NCBI GenBank assembly: GCA_018333535.1
Contig: JAGXTA010000083.1
Span: forward strand, 1 to 49,080
DNA: 49,080 nucleotides
Source: Deltaproteobacteria bacterium
Lineage (GTDB): Bacteria; Desulfobacterota; BSN033; UBA1163
Direction of reading: 5' to 3'
Shown here piece after piece: positions 1 to 49,080 of this stretch. How positions within the stretch are numbered: the stretch's first letter is position 1; each line of letters starts with the position of its first letter. The position numbers were made by a program, and so were the translations under genes. The notes below the pieces were generated by a model. The model was not told the origin of the DNA, searched no databases, and saw nothing but the letters and a program-made list of their open reading frames with translations.

Positions 1-222
1 CCCCCAGACCATCCACCGACACTTCGAGAAGCGATGCGGATGGTCGCCACTCTTGGAGGCTTTCTTGGCCGCAAACGGGATGGTGAACCCGGAACCAAGA
101 GCCTCTGGTTGGGGCTACAACGACTTGACGATCTGTCGTCGATGTGGAAACTGTTGACCACAACACCTATCTCCCATCCCTCTTCTTTCCCCCTTGTGTC
201 CAGCAACCCAGGTTATGGGTAA
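1..222 (+). CDS. IS4-family transposase, C-terminal fragment cut by the window edge
   Basis: The frame is open from base 1 and stops at 220-222. The stretch LGGFLGRKRDGEPG followed by LWLGLQRLDDL is the typical C-terminal end of IS4-type DDE transposases, which often finish shortly after such a segment. Only about 73 residues are present, so the catalytic residues lie outside the window and it cannot be said whether the element is intact. The last 20 or so residues read through Pro/Ser-rich sequence that may be the element's terminal region (about 195-230). A competing frame ending at 157 looks less like any family. Family assignment is from motif recognition. Confidence 0.7.
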   Translation, partial: PPDHPPTLREAMRMVATLGGFLGRKRDGEPGTKSLWLGLQRLDDLSSMWKLLTTTPISHPSSFPLVSSNPGYG

Positions 223-232
223 GGATCAGTTT

Positions 233-302
233 TTCAAAGGGGGATAATTACACCTCCCTTTGGCAAAGGGAGGCGGGGAGGGATTTAAAGAAGTTATTTT
301 CT
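233..302. repeat. dispersed palindromic repeat, copy 1
   Basis: This segment has a hairpin core (CTCCCTTTGGCAAAGGGAG) followed by a GGGAGGGATTTAAAGAA tail. It recurs almost unchanged at 32826-32897. It lies between the IS4 fragment and the end of fixX and encodes nothing. The hairpin could act as a weak terminator for the convergent flanking genes, but there is no clean T-tract. Confidence 0.75.
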
Positions 303-338
303 AACTAATCGATGAGGGTGTAAGGAGGCGGGTTTTCT

Positions 339-611
339 TTATCCGAAGCGGTACTGGACGCCGTATTCACTTCGGGGGTATTTCCATTTGACCGAGCCAT
401 AGATGCAGGCGATCATGCAGGTTCCGCATTCGAGGCAGCCGGCAAATTCCACCACCATCTCTCCTTTCTCATTCAGGGAGTAAAGGTTTGCCGGGCAGGC
501 ATAGATACAGAACCGCTCTTTGCAGGCGTGGCAGATTTTCTGGTCGAGGAGAATGTGGGTTTCGTTATCGTTTTTAAAGGCATCGAGGGCCAACTTCTCA
601 GTAATCTTCAT
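339..611 (-). CDS. fixX: FixX-like ferredoxin, partner of FixC
   Basis: This 90-residue ferredoxin-like protein has two cysteine clusters, CHACKERFCIYACP near residue 30 and CLECGTCMIAC near residue 60. FixX proteins form the iron-sulfur part of the split ETF:quinone oxidoreductase and pass electrons from FixC to the quinone pool at the membrane. The ATG at 611 is chosen because GGAGG lies about 7 nt upstream; an in-frame ATG at 638 has no ribosome site. It follows fixC on the same strand after a 56-nt gap that holds short ATTCCAATATTCC repeats. The electron-transfer flavoprotein genes (fixAB/etfAB) are not in the window. Confidence 0.88.
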   Translation of the reverse strand: MKITEKLALDAFKNDNETHILLDQKICHACKERFCIYACPANLYSLNEKGEMVVEFAGCLECGTCMIACIYGSVKWKYPRSEYGVQYRFG

Positions 612-667
612 CAAGCCTCCAATTCCCCAATATTCCAATATTCCAACATTCCACTATTCCCGAAGGG

Positions 668-1957
668 TTAAATTTTTCTAAACTGCCACCAGTCTTTCAA
701 GGTTTCAACGTTAAAAAATTCCTTTTTCAACTCCGCCATTTTGGTTTTATAGACTCCCTCCTTGGGGTTCTCATCCACCCACATCATCTTTTCGAAAAGA
801 TCACAGATCACCTGCGGATATTTCGTAAAGAGCCTTTCGTTCTCCAAGACTCCAAGCGTGTTTTTAAAAGTGTTCATCTCTTTCAGGATGAAACTCTCGT
901 TGAGGAGCCTCTCGTATTCAGACAGGGAGGAGGCTGAGAAGTCATTCCTCTCCCTTGCCTTCTTGATGGTCCGGGCCGCTAACACTCCTGAAACCATGGC
1001 ATATTCCATCCCTCTAACCGTAAAGAGCATATTGAGGCCGAGGCCGGCGGCATCACCCACAACAAGCATCCCATCGGTATGGATCTTTGGGATATTATGA
1101 ATCCCGCCCTCGGTGATGAGATGGGAGGAATATTCAACGGTCTCCCCTCCTCTGATTAAGTTTCGGATTTCAGGTCGTTCTTTGAACTGATCGAGGAGTT
1201 TATAGACTTCCTCGCGGGGTTCTCTCGAGTTGAGAGAAGAAAGGCCAATGACTAAACCGAGGGAGAGGCTGTCTTTGTTGGTATAGAGGAAGCCTCCACC
1301 CATCATCCCCTGCGTGAGAGAGCCAAGAAAGAGCTGGGCAGCTCCCTCGCCCTCTCCCAATCGAAACCGGTCTTCGATCGTTTTTGAATCGAGCTGGATC
1401 ACTTCCTTAAACCCCAGGGCAAAATGCTTGGGCTCAAAAGGTTTCCGAAGGCTTGCCTTTTCGGTCAGGAAGGAGAGGATCCCATCTGCGGCAACCACAC
1501 AGTCCGCTCCGATCTCCTCATCTCCGGATTTCACGCCGATGACCTTACCATTCTCTTTGATGAGGTCATCGACTGTCTTCTGGGGAATGACGAAGCCTCC
1601 CCTTTCTGTGACGAGGTCAGCAAACCAGCGGTCGAATTTGGCCCTGAGAATCGTATAACTGGGGTAAGGCTCCTGATTGAACCGGTCGCTGTAGAATTCG
1701 AAGGTAGTGGAGTTGGTCTTTCCCATTGCGGTGAAGACCTCTTTCGTCACATGCCTCTCGAAAGGGGCCTGCTCCCAGATGTCGGGAAGATAAGGAAGAA
1801 TAGGGCGGAGGTAAATTCTTCCTCCGGTCACATTCTTGCTCCCCGAGAAGTCTCCCCGCTCCAGGACAAGCACAGTCATCCCCGAATCGGCCAGTTCATA
1901 GGCGCAGGAGAGCCCAGCCAGTCCACCACCCACAATGATCACATCCACTTTTTCCAT
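668..1957 (-). CDS. fixC: FixC-type electron transfer flavoprotein:quinone oxidoreductase
   Basis: This is a 429-residue FAD protein. The N-terminal dinucleotide-binding motif VIIVGGGLAGLS is at residues 6-17, and a second FAD contact, VVGDAAGLGLN, is near residue 300. In this family (FixC/ETF-QO) the flavin takes electrons from reduced ETF and hands them, with the FixX iron-sulfur protein, to quinone. Length fits FixC, which lacks the fused ferredoxin domain of mitochondrial ETF-QO. fixX follows directly. With an acyl-CoA synthetase nearby, a role in disposing of electrons from acyl-CoA dehydrogenation is reasonable, but this is inferred from context. No strong ribosome site precedes the ATG. 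Confidence 0.9.
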   Translation of the reverse strand: MEKVDVIIVGGGLAGLSCAYELADSGMTVLVLERGDFSGSKNVTGGRIYLRPILPYLPDIWEQAPFERHVTKEVFTAMGKTNSTTFEFYSDRFNQEPYPSYTILRAKFDRWFADLVTERGGFVIPQKTVDDLIKENGKVIGVKSGDEEIGADCVVAADGILSFLTEKASLRKPFEPKHFALGFKEVIQLDSKTIEDRFRLGEGEGAAQLFLGSLTQGMMGGGFLYTNKDSLSLGLVIGLSSLNSREPREEVYKLLDQFKERPEIRNLIRGGETVEYSSHLITEGGIHNIPKIHTDGMLVVGDAAGLGLNMLFTVRGMEYAMVSGVLAARTIKKARERNDFSASSLSEYERLLNESFILKEMNTFKNTLGVLENERLFTKYPQVICDLFEKMMWVDENPKEGVYKTKMAELKKEFFNVETLKDWWQFRKI

Positions 1958-2328
1958 GATTCGTTCACCACTATTTGAGGTGTTCTAAAATTTCATGTAT
2001 TCATTTTCTCACATACCTTCCATTTTCTCAAGCCCCTAAGTGTAATGCAATCATTAACCAAACCCCGGTGGCTTCCATTTTATCCCGGGCCTCTGAAACC
2101 AATCTCTTGGTGCGATATGAGCCGTATGGCTTCTCCTCCTTTTTATGATTGATATTCCCCCCCTTTTTTTCGTAAAATATTGACATATGAAGATGTGACC
2201 CCGGAGGCCCCTTAAATATCAAAAAGTTGCATTTGAACCAATGTCCCATCTATTTTTCATGGGGACATTTTAACATAAGCAGTTAGGGGGACATTTCTAC
2301 TTTACTAACACAACTTATAACTTTTTGT
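1958..2328. other. gene-free region with possible IS remnant motifs
   Basis: No convincing gene is visible between fixC and the next promoter. A 73-codon frame on the minus strand (2028-2249) has no ribosome site and no family resemblance. Near 2240-2300 the motif GGGGACATT occurs twice directly, and its complement occurs once as AATGTCCC. Repeated motifs of this kind are seen at the ends of some insertion sequences, so this may be a decayed IS end. Confidence 0.4.
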
Positions 2329-2357
2329 TTGACACCCCTGACGCCATAGGCTATAAA
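2329..2357 (+). promoter_or_regulatory. sigma-70-type promoter for the DUF362 gene
   Basis: TTGACA (2329-2334), a 17-nt spacer and TATAAA (2352-2357) form a near-consensus promoter. Transcription would begin near 2364. That leaves no leader for a TTG start at 2368 and supports the GTG at 2404 as the real start of the gene. Confidence 0.75.
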
Positions 2358-2403
2358 ATTTAGGCAATTGGCATTGATCTACACTCTTCAAAAGGGGAAT
2401 GGC

Positions 2404-3726
2404 GTGGAGAAACGAATCGTTGCAATTGTCCGTTACGAGAAGCCTCTGGAATCGGTTCGCAGGGTAGTGGATCTTTCCCGCGGCTTGGACGATCTCCCTG
2501 GCCAGGCAAAAGTTTTTATTAAACCCAACATCGTCTTCTGGACACGCACCACCGCTTTCCCGAAATGGGGAGTGGTGACGACCTCAAGAGTGGTTGAGGA
2601 TATGGTGATCCTTCTCAAGGAGCGGGGAATCGAGGAGATCACCCTCCTCGAAGGGATCACCACCTTCGATCCGAAGGACAGGGAGACGCCAGCCCATGCC
2701 TTTGAAACCCTTGGTTACAACATTCTGAAGAAACGCTACGGTGTAAAGATCTTAAATGTTTTCGAAAGACCCTTCAAAAAGATCGACCTGGGAGCCGGGG
2801 TAGTGCTCAACTTCAATGAAGATATCCTCCAGGGCGATTTTGTTATCAATCTTCCTGTCCTCAAGACACACGCTCAGGCCATGGTCAGCCTTGGAATCAA
2901 GAATTTAAAGGGACTGATCGATGTCTCTTCGCGGAAAAAATGCCACAGCCCTGATCCGGAAAAGGATTTAAGTTATATGATTGCCAGGCTGGCGAACAAA
3001 ATCCCCCCATCCTTCACGCTTCTCGATGGGATTTATACGGCTGAGCGAGGACCATTTTTTGAAGGAAGGCTGAGAAGGAGTAACATCTTGATTGCTTCTT
3101 CCGACGTTTTTTCCGCTGACAAGGTGGGCTCAAAGATCCTGGGATATGATCCGTCGGAGATTCCCCATCTGGTTCATGCGGCCCGGGATTTCGGGAGACC
3201 CGTTGATTTAGCCGATGTCGAGGTTGTGGGAGAAAAGATCGAAGCCGTCGCTTCCCGCCATGAGTATGCTTTCCCCTACACGGAAGATGGAATGCTTCCC
3301 AAGCCCCTCGAAAAGATGGGGGTCAAAGGTCTCTCCTATCCGAAATACGATTCAACGATCTGCACCTATTGTTCGGGCTTTACGACCACCATGCTGATGG
3401 CCATCGCCAGCGCCTGGAGAGGAAAGCCCTGGGACGAGGTGGAAATTTTGACCGGCAAAAGGATGAGGCCCACGCCAGGAAAGAAGAGGACGATCTTGTT
3501 GGGACAGTGCATGGTCCAGGCCAATAAGGACAGCGCGGATATCACGGAGATGATTGCGGTGAAGGGATGTCCTCCTGACCTCCAAGATGCTTTAAGAGCC
3601 CTTCACCAGGCAGGCATTGAGGTGAGCCCGGCTTTCTTCGAAAATATGGACATGGCAGCCGGATTCTTCATGAAGAAATTCGAAGGAAAGCCTGAGTTCG
3701 AAGAATCTTTTTACGGGGTTGTTTGA
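2404..3726 (+). CDS. DUF362 domain protein with cysteine-bearing C-terminal part
   Basis: This is a 440-residue protein. Residues about 5-290 match DUF362, including a KVFIKPNIV segment near residue 45 and FVINLPVLKTHAQ near residue 150. DUF362 proteins are widespread in anaerobes and often linked to iron-sulfur chemistry, but their reaction is not established. The last 130 residues carry cysteines in CTYC, GQCMVQ and KGCPPD contexts that could bind metal. The GTG at 2404 is chosen because AGGGG lies about 7 nt upstream and the predicted transcript begins near 2364; a longer TTG-start form (2368) is less likely. The gene stands alone with its own promoter. Confidence 0.85.
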   Translation: MEKRIVAIVRYEKPLESVRRVVDLSRGLDDLPGQAKVFIKPNIVFWTRTTAFPKWGVVTTSRVVEDMVILLKERGIEEITLLEGITTFDPKDRETPAHAFETLGYNILKKRYGVKILNVFERPFKKIDLGAGVVLNFNEDILQGDFVINLPVLKTHAQAMVSLGIKNLKGLIDVSSRKKCHSPDPEKDLSYMIARLANKIPPSFTLLDGIYTAERGPFFEGRLRRSNILIASSDVFSADKVGSKILGYDPSEIPHLVHAARDFGRPVDLADVEVVGEKIEAVASRHEYAFPYTEDGMLPKPLEKMGVKGLSYPKYDSTICTYCSGFTTTMLMAIASAWRGKPWDEVEILTGKRMRPTPGKKRTILLGQCMVQANKDSADITEMIAVKGCPPDLQDALRALHQAGIEVSPAFFENMDMAAGFFMKKFEGKPEFEESFYGVV

Positions 3727-3776
3727 AAGGTCCCAACCTGGGGAAGCAAGAACCAAACAGGCTTTGGAAGTTGAAT

Positions 3777-3946
3777 AAATCCGAAATTCGAATGTCGAAA
3801 TACAAAACAAATCCGAATGTTCAAAATTCAAATGTCTTAAACTTTTTTGTTTTGAATCCCGCCTTGGCGGGAAAATTTGGTCATTTGAGATTGTTTCGAG
3901 TTGATCCCTGCTGGGATGCTTCGCACGGATTTCGTGCTTCGGATTT
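3777..3946. repeat. MITE-like repeat with AAATCCGAA ends, copy 1
   Basis: The segment begins AAATCCGAAATTCGAA and ends in TTCGTGCTTCGGATTT, so its termini are inverted repeats. A related copy lies at 11194-11333 with the same ends and similar AT-rich filling. This copy also holds a GC-rich hairpin (CCCGCCTTGGCGGG) that the other lacks. It fills most of the 290-nt gap before the acyl-CoA synthetase gene. No transposase is encoded. Confidence 0.65.
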
Positions 3947-4015
3947 AAAATCCATTCAATCTAAAACAACTTCGTTGCCATAATTTTAATCCTAAGAAGC
4001 TATAGGAGATTAACA

Positions 4016-5827
4016 ATGAACAATGAAACCCTTCTTAGTTATTTCCAAAAGCATGTCAAAGAGCATCCTGATCGAGTAGCTATCCGACACAAAGATTACG
4101 GGATCTGGCATGACGTCACCTGGGCTCAATATGGAGAAAAGGTGAGGCAGGTGGCCATGGGATTGATCAGCCTCGGCTTCAAAAAAGGGGAATGTGTTTC
4201 GATCATCAGTGAAAATCGACCGGAATGGGTCTATGCCGATTTTGGAATTATGTCTGCAGGGGGGGTAACGGCAGGCGTTTATGCAACCAATTCGCCGGAA
4301 CAGTGTGGCTACGTTGTCCAGAACTCCGGATCGAGATTCTATTTCGCAGAAAATGAGGAGCAATTTGACAAGACCCTCAAATTCAGGAAGGACACTCCTT
4401 GCCTGGAAAAGGTCATCGTCATGGAGATGGAGGGCTTGAAGCGTTACGAAGACCCAATGTTGATGAGTTTTGATGACCTGCTAAAATTGGGAAAAGAGTT
4501 CGATGCAAAAAACCCGGGGCTATTTGAGCAGCGCTGGAAAGAAGTGAAGCCCGATGACTTGGCGGTTCTCATCTACACCTCCGGCACAACCGGCCCTCCC
4601 AAGGGAGCCATGCTCACTCACAGCAACCTCCTCTATATGAGTGAGGCAATGGTCAATGTGAATCCGGTTAAAGATGGCGACGAAACTCTTTCATACCTTC
4701 CTTTATGCCACATCTTTGAACAGCTCTTCACCGTGATGATCAATGTCCGTTTTAAGACGATTTGCAATTTCATCGAGAGTCCCGATACGGTCATGGATAA
4801 CATGAAAGAGGTTTCTCCGACGGTTACCTGCGGCGTTCCCCGAATCTGGGAAAAATACGCCTCCGGCATCATGATTCGAATGTCCGATGCCACATGGCTT
4901 AAACGGATGATCTTTAAGGCCGCCATGGGCATTGGGATGAAATATGCGAGCCTGAAACTGAACTTTAAACCTATCCCCCCCTACCTGAAGGCAGCTTACT
5001 TAGCCGCTTATGTGGCTGTTTTTAGAAAGCTGAAAGAGCGATTGGGATTTGATCGGGTGAGGGTCGCTTACTCCGGAGCCGCGCCCATCTCGCCCGAGGT
5101 CCTGAAGTTCTTCAATGCCATTGGCCTTCCCCTTGTGGAAGGATATGGCCAGACCGAAGGAACCGGGGTGACGAGTGTCAGTCAAAAAGGTCGGCTCAAA
5201 ATTGGAAAAGTCGGTCGTCCCTTGCCTGGCGTGGAGGTGAAAATTGCGGAAGATGGAGAGATTCTGGTGAAAGGGCCGGGCATCTTTAAAGGTTATTTTA
5301 AAAACCCGGAGGCAACCGCAGAGACGCTTAAAGATGGATGGCTCCACTCCGGAGATGTGGGAGAACTGGATGCGGATGGGTTTTTAAAGATCACCGACCG
5401 GAAGAAGGATTTGATCATCACCGCAGGAGGAAAGAATATCGCTCCACAGAATATTGAGAATCAATTGAAATTCAGCCCCTATATCAATGATGCGGTCGTG
5501 ATTGGGGATCGCAAGAAGTATCTGGTGGCGCTCATCGCCATCGATGAGGAGAATGTGATCAAGTATGCCCAGGATCACAAGATCCAATTCGGAACCTATG
5601 GAAGCCTGACTCAGGCTCCCGAGATCAAGCAATTGATTCAGGCGGAAGTGGACCGGGTCAATAAAATGCTCGCCCAGGTGGAACAGGTCAAGAAATTCTC
5701 GATCATTCCCAAGAAGCTCTACGAGGAGGATGGCGAGGTGACCCCCACGATGAAGGTGAAGCGAAAATCGATCAACGAAGCTTATAAAGATATTATCGAG
5801 AAGATGTATAAGGGAGGGATGGAATAG
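4016..5827 (+). CDS. long-chain acyl-CoA synthetase (AMP-forming)
   Basis: This 603-residue adenylate-forming enzyme activates a fatty or related carboxylic acid with ATP and joins it to CoA. Visible core motifs are YTSGTTGPPKGAMLTH (about 187-202, ATP-binding loop), GYGQTEGTG (about 376), DGWLHSGDVGEL (about 442) and DRKKDLIITAGGKNIAP (about 461-477, hinge and C-terminal domain). Length and the GGKNIAP signature fit FadD15-like long-chain synthetases. AGGAG sits 8 nt before the ATG. It is convergent with the binding-protein gene, whose stop is 12 nt away, so the two have almost no room for a terminator. The adjacent importer may supply its substrate; that is inference. Confidence 0.92.
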   Translation: MNNETLLSYFQKHVKEHPDRVAIRHKDYGIWHDVTWAQYGEKVRQVAMGLISLGFKKGECVSIISENRPEWVYADFGIMSAGGVTAGVYATNSPEQCGYVVQNSGSRFYFAENEEQFDKTLKFRKDTPCLEKVIVMEMEGLKRYEDPMLMSFDDLLKLGKEFDAKNPGLFEQRWKEVKPDDLAVLIYTSGTTGPPKGAMLTHSNLLYMSEAMVNVNPVKDGDETLSYLPLCHIFEQLFTVMINVRFKTICNFIESPDTVMDNMKEVSPTVTCGVPRIWEKYASGIMIRMSDATWLKRMIFKAAMGIGMKYASLKLNFKPIPPYLKAAYLAAYVAVFRKLKERLGFDRVRVAYSGAAPISPEVLKFFNAIGLPLVEGYGQTEGTGVTSVSQKGRLKIGKVGRPLPGVEVKIAEDGEILVKGPGIFKGYFKNPEATAETLKDGWLHSGDVGELDADGFLKITDRKKDLIITAGGKNIAPQNIENQLKFSPYINDAVVIGDRKKYLVALIAIDEENVIKYAQDHKIQFGTYGSLTQAPEIKQLIQAEVDRVNKMLAQVEQVKKFSIIPKKLYEEDGEVTPTMKVKRKSINEAYKDIIEKMYKGGME

Positions 5828-5839
5828 TCGAGTAGTCCT

Positions 5840-7018
5840 TTATTTTGTGATTCTTATCCAATCGGTGAGCTTCTCACAGCTCCCATCCGGGCGGACCTTT
5901 CCGTAAAAGACGTGTTTTCCCCCCTGTCTCTCCATAGGACCATAAGTGACAGGGACACCGATACCCTGCCAATCCTTCAGGGTCTCCATGGCCTTTACCC
6001 AAGAATCGGGTGTTAGATTCCTTCCCGCTCTCCTCACCCCTTCAACAAAGGGTTCGGCAAAGCCAATCCCCGCGTAGTAAAAAAGTCCCCATCTTTCCTG
6101 GGGCTCCAATTGCTTTTGCCATTTTCTGTACTTCACCATCAAGGGGTGATTCGAATCGGGTAATTCCGAAAAGAAAGAATTGACCACGCCGACCCACGAA
6201 CCTTTTGTAATTTGCATCATGAGAGCAGAATCACAGAGGGTATTACTGGTGGCCCATTGAGCTTTAAAGCCGATTTTAGCAGCTTCACTCAAAATCAATG
6301 CTGCATGAACAGGCATTACCAACATGATCACAGCCTCTGCTCCCGATTTCTTCAGCTTTAGTACATGGGAACTTAAGTCTCGATCGGTCACTTCAGCTGA
6401 GACTTGGGCGACAAGATCGATCTCCTTATCTTTGAGATATCGCTCAACCCCCTCCAACCCTTGTTTCCCAAAGTCATCATTCTGGTAAAACATGGCAATT
6501 TTCTTAAAGCCCATCTTCGAGTGAAGAAGATCTGTTAGGTTATAGGCTTCATCGTCGTAAAGAGGGTAGAGTGCAAACAGGTATTTTTGAAAAGGGTGAG
6601 TCCAGTTACGGGCGCCACTGACTGGGCCGAACCAGGGTACTTTGTTCTCCATGAGGTAGTCACGGACGGCCATACCCGTTCCAGTCCCAACACCCCCGAT
6701 AACAGCAAATACCCCAATTTGGTCTACGAACTCTTTAGCAATGGCTTTAGTTTTTGCTGGTTGGTAAGCATCGTCGCGAATAGAATATTTAATCTTCCTT
6801 CCGTGGATTCCTCCTTCTTGGTTAACGATTTTGAAAAGCAACCCAGAACCCCTGGCCACTGCGCCCCAGGGCGCGCCAGGTCCGGTCTGGGGTCCCCATT
6901 GACCCACAAGGATCTCGGTATCCGTCACACCACGAACAGGTTGGGATGAGGCAAGGGTTACCATTGAAAGAATGAAGAAAAACGACGACCCGAGAAGAGC
7001 TAAAGTTCGATGCACCAT
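5840..7018 (-). CDS. branched-chain-type ABC transporter substrate-binding protein (second copy)
   Basis: This is a 392-residue periplasmic binding protein of the Leu/Ile/Val type (Peripla_BP_6). A signal peptide with a hydrophobic core spans about residues 4-25. The mature part opens with TDTEILVGQWGPQTGP, as such proteins do. It is a clear paralog of the 9066-10244 protein: same length and long shared stretches such as SFFSELPDSNHPLMVKYR. The ATG at 7018 has GGAGG 7 nt upstream; an in-frame start at 7039 does not. It is last in the importer operon but separated from livF by 219 nt of AT-rich DNA, so it may have its own promoter. The ligand is unknown. Confidence 0.92.
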   Translation of the reverse strand: MVHRTLALLGSSFFFILSMVTLASSQPVRGVTDTEILVGQWGPQTGPGAPWGAVARGSGLLFKIVNQEGGIHGRKIKYSIRDDAYQPAKTKAIAKEFVDQIGVFAVIGGVGTGTGMAVRDYLMENKVPWFGPVSGARNWTHPFQKYLFALYPLYDDEAYNLTDLLHSKMGFKKIAMFYQNDDFGKQGLEGVERYLKDKEIDLVAQVSAEVTDRDLSSHVLKLKKSGAEAVIMLVMPVHAALILSEAAKIGFKAQWATSNTLCDSALMMQITKGSWVGVVNSFFSELPDSNHPLMVKYRKWQKQLEPQERWGLFYYAGIGFAEPFVEGVRRAGRNLTPDSWVKAMETLKDWQGIGVPVTYGPMERQGGKHVFYGKVRPDGSCEKLTDWIRITK

Positions 7019-7237
7019 TTTAGATCCTCCATTTCTCAAGGTTTATAATAGGTAAAGGAAAGTGATAAGGACCCCATACCCATAGAATGATATTAAAAAA
7101 AAACAGCAAATTCAAGCAGAATTGTGTGATGTGATTCTAATCGGACTATTTTAGGAATGATTTGGAGACAAACGTTTTACTAAAATGATTGAACGTTAAT
7201 GTTAAGCACTTTAGGTATTCGGAATTTTAATCACTTT

Positions 7238-8005
7238 TTACCGCCAGCGTTTCTTTCGTTTCCACCTCTGATAGCCTTTGGCCGATTCCTCGGAGCGGAT
7301 GCCTAAGTAGAATTCTTTGACATCTTCATCTTCCAAAAGGATGTTGGGGGTGTTGGCCGCCACGATCCTTCCGCTCTCCAGCACAAAGGCATAATCCGAA
7401 ATCTTGAGCGCCATCTTTGCGTTCTGTTCTACGAGGAGGATCGTTGTCCCTTCTTCGTTGATCGTCTTGACGATTCCAAAGATCTCCTTGACGAGAATGG
7501 GGGAGAGTCCCAGAGAGGGTTCGTCCAGCATCAATAATTTTGGTCGGGCCATCAGCGCCCGACCGATGGCCAGCATCTGCTGCTCTCCGCCGCTCAGGGT
7601 ACCGGCCCACTGGTCCTTCCTCTCGGCGAGAATGGGGAAGTGGCTGATCACGCGCTGGTGATCCTCCTTTACCCCCTTCTTATCCTTTCGGGTATAAGCT
7701 CCCATCTTTAAATTCTCATCGACGCTCAGCTCCGGGAAAACCTCTCTTCCCTCCGGGACATAGGAGATGCCGAGGTGGACAATCTCCTCCGCATCCTTTC
7801 CATCGATCCTCTTGCCCATGAATTCGATGGTTCCCTTATCCGGCTGGTCCTCGAGGAGCCCCATGACAGTTTTAAGGATGGTTGTCTTTCCGGCGCCATT
7901 GGCTCCAAGGATGGAGATAATCTGTTTCTCCTGGACTTCAAGGGAGACCCCTCTGACCGCCATGATTAAACCATAGAGGGTTTCAATGTTTTTTACTTTA
8001 AGCAC
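7238..8005 (-). CDS. livF: LivF-type ABC transporter ATPase
   Basis: This 255-residue cytoplasmic ATPase powers branched-chain-type import. Walker A is GANGAGKT (34-41), the ABC signature is LSGGEQQ (about 138), Walker B is LLMLDEP (about 160) and the switch His is replaced by Gln in LLVEQNAK, as is normal for LivF. The usual family length is near 235; this one has a basic tail (YQRWKRKKRWR). Start is GTG at 8005 with GGAGTT about 7 nt upstream. It pairs with LivG as a heterodimer. Confidence 0.94.
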   Translation of the reverse strand: MLKVKNIETLYGLIMAVRGVSLEVQEKQIISILGANGAGKTTILKTVMGLLEDQPDKGTIEFMGKRIDGKDAEEIVHLGISYVPEGREVFPELSVDENLKMGAYTRKDKKGVKEDHQRVISHFPILAERKDQWAGTLSGGEQQMLAIGRALMARPKLLMLDEPSLGLSPILVKEIFGIVKTINEEGTTILLVEQNAKMALKISDYAFVLESGRIVAANTPNILLEDEDVKEFYLGIRSEESAKGYQRWKRKKRWR

Positions 8006-8042
8006 TGATTTAACTCCGAATGTCTAATAAAAGCACGTTTAA

Positions 8043-8140
8043 CGGTGACGATGCTCGTATCGAAGCAGGAAGCTCGAAACTTGAAGCTCGAGTATCCAGT
8101 ATCGATATACGAGCCTCGATACGAGCTTCGACAACGACAA
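8043..8140. repeat. intergenic repeat of GAAGCTCG/CGAGCTTC units
   Basis: The livG-livF gap holds overlapping inverted and direct copies of short motifs (GCTCGTATCGAAGC, GAAGCTCGAGTATC, CTCGATACGAGCTTCG) that can fold into hairpins. It is non-coding. It may be a REP-like element or a processing or attenuation site in the operon transcript. Confidence 0.5.
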
Positions 8141-8163
8141 ACGTCAATTTCATTTAGACGAAT

Positions 8164-8943
8164 TTATTTTTCTTCCTCTCCGAGATAGGCTTTCAGGACT
8201 TCGGGATGCCTCTGAATCTCCTCCGGCAGCCCTTCCGCTATCTTTTCTCCAAAATTGAGAGCCAGGATGCGATCCGAAACATCCATGATCAGATTCATGT
8301 CGTGTTCCACGAGAAGTACGGTGATCCCGAGATCGTCCCGGATATCCTGAATGAAAAAGATCATATCCTTTTTTTCTTCGAGATTCATTCCCGCAGAAGG
8401 TTCATCGAGCAGAATCAATTCCGGTTCTAAGGCGAGGGCGCGGCCGAGCTCCACCAGTTTGCGGGTTCCATAAGGAAGATTGATGACAAACTGATTTCTT
8501 GCCGCCTGCAATTCGAGAAAGTCGATCACCTCCTCGACCTTTCCCCTATGCTCGATCTCCTCTTTTGCGGCTTTCGAGTTTTTATAAATGAAGGTCGCCC
8601 CGCGCCAGACCCCTGTCTTCATATGAATATGGCGTCCCAACATCAGGTTATCCATTGTGGACATATGGGAGAAGAGTTCGATGTTTTGAAAGGTCCGGGC
8701 GATCCGTTTCTCGGCGACTTGATGAGGCTTGAGACGAGTGATCTCCTCTCCCTTGAAGAAGATCTTCCCGGAGTTGGGCGGGTAAATTCCGCTAATACAA
8801 TTAAAGATGGTGGTCTTTCCCGCGCCATTCGGTCCAATGATGGAATAGATGGCGCCTTTATCGACCTCAAAGCTCACATTATTGACAGCCTTGATGCCGC
8901 CAAAAGCAATCGTCAGGTTTTCGATTTTGAGGATAGAGGCCAT
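8164..8943 (-). CDS. livG: LivG-type ABC transporter ATPase
   Basis: This is a 259-residue ATPase. Walker A is GPNGAGKT (37-44), the LivG-type signature region is LPYGTRKLVELGRALA (about 160), Walker B is LILLDEPSAGMN, and the switch is LLVEHDMN. It forms the ATPase pair with LivF on the LivH/LivM membrane channel. The ATG at 8943 has only a weak purine-rich ribosome site (GAAGAAAAT). It sits between two repeat-filled gaps within the importer operon. Confidence 0.95.
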   Translation of the reverse strand: MASILKIENLTIAFGGIKAVNNVSFEVDKGAIYSIIGPNGAGKTTIFNCISGIYPPNSGKIFFKGEEITRLKPHQVAEKRIARTFQNIELFSHMSTMDNLMLGRHIHMKTGVWRGATFIYKNSKAAKEEIEHRGKVEEVIDFLELQAARNQFVINLPYGTRKLVELGRALALEPELILLDEPSAGMNLEEKKDMIFFIQDIRDDLGITVLLVEHDMNLIMDVSDRILALNFGEKIAEGLPEEIQRHPEVLKAYLGEEEK

Positions 8944-8949
8944 ATTTTC

Positions 8950-9040
8950 TTCATAAAATCCCCCCTCACCCCCCTTTGCTAAAGGGGGGAACTAGTATTT
9001 ATCCCCCTCTTTGTAAAAGAGGGGTTAGGGGAGATTTTCA
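8950..9040. repeat. repeat of AAATCCCCC...AAAGGGGG family
   Basis: Two hairpin-forming blocks in tandem (CCCCCTTTGCTAAAGGGGG and CCCCTCTTTGTAAAAGAGGGG) fill the gap between the first binding-protein gene and livG. Relatives of the same family occur near 22288, 22791, 27855 and 32808. In an operon such hairpins often protect the upstream message, here the highly expressed binding-protein gene; that role is inferred. Confidence 0.65.
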
Positions 9041-9065
9041 AAATAGATGCAATTTGCACTGATCA

Positions 9066-10244
9066 TTATTTAGTGATCCTGATCCAGTCGGTTAACCGTT
9101 CGATATTTCCATCGGGCTTGACTTTGCCGTAGAATACGTGTTTGCCGCCCTGCCTGTCCTTCAGACCGGCGTAGGTGACGGGCAGGCCGATTCCCTGGAA
9201 ATCTTTCATGCCTTCCATGGCTTTTATCCAGCTCTCCGTTGTCAAATTTCTTCCGGCCCTTCTCACGCCTTCGACAAAGGGCTCGGCAAAGGCGATCCCC
9301 GCATAGTAGAAAACCCCCCATCGCTCCGAAGGTGCATATTTTTTATGCGCTTCACGGTATTTCACCATCAAGGGATGATTCGAATCGGGCAGTTCACTGA
9401 AGAAAGAATTGATCATTCCGGCCCATAACCCCCTGGTTATACCCATCATCAGGGCAGAGTCGGAAAGCGTGTTGCTGGTCGCCCACTGCGGTTTAAATCC
9501 GATTTTTGCAGTTTCGGCCAATAGCAATGCGGCATGGGTGGGCATGGTCCATATGATCACTGCTTCGGCTCCGGATTCCCTCAGTTTGAGAGCGTGGGTG
9601 CTCAAATCACGATCGGTCACCTCGGCTGAAATCTTGGCAACCAGTTTAATATTTTTCTTCAAAAGATACCGGTCCACGCCCATCACTCCCTGTTTTCCAT
9701 AGTCGTCATTCTGATAGAACATGGCAATCTTTTTGTAGCCCAGTTTCTCATGAAGGTAACCCGTCAGGTTGAAGGCTTCATCATCGTAAAGGGGATACAT
9801 GGCAAAGAGATATTTTTGAATGGGATGAATCCACTCATAAACTCCGGTAACCGGACTGAACCAAGGAACCTTGTTTTCCATTAAATAGTCTCGGGCCGTC
9901 ATTCCTGTGGCCACACCTACACCTCCGACGACCGCGAAGACACCGATCTGTTCGACGAACTCCTTGGCAATGGCTTTTGTCTTGGCAGGCATGTAGGAAT
10001 CATCGCGAAGGAAATATTTGAGTTTCCTTCCATGGATTCCCCCTTCATCATTAATGATTTTAACCAACAGATCCGTTCCCCGGGCAACCGCGCCCCATGG
10101 GGCGGCGGGTCCGGTCTGGGGCCCCCACTGCCCAATAAGGATTTCAGTGTCCGTCACTCCGCGAACCGCCTGAGCCGATGCCGGAGCAGTAACAAAAAAT
10201 GCAAAAACCAACAGACCAACAAACATCAAACTTTTCTTTACCAT
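9066..10244 (-). CDS. livK: branched-chain-type ABC transporter substrate-binding protein (first copy)
   Basis: This 392-residue periplasmic binding protein has a signal peptide at residues 1-24 ending in PASAQA. The mature N-terminus is VRGVTDTEILIGQWGPQTGP, and the protein ends in LTDWIRITK, as does its paralog at 5840-7018. It belongs to the Peripla_BP_6 family, which binds branched-chain amino acids, amides or aromatic and dicarboxylic acids; the ligand cannot be read from sequence. A very strong ribosome site (AAGGAGGAGG) precedes the ATG, fitting high expression. It lies between livH and livG in the operon. Confidence 0.93.
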   Translation of the reverse strand: MVKKSLMFVGLLVFAFFVTAPASAQAVRGVTDTEILIGQWGPQTGPAAPWGAVARGTDLLVKIINDEGGIHGRKLKYFLRDDSYMPAKTKAIAKEFVEQIGVFAVVGGVGVATGMTARDYLMENKVPWFSPVTGVYEWIHPIQKYLFAMYPLYDDEAFNLTGYLHEKLGYKKIAMFYQNDDYGKQGVMGVDRYLLKKNIKLVAKISAEVTDRDLSTHALKLRESGAEAVIIWTMPTHAALLLAETAKIGFKPQWATSNTLSDSALMMGITRGLWAGMINSFFSELPDSNHPLMVKYREAHKKYAPSERWGVFYYAGIAFAEPFVEGVRRAGRNLTTESWIKAMEGMKDFQGIGLPVTYAGLKDRQGGKHVFYGKVKPDGNIERLTDWIRITK

Positions 10245-10303
10245 ACTTTTCCTCCTCCTTTCTCAGATTTCTAATGATTTACTCATAACTCATAATTCTG
10301 AAC

Positions 10304-11176
10304 TCACACCTTCTTCACATAATGTTTTGCCAGAAGCCCGCTCGGCTTGATACACAGCATCAACACAATGATAGCAAAGGCAACCACCGATTTGAATGAA
10401 AGGGAGACATATCCACCGAAAAGGTTTTCAATCACTCCCAATAGGGCTCCTCCGAGCGCCGCACCAGGCAGACTTGTCATCCCTCCGAGGACCCCCGATG
10501 CAAAACCCTTCAGGAGGGGGTCCATCATCATCGGAGGATCGAGCACGCCGAGGGCTGCAATGAGCATTCCGGCTACTGCTCCCACCATGGAACTGAGCGC
10601 CCAGGTAAAGGAGAAGATCCACTTGGTCCGAATGCCCATGACGCGGGCCGCCAGCTGGTTCTGCTGGGTGGCTCTCATGGCAATGCCCAATTTGGTATAG
10701 CGGAAAAAGAGAAAGAGAATAAACATCAGGACAAGGGAGACAATAAGCGTCCAGAAGTTGATCTTGCTGATGATTAGACCATAAAAATTGTAGGCCTCTA
10801 TATTGGAAACCGGAAAGGGAAGTGCCCTTTGATCCGGTCCCCATTTCCAGCCCACAAATCCCATCAGGACCATCTCAAATCCGAGGGTGATGATGATCAA
10901 ACCCAGGACGGTTGGATCCTTCGCCTGCCTTAAGAAAACAAGCTCAAAGAAGACGGCAAGCAGAATGGCGAACAAAAAGGTGAGGGCGAGCGCGTAGGGA
11001 AAGGGGACCTGATGCGTTTCGAGAAGGGTGAAGGCGATGAAGGTGCTGATCATGGCCATCTCACCCTGAGCGAAATTGAGGACTTCAGAGGTCTTGTAAA
11101 TAATGACCATGGCAATAGCTATCAGGGCATAACAGGCTCCCACCGCCAATCCACTCACAACCAGTTGACCAAACAT
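10304..11176 (-). CDS. livH: LivH-type ABC transporter permease
   Basis: This 290-residue inner-membrane permease has about eight hydrophobic segments. The N-terminus GLAVGACYALIAIAMVIIY and the LNFAQGEMAMIS segment (about 34-45) are diagnostic of LivH. The conserved cytoplasmic EAA-like region is near ATQQNQLAARVMGI (about 180). It forms the channel with LivM. GGAGATAAG precedes the ATG. It follows livM after a gap holding a MITE-like repeat. Confidence 0.94.
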   Translation of the reverse strand: MFGQLVVSGLAVGACYALIAIAMVIIYKTSEVLNFAQGEMAMISTFIAFTLLETHQVPFPYALALTFLFAILLAVFFELVFLRQAKDPTVLGLIIITLGFEMVLMGFVGWKWGPDQRALPFPVSNIEAYNFYGLIISKINFWTLIVSLVLMFILFLFFRYTKLGIAMRATQQNQLAARVMGIRTKWIFSFTWALSSMVGAVAGMLIAALGVLDPPMMMDPLLKGFASGVLGGMTSLPGAALGGALLGVIENLFGGYVSLSFKSVVAFAIIVLMLCIKPSGLLAKHYVKKV

Positions 11177-11193
11177 AGCTTATCTCCGATAAG

Positions 11194-11333
11194 AAATCCG
11201 AAATCCGAATATCGAAATCCGAAACAAATCCAAAATTCTAATTATCAAAATTCTAAACTTGTTTTCTGTTTGGAAAATTGGTCTTTTGTACATTCGTGCT
11301 TGTTTCGAATTTCGTGCTTCGAATTTCGGATTT
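11194..11333. repeat. MITE-like repeat with AAATCCGAA ends, copy 2
   Basis: This 140-bp segment starts AAATCCGAAATCCGAATATCG and ends TTCGAATTTCGGATTT, so the ends are inverted repeats. It matches the family of 3777-3946. It is inserted between livM and livH and does not disturb either gene. It is AT-rich and non-coding. Confidence 0.65.
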
Positions 11334-11337
11334 ATTT

Positions 11338-12399
11338 TTAAAAGGGCCATGTCTTCCAGTAACGTTTCGTCCGGATCCAGAATCCGAATATCCCCAGGGG
11401 TTCAAAGAGGACGATCAGGATCATGATCAATCCATAGACGATGACCGCAATGTTCGATATCCCTGCGATGCTCATATATTTCTGAGAAAAAGTGACAAGC
11501 GCCGGTCCGATCAATGATATGTCCTGGATCGCCTGAAGTTTAATGTCGAGAAAAGTCATCAGGGTAGCCCCGCAGATGGGGCCCATGACGGATCCCAGTC
11601 CCCCCACAACAACCATAGCGAGAAACGTGATCGACATGATGAGATGAAAGCTCTCGGGATTGATGAAGCCGAGAATAAAGGCATAGAGACCTCCTCCAAT
11701 CCCTGCATAGAAAGCGCTCACCGCAAAGGCGAGAGTCTTATAATAGGTGAGATTGACTCCCATGGCCTCTGCCGCGATATCGCTGTCCCGGATGGCAATG
11801 AAAGCACGCCCCACCCTTGTCTTGATTAACTTCACTGCACCGATCGTCATCAGAACAGCGATGATCATGATCACATAATAATAATGGATGTCCTTCATCG
11901 GCGTTCCGAAGAGTTCGAGCTTGGGGGCCTGAAGTCCCATCCTTCCCCCAAAAAATTCCATGTGCTTGATGATCGTCGTAATGGTCATACCGAAACCGAG
12001 GGTGGCGATGGCGAGATAAGGACCCTTCAGACGAAGGGCCGGCAGTCCCAAGATAAATCCAAAGGCGGATGAGACAAACCCTGCAATGGGAAGGGCAATC
12101 CAGAGAGGGAAGCTCCACCTCAAGATGAGGATAACGGTTGTGAAGGCTCCCAGAGCAAAAAAGCCGGCATGGCCCATGGAGATTTGACCCGTAAATCCGA
12201 CAAGAATGTTCAGGCCTATGGCCACAATGGCATGGACCGTGATGAGATTAACAATATAGAGTGATAATCCTAACGGGTGATACTTCTGAATGAACAGAGG
12301 TAAGATTGCCAAAAAGATTAGAAAGAGAATAGACCAGACGAGGATCGTGTTGCTTTTAAAAAGTTCGATGTCTTCGTAATAATTTCGCTTTATGTCCAT
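11338..12399 (-). CDS. livM: LivM-type ABC transporter permease
   Basis: This 353-residue membrane protein has about ten hydrophobic segments. The motif GLNILVGFTGQISMGHAGFF (about 63-82) is characteristic of LivM, as is the GPYLAIATLGFG loop. The first 20 residues are hydrophilic and cytoplasmic. It is the first gene of the six-gene importer operon; the start at 12399 lies about 60 nt from the predicted transcription start, with AGGTAAG as ribosome site. Confidence 0.94.
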   Translation of the reverse strand: MDIKRNYYEDIELFKSNTILVWSILFLIFLAILPLFIQKYHPLGLSLYIVNLITVHAIVAIGLNILVGFTGQISMGHAGFFALGAFTTVILILRWSFPLWIALPIAGFVSSAFGFILGLPALRLKGPYLAIATLGFGMTITTIIKHMEFFGGRMGLQAPKLELFGTPMKDIHYYYVIMIIAVLMTIGAVKLIKTRVGRAFIAIRDSDIAAEAMGVNLTYYKTLAFAVSAFYAGIGGGLYAFILGFINPESFHLIMSITFLAMVVVGGLGSVMGPICGATLMTFLDIKLQAIQDISLIGPALVTFSQKYMSIAGISNIAVIVYGLIMILIVLFEPLGIFGFWIRTKRYWKTWPF

Positions 12400-12468
12400 A
12401 GAGACTTACCTGATATCGTGCTGGAAAGGTGATAGGTTCCCCTGGCTGGTTTGATCATGGCGAGATGT

Positions 12469-12496
12469 ATTATAACTGTGATACCTTGATTGTCAA
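12469..12496 (-). promoter_or_regulatory. promoter of the liv importer operon
   Basis: On the minus strand TTGACA (12496-12491), a 16-nt spacer and a perfect TATAAT (12474-12469) form a near-consensus sigma-70 promoter. Transcription would start near 12462 and reach livM at 12399. The rest of the 306-nt gap up to 12705 shows no further gene. Confidence 0.75.
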
Positions 12497-12705
12497 TCTT
12501 TTTTTTTGGGAGAGCTATAAAAAACCTTCACGCTCTCTTGATTACATGGATTTCAAAAGAAGATTACTCAGATTTCAGAGATTTCCAGGGTTTTTCAGAA
12601 ATCTCAATGAAATTGATTGAATCGTCCCCCCGGGTCTGTTAGAATTTGGGTGCTTCAATATAAAATATCCTAAAGAGTATTACAAGGAATAAGAGGAGGC
12701 TTATC

Positions 12706-13176
12706 TTGAGGATCTTTCAACTTCTTAAGGGAGGGGGACAAGGAAGAGGGGGGAGGCCTGAGCCTCCGGTCAATAAGGAGGAAAGATCTTATGACCAGCT
12801 CATCGATGAGCTCATGGCATGGAATATTGAACACACCGATATTCTTGGGATATTGCGAAAAGAGATTGATGAAGAAAGGCTATTGAAGTGGTCCGATGCT
12901 TTAGGGAAAGGGATCAGAAAAAATCTCGATTCAAACTTCGGCAAGAGGGAGGACAATCCCCTTTCCCCTGTTTATCTTGACCTTTATAAATTCGTTAGAG
13001 GCCTCAGGACAAAGCTATTGGGGAACCCTGCCATGAAAAATGTGAAGCCTCTGGAGAGATCCGACTCCCTTGTGGTTTGCATACTCTGTGGAATCCGTGC
13101 TTTACAGAAGGAGAAGGGGGCAAAACGGCCCATGGACACCCTTCAGTGGATGATGCTGGAGAGATACCTGGGATGA
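12706..13176 (+). CDS. uncharacterised 156-residue cytoplasmic protein
   Basis: I do not recognise the family. The first 25 residues are Gly/Arg/Pro-rich and probably disordered. The rest looks mainly helical and charged, with an acidic stretch DQLIDELMAWNIEHTDILG and a short CILCG motif near residue 125 that is too little for a zinc finger. There are no membrane segments or signal peptide. The TTG start is supported by GAGGAGG about 7 nt upstream. It lies alone before tRNA-Val, whose promoter begins 10 nt after its stop. Confidence 0.7.
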   Translation: MRIFQLLKGGGQGRGGRPEPPVNKEERSYDQLIDELMAWNIEHTDILGILRKEIDEERLLKWSDALGKGIRKNLDSNFGKREDNPLSPVYLDLYKFVRGLRTKLLGNPAMKNVKPLERSDSLVVCILCGIRALQKEKGAKRPMDTLQWMMLERYLG

Positions 13177-13186
13177 TTCATGGGGG

Positions 13187-13215
13187 TTGACTTTTCAGGG
13201 CCCTTCTATAATAAT
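13187..13215 (+). promoter_or_regulatory. promoter of tRNA-Val
   Basis: TTGACT (13187-13192) is followed by an AT-rich box reading TATAATAAT. AATAAT at 13210-13215 gives the preferred 17-nt spacing. Transcription would start within a few bases of the tRNA 5' end at 13225. Confidence 0.55.
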
Positions 13216-13224
13216 TCTACAACA

Positions 13225-13299
13225 GGGCGCTTAGTTCAGGGGGAGAACGCCTGCTTCACACGCAGGAAGTCACTGGTTCAAATCCAGTAGCGCCCACCA
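13225..13299 (+). tRNA. tRNA-Val (anticodon CAC)
   Basis: A complete cloverleaf can be folded. The acceptor stem is GGGCGCT/AGCGCCC, the D stem GTTC/GAAC, the anticodon stem CCTGC/GCAGG with loop TTCACAC (anticodon CAC, reading GTG), and the T arm CTGG-TTCAAAT-CCAG. The 3' CCA is encoded. It lies 87 nt before yebC. No duplicated tRNA 3' end was found in the window, so it does not look like a used attachment site here. Confidence 0.95.
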
Positions 13300-13386
13300 T
13301 AACTTAGTCCGTTGTCAGTGGTCCGTTGCAGGTCGTTTTAATTTGCCACGGACTACTTTCAACTGGCAACAAACGAGAAAGCGAGT

Positions 13387-14136
13387 ATGTCCGGACATTC
13401 GAAATGGAGCACGATTAAACGGAAGAAGGGCGCGGCGGACGCCAAGCGGGGAAAGCTCTTCACCAAGATCATCAAGGAGATTATGGTCGCCGCCCGTTTC
13501 GGGGGAGGGGATATCAATGCCAACCCGAGGCTTCGAACCGCGGTTCTCGCCGCCAAAACAGAGAATATGCCCAAAGACAATATTGAAAGGGCGATCAAGA
13601 AAGGGACCGGGGAGCTTGAAGGGGTCAACTATGAAGACCTGACCTATGAGGGGTATGGACCGGGCGGCGTGGCGATCATCTTAGAAGTCCTGACTGATAA
13701 TAAGAATCGGACGGTTGCAGAAGTGAGACACGTCTTTTCCAAGCACAATGGGAACCTCGGCGAAAACGGCTGTGTGGGTTGGATGTTTGAGAAGAAGGGA
13801 TTAATCCTCATCGATAAGAGCGGCGTTGATGAGGACCGTCTGATTGAAGTGGCTCTGGATGCGGGGGCCGTCGATGTGAAGGATGCGGGGAAGGATTTTG
13901 AAGTGACCGTACTTCCTGCCAACTTCGATGATGTGAAAAAAACCCTTGAAGATGCAGGCTTTAAATTTAACACTTCTGAAGTGACCATGGTGCCTCAATC
14001 CACTGTCCATTTGACCGGAAAAGAAGCGGAACAGATGCTTAAACTGATGGAGGGACTTGAGGATACGGATGATGTCCAGAAGGTCTACGCCAATTTCGAT
14101 ATCTCCGACGAAGAGATGGAACGCCTCAGTGCCTAA
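13387..14136 (+). CDS. yebC: YebC/PmpR-family protein
   Basis: This 249-residue protein belongs to the YebC/PmpR family. The N-terminus [20 protein letters not shown] is the family hallmark, and the three-domain length is normal. Family members act as DNA-binding regulators, and some help ribosomes through proline stretches; which applies here is unknown. It stands upstream of ruvC-ruvA-ruvB, an arrangement common to many bacteria. A hairpin terminator separates it from ruvC. Confidence 0.95.
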
Positions 14137-14160
14137 AAACAAATTTTTTGTTCTGCTGAA

Positions 14161-14202
14161 AAGGCCACCGTATCATCGCCATCAAGATGGGTGGCTTTTT
14201 TT
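14161..14202 (+). terminator. probable intrinsic terminator after yebC
   Basis: GCCACC (14164-14169) pairs with GGTGGC (14190-14195), with an inner CATC/GATG pairing, followed by seven T residues (14196-14202). The left flank is A-rich, which extends the stem into the T-tract. It lies between the yebC stop and the ruvC start. The ruvC ribosome site begins only 7 nt after it, so it could also act by attenuation. Confidence 0.6.
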
Positions 14203-14223
14203 GCATCCGGAGAATATCTTATC

Positions 14224-14709
14224 GTGAAGGCGATTGGAATTGATCCCGGTCTGGCCATGACAGGCTTTGGAGTGGTGGAAACCCTTCCCCGCGGGGGAAG
14301 GGCCTGTGATTGGGGAGCCATTCGAACAGAATCCAACTCTCCCATTTCCCTCCGTCTCAAAATCATCTATGATGGAATAAAAGAGCTGCTCGAAAAATGG
14401 AGGCCGGGCCTTCTTGCCATGGAAGAAGTTTTTGTGCTCAAACAATTTCCGAAGGCGGCCATTCAGTTAGGAGAGGTACGGGGAGTGATCTACCTGGCCG
14501 CTCAAGAGTTAGATATTCCAATCGTTGAAGTAAGGCCAACAGAAGTGAAGAGCGCCCTGACAGGAAGCGGCCGGGCGGATAAGAAACAGATGGAGAGGGC
14601 CATCCAACAATTACTTAAGATTGAGGGATCGCTCGGGTCGAGCCATGCGGGCGATGCCCTGGCTTTAGCCCTGACCGGCCTCTCCCGAACGAGTAAATTT
14701 CGCTGGTAG
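14224..14709 (+). CDS. ruvC: RuvC Holliday-junction resolvase
   Basis: This 161-residue endonuclease cuts Holliday junctions brought by RuvAB. Catalytic acids are visible in AIGIDPG (Asp near residue 7), AMEEVFV (Glu) and the C-terminal SHAGDALALAL (Asp). The GTG at 14224 is chosen because GGAGAA lies 9 nt upstream and RuvC proteins normally begin just before the GIDPG motif; an upstream in-frame GTG (14191) lies inside the terminator stem. It is first of ruvC-ruvA-ruvB. Confidence 0.95.
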   Translation: MKAIGIDPGLAMTGFGVVETLPRGGRACDWGAIRTESNSPISLRLKIIYDGIKELLEKWRPGLLAMEEVFVLKQFPKAAIQLGEVRGVIYLAAQELDIPIVEVRPTEVKSALTGSGRADKKQMERAIQQLLKIEGSLGSSHAGDALALALTGLSRTSKFRW

Positions 14710-14736
14710 ATTCTGCTTCTATAGTTAAGGTTTTGT

Positions 14737-14895
14737 GTATATTGTCATTCCGGACTTGATCCGGAATCCAGTTTTTTAAAATGCCTGATCCCTGCTTTCG
14801 GAGGGACGATGTCTGGATTCCTGCTTTCGCAGGGATGACACTCTTTTTATTACCTTGTCATCCCTGCGCCTGTCTACCACAGGGAGGGATTTCGG
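14737..14895. repeat. dispersed CATTCCGGACTTGATCCGGAAT-like repeat
   Basis: The ruvC-ruvA gap holds a composite of palindromes: ATTCCGGACTTGATCCGGAAT, two GGATTCCTGCTTTCGCAGGG-type units, and GTCATCCCTGCGCCTG. Such units are common as dispersed repeats in deltaproteobacterial genomes; a related one is at 31730-31757. It is non-coding. Confidence 0.65.
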
Positions 14896-14911
14896 ATTTT
14901 TGGGGTGAAGG

Positions 14912-15544
14912 ATGATTCGTTACATCGAAGGAAGATTATTAAAGAAGGAAGAGGATCGAGTAGTCATATTAGCTAACGGAGTGGGCTACGAGATATTGCT
15001 TCCTGCCATCGTACGGAAAACCTTTAATCCCAAAAAAGCGGGCGAAGATGGAGAAATCGTCAAACTCTTTATTCATTATCAACAGACCGAAAGACAACCC
15101 AAGCCTGTGCTCATCGGGTTTAACTACGAACCGGAGAAAGAGTTCTTCGAGAAGTTCATCACGGTGGAGGATATCGGTCCGCTCACGGCCGTGAAAGCCC
15201 TTGTCCAGCCCATCCCCAAGATTGCGAAAGCCATTGAAGAGAGGGATTCAAAGACCCTCGAAAGTTTGAAGGGAGTCGGAAGGAGGACTGCAGATAAGAT
15301 CATCGCAACGCTTCAGGGAAAGGTCGGGAAATTTGCTCTGATGAGAGAGGATCAGATTCCTGTCGAGGTCGAGATTTTTGACTTTAAAAAACAGGTGGAG
15401 GAGGTTTTGGTGAGGGATCTCGGCCACAAAATGGGCGAGGCCCAGAAACTGGTCTATGAAGCGATGTTGAGGAATCCGAATATCTCCACACCCGAGGAAC
15501 TCTTTGAAGAGGTCTACCGGGGACAGAAAGGAGTGTCGTCCTAA
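14912..15544 (+). CDS. ruvA: RuvA Holliday-junction branch-migration subunit
   Basis: RuvA binds the four-way junction as a tetramer and loads the RuvB motor. This 210-residue protein opens with MIRYIEGRLL and an OB-fold. The helix-hairpin-helix DNA-binding repeats follow (VEDIGPLTAVKAL near 84-96 and LKGVGRRTADKII near 118-130). Domain III at the C-terminus contacts RuvB. The second half of the OB-fold is somewhat divergent from E. coli RuvA, but length and order fit. Confidence 0.93.
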   Translation: MIRYIEGRLLKKEEDRVVILANGVGYEILLPAIVRKTFNPKKAGEDGEIVKLFIHYQQTERQPKPVLIGFNYEPEKEFFEKFITVEDIGPLTAVKALVQPIPKIAKAIEERDSKTLESLKGVGRRTADKIIATLQGKVGKFALMREDQIPVEVEIFDFKKQVEEVLVRDLGHKMGEAQKLVYEAMLRNPNISTPEELFEEVYRGQKGVSS

Positions 15545-15559
15545 CCCCAGTGTTGCAAG

Positions 15560-15730
15560 AAAAGGGGGGTGGGCATGCTTCCAATCCTTTACAATTGCGG
15601 ATCATTTATATATTTTATGGGGAACATTCGATGTCACATGAGGTGGCCTTTGAGGTATGCTTGAAACCTTATTAGCAAACCATTTAAAGGTGCCGCTGTA
15701 AAGGTTTTCCAGCATACCCACCCCCCTTTT
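15560..15730. repeat. 171-bp inverted-repeat element between ruvA and ruvB
   Basis: The 20-nt left arm (15560-15579, AAAAGGGGGGTGGGCATGCT) is matched by an inverted right arm (15711-15730) with one mismatch. Weaker pairing continues inward (CCTTTACA on both sides). No coding frame of note lies inside. This is the architecture of a non-autonomous mobile element or a large structured RNA. No clear target duplication was found at its edges. Confidence 0.6.
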
Positions 15731-15774
15731 CATATAATACTCATGCAATTGTGAAGTTAAGAGGGCAGGAAAAT

Positions 15775-16818
15775 ATGAAAAAAACCGAAGAGGAGAAGCA
15801 ATCCGATCAGACGACCCCAGAGATTGAGGATTTTCTCGATCTGAGGCCCAAAAAGCTTTCGGAGTATATCGGACAAGGACAGGTGGTTGAGACCCTGGAG
15901 ATTGCGATCGAGGCGGCGAAGAAACGGGGAGAGCCTCTGGATCACATCCTCTTTCATTCCCCCCCGGGATTAGGAAAGACAACCCTTGCCCATATCATCG
16001 CCACGGAGATGGGAGTGCAGATCGTGACCTCCTCGGGCCCTGCCCTCGAAAAAGGAGGAGACCTGATCAGCATCCTGACCCACCTTGAGAAGGGCGATGT
16101 TCTCTTTATCGATGAGGTCCATCGCCTTCCCAAGATCGTGGAGGAGTTTCTCTATCCGGCCATGGAGGATTTCTGTATCGATTTTATTTTTGACAAAGGA
16201 GCCCATGCGCGAAGCCACCGTTATCGGCTGGCGCGGTTCACGCTCGTCGGAGCCACCACGCGTGCGGGTCTCCTCTCCGCCCCCCTCCGTGAACGGTTCG
16301 GAATATTGAGGAATCTCGAGTTCTATTCTCTCGAGGAATTAGGCCGGGTGGTTAAACGCTCTGCCGCTCTTTTGGGCGTGCCCATCGATCGGGAAGGAAC
16401 AGAGGAGATCGCCAAGCGTTCCAGGGGCACACCGAGAATTTCGAATCGTCTCCTCAAGAGGATAAGGGATTATGCCGAGATCCGCGGGGATGGGAAGGTC
16501 ACGAAAGAGATTACCGATGAAGCGCTTCGTCTCGAAGGAGTGGATGAGATGGGTTTAACCAGCCTCGACCGGAGGTTCTTAGAGACCATCATCCGCTATT
16601 ATAAAGGAGGGCCGGTGGGCCTGGAAGCGATCGCCGCAACCCTACAGGAAGAGGCCGACACGCTCGTCGATATGGTGGAGCCTTTTCTTCTTAAGATCGG
16701 CTTTGTGGCAAGGATGCAGAACGGAAGAAAAGCAACGGAATTAGCCTACGAACATTTCGGGATTCCCTATCATGAGTCCGGAAGACAGCTCTCGCTACCC
16801 ACCCGCAAAAAGCATTAA
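15775..16818 (+). CDS. ruvB: RuvB Holliday-junction helicase motor
   Basis: This is a 347-residue AAA+ ATPase. Walker A is [10 protein letters not shown] (about 70), Walker B is LFIDEVHRL (about 110), the sensor region is [12 protein letters not shown] (about 156-167) and the arginine finger lies in LRERFGI. The C-terminal winged helix ends near the RTAYEHFG-type motif, here [11 protein letters not shown]. It drives branch migration with RuvA. The ATG at 15775 follows AGGGCAGG; an upstream GTG at 15751 is in frame but has no ribosome site. Confidence 0.96.
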
Positions 16819-16863
16819 GGATGTTTTAAAGTTTCCATCTCCTGCACCTACCCTATTTCTTTA

Positions 16864-16892
16864 TTGATTTTCCTGTCCTGATTTAGTAAACT
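16864..16892 (+). promoter_or_regulatory. possible promoter of the defence locus
   Basis: TTGATT (16864-16869), 17 nt, and TAAACT (16887-16892) give a moderate sigma-70 match 70 nt before the SNF2 gene start. It is the best candidate between ruvB and the locus. Partial dyads (ACTTAGACT and AGTTTAGAC at 16926-16950) follow and could be an operator; both points are tentative. Confidence 0.35.
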
Positions 16893-16961
16893 CTCATCCA
16901 TTAAAAGGATTTCCTAAAACATATACTTAGACTCCCCCCATAGTTTAGACGTGAGTCCGAA

Positions 16962-19900
16962 GTGGAAGAAAAAACCATTAAACCAAGCCAAATTCTAACT
17001 GGCACACTCTTCAACGAGCCTATGAGGGTGGAGACGGTCCGTGCCAATGGGCCTGACACATGGATAGTTGGGTTGGTTGGCACCCAATCGGAGCGGTTCC
17101 GGAGCGTTACCCTTACTTCACGAGATATTGAAGCGCTAACCATCTTTGATGTTACCTCTACTTATGACGGTGACGGCCGCCTCCTTCGACTTGGCCTGCA
17201 GGCTTACTCGCTTGGGATTGCTTATGAATTTGATCCATACTTCGGGCTCTCCATCTCACGTGTCGATCCATTGCCACACCAGCTTGAGGCCATCTATGAT
17301 TACCTCCTCAAGCTTGCCCGTGTCCGATTCCTCCTGGCTGACGACGCAGGCGCTGGTAAGACAATTATGGCAGGGCTCCTTATTCGGGAACTGAAACTCA
17401 GGGGGTTGGCAGATCGCACCCTGATCGTGTGTCCTGCGAACCTTACCTTTCAGTGGCAGAGGGAACTCAATGAGAAGTTCGATGAGAAGTTCAAGGTATT
17501 AAAAGGTGGGGAAATCCGTGACCAGTTTGGTATAAACCAGTGGTTGGAACAAAAACAGGTTATCACTTCCCTCGATCTCGCAAAGCGTTCAGAAATCCTA
17601 CCTGGATTGCGCCAAGTTCATTGGGATCTCACCATCGTGGACGAGGCGCATCGGATGTCCGCTTTTGATCTGGAGCACAAGACCTTAAGGTATCGTTTGG
17701 GTGAGCTGCTTCGTGATGCAAGTGATCACTTACTCCTTCTTACAGCAACGCCTCACAAAGGGGATCCAATCAATTTTAGTTTCTTTTTACAACTTCTCGA
17801 CCAGGATGCCTATGCCGATGTCCGCTCTATCCGGGAGGCAATGAATCAGCGAAGGGCTCCATTTTACCTTCGACGGACCAAGGAAGCCATGGTCTACTTT
17901 CCGGAGCGTCGGCCTGATGGAACATGGGTGGCCGAGAAGATTTTCACCAAACGAATCCCCCATACCGTGGATTTCCAGATTGACGGCGCTGAATTCGATC
18001 TCTATCGCGATGTTACTCGTTTTGTGAAACAGCAAAGCGCTAAAGCTGCTGCTCAGGGTGATGACCCCCGTGCCCGTGCAGTTGGATTCCTCATGTCCCT
18101 GTATCAACGCCGTCTTGCTTCAAGCACCCATGCCATGCGGCGCTCCTTAGAAAATCGTGCTAAAAGGCTTGAAGTGGGATTAAAGCGTGCCCACGAAATA
18201 ATCAGTTTGGTTCCTCCCGACCTTCCCGATCCAGAAGAGATCGAAGAGATGGAGGATTATGAACGAGAAAAATTAGAGAAAATGTTAGACGCCATTACCC
18301 TCGCTGCGAACGAAGAACAGATCCGTGAAGAGACCGATAAGTTGAAGCAACTTGCAGGGCAAGCCCAGTTGGTCGAGGATTCGGGCACGGAGGCCAAGTT
18401 ATCACGTTTAAAAGACCTTCTTCATCAAGAGGGTTTTTTCGACCACCCCGAACAAAGGCTTCTCCTCTTCACTGAATTCAAAGACACCCTCGACTACCTG
18501 ATGGGTCGTTTAAGAGAGTGGGGCTTTAAGATTGGATGCATTCATGGAGGCATGAAATCCGGCTTCCGGGATCAACCTGGCACCCGACTTTACACAGAGC
18601 AACAGTTCAAAGATGGAGAAATCCAGATCCTGGTTGCTACTGAGGCAGCTGGGGAAGGGATCAATCTCCAGTGCTGTCATATTCTTTTTAATTATGACAT
18701 TCCCTGGAATCCGAACCGACTTGAACAGCGAATGGGCCGTATTCATCGCTATGGCCAGAAGAGTGATTGCCTAATTTTTAACTTTGTAGCAACGAACACC
18801 ATCGAAGGTAAGGTGCTTCAGCGTCTTCTCGAAAAGCTTCAGGAGATCCGGGATGCCCTTGACGACGATGCAGTCTTCAATGTGATTGGAGAAATTCTTC
18901 CAGCAGCTCACATCGAACGGGTTCTTCGTGATTATTATGCTGGACGCTTAGGAGATGCAGACCTGGAGGACCGCCTTCTTAAAAATGTTGATGAGAAACA
19001 ATTCAGGGCCATCTGCCAGAATGCTCTTGAAGGCCTCGCATCGAAAAAGCTAAACCTTGAGATGCTCGTCGAACGCCGTGCCAGAGCCCAGGAGCGCCGT
19101 GTGGTACCCGAAACAATTGCTCGTTTTATGCGCGAATCTGCAGATTATATAGACTTTGCCCTAAAAACCCATTCTTCTCTTCCGCACACTTTTGATCCGG
19201 GAAGAACACCAACGACACTAAGGAACTACGAGAGCCAGCCTGACTGGAAGCTTTCACCATTGGTTACAAAGTATCCACGATTCTCAACAGATCGTGATAC
19301 TGCCGAAACGAACAATCTGGAATGGGTGACGCCTGGTCATCCACTCTTTGAAGCTCTGCGCCGTCATGCCTTTATCCTGGCACAGGGAACTTTTGGTAGG
19401 GGAGCCTGTTTCTATTCTCTTCAACATGATACTCCGGCTCGTCTGGACTTCTACCGAGCACGTGTGGTTGACGGCCTTGGTCAGGTGATCCATGAGCGTC
19501 TCTTCGTAGTGGAGCTGACGGCCAATGGAGAGGCTCGTTTGCAAGAGCCCAGCGTACTTGGAAACTTATCCCCTACTAATTTACCAGAAAATCTTCCATT
19601 AATTGCATCTCTCCCAGAGGCCACTGCGTGGCTCAATGAAAATGGCCTCATGCCTTTCTTGGAAGAAGTTCGCAACGAACGCCTATCTGAGATTGATCGT
19701 ATTGCAGCCCATGTAGAATTGTCACTTACCGAGCTTCTTCAGAAGGCTGATGAGGAGATTGGCAGATTAGCTTCTGAAGTGGAAAGAAAAGCTCTTGGAG
19801 CTGAGGGACGTCTTGCTCAAGCAGAATCCCGTCACTCAGATCTTTTAGCTCGACGAGAGAGACGCCGCCTTGAATTGGATAGGCAGCGCGCCCTTTCTCT

Positions 19901-20396
19901 TCAGTCGGTTGAGCGTATAACCAGTGTACTCATTCTCCTGCACCCTGAGAGGAAGTCACCAGAGGTTCGGCGTCTACAACCAGATCCGGAAGTTGAAGCA
20001 ATAGCGATGCAGGTGGCTATGGAGTATGAGAAAGAAAAAGGTCGTCAGGTTCATGACGTTCATGAAAAAAACTTTGGGTATGACTTGACGAGCCTGGATG
20101 TAAATTCGGGTGAGCTTCGGCTCATTGAGGTTAAAGGTATAGGTGCGACAACTGGAAGTGTTCTACTTACACCAAATGAAAAAAGGGTCGCTGAAGATCG
20201 TCGTGACTGTTACTGGCTTTATGTAGTTACAGACTGCAAAAGTGATCCCAAGCTTCAAAACCCCATCAAAGACCCAGCCCGCCTCCGGTGGCACGAAGTT
20301 AAAAAGGTCGATCATTACTATCTATCGATAGATGCCGTAACCCAACCGATGCAGGTGAGAGAGGGAGAAGTCCCTTACGGAGATGGAAAGAAATAA
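16962..20396 (+). CDS. SNF2-family helicase with C-terminal DUF3883 nuclease-like domain
   Basis: This is a 1144-residue superfamily-2 ATPase. Walker A is DDAGAGKT (about 127-134), the DEAH box is at about 227-230, and motifs V-VI lie at GEGINLQCC (about 564) and RMGRIHRYGQ (about 589). The C-terminal DUF3883 domain (about 1020-1120) has GYDLTS and IEVKG (about 1054-1058), matching the D...ExK pattern of PD-(D/E)XK nucleases. The overall plan resembles DrmD-like helicases of defence systems. In the locus it probably translocates on DNA. Start is GTG with only a weak ribosome site. Its 3' end has a diverged partial copy at 22905-23084. Confidence 0.88.
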   Translation: MEEKTIKPSQILTGTLFNEPMRVETVRANGPDTWIVGLVGTQSERFRSVTLTSRDIEALTIFDVTSTYDGDGRLLRLGLQAYSLGIAYEFDPYFGLSISRVDPLPHQLEAIYDYLLKLARVRFLLADDAGAGKTIMAGLLIRELKLRGLADRTLIVCPANLTFQWQRELNEKFDEKFKVLKGGEIRDQFGINQWLEQKQVITSLDLAKRSEILPGLRQVHWDLTIVDEAHRMSAFDLEHKTLRYRLGELLRDASDHLLLLTATPHKGDPINFSFFLQLLDQDAYADVRSIREAMNQRRAPFYLRRTKEAMVYFPERRPDGTWVAEKIFTKRIPHTVDFQIDGAEFDLYRDVTRFVKQQSAKAAAQGDDPRARAVGFLMSLYQRRLASSTHAMRRSLENRAKRLEVGLKRAHEIISLVPPDLPDPEEIEEMEDYEREKLEKMLDAITLAANEEQIREETDKLKQLAGQAQLVEDSGTEAKLSRLKDLLHQEGFFDHPEQRLLLFTEFKDTLDYLMGRLREWGFKIGCIHGGMKSGFRDQPGTRLYTEQQFKDGEIQILVATEAAGEGINLQCCHILFNYDIPWNPNRLEQRMGRIHRYGQKSDCLIFNFVATNTIEGKVLQRLLEKLQEIRDALDDDAVFNVIGEILPAAHIERVLRDYYAGRLGDADLEDRLLKNVDEKQFRAICQNALEGLASKKLNLEMLVERRARAQERRVVPETIARFMRESADYIDFALKTHSSLPHTFDPGRTPTTLRNYESQPDWKLSPLVTKYPRFSTDRDTAETNNLEWVTPGHPLFEALRRHAFILAQGTFGRGACFYSLQHDTPARLDFYRARVVDGLGQVIHERLFVVELTANGEARLQEPSVLGNLSPTNLPENLPLIASLPEATAWLNENGLMPFLEEVRNERLSEIDRIAAHVELSLTELLQKADEEIGRLASEVERKALGAEGRLAQAESRHSDLLARRERRRLELDRQRALSLQSVERITSVLILLHPERKSPEVRRLQPDPEVEAIAMQVAMEYEKEKGRQVHDVHEKNFGYDLTSLDVNSGELRLIEVKGIGATTGSVLLTPNEKRVAEDRRDCYWLYVVTDCKSDPKLQNPIKDPARLRWHEVKKVDHYYLSIDAVTQPMQVREGEVPYGDGKK

Positions 20397-20439
20397 CGAC
20401 CTTTTTCTCTTCTTTTTGAGGGATAGGATGAGGGTTTAG

Positions 20440-21810
20440 TTGAAACAAGCAGATTTAAGAAAATTGATTAAAGGCGGCGAAACTGAGACTATTGAGTTCA
20501 AAGCATCCTTTGATAAGGAGACCCTTGAGACATCGGTAGCTTTTGCAAATACAAAGGGCGGGATCATTTTAACCGGTGTTTCTGATAAAGGTGAAATAAA
20601 GGGCATTCAGATTGGAAAAGAAACGCTGAGAGATTGGGCGAACCAGATTTCTCAGAGCACCGAACCTCGGATCATCCCTGAAATTGAAATTGGCACAATA
20701 GATGGGAAGAATGTCGCCGTTATCCGGATTAAGGAGTTTCCTATCAAACCTGTATTTGTAAAAGGGAGATGTTTTAGAAGGGTGGGAAATAGCAATCGAG
20801 TGATGCAAGCGCGTGAAATTGCAGAGATGCATTTCCAGTCAACAGGAATGAGCTGGGATAGACTTCCCGTAACGAATGCCCCCATAGGCGAAATTGACCT
20901 TGAGAAAGTCAAGCAATATATTGAAAGTGCAAAAGATGCAAGGAGAAGGAAAATCAGTGGTGGCGAAAAACCACTACAAGTTCTTGAGAAGCTTGAGTTA
21001 ATAAAGGACGGAAAGCCTACATGGGCCGCAATTCTTCTCTTCCACAACCATCCCCAACGCTTTCTTTCTCAAGCAATGATACATTGCGGGAAATTTAAAG
21101 AAGAAACAATGGTTATTGATGACAGGATGATTGAAGGCGTCATCATCGAACAGATAGAAGAGGCCATGGATTTCATCCGTAAAAATATCAATGTGAGATT
21201 TGTTATGACGGGTAAGCCGGCAAGGGAAGAAGTCTGGGACTATCCACTTGAAGCGCTGAGAGAAGCAGTGATCAACGCAGTATGCCACCGCGACTACACG
21301 GTTCCATCCAATACGGAAGTGAGAATATACGACAATGAATTGATTGTTTGGAACCCAGGTGGATTGCCTTTGGGTTTAACAGTGGAAGACCTTTATAAGC
21401 CTCACCCTTCTATCCTGCGGAATAAAGGAATAGGTGGGATTTTCTACGATATGGGTTTGGTTGAACAGTGGGGGAGCGGAATAGATAAAATGCGAGGGGC
21501 ATGCATCAAAGCTGGGATTCCCGAACCAAAGTTTGAAGAGCATCAGGGGTTCAGAGTGATTTTCAGGAAGGATATCTACACAGAGGAATATTTACAAAAA
21601 CTAAGCCTGAACGAAAGGCAAATTAAAGCGGTAATGTATGTAAAAGAGAAGGGAAAAATATCGAACGCTGAATATCAAAATCTGTCGGGAGTTTCTCGGA
21701 TTACATCCTCAAGAGAATTGAGATCTATTGTTGATAAAGGAATTTTTCAAATGGTAGGCAGGGTAGGCAAAGGAACTAAATATATCTTAAAAGAATCAAT
21801 TGCATCATGA
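20440..21810 (+). CDS. AlbA_2/HATPase_c_4 protein (Schlafen-like N-terminus), embedded cargo
   Basis: This is a 456-residue protein. The N-terminal AlbA_2 domain has TETIEFKASF (15-24) and the glycine-rich FANTKGGIILTGVSD segment (35-49); this fold is shared with Schlafen-type nucleases. The middle holds a GHKL-like ATPase domain (EALREAVINAVCHRDYT, 271-287; WGSGIDKM, about 344). The last 70 residues look like a winged helix. Family members are annotated as transcriptional regulators or putative RecG-like helicases; several occur in defence loci. The TTG start follows GAGGG by about 6 nt. It starts 43 nt after the SNF2 gene. Its end is duplicated downstream, suggesting the present stop truncates a longer ancestor. 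Confidence 0.85.
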   Translation: MKQADLRKLIKGGETETIEFKASFDKETLETSVAFANTKGGIILTGVSDKGEIKGIQIGKETLRDWANQISQSTEPRIIPEIEIGTIDGKNVAVIRIKEFPIKPVFVKGRCFRRVGNSNRVMQAREIAEMHFQSTGMSWDRLPVTNAPIGEIDLEKVKQYIESAKDARRRKISGGEKPLQVLEKLELIKDGKPTWAAILLFHNHPQRFLSQAMIHCGKFKEETMVIDDRMIEGVIIEQIEEAMDFIRKNINVRFVMTGKPAREEVWDYPLEALREAVINAVCHRDYTVPSNTEVRIYDNELIVWNPGGLPLGLTVEDLYKPHPSILRNKGIGGIFYDMGLVEQWGSGIDKMRGACIKAGIPEPKFEEHQGFRVIFRKDIYTEEYLQKLSLNERQIKAVMYVKEKGKISNAEYQNLSGVSRITSSRELRSIVDKGIFQMVGRVGKGTKYILKESIAS

Positions 21811-22110
21811 ATGCATCTTAATTGTATCATTCAGCTTCATATGTGATAAAACAAAGGACTAATAATGGGCTAAAAGGGCTAACAAAAGACTAAAAAAGGG
21901 CTAATATTTGGGCATCAATTGGGCAAACCCGCAATAATCTCAATCCACCCCTCTCCCCTAACGTGGGAGAGGGAAAGGGTGAGGGGGACACGGGTTACAA
22001 GATTCAATTGCGTCAGAATGCATCTCAAACGTATCAGTAAGCTTCGTAGGAGACGAAAGAAATCCTGATATTGGGCAAATTGCGCATCAATTGGGCAACA
22101 AATGGGCATG
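21791..22110. repeat. duplicated 3' end of the AlbA_2 gene with decayed trailing repeats
   Basis: Sequence spanning the last codons of the AlbA_2 gene and about 40 nt beyond (21791-21850) recurs in diverged form at 21999-22058. Shared blocks include ATTCAATTG/ATCAATTG, GAATGCATCT, GTATCA and AGCTTC. Both copies are followed by GGGCATCAATTGGGCAA-like text. Short units (GGGCTAA, GGGCAAA) recur across the whole gap. Read in one frame after the stop, they spell a broken NNGLKGLTKD-like peptide. Confidence 0.6.
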
Positions 22111-22194
22111 GGCAAAAGGAGCAGACTTTATATCTCCCTGATTTTAGAGGAGTGAATGGACTATAAGGGCTATCAAAGGGCAAATAAAGGGCTA

Positions 22195-22425
22195 AATTTA
22201 AACCCGCAATAAACCCGAAATAAACCAGCAATAAACCCGCAAATCCCTCCCCCTCGATGGGGGAGAGTTGGGGTGAGGGGGAAGCAGGTTTCATCCCCCA
22301 CTTTAGGAAAGGGGGGCAAGGGGGGATTTTGGAAGAATGTGATTCCAAACTTTGTTGCGCCCCCATTTGTTGCCTGCCTGCCCTGCCTACCGGCAGGCAG
22401 GCGGTAGGCAGGGACAAGGACACGA
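22195..22425. repeat. cluster of short palindromic repeats
   Basis: This stretch contains three kinds of repeat: four imperfect AACCCGCAATAA units (22200-22245); a TCCCCCACTTTAGGAAAGGGGG-type hairpin (22290-22330) whose relative is at 22795; and a CCTGCCTACCGGCAGGCAGG palindrome (22372-22412). Nothing here codes for protein. With the neighbouring duplication it makes a 633-nt gene-free gap inside the defence locus. Confidence 0.6.
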
Positions 22426-22443
22426 TTTTTAATGGAGGAACCT

Positions 22444-22623
22444 ATGCCAGCAATTGCATCTCTTGAAGATTTGAAAGCTGCCCAGGAAGATCTTCTTGCG
22501 GCAAAAGATCTGGTTGAGTTGAAGGCGACATTTAAAAAGTGGCGAAACATCGGATGGAAGAATATCTGCAAGTTGTGGCTTCAGGAGAGCACCCCGGAGA
22601 AATTGAAGGGTGAAGGGAAATGA
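22444..22623 (+). CDS. 59-residue orphan protein within the defence locus
   Basis: This is a small charged, probably helical protein (MPAIASLEDLKAAQEDLL at the start, FKKWRNIGWKNICKLWL in the middle). I recognise no family. It is likely to be translated because GGAGG lies 5 nt before the ATG, in a region otherwise made of repeats. The Trp/Lys-rich centre could bind nucleic acid or membrane. It may be a second cargo gene or a remnant. Confidence 0.5.
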   Translation: MPAIASLEDLKAAQEDLLAAKDLVELKATFKKWRNIGWKNICKLWLQESTPEKLKGEGK

Positions 22624-22904
22624 GGTTTTCATTATTTCGGTGAGATGGGATGAAGTTGCATTTTCCCCTACATCCCCATCTCCGCAAAGACGCCAAAGAC
22701 GCCATCAGGCCAATCCACCCCTCTCCCCTGGTGTGAGAGCTTGCCTGCCGAAGCGTTGGCGAAGGCAGGGGTGTGGGTACGGGGGAAGCAGGTTTCATCC
22801 CCCACTTTAGAAAAGGGGCAAGTGGGGATTTGAACAGGGTAAAAGACAGGGTAATATTTATCGCCACTTTTCTCCTCCCCCTCGACGGGGGAGGGCGAGG
22901 GTGG
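22624..22904. repeat. repeat-filled spacer
   Basis: This gap holds a TTTCATCCCCCACTTTAG-AAAGGGG hairpin (22795-22825, kin to 22290), a GCCTGCCGAAGCGTTGGCGAAGGCAGG palindrome (22741-22770), and a CTCCCCCTCGACGGGGGAG hairpin (22874-22892). No gene is visible. Confidence 0.55.
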
Positions 22905-23084
22905 GGGTGGCCCCGTCTCGAATGGCATAAAGTTCACCCTGAGCAGCGTTTGACCGCTGCCGAACGGGTTAAGAAGGTTGATCATTATTATCTGTCGATA
23001 GATGCTGTAACACAACCTATGCAGGTACGGGAGGATCAAGCGCCCTATGGCAGGACCACTGGCCCCCGGGGAGAAGATTTGTAA
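22905..23084 (+). pseudogene. remnant of a second SNF2-DUF3883 gene 3' end
   Basis: The encoded tail VKKVDHYYLSIDAVTQ and PMQVRE is identical in protein to the end of the SNF2 gene (20302-20375), while the DNA differs at many third codon positions. The preceding RLEWHKV also matches RLRWHEV of the intact gene. An 11-residue insertion separates the two blocks. The remnant's TAA overlaps the uvrD ATG as TAATG (23082-23086). Upstream the similarity ends in repeats, so this is only a scar. The synonymous divergence points to a distinct, once-selected homolog rather than a recent copy. Confidence 0.8.
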
Positions 23085-25036
23085 TGGCTTGGGATGATAA
23101 CCTCCTGCCAGAACAAAGAACGGCTGCAGCACATACAGGCAGTCACGTCAGATTGCTGGCCGGACCGGGCACGGGTAAGACCCTTACTCTGACACGGCAT
23201 GTCTGTTTCCTTGTTGCCGAGCGGAATGTGTCGCCTGCATATGTCTTAGCGTTCACATTCACTCGGGCTGCTGCCCGGGAACTTCGGCAACGTGTTGAGC
23301 TGGAGCTGGGGGAGGGACAATGTCCTCGCATCTCAACACTTCATTCTTTTGCACTCCGTCAACTACTAAAAAACGCTACTCGTATCGCCGACTTACCCCA
23401 GCCTCTTCGTATCGCGGACGATTGGGAAGAGCGTAACATCATCTTGGAAGACCTCAAAACCCTCATTAACTTGCGTCGTATCAGCGAAGCCCGCGACCTT
23501 TTGAACGAGCTTTCGGCCGACTGGCAAAGCTTAACGGTGGACGAGGCAGATTGGGAAAGACGTTTTCCCAATCCTCGCTTCCTCGGCGTATGGAGAGAGC
23601 ACCGACGAATCTACGGGTACACGCTGCGGTCGGAACTCGTCTATCAACTGAAAAAAGCTCTTGAGCAAAGAGGGGATTTCGAACTGGAAGGCCCGTTGGA
23701 ATATCTCCTTGTGGACGAGTACCAAGACTTGAACCGTTGCGACCTGGCTGTAGTCCACGAGATCGTTTCACGTAACGTCGAGCTGTTCATTGCAGGAGAT
23801 GACGACCAGAGTATATATGGGTTTCGCAAAGCCCATCCTGAAGGCATTAGAAGGTTTCCTCGCGACTACGAAGGAGCGGAGGAGCTTTTTCTGGAGATAT
23901 GCAAACGGTGCGACTGTGGTATTCTTGACCTTGGCCTCTTTGTTGCGCAACAAGACCCACGGCGTGTTGATAAGCGAATACAACCCGAGCCCGGCAGGGA
24001 ACAAGGTGAGGTCGCACTCTTGCGATTCACGGACCAGGATGCAGAAGCTATAGGTATTTCCCGTCTTTGCTCTCACCTTGTAGAACGCCATGGGCTGCAA
24101 CCTGACGATATCCTGATTCTTCTCCGATCCGACCACAATGGGGCATTCTCTGCTCCTATCCGGGAGAGACTCGAAGAAGCAAACATACCAGTCTCATCCG
24201 CAACAGATACGGCAAATCCATTTGATAACGCTGATGGCAGGGCCTTTTTGGCATTTATGAGGTTGGCTGTCAACCGCGAGGATAGCTTAGCCTGGCGCAC
24301 TCTTTTTCAACTCTGGTGCAATGGCATCGGTTTGGGTGCGATTGGTGTTGTTTACGACCTTGCCCGCGGTCGCGGTGTGAGCTTTGCACAGACTTTGCTC
24401 ACCGCCCATGACGACGCTAATATCCTACCGAGCAGCTATCGGTTCCGTATTTCAGAGGCTATTCGCCGCGTGCTGGATCGGCTGGAGGAATTGTTTCCTA
24501 CTGACACTCAAGAAGAGTTTGAACCGTATGAAAGACTAATGGATGTAGTCCGGACAGCAGTAGAATCCTTCATCGGAGACGAGGAAGTGCGTAAGTCTGT
24601 TTTGGTGAAGGTAGGACAGGCTGCGGGAGCGGTTGAAGCTAAATCAATTCAGGAAGTAGTCCGGGCGACCGAAGTGGCAAGTGAGGATATCGAGCAGGAG
24701 ATCGCACAGGGAAAAGTCAATATCCTTACGATGCACCGGGCGAAAGGGCTCACTGCCAAGGCTATCATTGTGGCCGCAGTCGAAGACCAATACATTCCGG
24801 GCCGTGCTCAAGGCGACGCTGTCGATGACGAGCGGCGTCTTCTGTACGTCTCATTGACTCGCGCAAAGCATCACCTTTTTGTGACTTACTGCGACAGGAG
24901 AACAGGACCGCAGCGGCATACCGGCCGCGATAGCGGAAGGGTTGCCAGGTCCCTTAGCCAATTCTTGGTTGACTGCCTTCATACCCCTCAAGACGGCAGG
25001 ACTTTCGTTGACAATCTGGCAGAGGAAAATGAATGA
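23084..25036 (+). CDS. UvrD/PcrA-like superfamily-1 helicase
   Basis: This is a 650-residue 3'-5' helicase-type ATPase. Motif I is GPGTGKT (27-33), motif Ia TFTRAAARELRQRV, motif II VDEYQD (about 210-215), motif III DDDQSIYGFR (about 238-247), motif V TMHRAKGLTAKAI (about 549) and motif VI RRLLYVSLTRAKH (about 584). It is shorter than housekeeping UvrD (about 720) and lacks the usual C-terminal extension. The start overlaps the stop of the SNF2 remnant (TAATG); the end overlaps the methylase start (ATGA). The tight coupling suggests it works with the methylase and is a core member of this locus. Confidence 0.93.
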   Translation: MAWDDNLLPEQRTAAAHTGSHVRLLAGPGTGKTLTLTRHVCFLVAERNVSPAYVLAFTFTRAAARELRQRVELELGEGQCPRISTLHSFALRQLLKNATRIADLPQPLRIADDWEERNIILEDLKTLINLRRISEARDLLNELSADWQSLTVDEADWERRFPNPRFLGVWREHRRIYGYTLRSELVYQLKKALEQRGDFELEGPLEYLLVDEYQDLNRCDLAVVHEIVSRNVELFIAGDDDQSIYGFRKAHPEGIRRFPRDYEGAEELFLEICKRCDCGILDLGLFVAQQDPRRVDKRIQPEPGREQGEVALLRFTDQDAEAIGISRLCSHLVERHGLQPDDILILLRSDHNGAFSAPIRERLEEANIPVSSATDTANPFDNADGRAFLAFMRLAVNREDSLAWRTLFQLWCNGIGLGAIGVVYDLARGRGVSFAQTLLTAHDDANILPSSYRFRISEAIRRVLDRLEELFPTDTQEEFEPYERLMDVVRTAVESFIGDEEVRKSVLVKVGQAAGAVEAKSIQEVVRATEVASEDIEQEIAQGKVNILTMHRAKGLTAKAIIVAAVEDQYIPGRAQGDAVDDERRLLYVSLTRAKHHLFVTYCDRRTGPQRHTGRDSGRVARSLSQFLVDCLHTPQDGRTFVDNLAEENE

Positions 25037-28000
25037 TCCCCAAAGAATGTAAACGACTGGCGGAGGTGGATTTTCCGATTGCGGTGGTGTCTAAGCATTC
25101 GGCACGGGAGAAATCCATCCGCCATGGCCATCCTTCGACATTGCATCTTTGGTGGGCAAGACGGCCCCTGGCTGCCTGTCGCGCAATGCTTTTGGGACTC
25201 CTTCTTCCTGACCCATGTGATCCTCATTGCCCAGAGGATTTCAAATCAAAAGTGCGGAAACTTCTACCAAAGGTTCAAGGAAATCCTGGGCCGGAAGACA
25301 TTGATCTTCGAAAAGGCATTCTGAAATTTATCGGTGATTTTTCAAATTGGGATCTTTCTTCAAATCAAACCTACCTTGAAGTTTCCCGCGGCCTTGTTAA
25401 AGCGGCGCATCCAGAAGAAATGCCACTTGTCGTTGATCCCTTTGCGGGTGGCGGTTCAATTCCGCTTGAAGCGCTGAGACTCGGATGCGAGACGTTCGCA
25501 AGCGACCTTAATCCCGTGGCGTGTCTAATCCTGAAAGTAATGCTTGAAGACATACCTCGACATGGTCCTGAGTTAGCGGACGAGTTAAGGCGAGTTGGCA
25601 AGAATATTAAAGAAGCCGCAGAGAAAGAACTGAAAGAATTCTATCCTGATGATCCTGACGGCTCCAAACCTATTGCCTACCTTTGGGCAAGAACTGTGAG
25701 ATGTGAGTCTCCAAATTGTGGGGCGGAGATTCCGTTGATGCGGTCTTTTTGGCTATGCAAAAAGGCGAATCGGAAAAGGACATTACGGTATATAATTGAA
25801 AATGTAGGGGCGACCTATGGTGGTCGCCCAGAAGAAGGGCAGGCGCAGAGACCTGCCCCTACAAAGACCATCCGGTTTGAAATCTTCGAACCAAAGAGTG
25901 AGAGTGAAGTTCCAGCCGGAACAGTCACACGAGCCAAAGCAACTTGTCTCCATTGTGGAACGGTACTTTCTCCAGAGAGAGTGCGCGCCCAGCTTGTGAC
26001 CCAACAGGGTGGAGCAGATGTGATCTTTGATGAGAAAGGTAACCGGATCGGTGGGGCACGTCTGCTTGCCGTTGTAACACTCAAACTCGGCGAGCAAGGA
26101 CGACACTATCGACTTCCGATTCCCTCTGATTACAAGGCAGTATGGATGGCTATGAAGGCCTTGGAGAAGCTGAATGTTACAACATTACAAAATGGAATGA
26201 ACCGAGTCCCGGATGAACATTTACCACCTATCGGCACATTAGGATTCCGCGTTCAACGTTATGGTATGCTTCAGTGGGGCGACCTCTTCGCAGCCCGGCA
26301 GAAGCTGGCGTTGATCGCTATTGCAAAGCTTGTTGAGATTCTGGGGCAGAAAGACTCAAACCAAATAAGCAAAGAAGCCTTGGCTCTTTCTCTCGGAAAG
26401 GTGCTTCGTCATTGCAACGTTGTAAGCAAATGGCACCGAGGAAGCGAAACAGTCGCAGGTGCCTTCGGTATGCAAGCTCTCCCAATGTCGTGGGACTTCC
26501 CAGAGATGTTTCCGCTAGTCTCGTATGCAGGTGGACTTGATGACGGGATAGAAGACGTGACCGAGCCGGTTTCAACCATGGCTCAAGCCTTAAACAAACC
26601 TGGTCAGGTTCAAACCGCAGACGCTACTGTGCATCCTCTACCAGATGATACCTGCATGGTCTGGTTTACCGATCCCCCGTACTATGACGCGATTCCCTAT
26701 TCGGATTTATCCGATTTCTTTTTTGTATGGCTCAAAAGAACAATTCCAGGCAACCCTTTATTGAATGATCCTTTTGACCCAGAGAACCCTTTGACTCCGA
26801 AAATATTCGAGATAGTCCAAGATGAAACCAAAAAATTCAACGGAACCCCGAAAGATAGAAAGTTTTTTGAAATGAGGATGGCTTCATCATTTGCCGAAGG
26901 ACGTAGAATCCTGAAAGACGATGGCGTTGGCTGCGTTGTCTTCGCGCACAAAACTACCGAAGGATGGGAAGCTCTTTTATCAGGAATCGGTCGAGCTGGC
27001 TGGACAATCACTGGATCATGGCCAATCGCAACGGAACGCGGAGCCAGACTCCGTGCTCGTGAATCCGCCGCTCTTGCCACCAGCGTCCATCTTGTTTGTC
27101 GGCCGCGGCCCCGCGATGCCCCAGTCGGGGATTGGGGGGATGTTCTTCGAGAGCTTCCAAAACGAGTTGGGGACTGGATGGAGCGGCTTCAGTCTGAAGG
27201 AATCCGTGGTGCGGATCTTGTATTTGCATGTATTGGACCTGCTCTGGAGATTTATAGCCGTTACTCAAAAGTCGTGGATGCTGAGGAACGAAAAATTCCA
27301 TTAGGCGGTGATCCAGAGGCCACGGAGCCTCATCGTAAAGGCTTCTTAGCCTATGTCTGGGAGGTCGTCGGTCGAACAGCACTTGAGCACGTTCTTGGAA
27401 CTGCGGAGGCAAAGGCTCGCAATAGCGCAGCAGGGGCATTAGAGGAAGACGCTCGACTCACCGCACTATTTTTATGGACTCTCCAAAGCACAAATGGTAA
27501 TGGGGCAAAAGGTGTTGAAGAGGAATCTGAGGAGGGCGAGGGGAACGACGAAGAAGAGGAAACACCAAAGAAAAAGAAACAAGGATACAGCTTGATCTTC
27601 GATGTGGTTCGGCGTTTTGCTCAGCCTCTTGGCATTCATCTCCCTGAATGGGAAGGGAGGGTCATTGAGACCGAGAAAGGCGTGGTTCGTTTGCTTTCGG
27701 TGAAGGAACGAGGAAAACAACTTTTTGGAGAAGAAAACATTTCTGTAGCCGGATTCAGAATTGAGGAGCAGGCCCGACATGATCCACAGATGAAGTTCAA
27801 TTTTGCTGTTGAATCTGAAGCTGGAACAGTCCCCAAAATTAAAGGTCGGCGAACAAAATCCCCCCCACCCCCCTTTTCCAAAGTGGGGAAAGAGGGGATT
27901 AAAAAGCAAGACTTGCCCGCTGGAGTTTCAGCGAAAGCGGGGACCACAACTCTTGACCGTGTTCATGCGGCCATGCTTCTTCAAGCAAGTGGTCAAACAA

Positions 28001-28146
28001 ATGCTTTGCGGGCACTACTCAAAGCCGAACAAGACCGTAGTCCAGATTTTTTGAGGCTTGCTAATGCCCTCTCTGCGTTATATCCTAAAAATAGCGAAGA
28101 AAAGCGTCTGCTGGACGCAATGCTTTTAGCAATGCCGAGGACGTAA
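25033..28146 (+). CDS. DUF1156 adenine-specific DNA methylase with zinc ribbon
   Basis: This 1037-residue protein probably methylates adenine in DNA to mark self. DUF1156 covers about 5-70 (FPIAVVSKHSAREKSIRHGH, then LHLWWARRPLAA). The SAM-binding motif is VVDPFAGGGSIPLEA (about 132-146). A split zinc ribbon has CESPNCG (about 224) and CLHCG (about 306). The catalytic motif is DPPYYDA (about 546). Two places look foreign: residues about 257-277 and 938-967 are encoded by palindromic repeats that kept the frame. An acidic, Lys-rich linker is near 830-860. It overlaps uvrD by ATGA. Confidence 0.9.
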   Translation: MIPKECKRLAEVDFPIAVVSKHSAREKSIRHGHPSTLHLWWARRPLAACRAMLLGLLLPDPCDPHCPEDFKSKVRKLLPKVQGNPGPEDIDLRKGILKFIGDFSNWDLSSNQTYLEVSRGLVKAAHPEEMPLVVDPFAGGGSIPLEALRLGCETFASDLNPVACLILKVMLEDIPRHGPELADELRRVGKNIKEAAEKELKEFYPDDPDGSKPIAYLWARTVRCESPNCGAEIPLMRSFWLCKKANRKRTLRYIIENVGATYGGRPEEGQAQRPAPTKTIRFEIFEPKSESEVPAGTVTRAKATCLHCGTVLSPERVRAQLVTQQGGADVIFDEKGNRIGGARLLAVVTLKLGEQGRHYRLPIPSDYKAVWMAMKALEKLNVTTLQNGMNRVPDEHLPPIGTLGFRVQRYGMLQWGDLFAARQKLALIAIAKLVEILGQKDSNQISKEALALSLGKVLRHCNVVSKWHRGSETVAGAFGMQALPMSWDFPEMFPLVSYAGGLDDGIEDVTEPVSTMAQALNKPGQVQTADATVHPLPDDTCMVWFTDPPYYDAIPYSDLSDFFFVWLKRTIPGNPLLNDPFDPENPLTPKIFEIVQDETKKFNGTPKDRKFFEMRMASSFAEGRRILKDDGVGCVVFAHKTTEGWEALLSGIGRAGWTITGSWPIATERGARLRARESAALATSVHLVCRPRPRDAPVGDWGDVLRELPKRVGDWMERLQSEGIRGADLVFACIGPALEIYSRYSKVVDAEERKIPLGGDPEATEPHRKGFLAYVWEVVGRTALEHVLGTAEAKARNSAAGALEEDARLTALFLWTLQSTNGNGAKGVEEESEEGEGNDEEEETPKKKKQGYSLIFDVVRRFAQPLGIHLPEWEGRVIETEKGVVRLLSVKERGKQLFGEENISVAGFRIEEQARHDPQMKFNFAVESEAGTVPKIKGRRTKSPPPPFSKVGKEGIKKQDLPAGVSAKAGTTTLDRVHAAMLLQASGQTNALRALLKAEQDRSPDFLRLANALSALYPKNSEEKRLLDAMLLAMPRT
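25803..25863. repeat. palindromic repeat inserted in frame within the methylase gene
   Basis: The outer arms TGTAGGGGC and GCCCCTACA enclose two hairpins, GGGCGACC...GGTCGCCC and GGGCAGG...CCTGCCC. The 61-bp block translates without a stop as a Gly/Arg/Pro/Gln-rich peptide between the two zinc-ribbon halves. This repeat type is usually intergenic. Confidence 0.75.
27850..27950. repeat. second in-frame repeat block near the methylase C-terminus
   Basis: AAATCCCCCCCACCCCCC with a downstream AAAGTGGGGAAAGAGGGGATT belongs to the same hairpin family as 8950, 22288 and 32808. It is followed by GCCCGCTGGAGTTTC-AGCGAAAGCGGGG, another palindrome. Translation gives a Pro-rich peptide (KSPPPPFSKVGKEGIKK) and GVSAKAG before the conserved tail resumes at TTLDRVHAAML. 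Confidence 0.65.
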
Positions 28147-28160
28147 CCTTTCTTTAATGA

Positions 28161-28420
<260 letters not shown>

Positions 28421-28421
<1 letters not shown>

Positions 28422-28789
28422 TGCGGTTCAAGGTAGACGAAAACCTGCACGTAGAGATCGCAGACCTGCTGCGTGAGCGGGGCCACGACGCTCTCACGGT
28501 ATTCGATCAGGAAGCCAGAGGTCGAAGTGACCATGATATCGCTGACCTGAGTCGAAACGAAGACCGTGTTCTCATCTCCCTCGATCTTGACTTTTCAAAT
28601 ATACTCATCTTTCCCCCAGAGAAATACCCTGGTCTGATCGTCTTACGGTTGCGGAAGAAAAGCCGATCGGCAGTTCGCCTGGTTATTACCCGAGTAATTG
28701 ACCACTTATATAAGGAACCACTTGCCGGAAGGCTGTGGGTGGTAGACGAACACCGTATTCGTATCCACCGTGTTAGTGATACGCTATAA
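28421..28789 (+). CDS. DUF5615 PIN-like toxin
   Basis: This 122-residue protein of the DUF5615/Mut7-C-like PIN family is a putative ribonuclease. Acidic catalytic-site candidates are visible in MRFKVDENL (Asp6, Glu7), GRSDHDIADLS (about 34-44) and LISLDLDF (about 51-58). Such proteins pair with DUF433 antitoxins as toxin-antitoxin modules. Its length is close to the family norm (about 110-125) and the acidic residues are intact, so it may be active. Placement inside the defence operon suggests addiction or a back-up response if the locus fails; this is inference. Confidence 0.9.
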
Positions 28790-28832
28790 TCGAGCCAATT
28801 TGGTCGCTTTAAGTAAGACAGAGGAGTAACAG

Positions 28833-31598
28833 ATGGAACCCTGGTACAAAGTTGCGATGCCGAGAAAGGAAGTTCGAGAAGGTCGGTCGTTCAACCCGGA
28901 TGAGTTTGCGATTGCTCTTGAACAGGTGGTGGCTGGCACTGCTCCTCAAGACTACCGGGAGCCAAAACTATTCTTCTCTCGAACCTGCTTCACACGAGCC
29001 CTTTGTGAGCATACAGGGATGACACTTCGCCGGTTGGCCGGTAAAACCGAGAATACAGCTCCTATTCTTGCACTCATCACCCAATTCGGGGGTGGTAAGA
29101 CCCATACACTGACAGCCCTTTACCACTTAATTCAAAATAGAGACAAGGCAAGAAAGATTGAAGAACTGAGTAAGCTTCTTCAAGAAACTGGTCTCCCAGA
29201 AATCCCGATCGCTCGTGTGGCGGTATTTGTGGGGAATGCGTGGGATCCCTCCGCAGGGGCTGAAAACCCATGGATTGACATTGCTCGCCAGCTTGCGGGA
29301 GATGATGGGATTACCGCATTAGGACCTGAAGCCAAGACAAAGGCCCCCGGAACGAATAATCTCCGAAAGCTCATAGAGGCGGCAGGAGGCCATGTCCTGA
29401 TCCTATGCGATGAGGTACTCAATTTTCTTAGTCGCCACCGGGATAAAGCCGAGTCCTTCCGGGATTTTCTTGCAAACCTTGTTAGAGCTCTTACGGGTAC
29501 AACAGGAAGCGCTGCGATGATAAGTTTGCCTCAAAGCAAGCCAGAAATGAGTGACTGGGATCTAAGGTGGCAAGATATTATTGTCAAGGAAGTTAATAGA
29601 GTGGCGAAGAACCTCATTTCGAACGATGAAGCTGAGATTAGCGAGGTAGTTCGGCGCCGACTTTTTGAGGACTTGGGGCATGAACGTGTCAGAAAAAATG
29701 TGGCTAAAACCTTCGCCGATTGGTGCTTTGAACGTCGAGCACAGCTTCCAAGCGAGTGGACAGCTGTGGATACAGCAACAACTGAGGCTAAAGCACGTGA
29801 ATCTTTACAAAAGCGATTCGAGGTATGTTATCCATTTCATCCCTCAACACTATCCGTATTTCAAAGAAAGTGGCAGGCACTTCCTCATTATCAGCAGACA
29901 CGCGGAACATTAGCTATGTTCGCCCAGTGGATTTCATTGGCCTTTAGTGAAGGCTACCAGCGAGCAAGGCGGGAACCGCTTATCACCCTCGGCTCAGCCC
30001 CGCTTGATGTACCTGAATTCAGAGGAGTTGTCCTTGGCGCGCTCGGTGAACCTCGGCTTCAACCTGCCATTGAAGCCGATATCTCTGGCCCTCAATCACA
30101 TGCTCGGGCACTCGACGCCGATACTAAAGGAGCACTGCGTGACATCCATCGTCGTGTGGCCGCAACAATTCTATTTGAATCCTCCGGCGGCCAGGTAGAA
30201 AAATTAGCTCACCTCCCAGAATTACGTTTTGCCTTAGGAGAACCAGAAGTTGACACAACGTCCATTGATAATGCAGCTTATGCCCTTGAGTCGAAAGCGT
30301 TCTTTATTAGTCGTATAGGTTCAGATGGCTTCAAGATCTATCATAAAGCAACGATCCGAAAAGCGGTTAATGACCGGCGTGCGTCACTTGATGAGGATGC
30401 AGAAATAAAACCAACGATGAAGAGTCTCGTCAAAAAAGAGTTTGAACGTGGAGCGAGCATTCCTCTCGTGCCTTTTCCGAACGATGGCTCAGCCATTCAG
30501 GATTCTCCTAAATTAACACTTGTTGTCATGGACCCAGAATTAGAGTGGAGTGGAGCTGGTTCTCTGCGGCAACAAATTGCCGAGTGGACCAAGCAGCATG
30601 GAAAGTCTCCCCGACTCTATCCGGGGTCGCTCATATGGTGTCTGAAAAAACCAGGACGTGATTTTAGGGAGAAGGTGGAACTCTGGCTTGCATGGAAGCG
30701 AGTTTTTAGCGAAATCACTGAAGGAACTCTGGGGGCCGATTTTGATCGAGCAGATCGTGCAGATATACAGAGCAAAGTCAAAGATGCGGAAGAGGATGCC
30801 AAGGATGAGGTCTGGGGTGCGTACCGTTTCGCAGTTATTTTTGATAGCCGAGGAGCTGACGGTCTCAAACCTATTGACCTCGGTGCAGGCCATGCAAGCA
30901 GTGGGGAGACACTTTGTGGAAGAGTGATCACAGCCTTAAAGTCGCAGGCACTTCTGAATGAATCCGTAGGAGCTGGTTATATAGAGCGGAACTGGCCTCC
31001 TGCGTTAAAGGAATCTGGCGCATGGCCGCTTTCAAGCCTCCGACAAAGTTTCTTAAACGGGTCATTAACACGACTTTTAGATCCAGATACAACTTTACGG
31101 AATAAGATCGTTGAATTTGTTGGTAAGGGTGACTTTGGGCTTGCCTCAGGACAAAAATCAGTTGGAACTTACGAAAGGGTTTGGTTTGAAGAACAAATCT
31201 CTTTGGATGAAGTTACGTTTGAGTCTGGTGTTTTTCTGTTGACCAAGGCCAAGGCAAAAGCTCTTAAGGCTGGAATGAAATCGGAACCTGGAGCCGTGGT
31301 CACTCCTGTTACTCAACCAGTGGATGAGGAGGTTATAAAATCCGAAATAGGAACAGAACCCAGAACCGGCATTCAAACAAGGACACTTCGCTTGGTTGGG
31401 ACTGTTCCCCCCGAGATATGGAACCGTCTTGGCACAAAAATCATTCCCAAACTCAAATCCGGTTCAGATCTCAAAATCGGAGTCGATTTTTCAGTTACCG
31501 TAAATGTTGAATCAGCGCGAAGCATAGAATCCGACCTCCGCCAAGTCTTAGAGGATTTAGGCCTCAAAGGCAAAATCCAAATCGAACAATCAGAATAA
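28833..31598 (+). CDS. DUF499 ATPase of the defence locus
   Basis: This is a 921-residue DUF499 protein. Walker A is QFGGGKTHTL (about 83-92), and a Walker B-like ILCDEVLNFL is at about 190. The remainder is largely helical, ending with a charged segment (VDFSVTVNVESARSIESDLR). DUF499 ATPases accompany DUF1156 methylases and a helicase in defence loci; their step in the mechanism is not known. It starts 43 nt after the toxin gene. The C-terminal 80 residues follow a Pro/Glu-rich linker (about 820-840). Confidence 0.9.
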   Translation: MEPWYKVAMPRKEVREGRSFNPDEFAIALEQVVAGTAPQDYREPKLFFSRTCFTRALCEHTGMTLRRLAGKTENTAPILALITQFGGGKTHTLTALYHLIQNRDKARKIEELSKLLQETGLPEIPIARVAVFVGNAWDPSAGAENPWIDIARQLAGDDGITALGPEAKTKAPGTNNLRKLIEAAGGHVLILCDEVLNFLSRHRDKAESFRDFLANLVRALTGTTGSAAMISLPQSKPEMSDWDLRWQDIIVKEVNRVAKNLISNDEAEISEVVRRRLFEDLGHERVRKNVAKTFADWCFERRAQLPSEWTAVDTATTEAKARESLQKRFEVCYPFHPSTLSVFQRKWQALPHYQQTRGTLAMFAQWISLAFSEGYQRARREPLITLGSAPLDVPEFRGVVLGALGEPRLQPAIEADISGPQSHARALDADTKGALRDIHRRVAATILFESSGGQVEKLAHLPELRFALGEPEVDTTSIDNAAYALESKAFFISRIGSDGFKIYHKATIRKAVNDRRASLDEDAEIKPTMKSLVKKEFERGASIPLVPFPNDGSAIQDSPKLTLVVMDPELEWSGAGSLRQQIAEWTKQHGKSPRLYPGSLIWCLKKPGRDFREKVELWLAWKRVFSEITEGTLGADFDRADRADIQSKVKDAEEDAKDEVWGAYRFAVIFDSRGADGLKPIDLGAGHASSGETLCGRVITALKSQALLNESVGAGYIERNWPPALKESGAWPLSSLRQSFLNGSLTRLLDPDTTLRNKIVEFVGKGDFGLASGQKSVGTYERVWFEEQISLDEVTFESGVFLLTKAKAKALKAGMKSEPGAVVTPVTQPVDEEVIKSEIGTEPRTGIQTRTLRLVGTVPPEIWNRLGTKIIPKLKSGSDLKIGVDFSVTVNVESARSIESDLRQVLEDLGLKGKIQIEQSE

Positions 31599-31660
31599 GA
31601 ACCCTGAAAGAAGAAATTATACTACAAGGCCACTTTGTTAATGCCCCACCCTTGATGGTC

Positions 31661-31787
31661 TCGCAAAAAGTCGTCTCACCGGTCCTGCGGCAGGAACCGG
31701 TGTCCAGAGTTTTGATAATTATATGAAATTACTGGATTCCGGCTTCCGCCGGAATGACGATCTTTAACTTTTTCCGACTTTTTACGA
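31661..31787. repeat. composite palindromic repeat at the right edge of the defence locus
   Basis: TCGCAAAAAGTCG at 31661 is mirrored by CGACTTTTTACGA at 31775-31787. Between them lie an ACCGGTCCTGCGGCAGGAACCGGT palindrome split by its loop and a GATTCCGGCTTCCGCCGGAAT hairpin. The right arm reaches into the last codons of the next gene and supplies its stop. It separates two convergent transcription units. Confidence 0.7.
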
Positions 31788-32744
31788 TTTCATCACCTTT
31801 AATACATCCTCAAAATAGGCGATCGTTTTTTTCAGGCCTTCTTCTAAGACCACTTCCGGAGTCCAGCCGAGTTTTTCTTTGGCCAGATCAATGAGGGGTT
31901 GACGCTGTTTCGGATCATCGGCAGGAAGGGGTTTGAAAGAAATTTTTGACTTCGATCCTGTCATTGCGATGATTTTTTTTGCCACTTCGAGAATGGAGAG
32001 TTCGATAGGATTTCCAAGATTGACTGGACCGGTAAAATCTTCAGGAGTATTCATCAATCGGATTAAGCCACTGATCATATCGTCCACATAGCAGAAAGAA
32101 CGGGTTTGGGATCCGTCGCCATAGATGGTGATGGATTCATTTCTCAGGGCCTGAAGGATAAAGTTGGAGATGACACGGCCGTCATCGGGATGCATATTGG
32201 GTCCGTAAGTGTTGAAGATACGGGCCACCTTAATTTTAATCCGATGCTGACGATGGTAATCGAAGAAGAGGGTTTCGGCACATCGTTTCCCTTCATCGTA
32301 GCAGGAACGGGGGCCAATGCAGTTGACATTTCCCCAGTAATTCTCAGGCTGGGGATGGATGGAAGGATCTCCGTAAACTTCGGAGGTGGAAGCCTGAAGG
32401 ATTGTAGCCTTAAGACGCTTGGCCAGTCCCAGCATGTTGATCGAGCCGTGGACATTGACCTTTGTCGTCTGAACAGGGTCATTCTGGTAATGGATGGGCG
32501 AAGCAGGGCAGGCCAGGTTATAAATTTCATCCACCTCCACATAGAGAGGAAAGGTGATGTCATGGCGGACAAGTTCAAAATAGGGATGGTCCAGAAGATG
32601 GACAATGTTTCTTTTTGTTCCCGTGTAAAAGTTATCCACACAGAGAACATCGTGGCCTTCTTTTAAAAGGCGTTCGCAAAGGTGAGAGCCTAAGAAACCC
32701 GCGCCGCCCGTCACCAGAATCCGAACCTGATCTGAACTTTTCAA
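31782..32744 (-). CDS. UDP-glucuronate decarboxylase (UDP-xylose synthase)
   Basis: This 320-residue NAD-dependent short-chain dehydrogenase converts UDP-glucuronate to UDP-xylose for surface polysaccharide. The Rossmann motif is [11 protein letters not shown] (12-22), the catalytic Thr/Ser region is ASTSEVYGD, and the YxxxK pair is in [11 protein letters not shown] (about 147-157). The [20 protein letters not shown]-like block is typical of UXS rather than of general epimerases. The TTG start follows GGGAGG by 5 nt. The stop codon lies in a palindromic repeat. Confidence 0.9.
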
Positions 32745-32807
32745 TTTAGCCTCCCATGCTCTTTTTTAAGCAATATTTCATGGGGTATTCATCACACTCT
32801 CATGAAA

Positions 32808-32897
32808 ATCCCCCTGAATCCCCCTTTTACAAAGGGGGATAATAACCCCTCCCTTTGGCAAAGGGAGGTTGGGAGGGATTTAAAGAACCTCTTTTCT
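32808..32897. repeat. dispersed palindromic repeat, copy 2
   Basis: This combines an AATCCCCC...AAAGGGGG hairpin with the CTCCCTTTGGCAAAGGGAG unit and the GGGAGGGATTTAAAGAA tail. The second half is nearly identical to 233-302. It fills the gap between the ppiD stop and the decarboxylase gene start, both on the minus strand. Confidence 0.75.
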
Positions 32898-32906
32898 ACC
32901 CACAAA

Positions 32907-34808
32907 TCAAAGAACATCTTTGTTAATCTCGACCTTGGCTTTCGATCGTAGATGTTGGAGCCAATTCCTGAAGAACTCCTCCTGCTTCTGGTAGATCAGC
33001 CGTTTTTCAAGATTCTTCTTGACGGACTCAAACTTGCTCCGATCCGCGGGTTCCGAACTGAGAAGCCTCACCACAAAATATCCCTCTTTTGTCTTTAAGG
33101 CTTCTTTCGGAAGAGGTCGTTTCTCAGTCAGGGAAGACAGAGAGGCCATCCATTCTCCCGTGGGTCCGATTTTGGGGATTACACCTCCTGCCCGGCTGAA
33201 GAAACCCGTTTCCTCGATCGAATAACTTTTTCCCGAAATAACCTTGTTCATCTCTTTCCCGGCTTTGATCTGATTGAGAATCTCTTCCGCTGTCTGTCGG
33301 GCCTTCTCTTCGGTCTTCTTTCCAGCGACCTTCCGGATGACCTCCTCTTTTACCTCCTCCAGAGGAGGAACCCGGGATTCTTTTTTGTCCAGCAATTTCA
33401 GGATGTAAAAATTGGGCGGGATATTGACCACAGGAGAGATCTCCCCTATTTTTAGCGAAAAAGCGCTGGAGTGGAAAGAAGGGTCTTTGCCGATTCCAGG
33501 GATATCGTCGCCTTCCTTGAAGAAACCGGTTGTCTTTATCGGAAGGTCCTTCTCGCGAGCAAACTTCTCTATGTCCCTGCTACGGAAGAGGGAATAAAAC
33601 GCATCATCTGCTTTCCGGGAGGCTTCTGCCTTTGCCTTCTCTTTTTTGAATGTCTGATGGATCTGGTCTTTTACTTCTTCGAAGGTCTTTTGTTTCTCCT
33701 CTTTGACCTCTTCCACTTTGAAGATATGGAATCCACCCGGACCTTTGACCAGGTCGCTCAGTTCGCCCGCCTTGAGCGAGAAGAGAGGTTTCTCAAAGAA
33801 TTCATTGATCGTTCCCTTCTGGAGCCATCCCAGGTCTCCTCCCTTCTGAGCGGATTCCGATTCGGAATATTGTTTGGCAAGAGAAGCGAAGTCCTTTGTC
33901 TTCCCGGCCTTTCCAAGTATCTCTTCAGCCTTCTTCTTCTTTTCCTCAATTCTTTCAGGCGGGGCCTGTGGATCCACTGTAATGAGGATCTCCCTAACCC
34001 TGACCTGCTTGGGAACCTTAAAGCTTTCTTTGCGCTGATCGTAATAGCGCTTGATTTCATCAGGAGAAATCTGGATTTTGAGCTCAACATCAGAAGGACG
34101 GAAGGCAAGATATTGGACCTGGAGGTAGGCGGGAATCCTGAACTCCTCCTGATGCTTCTGAAAATAGTCCTTGATCTCCACCTCGTTCGCGCTCACCTGG
34201 CCCCTGAAGGCCTCAGGAGCGATCTTCACAAAATGGAGATTGACCTTTTCGTTTTCAAAGAGATAGCCCTCCAGAATCTCTTCCTCCGACACCTTTCCTC
34301 CATTGAGCCGGATGAGGTTGGCCACCTTTGAATAGAGGAGGTTTTCCCTCTGCATCCGCTCAAAATCTTCCGGATTCATCCGGTTGAGGCTTAGGAATCT
34401 TTCATAGAGGCGTGAATCGAATTGACCATTGACCTGAAAGGAGGGGATCGATTCGATGGCCATTCTCAATTCCCCATCCGAGACCTTCAGGCCCAATCTC
34501 GTTCCTTCCTGGAGAATAAGGGTCCTGGAGATAAGCTCTTCAATGACATTCTCTCTGATGCGGAGCTCCCCGATCATCTTCTCATTGAAGGCAGGGCCCA
34601 TCGCCTCCCGGTAGCGGTTCATCACTCCCTGAAGGGTTTCCTGGTAATCCCTGATGTGGATGGCGGTTCCGTCCACCATTGCCGCATAGTCGTATTTTTT
34701 GTCCCGGAAGAAGGAATATCCTCCCCAGGAAATAAACGTCACTGCCACCAGGAGGAGAAGACCCTTGAGCATCCAGGAAGTGGCATGTTTTCTTAAGATC
34801 GTTAACAT
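32907..34808 (-). CDS. ppiD: PpiD-like periplasmic peptidyl-prolyl isomerase/chaperone
   Basis: This is a 633-residue protein anchored by one N-terminal membrane segment (about 12-33, LKGLLLLVAVTFISWGGYSF). A SurA/PpiD-type chaperone region follows. A parvulin rotamase domain at about 265-365 has VRVREILITV, SESESAQKGGDLGW and GPGGFHIFKVEEV. A second, degenerate parvulin-like part lies near 430-480. It should assist folding of outer-membrane and exported proteins. AGGAG precedes the ATG. It is divergent from mreB, with a 392-nt intergenic region that carries a mobile element. Confidence 0.9.
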   Translation of the reverse strand: MLTILRKHATSWMLKGLLLLVAVTFISWGGYSFFRDKKYDYAAMVDGTAIHIRDYQETLQGVMNRYREAMGPAFNEKMIGELRIRENVIEELISRTLILQEGTRLGLKVSDGELRMAIESIPSFQVNGQFDSRLYERFLSLNRMNPEDFERMQRENLLYSKVANLIRLNGGKVSEEEILEGYLFENEKVNLHFVKIAPEAFRGQVSANEVEIKDYFQKHQEEFRIPAYLQVQYLAFRPSDVELKIQISPDEIKRYYDQRKESFKVPKQVRVREILITVDPQAPPERIEEKKKKAEEILGKAGKTKDFASLAKQYSESESAQKGGDLGWLQKGTINEFFEKPLFSLKAGELSDLVKGPGGFHIFKVEEVKEEKQKTFEEVKDQIHQTFKKEKAKAEASRKADDAFYSLFRSRDIEKFAREKDLPIKTTGFFKEGDDIPGIGKDPSFHSSAFSLKIGEISPVVNIPPNFYILKLLDKKESRVPPLEEVKEEVIRKVAGKKTEEKARQTAEEILNQIKAGKEMNKVISGKSYSIEETGFFSRAGGVIPKIGPTGEWMASLSSLTEKRPLPKEALKTKEGYFVVRLLSSEPADRSKFESVKKNLEKRLIYQKQEEFFRNWLQHLRSKAKVEINKDVL

Positions 34809-34832
34809 GATGATTCTCCTTTCAACGAAGGA

Positions 34833-34861
34833 ATATTAATCAATCCTCCTGAAAAAGACAA
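34833..34861 (-). promoter_or_regulatory. probable promoter of ppiD
   Basis: On the minus strand TTGTCT (34861-34856), a 17-nt spacer and TAATAT (34838-34833) match sigma-70 boxes at four of six bases each. The start of transcription would be about 20 nt before the gene. The mobile element at 34880 lies immediately upstream of the -35 box. Confidence 0.45.
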
Positions 34862-34879
34862 GGGCAATGAAGATTAGGA

Positions 34880-35119
34880 GTAATGCGTCACTGGAGCGTG
34901 GGTGAAATCCGTCAATCGGGCAGTCATGTCTCCGAAAATCTTATTAAGCGGATGGTTTATATTTTTAAGGGCAAAGGGAACATTGCCCATTGTGGAGTAG
35001 TCCTTGTCATGCGGGGTCATCCTTTTAGTTCACGGACAAGCTGATGTTTCCGCTATAAGATTTTTTCCAACATCCCTGCCCGATCGACGGTAAATTTCCA
35101 CGGAAGAGTGACGCATTAC
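34880..35119. mobile_element. 240-bp MITE with IS66-type ends and 8-bp target duplication
   Basis: The ends GTAATGCGTCAC (34880-34891) and GTGACGCATTAC (35108-35119) are perfect inverted repeats. Imperfect pairing continues for roughly 80 nt inward on each side. GATTAGGA flanks the element exactly on both sides (34872-34879 and 35120-35127). Termini beginning GTAA with an 8-bp target duplication are the signature of the IS66 family. No transposase is encoded, so it is non-autonomous. It sits between the divergent ppiD and mreB promoters. Confidence 0.85.
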
Positions 35120-35138
35120 GATTAGGAGAGGAATTTTC

Positions 35139-36238
<1,100 letters not shown>

Positions 36239-36351
36239 GATTTTTGAAAAGGTTCAAAAAATCTCTGATTACAGGGATTATGAAACGATTGCACAGATTA
36301 AAAATGCAGAGAGCGTCAAGTAGTTTTTCAGAGCTCTCATATTAAAGATTG

Positions 36352-37224
36352 ATGAGGATAAGAGACTTCCTCTTTCGAAGATATGCAATACCCACAGTCG
36401 TCATCCTCCTTCTGTTATCTGCCCTGATTCTGATATCATTGAGGGTAAAAGAGCGAAAGGGAGTGGCCTTTATGGATGGTCTCCTGATGGAGATCAGCTC
36501 GCCCTTCCAGAAAGGTTCCACCTCTGTCATCAACAAGATCAAAGGAGTCTGGGAGGGATATCTCTTCCTGGTTCATCTTCACAAAGAGAATGAGCAACTC
36601 AAGAAGAGGATGGCCGATCTCCAGAGGGAGAACGATCAGATGAGGGAGATGGTCCTCTCCCATGAGCGTCTCCGGAAACTCCTCCAGTTTCGGGAGACGC
36701 TTTCATCAACAGTGATTGCCGCCGAGATGGTCGGCCGGGACCCCTCCTCGTGGTTCAAGAGCGTCACCATCAATAAAGGGGAGAAGGATGGAGTTCGGAA
36801 AGGGATGGCGGTTATCTCTTCGGAAGGGGTGATCGGCCAGATTCTTAAAACCGCCCCTTCCCATTCGGTCGTCCTCCTCATCACCGATTACAACAGTGCC
36901 ATCGACTCCATCATCCAGAGAACCCGGGCCAAAGCGATTGTGGAGGGAGGGGGCGAGAACCGGTGTCAGTTGAAATACCTTCTTCGCGCGGAAGATGTGG
37001 TCCCAGGAGATAAGGTGATCACCTCCGGTCTGGGGGGAAATTTTCCTAAGGGGCTGATGATCGGAGAGATCAGGAAGGTGGATAAGAAAGGCCATGGCAT
37101 CTTCCAATATGCGGAACTGGTGCCCAGCGTTGATTTCACAAGGCTGGAGGAAGTCCTGGTCATCAAGGAATCCCCTCCTCCACCCGCCGAGGAAAAGGTT
37201 AAGAAGGTGAAGAAGGCCAAATAA
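36352..37224 (+). CDS. mreC: rod-shape-determining protein MreC
   Basis: This 290-residue protein has one membrane segment (about 13-30) followed by a coiled coil (about 75-105, KENEQLKKRMADLQRENDQM). The periplasmic beta domains include VTINKGEKDGVRKGM and ITSGLGGNFPKGL, typical of MreC. It links cytoplasmic MreB to the periplasmic wall enzymes. The Lys-rich tail KVKKVKKAK is unusual. The ATG at 36352 is preferred to a TTG one codon earlier. Its ribosome site is weak. Confidence 0.94.
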   Translation: MRIRDFLFRRYAIPTVVILLLLSALILISLRVKERKGVAFMDGLLMEISSPFQKGSTSVINKIKGVWEGYLFLVHLHKENEQLKKRMADLQRENDQMREMVLSHERLRKLLQFRETLSSTVIAAEMVGRDPSSWFKSVTINKGEKDGVRKGMAVISSEGVIGQILKTAPSHSVVLLITDYNSAIDSIIQRTRAKAIVEGGGENRCQLKYLLRAEDVVPGDKVITSGLGGNFPKGLMIGEIRKVDKKGHGIFQYAELVPSVDFTRLEEVLVIKESPPPPAEEKVKKVKKAK

Positions 37225-37260
37225 GTTCGGAGTTTAGAGTTCGGAGTTCGGAGACAATCA
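37222..37260. repeat. GTTCGGAG repeat cluster 1
   Basis: Tandem-like copies of AGTTCGGAG (with one GTTTAGAG variant) occupy the mreC-mreD gap. The same family recurs at 40786-40861 and 44711-44800. Confidence 0.6.
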
Positions 37261-37292
37261 ATAAAAGGAAAGAAAAAGGTTAAAAGGATAAA

Positions 37293-37814
37293 GTGAAGAG
37301 AATTCTTATTCCCGTTTTTTTGGGCGTTCTTTTTTTAACGCTTCAGACGACCTGGCTTGCTTTACCTTTCATCCGATGGATCCGGCCGGACATCGTCCTG
37401 GTCCTAACCCTCTACCTGGGCATTTCTTCTCCCCCCATCTCCGGAGGAGTTTTAGTCTTTTTTTTGGGGTATTTGATGGACCTCTTCTCGGGAAATGGCT
37501 TCGGCCTCTATGCCTTTTCGAGGCCCTTTCTTTTTTACTGCGCACAGCTTTTAAAGGACCGCATCTATCTTGAAAGCTTTCCCTCCCGATCTCTTTTCGT
37601 CTTCCTCTTTGCCCTGGCGGAAGGACTCACCCTCCTGATCCTTCTCAAGGCTCTCAATCCGGAACACCTTCCGAATCTCTATCCTCTGTTCTTCACCGTT
37701 TTTCTTCCTCAGTCTCTCAGCACAGCCCTCCTCTCCTCGGTTCTCTTCTCCCTTTTGAAGAAGGGATCTTCTCTGCTCTATGCTGAGCCAGGGACAGGAA
37801 TCGGAGGCAAGTGA
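37293..37814 (+). CDS. mreD: rod-shape-determining protein MreD
   Basis: This 173-residue inner-membrane protein has five or so hydrophobic segments and a Leu/Phe-rich composition. The early RWIRPDIVLVLTLYLG and the GFLMDLFSG-type loop, here GYLMDLFSGNGFGLYAF, are MreD signatures. It is part of the elongation complex with MreC. Start is GTG after AAAGGATA. It follows mreC with a repeat in between. Confidence 0.92.
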   Translation: MKRILIPVFLGVLFLTLQTTWLALPFIRWIRPDIVLVLTLYLGISSPPISGGVLVFFLGYLMDLFSGNGFGLYAFSRPFLFYCAQLLKDRIYLESFPSRSLFVFLFALAEGLTLLILLKALNPEHLPNLYPLFFTVFLPQSLSTALLSSVLFSLLKKGSSLLYAEPGTGIGGK

Positions 37815-37820
37815 TTAGTC

Positions 37821-39692
37821 ATGATGGAGCTCAATGTCCAGAGGATGGAAGATTTCAAAGAGAGGTTCCGATACCTTAAGCTCTTTGTGGCTGGGGCCTT
37901 TCTTCTGATCTTTGTCTATCTCTGGTACCTCCAGGTGATCAAGGGAAGCGATTTTCGGCAGTTATCGGAAAATAATCGAATCCGGATCCGCGAAATGGTT
38001 GCTGACCGTGGAATGTTGTTGGACCGAAAAGGGCAGATCCTGGCCCATAATCGGCCCTCCTTTGAAGTCTTTCTTGTGCCGGAAGATATCCGATCGAATC
38101 CGGAGGTGCTGGAGAAGATCGGCGAGATACTCAATCTCCCCCAGGAAGAAATCGGTGAGAAGGTAAAGGGTCTGAAACGGCGGCCTGCCTTCAGACCGAT
38201 CAAGCTCAAATCGGACATTAACTGGGACAGGCTTGCACTGCTCGAGTCGAACCGGATTCATCTACCGGGGATTCTCGTGGATGTGAGGCCGAGGAGGGCC
38301 TATCAGCATGACTCTCTCGCCTCTCATCTCATCGGTTACATCGGAGAGGTGGACGAAAATGAACTGAGGCAGGCGAAGGAGAGGACTTACCGAATGGGGT
38401 CCATGATCGGAAAGTATGGAGTGGAGAACGAATGGGAGGCTCAGCTCAAAGGAGTGGACGGCGGCCGTCAGATCGAAGTGGATGCATTAGGAAGGGAGAT
38501 CAAGCCCCTCCGGAGCGTGGAGCCTTTTCCCGGTAATAATGTCGTTCTGACGATCGATCTCGATCTCCAGAAGGTGGCTGAAGAGGCCTATCAGGATAAG
38601 AACGGAGCCCTCATTGCCATGGATCCTAAAACAGGACGGATCCTCGCCATGGTGAGCAAGCCCTCCTTCGACCCTTCCATCTTTGCGAGAGGCGTCAGTG
38701 CAGAAGAGTGGAGAGCGCTGATTGATCATCCTTTTCATCCCCTTCAGAACAAGGGAATTCAGGGGCAGTATCCTCCGGGGTCGGTATTTAAAATCGTCAC
38801 GGCGATCGCAGGCCTGGAAACGGGAGCCATCACCCCCCAAACACAGATAACCTGCACCGGCGTCTTCCCTTACGGGAACCGGGATTTCCGGTGCTGGAAA
38901 GAGAAAGGACATGGAACCCTCAACCTCCATCAGGCCCTCGTCGAATCCTGTGATACTTACTTCTATCAGGTGGGATTGAAAGTTGGAGTGGATGCCATTG
39001 CCCATTATGCCGGCGAACTCGGTCTGGGTAGAAAGACAGGGATTGGTCTGCCCCATGAAAAGGCAGGGATTGTTCCCTCCACTTCATGGAAGAAGAAACG
39101 GTTTGGGGTTTCGTGGTATAGCGGAGAAACCCTCTCTGTAGCCGTGGGTCAGGGATACGTAAATGCCACCCCCCTTCAACTTTTAATCCTCATCTCAGCC
39201 GTCGCCAATGGAGGCAGACTCCATCTGCCACAGGTCGTGGAGAGGGTGGAAAATATTTATGGGGAAAAATTGAAAGAATATCCCCCTGAGGAGACAGGCA
39301 GGGCGGACATCTCAGAGAAGACGCTCCGCGTGATCCAGGAGGCCCTGATGGGAGCGGTCAATGAGCCGCGTGGAACAGGATATGGCTGCGCATTAAAGCA
39401 GGTGAAAGTGGCGGGAAAGACGGGAACCGCGCAGGTCGTTCGAATGGCAGCCGATTTTAAGAAAGGGGATATGAACCGGATGCCACTCAAATTTCGAGAT
39501 CATGCATGGTTTGCCGCCTACGCCCCTTTTGAAGATCCCCGGATCGCCGTTGCCGTCCTTGTTGAACATGGGGGTTATGGCGGTGCCGCCGCCGCTCCCA
39601 TCGCCAGAAAGGTGATCGAAAAATATTTCGATCTCGAAACCTCGGCGCCGGCAAAAGCGGAGGAGGTTTCATCGGATTCTGTCTATGATTGA
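37821..39692 (+). CDS. mrdA: penicillin-binding protein 2 (elongation transpeptidase)
   Basis: This is a 623-residue class-B PBP. One membrane segment lies at about 20-40, then the pedestal domain (REMVADRGMLLDRKGQILA, about 56-74). The transpeptidase has the active-site serine in PPGSVFK (Ser about 321), the second motif in SCDTYFY (about 376) and KTGTAQ (about 533). It cross-links peptidoglycan during elongation together with RodA. It starts 6 nt after mreD and its last 8 nt overlap rodA. Confidence 0.95.
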   Translation: MMELNVQRMEDFKERFRYLKLFVAGAFLLIFVYLWYLQVIKGSDFRQLSENNRIRIREMVADRGMLLDRKGQILAHNRPSFEVFLVPEDIRSNPEVLEKIGEILNLPQEEIGEKVKGLKRRPAFRPIKLKSDINWDRLALLESNRIHLPGILVDVRPRRAYQHDSLASHLIGYIGEVDENELRQAKERTYRMGSMIGKYGVENEWEAQLKGVDGGRQIEVDALGREIKPLRSVEPFPGNNVVLTIDLDLQKVAEEAYQDKNGALIAMDPKTGRILAMVSKPSFDPSIFARGVSAEEWRALIDHPFHPLQNKGIQGQYPPGSVFKIVTAIAGLETGAITPQTQITCTGVFPYGNRDFRCWKEKGHGTLNLHQALVESCDTYFYQVGLKVGVDAIAHYAGELGLGRKTGIGLPHEKAGIVPSTSWKKKRFGVSWYSGETLSVAVGQGYVNATPLQLLILISAVANGGRLHLPQVVERVENIYGEKLKEYPPEETGRADISEKTLRVIQEALMGAVNEPRGTGYGCALKQVKVAGKTGTAQVVRMAADFKKGDMNRMPLKFRDHAWFAAYAPFEDPRIAVAVLVEHGGYGGAAAAPIARKVIEKYFDLETSAPAKAEEVSSDSVYD

Positions 39693-40782
39693 TCGACGCC
39701 TCTTCATCCATTTTGACTGGGGTTTGCTGGGGATTGTCCTCCTCATCGCTTCGATCGGGATTCTCAATCTTTACAGCGTCACTTCGAACGAAGAGACGAC
39801 CGGCACGCCCCTCTATCTGAAACAGGTCCTCTGGCTGGCCATCGGCCTGGGAGCCATGCTGGTCATTGCTTTCATTGAATACCGGTTCTATACGGACTTC
39901 GCCTATATCGTCTATACCACTGCTGTGGTCCTTTTAATACTCGTTTTAGGCTACGGTATCATCACCTCAGGCGCCCAGCGGTGGGTGAGAATGGGCCCCC
40001 TCACTTTTCAGCCTTCCGAATTTGTTAAGATTTCACTCATCCTGGCCCTGGCGAAATTTTTTCAAAGATACCCGGGCCGGGAAGGTTATTCACTGAAACA
40101 TCTTGCTTTCCCTTTTTTCCTCCTTTTTTTGCCGATGATTCTCATCCTTAAACAGCCCGATCTGGGAACTGCCATCATCCTTCTCATGGTCTTCTTCTCG
40201 ATTCTGATCTTTGTTAAGGTTCGCTGGTCCTCCCTCATCACTCTCGGGGTGATCGGGGTTTCCATCCTTCCCCTTGTATGGAGATTCCTGAAGGATTATC
40301 AGAAGCGGCGGATCATCACCTTTTTCGATCCGGACCTCGACCCCCTGGGCGCCGGCTATCACCTCATCCAATCGAAGATTGCCGTCGGATCGGGCGGGAT
40401 CCTCGGGAAAGGTTTTATGAAGGGGACACAATGCAAACTGGGATTTCTGCCTGAACAACACACCGATTTCATCTTCTCCGCTCTGGGAGAGGAATGGGGC
40501 CTGGTCGGATGCTTCATTGTGGTCGGCCTCTATTTTTTACTGATTCTGTGGGGCCTTCGCATCGCCGTAGGGTCGAAAGACCGGTTCGGCGCCATCCTTT
40601 GTTTTGGCGTGGTGGCGATGCTCTTCTGGCATACCTTCATCAATATCGGGATGGTATTGGGATTGATGCCTGTGGTGGGTATTCCCCTTCCCCTGCTCAG
40701 CTACGGAGGGTCTTTCCTACTCTCCACACTGATCGGAATCGGCCTCCTCCTCAATGTGAGCATGAGAAGGTATCTCTTTTAG
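39685..40782 (+). CDS. rodA: RodA peptidoglycan polymerase (SEDS family)
   Basis: This 365-residue membrane protein has about ten hydrophobic segments. RodA/FtsW hallmarks are QRWVRMGPLTFQPSEFVK (about 92-110), the LKQPDLGTAIIL loop, and GIPLPLLSYGGS near the C-terminus. It polymerises lipid II into glycan strands, paired with PBP2. The ATG overlaps the end of mrdA (ATGATTGA), showing translational coupling. It is last in the mre operon. Confidence 0.95.
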   Translation: MIDRRLFIHFDWGLLGIVLLIASIGILNLYSVTSNEETTGTPLYLKQVLWLAIGLGAMLVIAFIEYRFYTDFAYIVYTTAVVLLILVLGYGIITSGAQRWVRMGPLTFQPSEFVKISLILALAKFFQRYPGREGYSLKHLAFPFFLLFLPMILILKQPDLGTAIILLMVFFSILIFVKVRWSSLITLGVIGVSILPLVWRFLKDYQKRRIITFFDPDLDPLGAGYHLIQSKIAVGSGGILGKGFMKGTQCKLGFLPEQHTDFIFSALGEEWGLVGCFIVVGLYFLLILWGLRIAVGSKDRFGAILCFGVVAMLFWHTFINIGMVLGLMPVVGIPLPLLSYGGSFLLSTLIGIGLLLNVSMRRYLF

Positions 40783-40785
40783 GGA

Positions 40786-40861
40786 AGTTCGGAGTTCGGA
40801 GTTTTGAGTTCGGAGATTAAAGAGTTAAGACTCCGAACTACGAACTCATTACTCCGAACTA
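40786..40861. repeat. GTTCGGAG repeat cluster 2
   Basis: Copies of AGTTCGGAG on one side face CTCCGAACT copies on the other, giving an inverted arrangement between convergent rodA and ssb. Folded RNA from either strand could slow transcription, though no T-tract follows. Confidence 0.6.
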
Positions 40862-41281
40862 TTAAAAGGGCACATCATCATCGGGTGCGGGACCTACGTC
40901 ATGATCAACATCCACTTCCCTCTCCGAGATGGCGCCCTCAGCGGGCGCACCCGGCGACCCTAACATCTGCATCTGGCTGGCGATGATCTCCGTGGTATAT
41001 CTCCGGTTTCCGTCCTTGTCGTCCCAGGTGCGTGTTCGAAGCCGGCCCTCGATATAGACCTGTTTCCCCTTGTTCAGATACTGCCCGCAAATCTCTGCCA
41101 ATCTCCCGAAGGCCACGATCCGGTGCCACTCGGTCATAGCGACCTTCTCCCCGGAGCGGTTAACCCTATTTTCCGTTGTCGCCATTCGGAAATTGGCGAC
41201 CTGGGTGCCACTGCCGAGAAATTTGACCTCCGGGTCTGCTCCCAGGTTGCCGACGAGAATCACCTTGTTGACTCCAGCCAT
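40862..41281 (-). CDS. ssb: single-stranded DNA-binding protein
   Basis: This 139-residue OB-fold protein carries the SSB patterns [41 protein letters not shown] and [11 protein letters not shown]. The acidic tail ends DDDVPF, the tip that recruits partner enzymes. The ATG at 41281 is chosen because AGGAGGAGG lies just upstream; an in-frame start 93 nt earlier would add a non-family N-terminus. The gene is monocistronic, convergent with rodA. Confidence 0.95.
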
Positions 41282-41299
41282 AGCCTCCTCCTTTCTTGA

Positions 41300-41720
41300 A
41301 TGAACACCATGGAATTCATACTTAATGGTGGATTTAATTTCATTCAACTTCAGCGGGAACCTTACATGGTTCACACCTTACCATTTCTCAATCCCGTTTT
41401 CAAGGGAATGTTTCATCATGCCCAGAGGGCACCCACGAATGATGAAAATGATCACCAAGAACGAATTTCACGAATAAAACCTAATCAAAAATATTTGAAA
41501 TTTCTTAGACTTGTCATCCTGAACTTGTTTCAGGATCTAACCCTTTGGACAAAACGAGATGCTGAACCAAGTTCAGCATAACACCATTTGTTTTCAAGTG
41601 TTAGAGATAAATTCTCAAACTTTATCGTGTAAAAACCTATTCGTGTCATTCGCTGTCATTCGTGCTATTCGTTTCTATTTTCTATCCAATATTGACGAGG
41701 TCTCATTTATATTTTAACCT
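41300..41720. repeat. gene-free gap with dispersed repeats
   Basis: About 445 nt separate ssb and the thioredoxin gene. A palindromic unit CATCCTGAACTTGTTTCAGGAT lies at 41515-41536, and a related AACCAAGTTCAGCAT at 41566. AACGAATTTCACGAATAAA (41460) is mirrored by ATTCGTGCTATTCGTTTC (41658), so the segment may be one MITE-like block. No gene is seen. A weak TTGACG box (41692) is present before the next gene without a good -10. Confidence 0.5.
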
Positions 41721-41726
41721 TTTATT

Positions 41727-42311
41727 ATGGAACGGCTTGGAACGCTGATGAGGGGGATGGCCCTATTCTTACTGATGGCGCTTGGGGCGGCCATCACGGC
41801 GATACCGCCTCTTCAAGCGCAGGATTCCTCGTCCGCACTCCGGAAGGCTTCTGTTTGCGAATCCTTTGGCGTCCAGAGATTTGAGGCCAGAAAGGAACCC
41901 CCTCCCTTCTCTCTCAAAGATTTGAATGGAAAGCAGATCTCCCTGAATGAATATAAATGGAAACCCCTTCTCCTTTTTTTCTGGGGTTCCTGGTGCCTGG
42001 CCTGCAAAGAGGATATCGCTCTACTGGAAAAATTTGTTGAAAAAAACCGGGGTCAACTTGAGATCCTGACCATTGCGATTGACGGAGAGAAGGAGAAAAG
42101 GGTAAGAAAAGTTGTTAAGGATCACCGGATCAGCCTGCCGGTGCTCCTTGATCAAAAGGAACAGGTCGCACGAACTTACGGAGTGAGGATGATTCCCACC
42201 GCTTTCCTGATCAACAGGTTGGGCCTGGTGGAGGGCATGGTCGTTGGCCAGAGGGACTGGTGCTCGCAGGAGGCCCTTTCTGCCGTCAAAGAGCTTTTAG
42301 ACCTTCGTTGA
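41727..42311 (+). CDS. TlpA-like exported thioredoxin
   Basis: This is a 194-residue thioredoxin-fold protein. A signal peptide spans about residues 8-31 (ALFLLMALGAAITA...PPLQAQ). The redox pair is Cys90 and Cys93 in WCLAC, with the cis-proline in RMIPTAFLI. An AhpC/TSA-Redoxin-type opening (PPFSLKDLNGKQISLNEY) is clear. The atypical active site (WCLAC, not WCxPC) suggests a reductant role with altered potential. There are two other cysteines, one near residue 44 and one near the C-terminus. No ribosome site precedes 41727; ATG at 41748 is an alternative. Confidence 0.85.
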   Translation: MERLGTLMRGMALFLLMALGAAITAIPPLQAQDSSSALRKASVCESFGVQRFEARKEPPPFSLKDLNGKQISLNEYKWKPLLLFFWGSWCLACKEDIALLEKFVEKNRGQLEILTIAIDGEKEKRVRKVVKDHRISLPVLLDQKEQVARTYGVRMIPTAFLINRLGLVEGMVVGQRDWCSQEALSAVKELLDLR

Positions 42312-42337
42312 CAAACCTCTCCTTTTTCGTATATTAT
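42308..42337 (+). promoter_or_regulatory. promoter of lon
   Basis: TTGACA (42308-42313) is followed by TATATT (42330-42335, 16-nt spacer) or TATTAT (42332-42337, 18-nt spacer). The -35 box overlaps the stop codon of the thioredoxin gene. Start would be near 42344, about 30 nt before lon. No heat-shock sigma-32 pattern is evident. Confidence 0.7.
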
Positions 42338-42372
42338 TTTTCTGCCCATTCAACCGGAATAAGGATTTTTTT

Positions 42373-44706
42373 GTGAGATACCTCCATAAAACAGAAAACA
42401 CCTCCATCCCTCAGCGATTGCCCTGCATTCCTCTTAAGGATACGATCATCTTCCCGTATGTGGTGGCCCCCCTCTTTCTTCAATCGGAGGAAGCCCTCAC
42501 TGTTCTGAATAAGTCCGTGCTGGAGAATAGCCTCATCGGATGCATCTATCAGCGAGCCCATCTTCCAAGGGACCCTCGGCCCAGAGAACTTCTCCCCATC
42601 GGGACAGCCTGCAGGATCCTTCAACTGGTAAAATTACCCAACCGGGGCATGAAAGTTTTTGTCGAGGGTATTTCACGTATCTTTATCGAGAACATTGTTC
42701 AGGAGACCCCCTGTTTCAGGGCTGATGTGAGGGAGGTGGTCGAGCCTGAGGAGAAAAACCTCCTCTCAGAGACCCTTGTCCAGAGCATCGGAACGCTCTT
42801 TAAAATCTCCCTCTCTGCGGGAAGGCCGCTGCCCGATGAGGTTTTAAAAACGCTTGATAAGATCGAACAGCCGGGCAGGCTGGCTGATCTGATCGCCGTC
42901 ACCCTACGATCGGGGCTGAAAGATCAACAGGAGATCTTTGAGACAATCGATCCTCTCGAAAGATTGAAGAAGGCGTTCGACCTTTTCAGCCGGGAGTTTC
43001 CATCGTTTTCCCTGCGACCCCATCTGCTCTTCACCTCGAGCAAGGAGGCGGGAAAATCGCAGAGAGAGCATCCCCTTCGGCCTCCGATAAAGGGCCAGAG
43101 GGAGGCTCCTGATGAGGACCCTTATCTGAATGAGATTCACGAACTTCGTGAAAAGGTTCAAGCCGCAGGAATGCCACAGAGAGTGGAGGAGATCGCCCAC
43201 AAGGAGATTCATCGCCTCGAACGGATGAATCCGATCTCCGCAGAGTATACGGTCTCCCGGACCTATCTCGACTACCTCATCAACATTCCATGGGATAAGA
43301 AGACCCTGGATAACCTCGACCTTGAAAGGGCGATGGCCATCCTGAACGAGGACCATTACGACCTCGAAAAGGTGAAGGACCGAATCCTTGAATTTTTGGC
43401 GGTCAAAAAATTGAAGGATCCCATGAAAGGACCGATTCTCTGTTTTGTGGGGCCGCCGGGAGTGGGAAAGACTTCTCTGGGACGCTCCATCGCCCGGGCC
43501 CTGGAGAGAAAATTCATTCGCATCTCCCTCGGGGGGGTGAGGGACGAGGCGGAGGTCCGCGGCCACCGGAGGACCTATGTGGGAGCCCTTCCTGGAAGGA
43601 TCATTCAGGAGATGAAAAGGGCTGGAACCTCCAACCCGGTCTTCATGCTCGACGAGGTTGACAAGATCGGCCAGGATGTCCGTGGCGATCCGGCAGCTGC
43701 GCTGTTAGAGGCCCTCGATCCGGAGCAAAACTTCTCCTTCACCGACCATTACCTGGACGTCCCCTTCGACCTCTCCCATGTCCTCTTTATTGCGACGGCG
43801 AATACCCTGTCTCCCATTCCTCCGCCGCTTCTGGACCGGATGGAGGTGATCCATCTTCCGGGATACACGGAAGAAGAGAAGGAGAAAATCGCCTTCCGGT
43901 TTTTAATTCCTCATCAAAAGGAGGAGAACGGACTGAAGGATCACCCTCTCTCCTTCACAATGGAGGCGGTCTATAAGATCATCAGGGAATATACCCGGGA
44001 AGCAGGAGTGCGGAACCTCGAAAGGGAGGTCGCCACTGTCTGCCGTAAGATCGCCAAAGAAGTCGCAATGGGAAATCAGCCGGAAGAGATCGTCAATGCG
44101 CCCGTGGTGGAGGGGCTTCTGGGGCCGAGAAAATATTTCCGGGAGGTTGCCCAGGAGAAAGATCGAATCGGCGTGGCCACGGGACTCGCATGGACGGAGA
44201 ACGGAGGAGACATCATCTTCATCGAAACATCAAAGATGAAAGGGGACAAAGGGCTTCTCCTGACCGGTTCTCTTGGAGAGGTGATGAAGGAGTCGGCACA
44301 GGCGGCCCTCTCCTACATCCGGGCCAATGCTCACTCGCTTGAGATACCGGAAAATTTCTATCAGGAATGGGATATCCACATCCACGTCCCGGCGGGAGCA
44401 ACCCCGAAAGACGGGCCCTCCGCGGGCATTGCCATTGCCGCGGCTGTCCTCTCTCTCTTGAAAGAGAAGCCGGTTCCCCACGATGTTGCCATGACCGGCG
44501 AGCTGACCTTGAGCGGCAGGGTATTGCCGGTGGGAGGGATAAAAGAGAAGATCCTGGCCGGCCGGAGGGCCGGAGTGAAGACCATCATCCTTCCGAAAGA
44601 GAATGAGAAGAACCTGGAAGATATCCCCAAATATGTCAAACAGGAGATGAACTTCATCCTGGTCGAACATATCCAGGAGGTATTCGATTCGGTCTTGCCA
44701 TCATAG
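42373..44706 (+). CDS. lon: ATP-dependent protease Lon
   Basis: This 777-residue Lon protease degrades damaged and regulatory proteins. The N-terminal LON domain begins at LPCIPLKDTIIFPYVVAPLF (about 16-35). The AAA+ module has Walker A GPPGVGKT (about 360) and Walker B VFMLDEVDKIG. The protease domain has the catalytic dyad Ser683 (KDGPSAGIA) and Lys726 (GGIKEK). The linker near 225-245 (REHPLRPPIKGQREAPDEDP) looks variable. Start is GTG after AAGGA. It has its own promoter. Confidence 0.96.
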   Translation: MRYLHKTENTSIPQRLPCIPLKDTIIFPYVVAPLFLQSEEALTVLNKSVLENSLIGCIYQRAHLPRDPRPRELLPIGTACRILQLVKLPNRGMKVFVEGISRIFIENIVQETPCFRADVREVVEPEEKNLLSETLVQSIGTLFKISLSAGRPLPDEVLKTLDKIEQPGRLADLIAVTLRSGLKDQQEIFETIDPLERLKKAFDLFSREFPSFSLRPHLLFTSSKEAGKSQREHPLRPPIKGQREAPDEDPYLNEIHELREKVQAAGMPQRVEEIAHKEIHRLERMNPISAEYTVSRTYLDYLINIPWDKKTLDNLDLERAMAILNEDHYDLEKVKDRILEFLAVKKLKDPMKGPILCFVGPPGVGKTSLGRSIARALERKFIRISLGGVRDEAEVRGHRRTYVGALPGRIIQEMKRAGTSNPVFMLDEVDKIGQDVRGDPAAALLEALDPEQNFSFTDHYLDVPFDLSHVLFIATANTLSPIPPPLLDRMEVIHLPGYTEEEKEKIAFRFLIPHQKEENGLKDHPLSFTMEAVYKIIREYTREAGVRNLEREVATVCRKIAKEVAMGNQPEEIVNAPVVEGLLGPRKYFREVAQEKDRIGVATGLAWTENGGDIIFIETSKMKGDKGLLLTGSLGEVMKESAQAALSYIRANAHSLEIPENFYQEWDIHIHVPAGATPKDGPSAGIAIAAAVLSLLKEKPVPHDVAMTGELTLSGRVLPVGGIKEKILAGRRAGVKTIILPKENEKNLEDIPKYVKQEMNFILVEHIQEVFDSVLPS

Positions 44707-44710
44707 ATGT

Positions 44711-44800
44711 TAGTAGTTCGGAGTGATGAGTTCGGAGTTCGGAGAAAAACATTCGGAATTTAAACCTCCGAACGAACAACTGTAAACTCAAAACTTTGCC
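44711..44800. repeat. GTTCGGAG repeat cluster 3
   Basis: AGTTCGGAG units at 44711-44745 face CCTCCGAACGAAC and AACTCAAAACT near 44765-44792. This is the same family as the mreC-mreD and rodA-ssb gaps. It separates lon from era. Confidence 0.6.
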
Positions 44801-44802
44801 TA

Positions 44803-45705
44803 ATGCAAACCTTCAAATCCGGTTTTATCTCCATTCTTGGGAGACCCAACGTCGGGAAATCGACCCTTTTCAACCGAATCATCGGAGAGAAGATCGCTAT
44901 CGTTACCGATACGCCGCAAACCACACGGAATCGAATCCTTGGCATCAAAAATGTCGAAGGAGGACAGCTCATTTTTTTAGACACTCCCGGCATCCACGAG
45001 GGCCGGTCCGAATTGAACAGGCGAATGGTCCAGACTGCCATTGCCTCGAGCTGGGATGCGAATATCCTCCTCTACATGATTGAAGCCTCGTCCCCTCTTG
45101 CGGAAGAGGACCGGAAGATGGTCGGCTCGCTCGAGGGAAGCAAAGGGCTCCCCTTTCTGGTGATCAATAAGATCGATTTGGTCCGAAGAGAGAGGCTCCT
45201 CCCTTTGATGGATCGGTATCAGAAACTCCATCCCTTCGAGAAGATCATTCCTGTTTCGGCGGTTACGGGAGAAGGGGTGGACATCCTTCTCGAGGAACTC
45301 CTGAAGTCCCTTCCCGAGTCCCCGCCATACTATCCGGAGGAAGTTTTTACGGACCAGACGGAGAGGTCCATCGTTTCGGAGATGATCAGGGAGAAGGTGA
45401 TCCGTCAAACCTATCAGGAGGTGCCTCATTCATCCGCCGTGACCATCGAATCGTTTAAGGAACATCCCGAGAAGAATCTGGTGGTCATCCAGGCAACCAT
45501 CCATGTCGAAAAAGATTCTCAAAAAAAGATCCTCATCGGAAAAGGCGGTCAGAAGCTGAAAAAGATCGGGGAAGCGGCGCGTAAGGAGATCGAGGCCTTC
45601 CTGGAAAAGAGGGTTTTTCTGGAGTTGTGGGTGAAGGTCGAAAAGGATTGGACCCGGGACCCCCGCGCCCTCGATGAGCTGGGTTACTCACCCCTACGGA
45701 GGTGA
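44803..45705 (+). CDS. era: GTPase Era
   Basis: This 300-residue GTPase helps mature 16S rRNA and assemble the 30S subunit. G1 is GRPNVGKST (13-21), G2 lies in TPQTTRNRI, G3 is DTPG (about 60), and G4 is NKID (about 123). The C-terminal KH domain has ILIGKGGQKLKKIG (about 245-258). Length is standard. It is followed by rodZ after 7 nt. Confidence 0.97.
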   Translation: MQTFKSGFISILGRPNVGKSTLFNRIIGEKIAIVTDTPQTTRNRILGIKNVEGGQLIFLDTPGIHEGRSELNRRMVQTAIASSWDANILLYMIEASSPLAEEDRKMVGSLEGSKGLPFLVINKIDLVRRERLLPLMDRYQKLHPFEKIIPVSAVTGEGVDILLEELLKSLPESPPYYPEEVFTDQTERSIVSEMIREKVIRQTYQEVPHSSAVTIESFKEHPEKNLVVIQATIHVEKDSQKKILIGKGGQKLKKIGEAARKEIEAFLEKRVFLELWVKVEKDWTRDPRALDELGYSPLRR

Positions 45706-45712
45706 TTGTTTG

Positions 45713-46483
45713 TTGAAGGAAAGAGAGACCCTTGGAGAATTTCTCAAGAGAGAGCGGGAGCTGAAAAAGATCTCCCTGAGGGAGCTTTCAAAGAACACGA
45801 GAGTGAAGGAACACTTTCTCAAAGCCATCGAGGAGGACCGATATGAGCTTCTTCCTTCTCCAGTTTACATCAAGGGATTTATATCCGCGTATGCCAGATC
45901 TATTGGGTTCGATCCCCATGAAATCCTTCTTCGCTATGAGCGTTTTTTAAAGGGGGGGGAGGCCGTCCTTTCGGAAGTCAAATCCGGGAGAAAGCCTTTA
46001 AGAAAGAGCGTGGCCCCAAGAAAGACCCTATGGAACCGGAAACAAATCTGGGTGGTTTCAGGAGTCCTCGCCATCAGCTTTCTGATTTCTTATTTTCTGC
46101 ACCCTTATTTATCCGGTCCCCCTTTAGAGCAACCCCCGAGCAAACCGGAAGTCCGTGAAACCCCACTCCCCACCTCCACCCCGACCCCCCAAATTGCGGA
46201 GATTTCCCCTGCTGTTGGGGGAAAACCTTTCTTGGTTGAGATCAAGGCCATTGAGGAGACGTGGGTGCAGATTCAAGTCAATGGCCAGTCACAGACCGAG
46301 ACCCTCTTCAAGCCAGGAGAGGGGAGTTCTTATCAGGCAAACGACCGGGTCGAACTCGTGATCGGAAATGCCGGCGGTCTTGACCTGGTCTTCAATGGAA
46401 GGATGATGGAGAGGTTTGGCAAGTCAGGCGAAGTGGTGATATTGGTTTTCACGCCTCAGGGTGTGGAGAGGAAGAGGCCGTAA
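45713..46483 (+). CDS. rodZ: RodZ-like helix-turn-helix membrane protein
   Basis: This protein of about 256 residues has a cytoplasmic HTH domain (about 5-72, LGEFLKRERELKKISLRELS and VKEHFLKAIEEDRYELLP), a basic stretch, one membrane segment (about 112-130), a Pro/Thr-rich linker, and a C-terminal DUF4115 domain. RodZ ties MreB filaments to the membrane; here it is 5 kb from the mre operon. TTG at 45713 is chosen, 6 nt after GGAGGTGA, a ribosome site that overlaps the era stop. TTG at 45710 is the close alternative. The usual RodZ length is somewhat greater (about 300). Confidence 0.85.
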   Translation: MKERETLGEFLKRERELKKISLRELSKNTRVKEHFLKAIEEDRYELLPSPVYIKGFISAYARSIGFDPHEILLRYERFLKGGEAVLSEVKSGRKPLRKSVAPRKTLWNRKQIWVVSGVLAISFLISYFLHPYLSGPPLEQPPSKPEVRETPLPTSTPTPQIAEISPAVGGKPFLVEIKAIEETWVQIQVNGQSQTETLFKPGEGSSYQANDRVELVIGNAGGLDLVFNGRMMERFGKSGEVVILVFTPQGVERKRP

Positions 46484-46492
46484 AAGAAAAAA

Positions 46493-46594
46493 GCCAATAA
46501 GGAAGCCAGGAATGCAGGAAGCCAGGGGAAAAATTCCCTGCCGCAGGTCCTTTGGTCCTGGTTTTTTCATGGCTTCATGGTTTCCTTATTAGGA
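46493..46594. repeat. inverted-repeat element of CCAATAAGGAAGCC type
   Basis: The left end CCAATAAGGAAGCC is mirrored by a GGTTTCCTTATTAGG right end. Inside are GCAGGAAGCCAGG copies and a CAGGTCCTTTGGTCCTG palindrome. It is non-coding, about 100 nt, between rodZ and an unknown gene. Confidence 0.55.
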
Positions 46595-46617
46595 GATCAA
46601 AGGAGGGAAGGAAGCAG

Positions 46618-47106
46618 ATGTCGCAGCATGACGAAGGTGAGAGGGAAAAGATTTCATGGAGGGAGATTGACCGGAGAAGAGACCGGAGTCCTCATGCCCC
46701 GAAAGAACCTCCCGGAGAACAGAAGAGGTCTCGTCGGTCGGAGTGGGTGATGAAGAAGTATCGAAAGGAGGCGGATAAGCTCTTCATGGGAAAGAAAGGG
46801 ACGAAGAAGCATAAGAAGGCTCAGGGAGACATCGATCGTTTTCATGGCACGGAGCAGTTCAACGAAGCGGTCAAAAACTATTTGGATCAGTACGGTTTGC
46901 CCGATGATTGGCGCACACTCTCTCTTCTCCTGGATTACACCGATCCGGAGAAGGTTTTAGAGGCCATCCAGGCGATGAGACCTCTTTATGAGGCAAGATC
47001 ACCCATAGAGAAACAGGGCTTCAAAGCTAAACTCGATATCCTGGCCATGACCACCAGCCATAGCGACCTCCGGGATGCGGCCGAAGAGATGTTGAAAGCG
47101 TTATAA
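46618..47106 (+). CDS. uncharacterised charged protein, 162 residues
   Basis: I do not recognise a named family. Residues 1-75 are extremely rich in Lys/Arg/Glu and probably disordered (REKISWREIDRRRDRS, KKGTKKHKKAQ). The second half is compact and helical (WRTLSLLLDYTDPEKVLEAI). The basic N-terminus suggests nucleic-acid or ribosome contact, which would suit its position after era, but there is no direct evidence. ATG at 46618 follows GGAGGGAAGG. There are no membrane or secretion signals. Confidence 0.75.
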   Translation: MSQHDEGEREKISWREIDRRRDRSPHAPKEPPGEQKRSRRSEWVMKKYRKEADKLFMGKKGTKKHKKAQGDIDRFHGTEQFNEAVKNYLDQYGLPDDWRTLSLLLDYTDPEKVLEAIQAMRPLYEARSPIEKQGFKAKLDILAMTTSHSDLRDAAEEMLKAL

Positions 47107-47268
47107 TTTCACTCGGTTCATATCCGGAGGCTTCACGCCTTAGATTTTTTTCTCGGGGGGAATTTCAATGTGGTTTTCTGTTGAAGGGGTTGGCGCCTTT
47201 TCTGGCGCAATCGTTCGAGGCTCTTCTGCTCTCCATACTTGCCGAATCGTCCGCCTTTTTGCATATCC

Positions 47269-48114
47269 TTACAATTTATAATACATCAGCTCACGTGAAT
47301 AGGGCTTGACCTTGTTGATCAGCATGTTCTGCTCCTGCTGGTCCATCGGTTGAAAAGACCGGGCGATCCTGACATTCATCTCTAATTGATCGATGGTTTC
47401 ACAGCCCACCACAGCGGCTGAAATCGATTGGGTCATGGCAAAACGGAGAAACATCTCGATCGATTCATCCCCGAAAATCTTGGCACAGACCCCGCGTGAG
47501 AGAGTCTTCATTCCCAGAATTCCCATTCCTTTATCCAGAGCTTTTGGAAGGACCGCTTCGAGAAAAGACCAGTAATGGGGCTCGGCCGGATTAACAGGCA
47601 AGAGCACCACATCAAAGGGAAAGAGATCGAGGGCTCGCGAAAGAATGGTCGGGTTTCTGTGTCCGGAGATCCCGACAAACCGGACCAGTTTATTCCGTTT
47701 GGCCGCCTCAAGGGCTTTGATTGCCCCTCTCGGCCCGAAGATCTGCTCAACATCTTTTGAAGACCTCACATCGTGGATCATCCAGAGATCAAGAAAATCG
47801 GTGTTCATGTTTTGAAGGGTGACCTCAAGATGCTTTAAGGCTCCGTCTCCGCTTCGTTCGTGCGATTTGCTGGCCAGGAAGATTTCCCTCCGCCTTTCCT
47901 GGAGGGCCATCCCATAGTAGGATTCACTGCTCGCATAGGCCCGGGCCGATTCGAAGTAAGTGATTCCCAGATCGAGCGCACGACGGATCAGGGAGATCGC
48001 CTTCTCCTCCTCATCATGGGTTCTGAGAATCCCTTCTCCGCCCAAACCGAGGATGGAAATTTCCTCTCCTGTTTTTCCCAGAGGCCTTTTAGGAAGGATG
48101 TTTTTCTCAACCAT
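47269..48114 (-). CDS. aldo/keto reductase family protein
   Basis: This is a 281-residue TIM-barrel oxidoreductase. The opening LGKTGEEISILGLGGEGI and the barrel strands are typical. Active-site positions are Tyr60 (SARAY), Lys83 (LASKS) and His114 (MIHD). The usual Asp (FDTA) is replaced by Glu55 (FESA), which may change activity. The C-terminal part NVRIARSFQPMDQQE resembles the family members found in anaerobes, sometimes with iron-sulfur tails, but no cysteine cluster is present here. AAGGAGAGG precedes the ATG. The DUF3786 gene lies upstream on the same strand after 76 nt. Confidence 0.88.
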   Translation of the reverse strand: MVEKNILPKRPLGKTGEEISILGLGGEGILRTHDEEEKAISLIRRALDLGITYFESARAYASSESYYGMALQERRREIFLASKSHERSGDGALKHLEVTLQNMNTDFLDLWMIHDVRSSKDVEQIFGPRGAIKALEAAKRNKLVRFVGISGHRNPTILSRALDLFPFDVVLLPVNPAEPHYWSFLEAVLPKALDKGMGILGMKTLSRGVCAKIFGDESIEMFLRFAMTQSISAAVVGCETIDQLEMNVRIARSFQPMDQQEQNMLINKVKPYSRELMYYKL

Positions 48115-48190
48115 CTTCTGGACCTCTCCTTAACCTTCAGGATTTGAATTAACACGAATCCATATAGGAATCAACCTGGAATTCTCATTA

Positions 48191-48829
48191 TCAAAGAGCG
48201 GTCTGTTCGGCCAGACGTCGGCTCGTTTCAGCGACCATACACCAGATGGCATCGAGAGGAAGGTGTGACTGGATCGTCGAATCGAACAGGACCCGGATCT
48301 TCGGAGGGAACTCCTCATTTCCCTCCCAGAGGAGGTAAGCAAGAGGGATTCTTGGGAATACGTTAAGGGCGAAGGCCTTATTCCCATGATCCATTTCTGT
48401 TCCACCCAGTTTTCTGCCCGCTTTCAGAAAGGCCTCCGGATCTTTTCCGTATAGAACTTCCAGCTCTCTGACCTGGAGGCTATGGGGCCCCTGAAAAAAG
48501 TTGCTTCCCCCTTTGAGGTCCTTTTCGCTAACCCATCTGTTCTCGGGCTTGATCTCTTTGGCTCCAGTCAAATAGACCAGGACCATAAGAACAAAGAAAG
48601 GATGAAGTTTTTCAACAACGGTTTGATCATTCCACTCCACCCTAACGATTTTTCTTGTCTTTGGAGTAATCAGATATCTGAGATGATAGACAGGGAGGAT
48701 ATATCCTTCTCCGGTCGGATGGTATAGGGCATCGGTTCGGTTACAGACATCCGCAGGACGAAGCTGGGACAGATTATCCCAATGGAAAGCATCTGCGGCG
48801 ATTTGTCGATTGGCGCCTTCTTGTTTCAT
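48191..48829 (-). CDS. DUF3786 domain protein
   Basis: This 212-residue protein matches DUF3786: a Leu/Pro-rich LPVYHLRYLITP block (about 45-56), WVSEKDLKGGSNFFQGPH (about 98-115), and FPPKIRVLFDSTIQSHLPLDA (about 175-195, quoted in parts: IRVLFDSTI, SHLPLDAIW). The family's function is unknown; it is found mainly in anaerobes, sometimes beside corrinoid or C1 genes, which are not visible here. There is no signal peptide, so it is probably cytoplasmic. It may form an operon with the aldo/keto reductase. Confidence 0.8.
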   Translation of the reverse strand: MKQEGANRQIAADAFHWDNLSQLRPADVCNRTDALYHPTGEGYILPVYHLRYLITPKTRKIVRVEWNDQTVVEKLHPFFVLMVLVYLTGAKEIKPENRWVSEKDLKGGSNFFQGPHSLQVRELEVLYGKDPEAFLKAGRKLGGTEMDHGNKAFALNVFPRIPLAYLLWEGNEEFPPKIRVLFDSTIQSHLPLDAIWCMVAETSRRLAEQTAL

Positions 48830-48858
48830 TTGAGGAGGTGGTCTGAGGGGAGGCGAAA

Positions 48859-48928
48859 TGGTGGAGCTGAACGGGATCGAACCGTCGGCCTGTCGATTCG
48901 ACCGCTCTCCCGTTTGAGCTTGAGAGTG
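48859..48928 (-). pseudogene. decayed tRNA (tRNA-Ala-like) lacking an anticodon loop
   Basis: On the minus strand the 3' half is perfect: T stem GACGG/CCGTT, loop TTCGATC, then CAGCTCC, discriminator A and CCA. The D arm GCTC/GAGC is also intact. The anticodon stem GTCGA/TCGAC is joined by a single base instead of a 7-base loop, so no anticodon exists. The 5' acceptor strand reads CACTCTC and cannot pair with CAGCTCC. U at position 70 fits the alanine G3-U70 identity pair. The gene cannot yield a working tRNA. Confidence 0.6.
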
Positions 48929-48934
48929 GAAGTG

Positions 48935-49080
48935 CTACAGAATCCCTTTTGCTTTCAGCTCTAGCCTTCCTTTAATAGATTTGAAATACTTTTCCCTTGA
49001 AGCAGCCTCAGAGCGTGTTGTGTGTTCTTCTTTATAGACAAGCCTCCAGGGTTTTTTCCCTCGGGTTGATAAGCTTTTAT
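48935..49080 (-). CDS. GIY-YIG nuclease-family protein, C-terminal part (cut by window edge)
   Basis: The minus-strand frame is open from the window edge to a TAG at 48937-48935. It encodes KKPWRLVYKEEHTTRSEA and then REKYFKSIKGRLELK, the usual C-terminal half of small (about 85-residue) GIY-YIG proteins of the UvrC-N-like type. The GIY and YIG motifs lie beyond the window. It ends 6 nt before the decayed tRNA on the same strand. Confidence 0.75.
   Translation of the reverse strand, partial: KSLSTRGKKPWRLVYKEEHTTRSEAASREKYFKSIKGRLELKAKGIL

Follow-up and report, generated by a model that had tools for sequence, protein, structure and literature searches.

In the type VI secretion system (T6SS) effector-immunity arrays of Vibrio cholerae, new modules are taken up at an upstream anchor that is conserved, and the old genes shift downstream; remnants of the old 3' ends persist, and homology-facilitated illegitimate recombination has been proposed as the route (Kirchberger 2017, PMC5361080). 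Among orphan cdiA-CT/cdiI modules and in Rhs loci, displaced 3' ends pile up 5' to 3' behind the intact gene, a pattern that has also been tied to illegitimate recombination (PMC6336857, PMC3967940). For restriction-modification genes, insertion with long target duplication, which leaves a direct repeat of the target at both flanks, has been described (Nobusato 2000, as cited in PMC3031569).

Here we analysed a stretch of 49,080 nucleotides (the window) with an Hma locus in which the end of the core gene hmaA is repeated in front of a cargo gene, uvrD (the repeated end is hereafter the scar). The logic of entry, displacement and remnants is the same as in the T6SS arrays, although those consist of toxin and immunity genes, whereas Hma is a restriction-like anti-phage operon with unrelated cargo and has the additional feature of two-part junctions that include, in frame, the start of the following core gene. 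CDI and Rhs systems show the same displacement of 3' ends behind an intact gene, but what is displaced in them is the toxin end, which varies, whereas in Hma a conserved hmaA end is displaced and the variability resides in separate cargo genes behind it. Long target duplication likewise involves defence genes with a flanking direct repeat; however, its repeats copy one target, while the Hma repeats are of different lineages and often come with the start of a second gene. Insertion with long target duplication is unfit to explain two repeats of different lineages, and we ruled it out for the window, as the window's own hmaA tail is nearer to that of a congener than to the scar and an insert is present only in the scar.

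The name Hma comes from PADLOC (PMC8565338); a 2026 study renames it a DUF499-centred BREX-related system (PMC12839542), and literature cited there reports that HmaA acts against phage. Both sources describe the same core genes and note auxiliary effectors in or near the locus. In the excerpts of open-licence literature searched, neither remnants of gene ends nor junctions between cassettes nor a way for cargo to enter are mentioned for Hma and related systems, and we found no report for Hma of a displacement process resembling that of the T6SS and CDI arrays, which is weak evidence of novelty. Little is understood of how multi-gene anti-phage operons gain accessory genes and stay intact, and scars offer a readable record: they can order past insertions and could mark genes elsewhere that once stood in an Hma locus (Fic genes, AAA ATPases and others). 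They also suggest that cargo is added beside conserved core-gene ends, and they make the route of entry testable by genome survey and transformation experiments.

A repeated hmaA end in front of uvrD

With the gene order hmaA, cargo, hmaB and hmaC, all on the plus strand, the locus belongs to the Hma (DUF499-centred BREX-related) anti-phage systems (PADLOC and Pfam) and is predicted to protect against phage. The gene hmaA (16962-20396; PADLOC HmaA, E = 6.9e-170) encodes an SNF2 helicase with SNF2 and Helicase_C domains and a NOV_C (DUF3883-like) C-terminus, hmaB (25033-28146; PADLOC HmaB, E = 5.7e-104) a DUF1156 adenine methyltransferase, and hmaC (28833-31598; PADLOC HmaC, E = 7.9e-87) a DUF499 AAA+ ATPase. 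Between hmaA and hmaB lie, in order, a gene for a protein with the Pfam domains SLFN_AlbA_2 and HATPase_c_4 (20440-21810; hereafter AlbA), a small ORF (22432-22623), the scar (22914-23084) and a UvrD/REP-type helicase gene, uvrD (23084-25036; Pfam UvrD-helicase, E = 6.3e-48), which shares an ATGA overlap with hmaB. The small ORF, whose status as a gene is uncertain, matches no Pfam family; by eye, it carries a KKWRxIGWK motif and resembles small ORFs adjoining hmaA-tail or hmaB-start remnants in two other loci (L095 and L133).

Positions 22914-23051 of the scar re-encode the last ~34 residues of hmaA (source 20280-20396). Against the whole SNF2 protein the scar scored 58.5 bits in tblastn, compared with 25.4 bits for the best of 500 shuffled intervals, which rules out chance similarity. 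The scar frame reads RLEWHK-VHPEQRLTAAER-VKKVDHYYLSIDAVTQPMQVREDQAPYG-RTTGPRGEDL* up to its stop at 23084, and the C-terminal end of hmaA reads RLRWHE-VKKVDHYYLSIDAVTQPMQVREGEVPYG-DGKK*. Over 28 codons (VKKV..PYG) the two differ by 12 silent and 3 replacement codons (78.6% nucleotide identity), with zero replacements in the 19 codons of KKVDHYYLSIDAVTQPMQV. The scar's TAA (23082-23084) overlaps the uvrD ATG, giving TAATG at 23082-23086, and a Shine-Dalgarno-like GGGGAGAAG (23068-23076, plus strand) within the end of the scar would serve uvrD. A dispersed intergenic repeat (CTCCCCCTCGACGGGGGAGGG..., 22874-22909), with ~30 copies in the genome, abuts the left edge. The first-pass annotation had described a repeated SNF2 tail, mostly silent differences and a TAA overlapping uvrD, all of which our analysis confirmed; the segment that it called a scar (22905-23084) holds a real repeat, but homology begins only at ~22914. 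It had seen the SNF2 tail and uvrD and missed both the Hma identity of the locus and the two-part scars of relatives.

In the 4.39 Mb genome, the only credible matches to the scar are the scar itself and the SNF2 gene. A 12-codon insert in the scar (22932-22967) is missing from the window's own hmaA; it occurs once in the genome and is thus not a dispersed genomic repeat, and its folding showed nothing remarkable. Elsewhere the insert was found only in the scar of a related locus, L006, and no intact hmaA carrying it was found. Furthermore, the hmaA tail of the window shares 90.5% identity with that of a congener (G007) but only 78.6% with the scar, indicating that the scar is not a recent self-copy. 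Had the window's own hmaA end been duplicated locally in tandem, both copies would have the same orientation in the same locus, as they do, but such a duplication is ruled out by their 21% nucleotide divergence, set against the closeness of the hmaA tail to the congener's, and by the insert shared with the L006 scar; we give it next to no credence.

The scar represents the displaced 3' end of an hmaA gene, not a small gene, and it was probably displaced by the insertion of cargo into the Hma operon. In the mechanism that we propose, hmaA would once have stood directly in front of uvrD, and accessory genes would be gained when related Hma loci recombine. An incoming piece would pair at one end with the conserved 3' region of hmaA and be joined at its other end without homology. 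The new cargo would then lie directly behind hmaA, and the old cargo would move downstream, still carrying the former hmaA end on its front. The route may be homology-facilitated illegitimate recombination or a single crossover with a circularised block; the data fit both. The tail may have been retained with uvrD because it holds the ribosome-binding site of that gene, and a similar Shine-Dalgarno-like motif lies in the hmaA-uvrD spacer of a relative (L043).

Related loci and the direction of insertion

In three relatives hmaA stands directly before a homologous uvrD (L043, 10 nt apart; L032, 0-6 nt; L073, 29 nt), and these junctions can be aligned with the scar-uvrD junction of the window. 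They support the earlier proposal that the helicase and uvrD genes were once adjacent, but not that they overlapped as TAATG: none of the three junctions has this overlap, and a cargo-free relative with it, which the first-pass annotation had put forward as a check, was not found. No uvrD was found in 118 other related genomes, and no relative close to the window was found that has uvrD and lacks the AlbA cargo.

Different states are also seen within the window's own family. Behind hmaA stands AlbA in the window and an AbiE-like pair in L005 (G014), which by eye we take to be AbiEi-AbiEii, and the order in L006 (G013) is AbiE-like pair, hmaA tail, AlbA, with no hmaA in front of the pair and an intact hmaA further downstream. 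The AbiE-like pair is 92.1% identical between L005 and L006 over 1,660 bp, and the unit of hmaA tail, spacer and AlbA gene is 93.9% identical between the window and L006 (6084-7469) over 1,387 bp, with the same spacer (43 bp in the window). Such before and after states in related genomes are a feature of displacement arrays, and they indicate that an hmaA end that once stood directly before AlbA stayed there when other cargo entered.

Another feature of displacement arrays, a recombinant anchor gene beside the newest insert, is seen in hmaA itself. Compared with the congener G007 (L004), the window's hmaA shows ~5.5% differences up to ~20091 and 17.6% over the last 306 bp (20091-20396, plus strand), which is likely a recombinant end; ~20091 is the best single breakpoint, the breakpoints not being base-exact. 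This mosaic fits a crossover within hmaA whose 3' end would have arrived together with the cargo. The recombinant may be the window's hmaA or that of the congener, and given another divergent tract upstream in hmaA, the mosaic 3' end may not stem from this insertion; relative to L005, the hmaA end is no more divergent than the remainder.

The direct hmaA-uvrD junctions elsewhere and the mosaic hmaA end favour a direction in which AlbA is newer and uvrD older, so that the AlbA cargo would be the newer piece in this window. The same displacement may have run in the opposite direction, with scar and uvrD as newcomers joined at the hmaB side behind hmaA-AlbA; the unit shared with L006 suggests that hmaA-AlbA may be the older pair, and the two-part scars of relatives suit insertion at either end. 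We nevertheless consider this rather improbable, because comparison with a congener shows the hmaA 3' end to be recombinant and, unlike in several other loci, no resident hmaB-start remnant was found before the window scar; other traces of the direction may have been overwritten by the dispersed repeat that borders the scar on its left. The earlier claim that cargo was inserted by recombination with a related locus, leaving the resident gene end behind, is strengthened by the displaced hmaA end, its recurrence, the family set and the mosaic hmaA, while the preferred direction, with AlbA newer than uvrD, is tentative.

Remnants and in-frame linkers in other loci

A first scan yielded 80 relatives, and further loci were added later. 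When a model of the hmaA tail was run over all six frames, ten loci including the window had extra tails, every one on the hmaA strand. Among the 71 loci in which the hmaA end and the hmaB start are both intact, 13 contained hmaA-3' and/or hmaB-5' remnants between the core genes. Thus partial gene ends in the same orientation behind an intact copy, again a feature of displacement arrays, are present in many loci. No credible minus-strand remnant was found in the relatives; the sole minus-strand match, a weak tail in L125, was also found on the plus strand and was left out of the counts. A listed 'orphan hmaB start' in L011 proved to be the hmaB of that locus. Nearly all sequences are metagenome bins, such that single loci could be assembly errors; the remnant pattern recurs across independent assemblies and long contigs (L015, L119, L130).

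The remnants measure ~25 to 90 of the 1144 codons, nearly all reach the gene end, and many are frameshifted or stopped (L010, L015, L040, L048, L095 and others). This variable extent and decay of the stand-alone tails rules out a conserved small gene, the finding that the first-pass annotation had said would refute its model; judged from their sequences, the remnants are relics. Its view of the scar as a record of how cargo enters such loci gains from this wide recurrence.

Many of the remnants have two parts. An orphan hmaA end is preceded by an hmaB start in L015, L029, L040, L045, L075, L080 and L110, and in the hmaB-hmaC interval, behind intact hmaB, an hmaC start is fused in frame to an hmaB end (L045, 13164-13382; L052, 11806-11961). 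The rule is the start of the downstream core gene followed by the end of the upstream core gene, which is what head-to-tail joining of hmaA-end/cargo/hmaB-start blocks yields. Of ten two-part junctions, including an hmaA start-to-end fusion in L111, nine are in phase, where one third would be expected by chance (p ~4e-4); with L015 and L040, which are probably related by descent, counted once, the same binomial gives eight of nine (p ~1e-3). These two loci (L015, 17246-17687; L040, 15169-15587; both Planctomycetota) apparently have the same hmaB-start/hmaA-end junction with different genes behind it.

Three linkers are complete ORFs from start codon to stop (two in L045, one in L052), and the first linker of L045 has ATGA overlaps with both of its neighbours, a HEPN gene in front and a Fic gene behind. 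Mini-ORFs made of an hmaB start also lie between cargo genes in other, more distant BREX-related subtypes (L130, 7677-7910; L131, ~7580-7725; L132, 7072-7245), two of the three flanked on either side by ATGA-type overlaps. We take the in-frame linkers as a hint that long operons are selected to keep their translation uninterrupted, a constraint seldom considered in the evolution of defence loci. One could go further and regard the remnants themselves as selected mini-genes, kept for translational coupling or for a useful peptide, as the proportion of junctions in phase, the complete linkers of L045 with overlaps on both sides and the silent differences of the window scar would suggest. We consider this unlikely, as lengths vary, many remnants carry frameshifts or stops, and of 46 codons compared between the scars of the window and L006, 12 have replacements and another 12 silent changes. 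Indeed, the later frameshifts indicate that the linker product itself is dispensable in the long run.

Blocks outside Hma loci

Blocks of hmaA end, cargo and hmaB start also occur with no complete hmaA or hmaB nearby (L111, L114, L116, L119). In L112, L115, L117 and L118 (6370-6645 in the last), an hmaA end stands directly before a Fic-like gene far from Hma core genes, and Fic genes behind displaced hmaA tails are probably former Hma cargo. The L116 block (genome G166; L169 3396-5794, equal to G166:C2 63395-65793) consists of an hmaA end, two cargo ORFs and an hmaB start and lies before an engB-like gene. Its flanks are 2.4 kb apart in G166 and only 33 bp, 37 bp and 315 bp apart in the congeners G276, G235 and G775, respectively; a site that is empty in three congeners indicates that a block can appear at an ordinary site; less probably, a complete Hma locus arrived there and most of it was later deleted. 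Integration linked to tRNA genes was rejected as a general explanation for the stand-alone blocks, as tRNAs lie near L114, L115 and L117 but not near the others.

The L116 site also bears on whether the remnants could descend from tandem Hma loci, or from one decayed in place, whose middle was deleted, leaving core-gene ends between the cargo. Such deletions would yield the same hmaB-start/hmaA-end junctions, and deletion does occur in these loci: in L111 hmaA has a start-to-end internal deletion, and in L138 an hmaB start runs into the middle of hmaC, by appearance ordinary deletion decay. However, no tandem loci with full-length second core genes were seen among the loci read, the remnants are short throughout, and congeners have nothing inserted where the L116 block lies, so that we see little likelihood in this origin.

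Returning to displacement by incoming cargo, a broader and more tentative picture is that Hma operons are integrase-free cassette arrays, in which blocks bounded by core-gene pieces join head to tail, in-frame linkers keep translational coupling, and blocks also land elsewhere as fossils tracing gene flow; we regard this as possible, with a lower probability than the displacement of the window scar itself. Pfam detected no recombinase family among the cargo proteins scanned.

Two further observations were made. In L069, a fragment of an hmaA start (1216-1332; 39 codons, 92%) lies 2.8 kb upstream of the intact hmaA, which hints that cargo may also occupy a third interval, ahead of hmaA. In the window, positions 5943-6242 and 9172-9471 form a 300-nt direct repeat with 72% identity within two minus-strand genes, probably paralogues and unrelated to the scar.

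Follow-up and report, generated by a model that had tools for sequence, protein, structure and literature searches.

Known targets of bacterial transposons are attachment sites, replication structures, terminators and repeats; to our knowledge, a set distance from a promoter is not a target mode of any IS. The yeast elements Ty1 and Ty3 integrate beside the start sites used by RNA polymerase III, sparing genes. Canonical IS66 elements are organised as tnpA-tnpB-tnpC, and a TnpC-only, ISBst12-like subgroup also exists. According to the available text on the IS66 family, the terminal repeats start with GTAAGCG and the insertions are flanked by 8-bp direct repeats (PMC11946415). MITEAba12, MITEPsy1 and Correia are presented, in the accessible parts of the reports, as small, non-autonomous elements with target duplications and with ends common to a co-resident IS; they carry outward promoters or are positioned near genes, and the target duplications of MITEAba12 showed no sequence trend (PMC6382973, PMC3189936, PMC10969869). 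Repeated insertion at one position was described for IS5 upstream of the E. coli glpFK operon, where, in the portion of the paper available, the target is CTAA and the locus-specific hotspot is linked to DNA destabilisation (PMC5493358). In the literature searched, in which subscription papers were mostly out of reach, no IS with a fixed promoter distance, no pairing of DruA with IS66 and no MITE like the one described below were found.

The 240-bp element and its copies

The window analysed in this work (the whole stretch of 49,080 nucleotides, contig JAGXTA010000083.1) belongs to an uncultured syntrophic bacterium whose genome is assembled in 192 contigs (4.39 Mb); every genome compared was a metagenome assembly. 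The window harbours a 240-bp element at 34880..35119 (+ strand in the orientation of alignment A1), with its right end toward mreB. The terminal inverted repeats begin with GTAA: GTAATGCGTCACT on the left (34880..34892, + strand) and AGTGACGCATTAC on the right (35107..35119, - strand). A target-site duplication, GATTAGGA, was read directly on both sides (34872..34879 and 35120..35127). The outer arms of the element (22 nt) were 82% complementary and the inner arms (36 nt) 78%; the left inner arm (34909..34944) carries a nearly invariant AAAATCTTAT block and the right one (35055..35090) a nearly invariant ATAAGATTTT block. An earlier note on this DNA had described GTAA ends, long inverted arms and exact 8-bp duplications; all of them were confirmed, with coordinates correct to the base. 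No ORF of 60 or more aa was found inside the element, so it has no transposase gene of its own. Because of the 8-bp duplication, the GTAA ends and a co-resident IS66-type element with matching ends (see below), its assignment as a putative non-autonomous MITE of the IS66 family, proposed in the earlier note, is supported. Rfam covariance models gave no match at gathering score (one sub-threshold match lay outside the element), and the element had no match in a plasmid collection. The suggestion that this MITE was uncatalogued also held in the database and literature searches made, in which no catalogued one turned up: it is a previously unrecorded member of the IS66-type MITEs.

The two neighbouring genes, named by recognition of their proteins, are presumably mreB (35201..36238, + strand, 345 aa) and a ppiD-like gene (32907..34808, - strand, 633 aa). 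The mreB promoter (-35 box TTGAAT, 35139..35144; -10 box TAATAT, 35162..35167; + strand) was conserved in congeners in both boxes; the ppiD promoter has the -35 box TTGTCT (34856..34861) and the -10 box TAATAT (34833..34838) on the - strand. A simple promoter scan was blank throughout, mreB included, the mreB boxes having 8 of 12 consensus matches and the scan a threshold of 9. The MITE lies between and outside both promoters, as previously noted: its left end is 18 bp from the ppiD -35 box and its right end exactly 19 bp from the mreB -35 box, these 19 bp being made up of the 8-bp duplication and 11 further bp.

Relatives of mreB were present in 17 of 17 genomes of the taxonomic family, with the full protein 90-100% identical in 15, and both promoters were conserved within the genus. 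The distance between the two -35 boxes was 277 bp in the window versus 27, 32 and 57 bp in the congeners G009, G008 and G005, which correspond to the empty site that had been proposed as a check: short gaps with both promoters kept. The gap of G004, G006 and G001 contained other sequence. That of G007 was occupied by a 165-bp element with IS66-type ends (GTAATCCC ... GGGGTTAC), located at the identical nucleotide as the window MITE and flanked by GATTAGGA on the right and AATTATGA on the left (G007 and window flanks 91% identical); this element showed no similarity to the window MITE (score 14; mean 16.8 for shuffled interiors). A third such element, in G014 (another genus), ended exactly 19 bp before the mreB -35 box and had no visible duplication, and yet another, in G015, with the exact duplication TCTCGAAA, was located further upstream and without the 19-bp spacing. 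In G003 and the genomes from other genera, a ppiD promoter beside mreB was not seen in the sequence read. As to the recent insertion that had been claimed, the MITE arrived since the split from the sampled congeners, whose gap is empty or otherwise filled. The same sequence with the same flanks, which would speak against an insertion, was looked for in relatives and not found; their gap was empty or had other content.

The copy search proposed in the earlier note, in the genome and its relatives, demonstrated a repeated sequence: two further near-complete copies (84% and 78% identity) plus fragments in the same genome and more copies in relatives, with matches in 11 of 99 genomes (its own counted), all of one taxonomic family. 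Scanning 84,980 species genomes with the core pattern CCGCTATAAGATTTTNTCC gave 26 stretches, 24 of them in records titled Syntrophaceae, Deltaproteobacteria or Thermodesulfobacteriota; the matches in Verrucomicrobia (L117) and Lentisphaeria (L137), where the arms were absent, were taken as chance. Genome G006 had 13 exact core matches, several at contig ends, as expected from a recent burst. Exact 8-bp duplications were present at 6 of the 18 copies inspected (window, L002, L003, L041, L042 and L044), judged by eye and allowing for mutated end bases. The copies were mostly intergenic and dispersed at many unrelated loci. An old conserved regulatory region, rather than an insertion, would account for the conservation of the core among copies, but not for the expanded gap between conserved promoters, the number of unrelated loci or the absence of the element from this locus in most congeners; its probability is close to nil.

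Some observations concern individual copies. Core-bearing copies were located just upstream of apparent coaBC genes (presumably so, by recognition) in two species of one genus (L060 in G012 and L065 in G015), and some insertions therefore seem to have been long retained. The copies L118 (G006) and L045 (G003) apparently occupy one locus, beside a GTGTGAAAAAATCACATTT palindrome, in opposite orientations. L056, L057, L062, L065, L222-L228, L230 and L231 (G015, G016) showed the same hairpin core with other terminal repeats (GTAACCCCTCAGT/GTAAGCCCTCAG types), and look as if different transposases had carried one core.

Folding of the MITE as single-stranded RNA gave one long interrupted hairpin, with -100.3 kcal/mol for the + strand and -99.4 kcal/mol for the - strand (z of -7.9 and -11.0; 0 of 200 shuffles equal on either strand). 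The earlier note had proposed that this palindrome, as a cruciform or RNA hairpin, might alter the expression of ppiD and mreB. The inner AAAATCTTAT and ATAAGATTTT blocks were almost invariant in 18 aligned copies with a mean column identity of 75%. The 48-pair structure was paired in 89.7% of cells, versus 38-47% in slid versions, and 14 pairs were changed on both sides, versus 7.9 in shuffles. Across subfamilies, 790 of 870 cells paired (whole-arm permutation maximum, 86.1%), and parsimony on a loop-built tree yielded 20 double-change events. This set comprised 30 of 34 copies: L221, whose right arm is broken by a palindrome, was dropped, as were L223, L225 and L005, for which the fuzzy search gave no left arm. 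Judged from the sequences, the arm pairing is maintained during evolution, by selection or by template switching within the palindrome. A.C mismatches (45 cells) were more frequent than G.T mismatches (17 cells), and in all 30 copies the arms were more stable when folded as RNA of the minus strand; this is only a hint because the copies share descent. Short G+C-rich palindromes were also present inside the MITE arms in G006 (L217, L219, L220 and L221), at the same points in several copies (e.g. CCCTGCCTTCGCCGAAGCGGCTACGCGCAGGCAGG, and GTCGATAAGACCCGACCACGGG in the left arm), and look like a second, smaller repeat family targeting hairpins.

Distance between the insertions and the promoter

Right ends of the MITE copies from all collected loci (49 distinct by the first 30 bases beyond the end) were analysed with promoter matrices entered by hand and with a matrix-free count of hexamers that have TTG and agree with TTGACA in 4 or more of 6 positions; the latter is independent of the matrices. 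The best-scoring promoter site began exactly 19 bp out at 15 of the 49 ends (13 of 33 for best sites scoring 7 or more), and composition-shuffled right flanks had a mean of 0.6 best sites at 18-20 (maximum 3). The hexamer count also gave 15 of 49 at 19; offsets 18 and 20 had 0 and 2, and the others averaged 0.93. The fuzzy match put a few right ends in the wrong place (7 bases off in L064, for instance); these were kept as found, which works against the peak at 19. Counting against targeting, 34 of the 49 right ends lacked a hexamer at 19, and the left ends, several of them poorly matched and also kept, had it at 19 in 3 of 34, not above rotations.

The same spacing was observed for autonomous insertion sequences. 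In the co-resident element (see below) the hexamer count gave it at 5 of the 12 ends and the matrix at 6 of them, corresponding to 6 of 7 insertions and to either end; the C42/C172 copy was the one without it. Among related elements (G297, G040, G236, G121, two in G392, G001 and G006) it was present at 6 of 15 ends, also in relatives from other families, and absent in G040, one of the two G392 copies and the C85 end of G006. The C463 end of G001 and the C96 and C85 ends of G006 were added to these 15 ends after their flanks had been inspected, and the G121 right end was shifted by 1 base to agree with the duplication there. The set did not contain the right end of the G001 element, which has no promoter at 19. 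The MITE right ends and both IS groups exceeded all 5000 rotations at 19. As controls, a class 2 IS66 element of the same genome (its left end, GTAACACTTTAG, has a DruA-like start, and the opposite end PF03050) had 0 of 25 ends at 19, and two IS66 elements that are more distant and have clear ends had 0 of 4. A 103-bp MITE of G013 with ends of the same kind and another core (L175:2725-2828 and L176:2428-2530) had the exact duplication GAAGTAGG and a weak TTTATT at 19 in one copy and TTGACA at 19 in the other; a 288-bp MITE in C42 had no promoter box at 19. The nearness of the MITE to the -35 box is not chance, and the fixed distance is a recurrent property of this element group, which the earlier note had missed.

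These data also bear on whether targeting is needed at all. Insertions might fall anywhere, with selection leaving those that spare genes and promoters; the copies are indeed mostly intergenic, and an insertion inside mreB or ppiD would probably be deleterious. Selection, however, would produce broad distances rather than a peak one base wide, another IS66 element exposed to the same selection in the same genome lacked the spacing at every end, and two unrelated elements occupy the identical nucleotide in the window and in G007. Selection without targeting is consequently very improbable.

The -35-like hexamers at 19 belonged to whole promoters: 27 of 29 such ends scored as complete promoters, versus 208 of 2292 background hexamers (9%), and the -10 part had a mean of 3.7 bits, versus -1.0 in the background and 0.1 where a hexamer of this kind stood elsewhere in these flanks. 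When 76 flanks were pooled, the most frequent letters of columns 19-24 gave TTGACA, columns 12-17 were T-rich and an A/T peak appeared around 42-47. The promoters that follow the 19-bp sites were of the sigma70 type; if the spacer is 17 bp, the octamer that is duplicated (offsets 0-7) falls at about -54 to -47, where upstream DNA is within reach of the RNA polymerase alpha C-terminal domain.

The MITE might also have been retained for a regulatory role, with the hairpin or the right end acting on the downstream promoter and selection having fixed distance and orientation. The maintained arm pairing agrees with such a role, as does the right-hand gene, which reads away from the element in 22 of 27 copies with called neighbours (simple ORF calling, orthologous sites included). 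However, the related IS loci were without these arms (weak near-matches in 3 of 23 loci), which means that the spacing does not depend on them; autonomous elements lacking the arms share it at either end, and different MITE cores are found at the same position. We consider retention as a regulatory part quite unlikely.

The putative mobiliser and its proposed landing mark

Several contigs of the same genome end inside a repeated element with MITE-like ends (5 DruA-side and 7 TnpC-side ends). Both ends start with GTAATGCGTCACT, and the DruA-side end matched the left end of the MITE over 27 bp (93%). Five end pairs, paired by eye, had identical 8-bp flanks (C150/C52, C74/C25, C42/C172, C33/C154 and C79/C56). 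The DruA-side ORF was 53% identical over 60 residues to the DruA of the G297 element, which encodes DruA (PF14236, 9.3e-33) and then an IS66 transposase (PF03050, 1.6e-39). At the TnpC-side end, 41 residues aligned to the C-terminus of the G297 transposase (score 78, reached by none of 2000 shuffles); this homology was established by Smith-Waterman score and shuffles, BLASTP of the peptide giving nothing. The 67-aa DruA-side peptide alone had no family in Pfam, NCBIfam or PADLOC. The plasmid collection had no match to this peptide or to the G297 TnpC and only 3 matches, at E 4, to the TnpC-side peptide, and the TnpC alignment gave 51 pattern matches in viral_contigs, 0 of them confirmed. The earlier note had recommended a search for a full IS66 element with matching ends: matching DruA and TnpC ends were found in the genome, the full element was not, since its interior is absent from the assembly and the transposase is known from the two ends alone. 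For this reason, the evidence that the co-resident element is a putative IS66-type element with DruA and TnpC is strong but indirect.

For the class 2 IS66-type element, 13 or more right ends coincided with contig ends (L100-L112), and together with other IS elements it accounts for many assembly breaks. In G001, a DruA domain was fused to a Tn5/IS4-type transposase (L095:2331-4658, 775 aa; PF14236, PF14706 and PF02281), and starts similar to this fusion were present in the window's own genome at several contig ends (L088, L090-L094); DruA-like domains thus accompany two unrelated transposase families.

The composition of the related elements points to the protein that may set the spacing. The G121 and G392 elements (1.6 kb) contain TnpC alone, those of G040 and G236 contain TnpC plus a small ORF, and the G297 element contains DruA plus TnpC; neither tnpA nor tnpB was found in the related elements read. 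The TnpC proteins of this clade were 49-55% identical to that of G297, and the spacing was present in G121, one of the two G392 copies, G236 and G297. DruA was rejected as the targeting factor and the TnpC of this clade was considered the likely determinant of the spacing, because elements with TnpC only keep the spacing and class 2, with its DruA-like start, lacks it.

Our reading, with a probability of about 80%, is that the MITE is moved by the TnpC of the co-resident DruA+TnpC element and that this clade inserts preferentially at a fixed place upstream of promoters. TnpC would be supplied in trans by the multi-copy element of the same genome and the 8-bp staggered target would be placed at about -54 to -47 of a promoter; 11 bp of native DNA would remain between the duplicated octamer and the -35 box, and the promoter would survive. 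The support, drawn from sequence comparison, comprises the insertion, its duplication, the matching ends, the empty or otherwise filled gap of the relatives, the 19-bp spacing and its absence in class 2; the proposed target choice appears well supported by position statistics and internal controls.

How the promoter would be found is a separate matter. TnpC may contact promoter-bound RNA polymerase, through the alpha C-terminal domain or sigma region 4, and we give an even chance to the proposal that this clade uses the poised sigma70 holoenzyme as a landing mark, cutting 8 bp apart around -54/-47. If so, IS and MITE insertions would accumulate at promoters and leave them intact, and one and the same nucleotide would be reached independently by different elements. 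Alternatively, the transposase could read the DNA sequence or shape of the -35 region directly (a T-rich stretch, then TTGACA), without RNA polymerase. The T-rich columns 12-17 and the TTGACA at 19-24 of the pooled flanks are what such a reader would leave, but the -10 box, for which a -35 reader has no need, was enriched as well (27 of 29 versus 9%); this enrichment is indecisive, since true -35 boxes tend to be in promoters, and direct reading is a possible, if doubtful, explanation. Landing on the polymerase or otherwise, the data suggest that this element group finds promoters and so avoids breaking genes. A fixed promoter distance would explain the tolerance of such elements beside essential genes. 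In uncultured genomes each insertion would then mark a promoter, and promoter mapping could make use of a compact TnpC that finds such sites.

Comparison with described systems

The elements described here resemble the IS66 family in their TnpC (PF03050 plus a zf-IS66-like zinc finger), GTAA ends and 8-bp duplications. They differ from canonical members in being without tnpA and tnpB, TnpC being alone or accompanied by a small ORF or by DruA, and in their fixed promoter distance, which does not appear in the available descriptions of IS66. The window MITE, like MITEAba12, MITEPsy1 and Correia, is small and non-autonomous, with inverted ends that match an IS and a target duplication, but the accessible parts of the reports on those MITEs describe no set distance from a -35 box. 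IS5 at glpFK likewise inserts at one position upstream of a promoter; its available description differs in containing no general promoter distance. The yeast elements Ty1 and Ty3 are unrelated, and the case described here involves an IS66-type DDE transposase, bacterial sigma70-type promoters and a putative tether; what both have in common is a set position upstream of transcription starts, which was found here too, though not at every copy.
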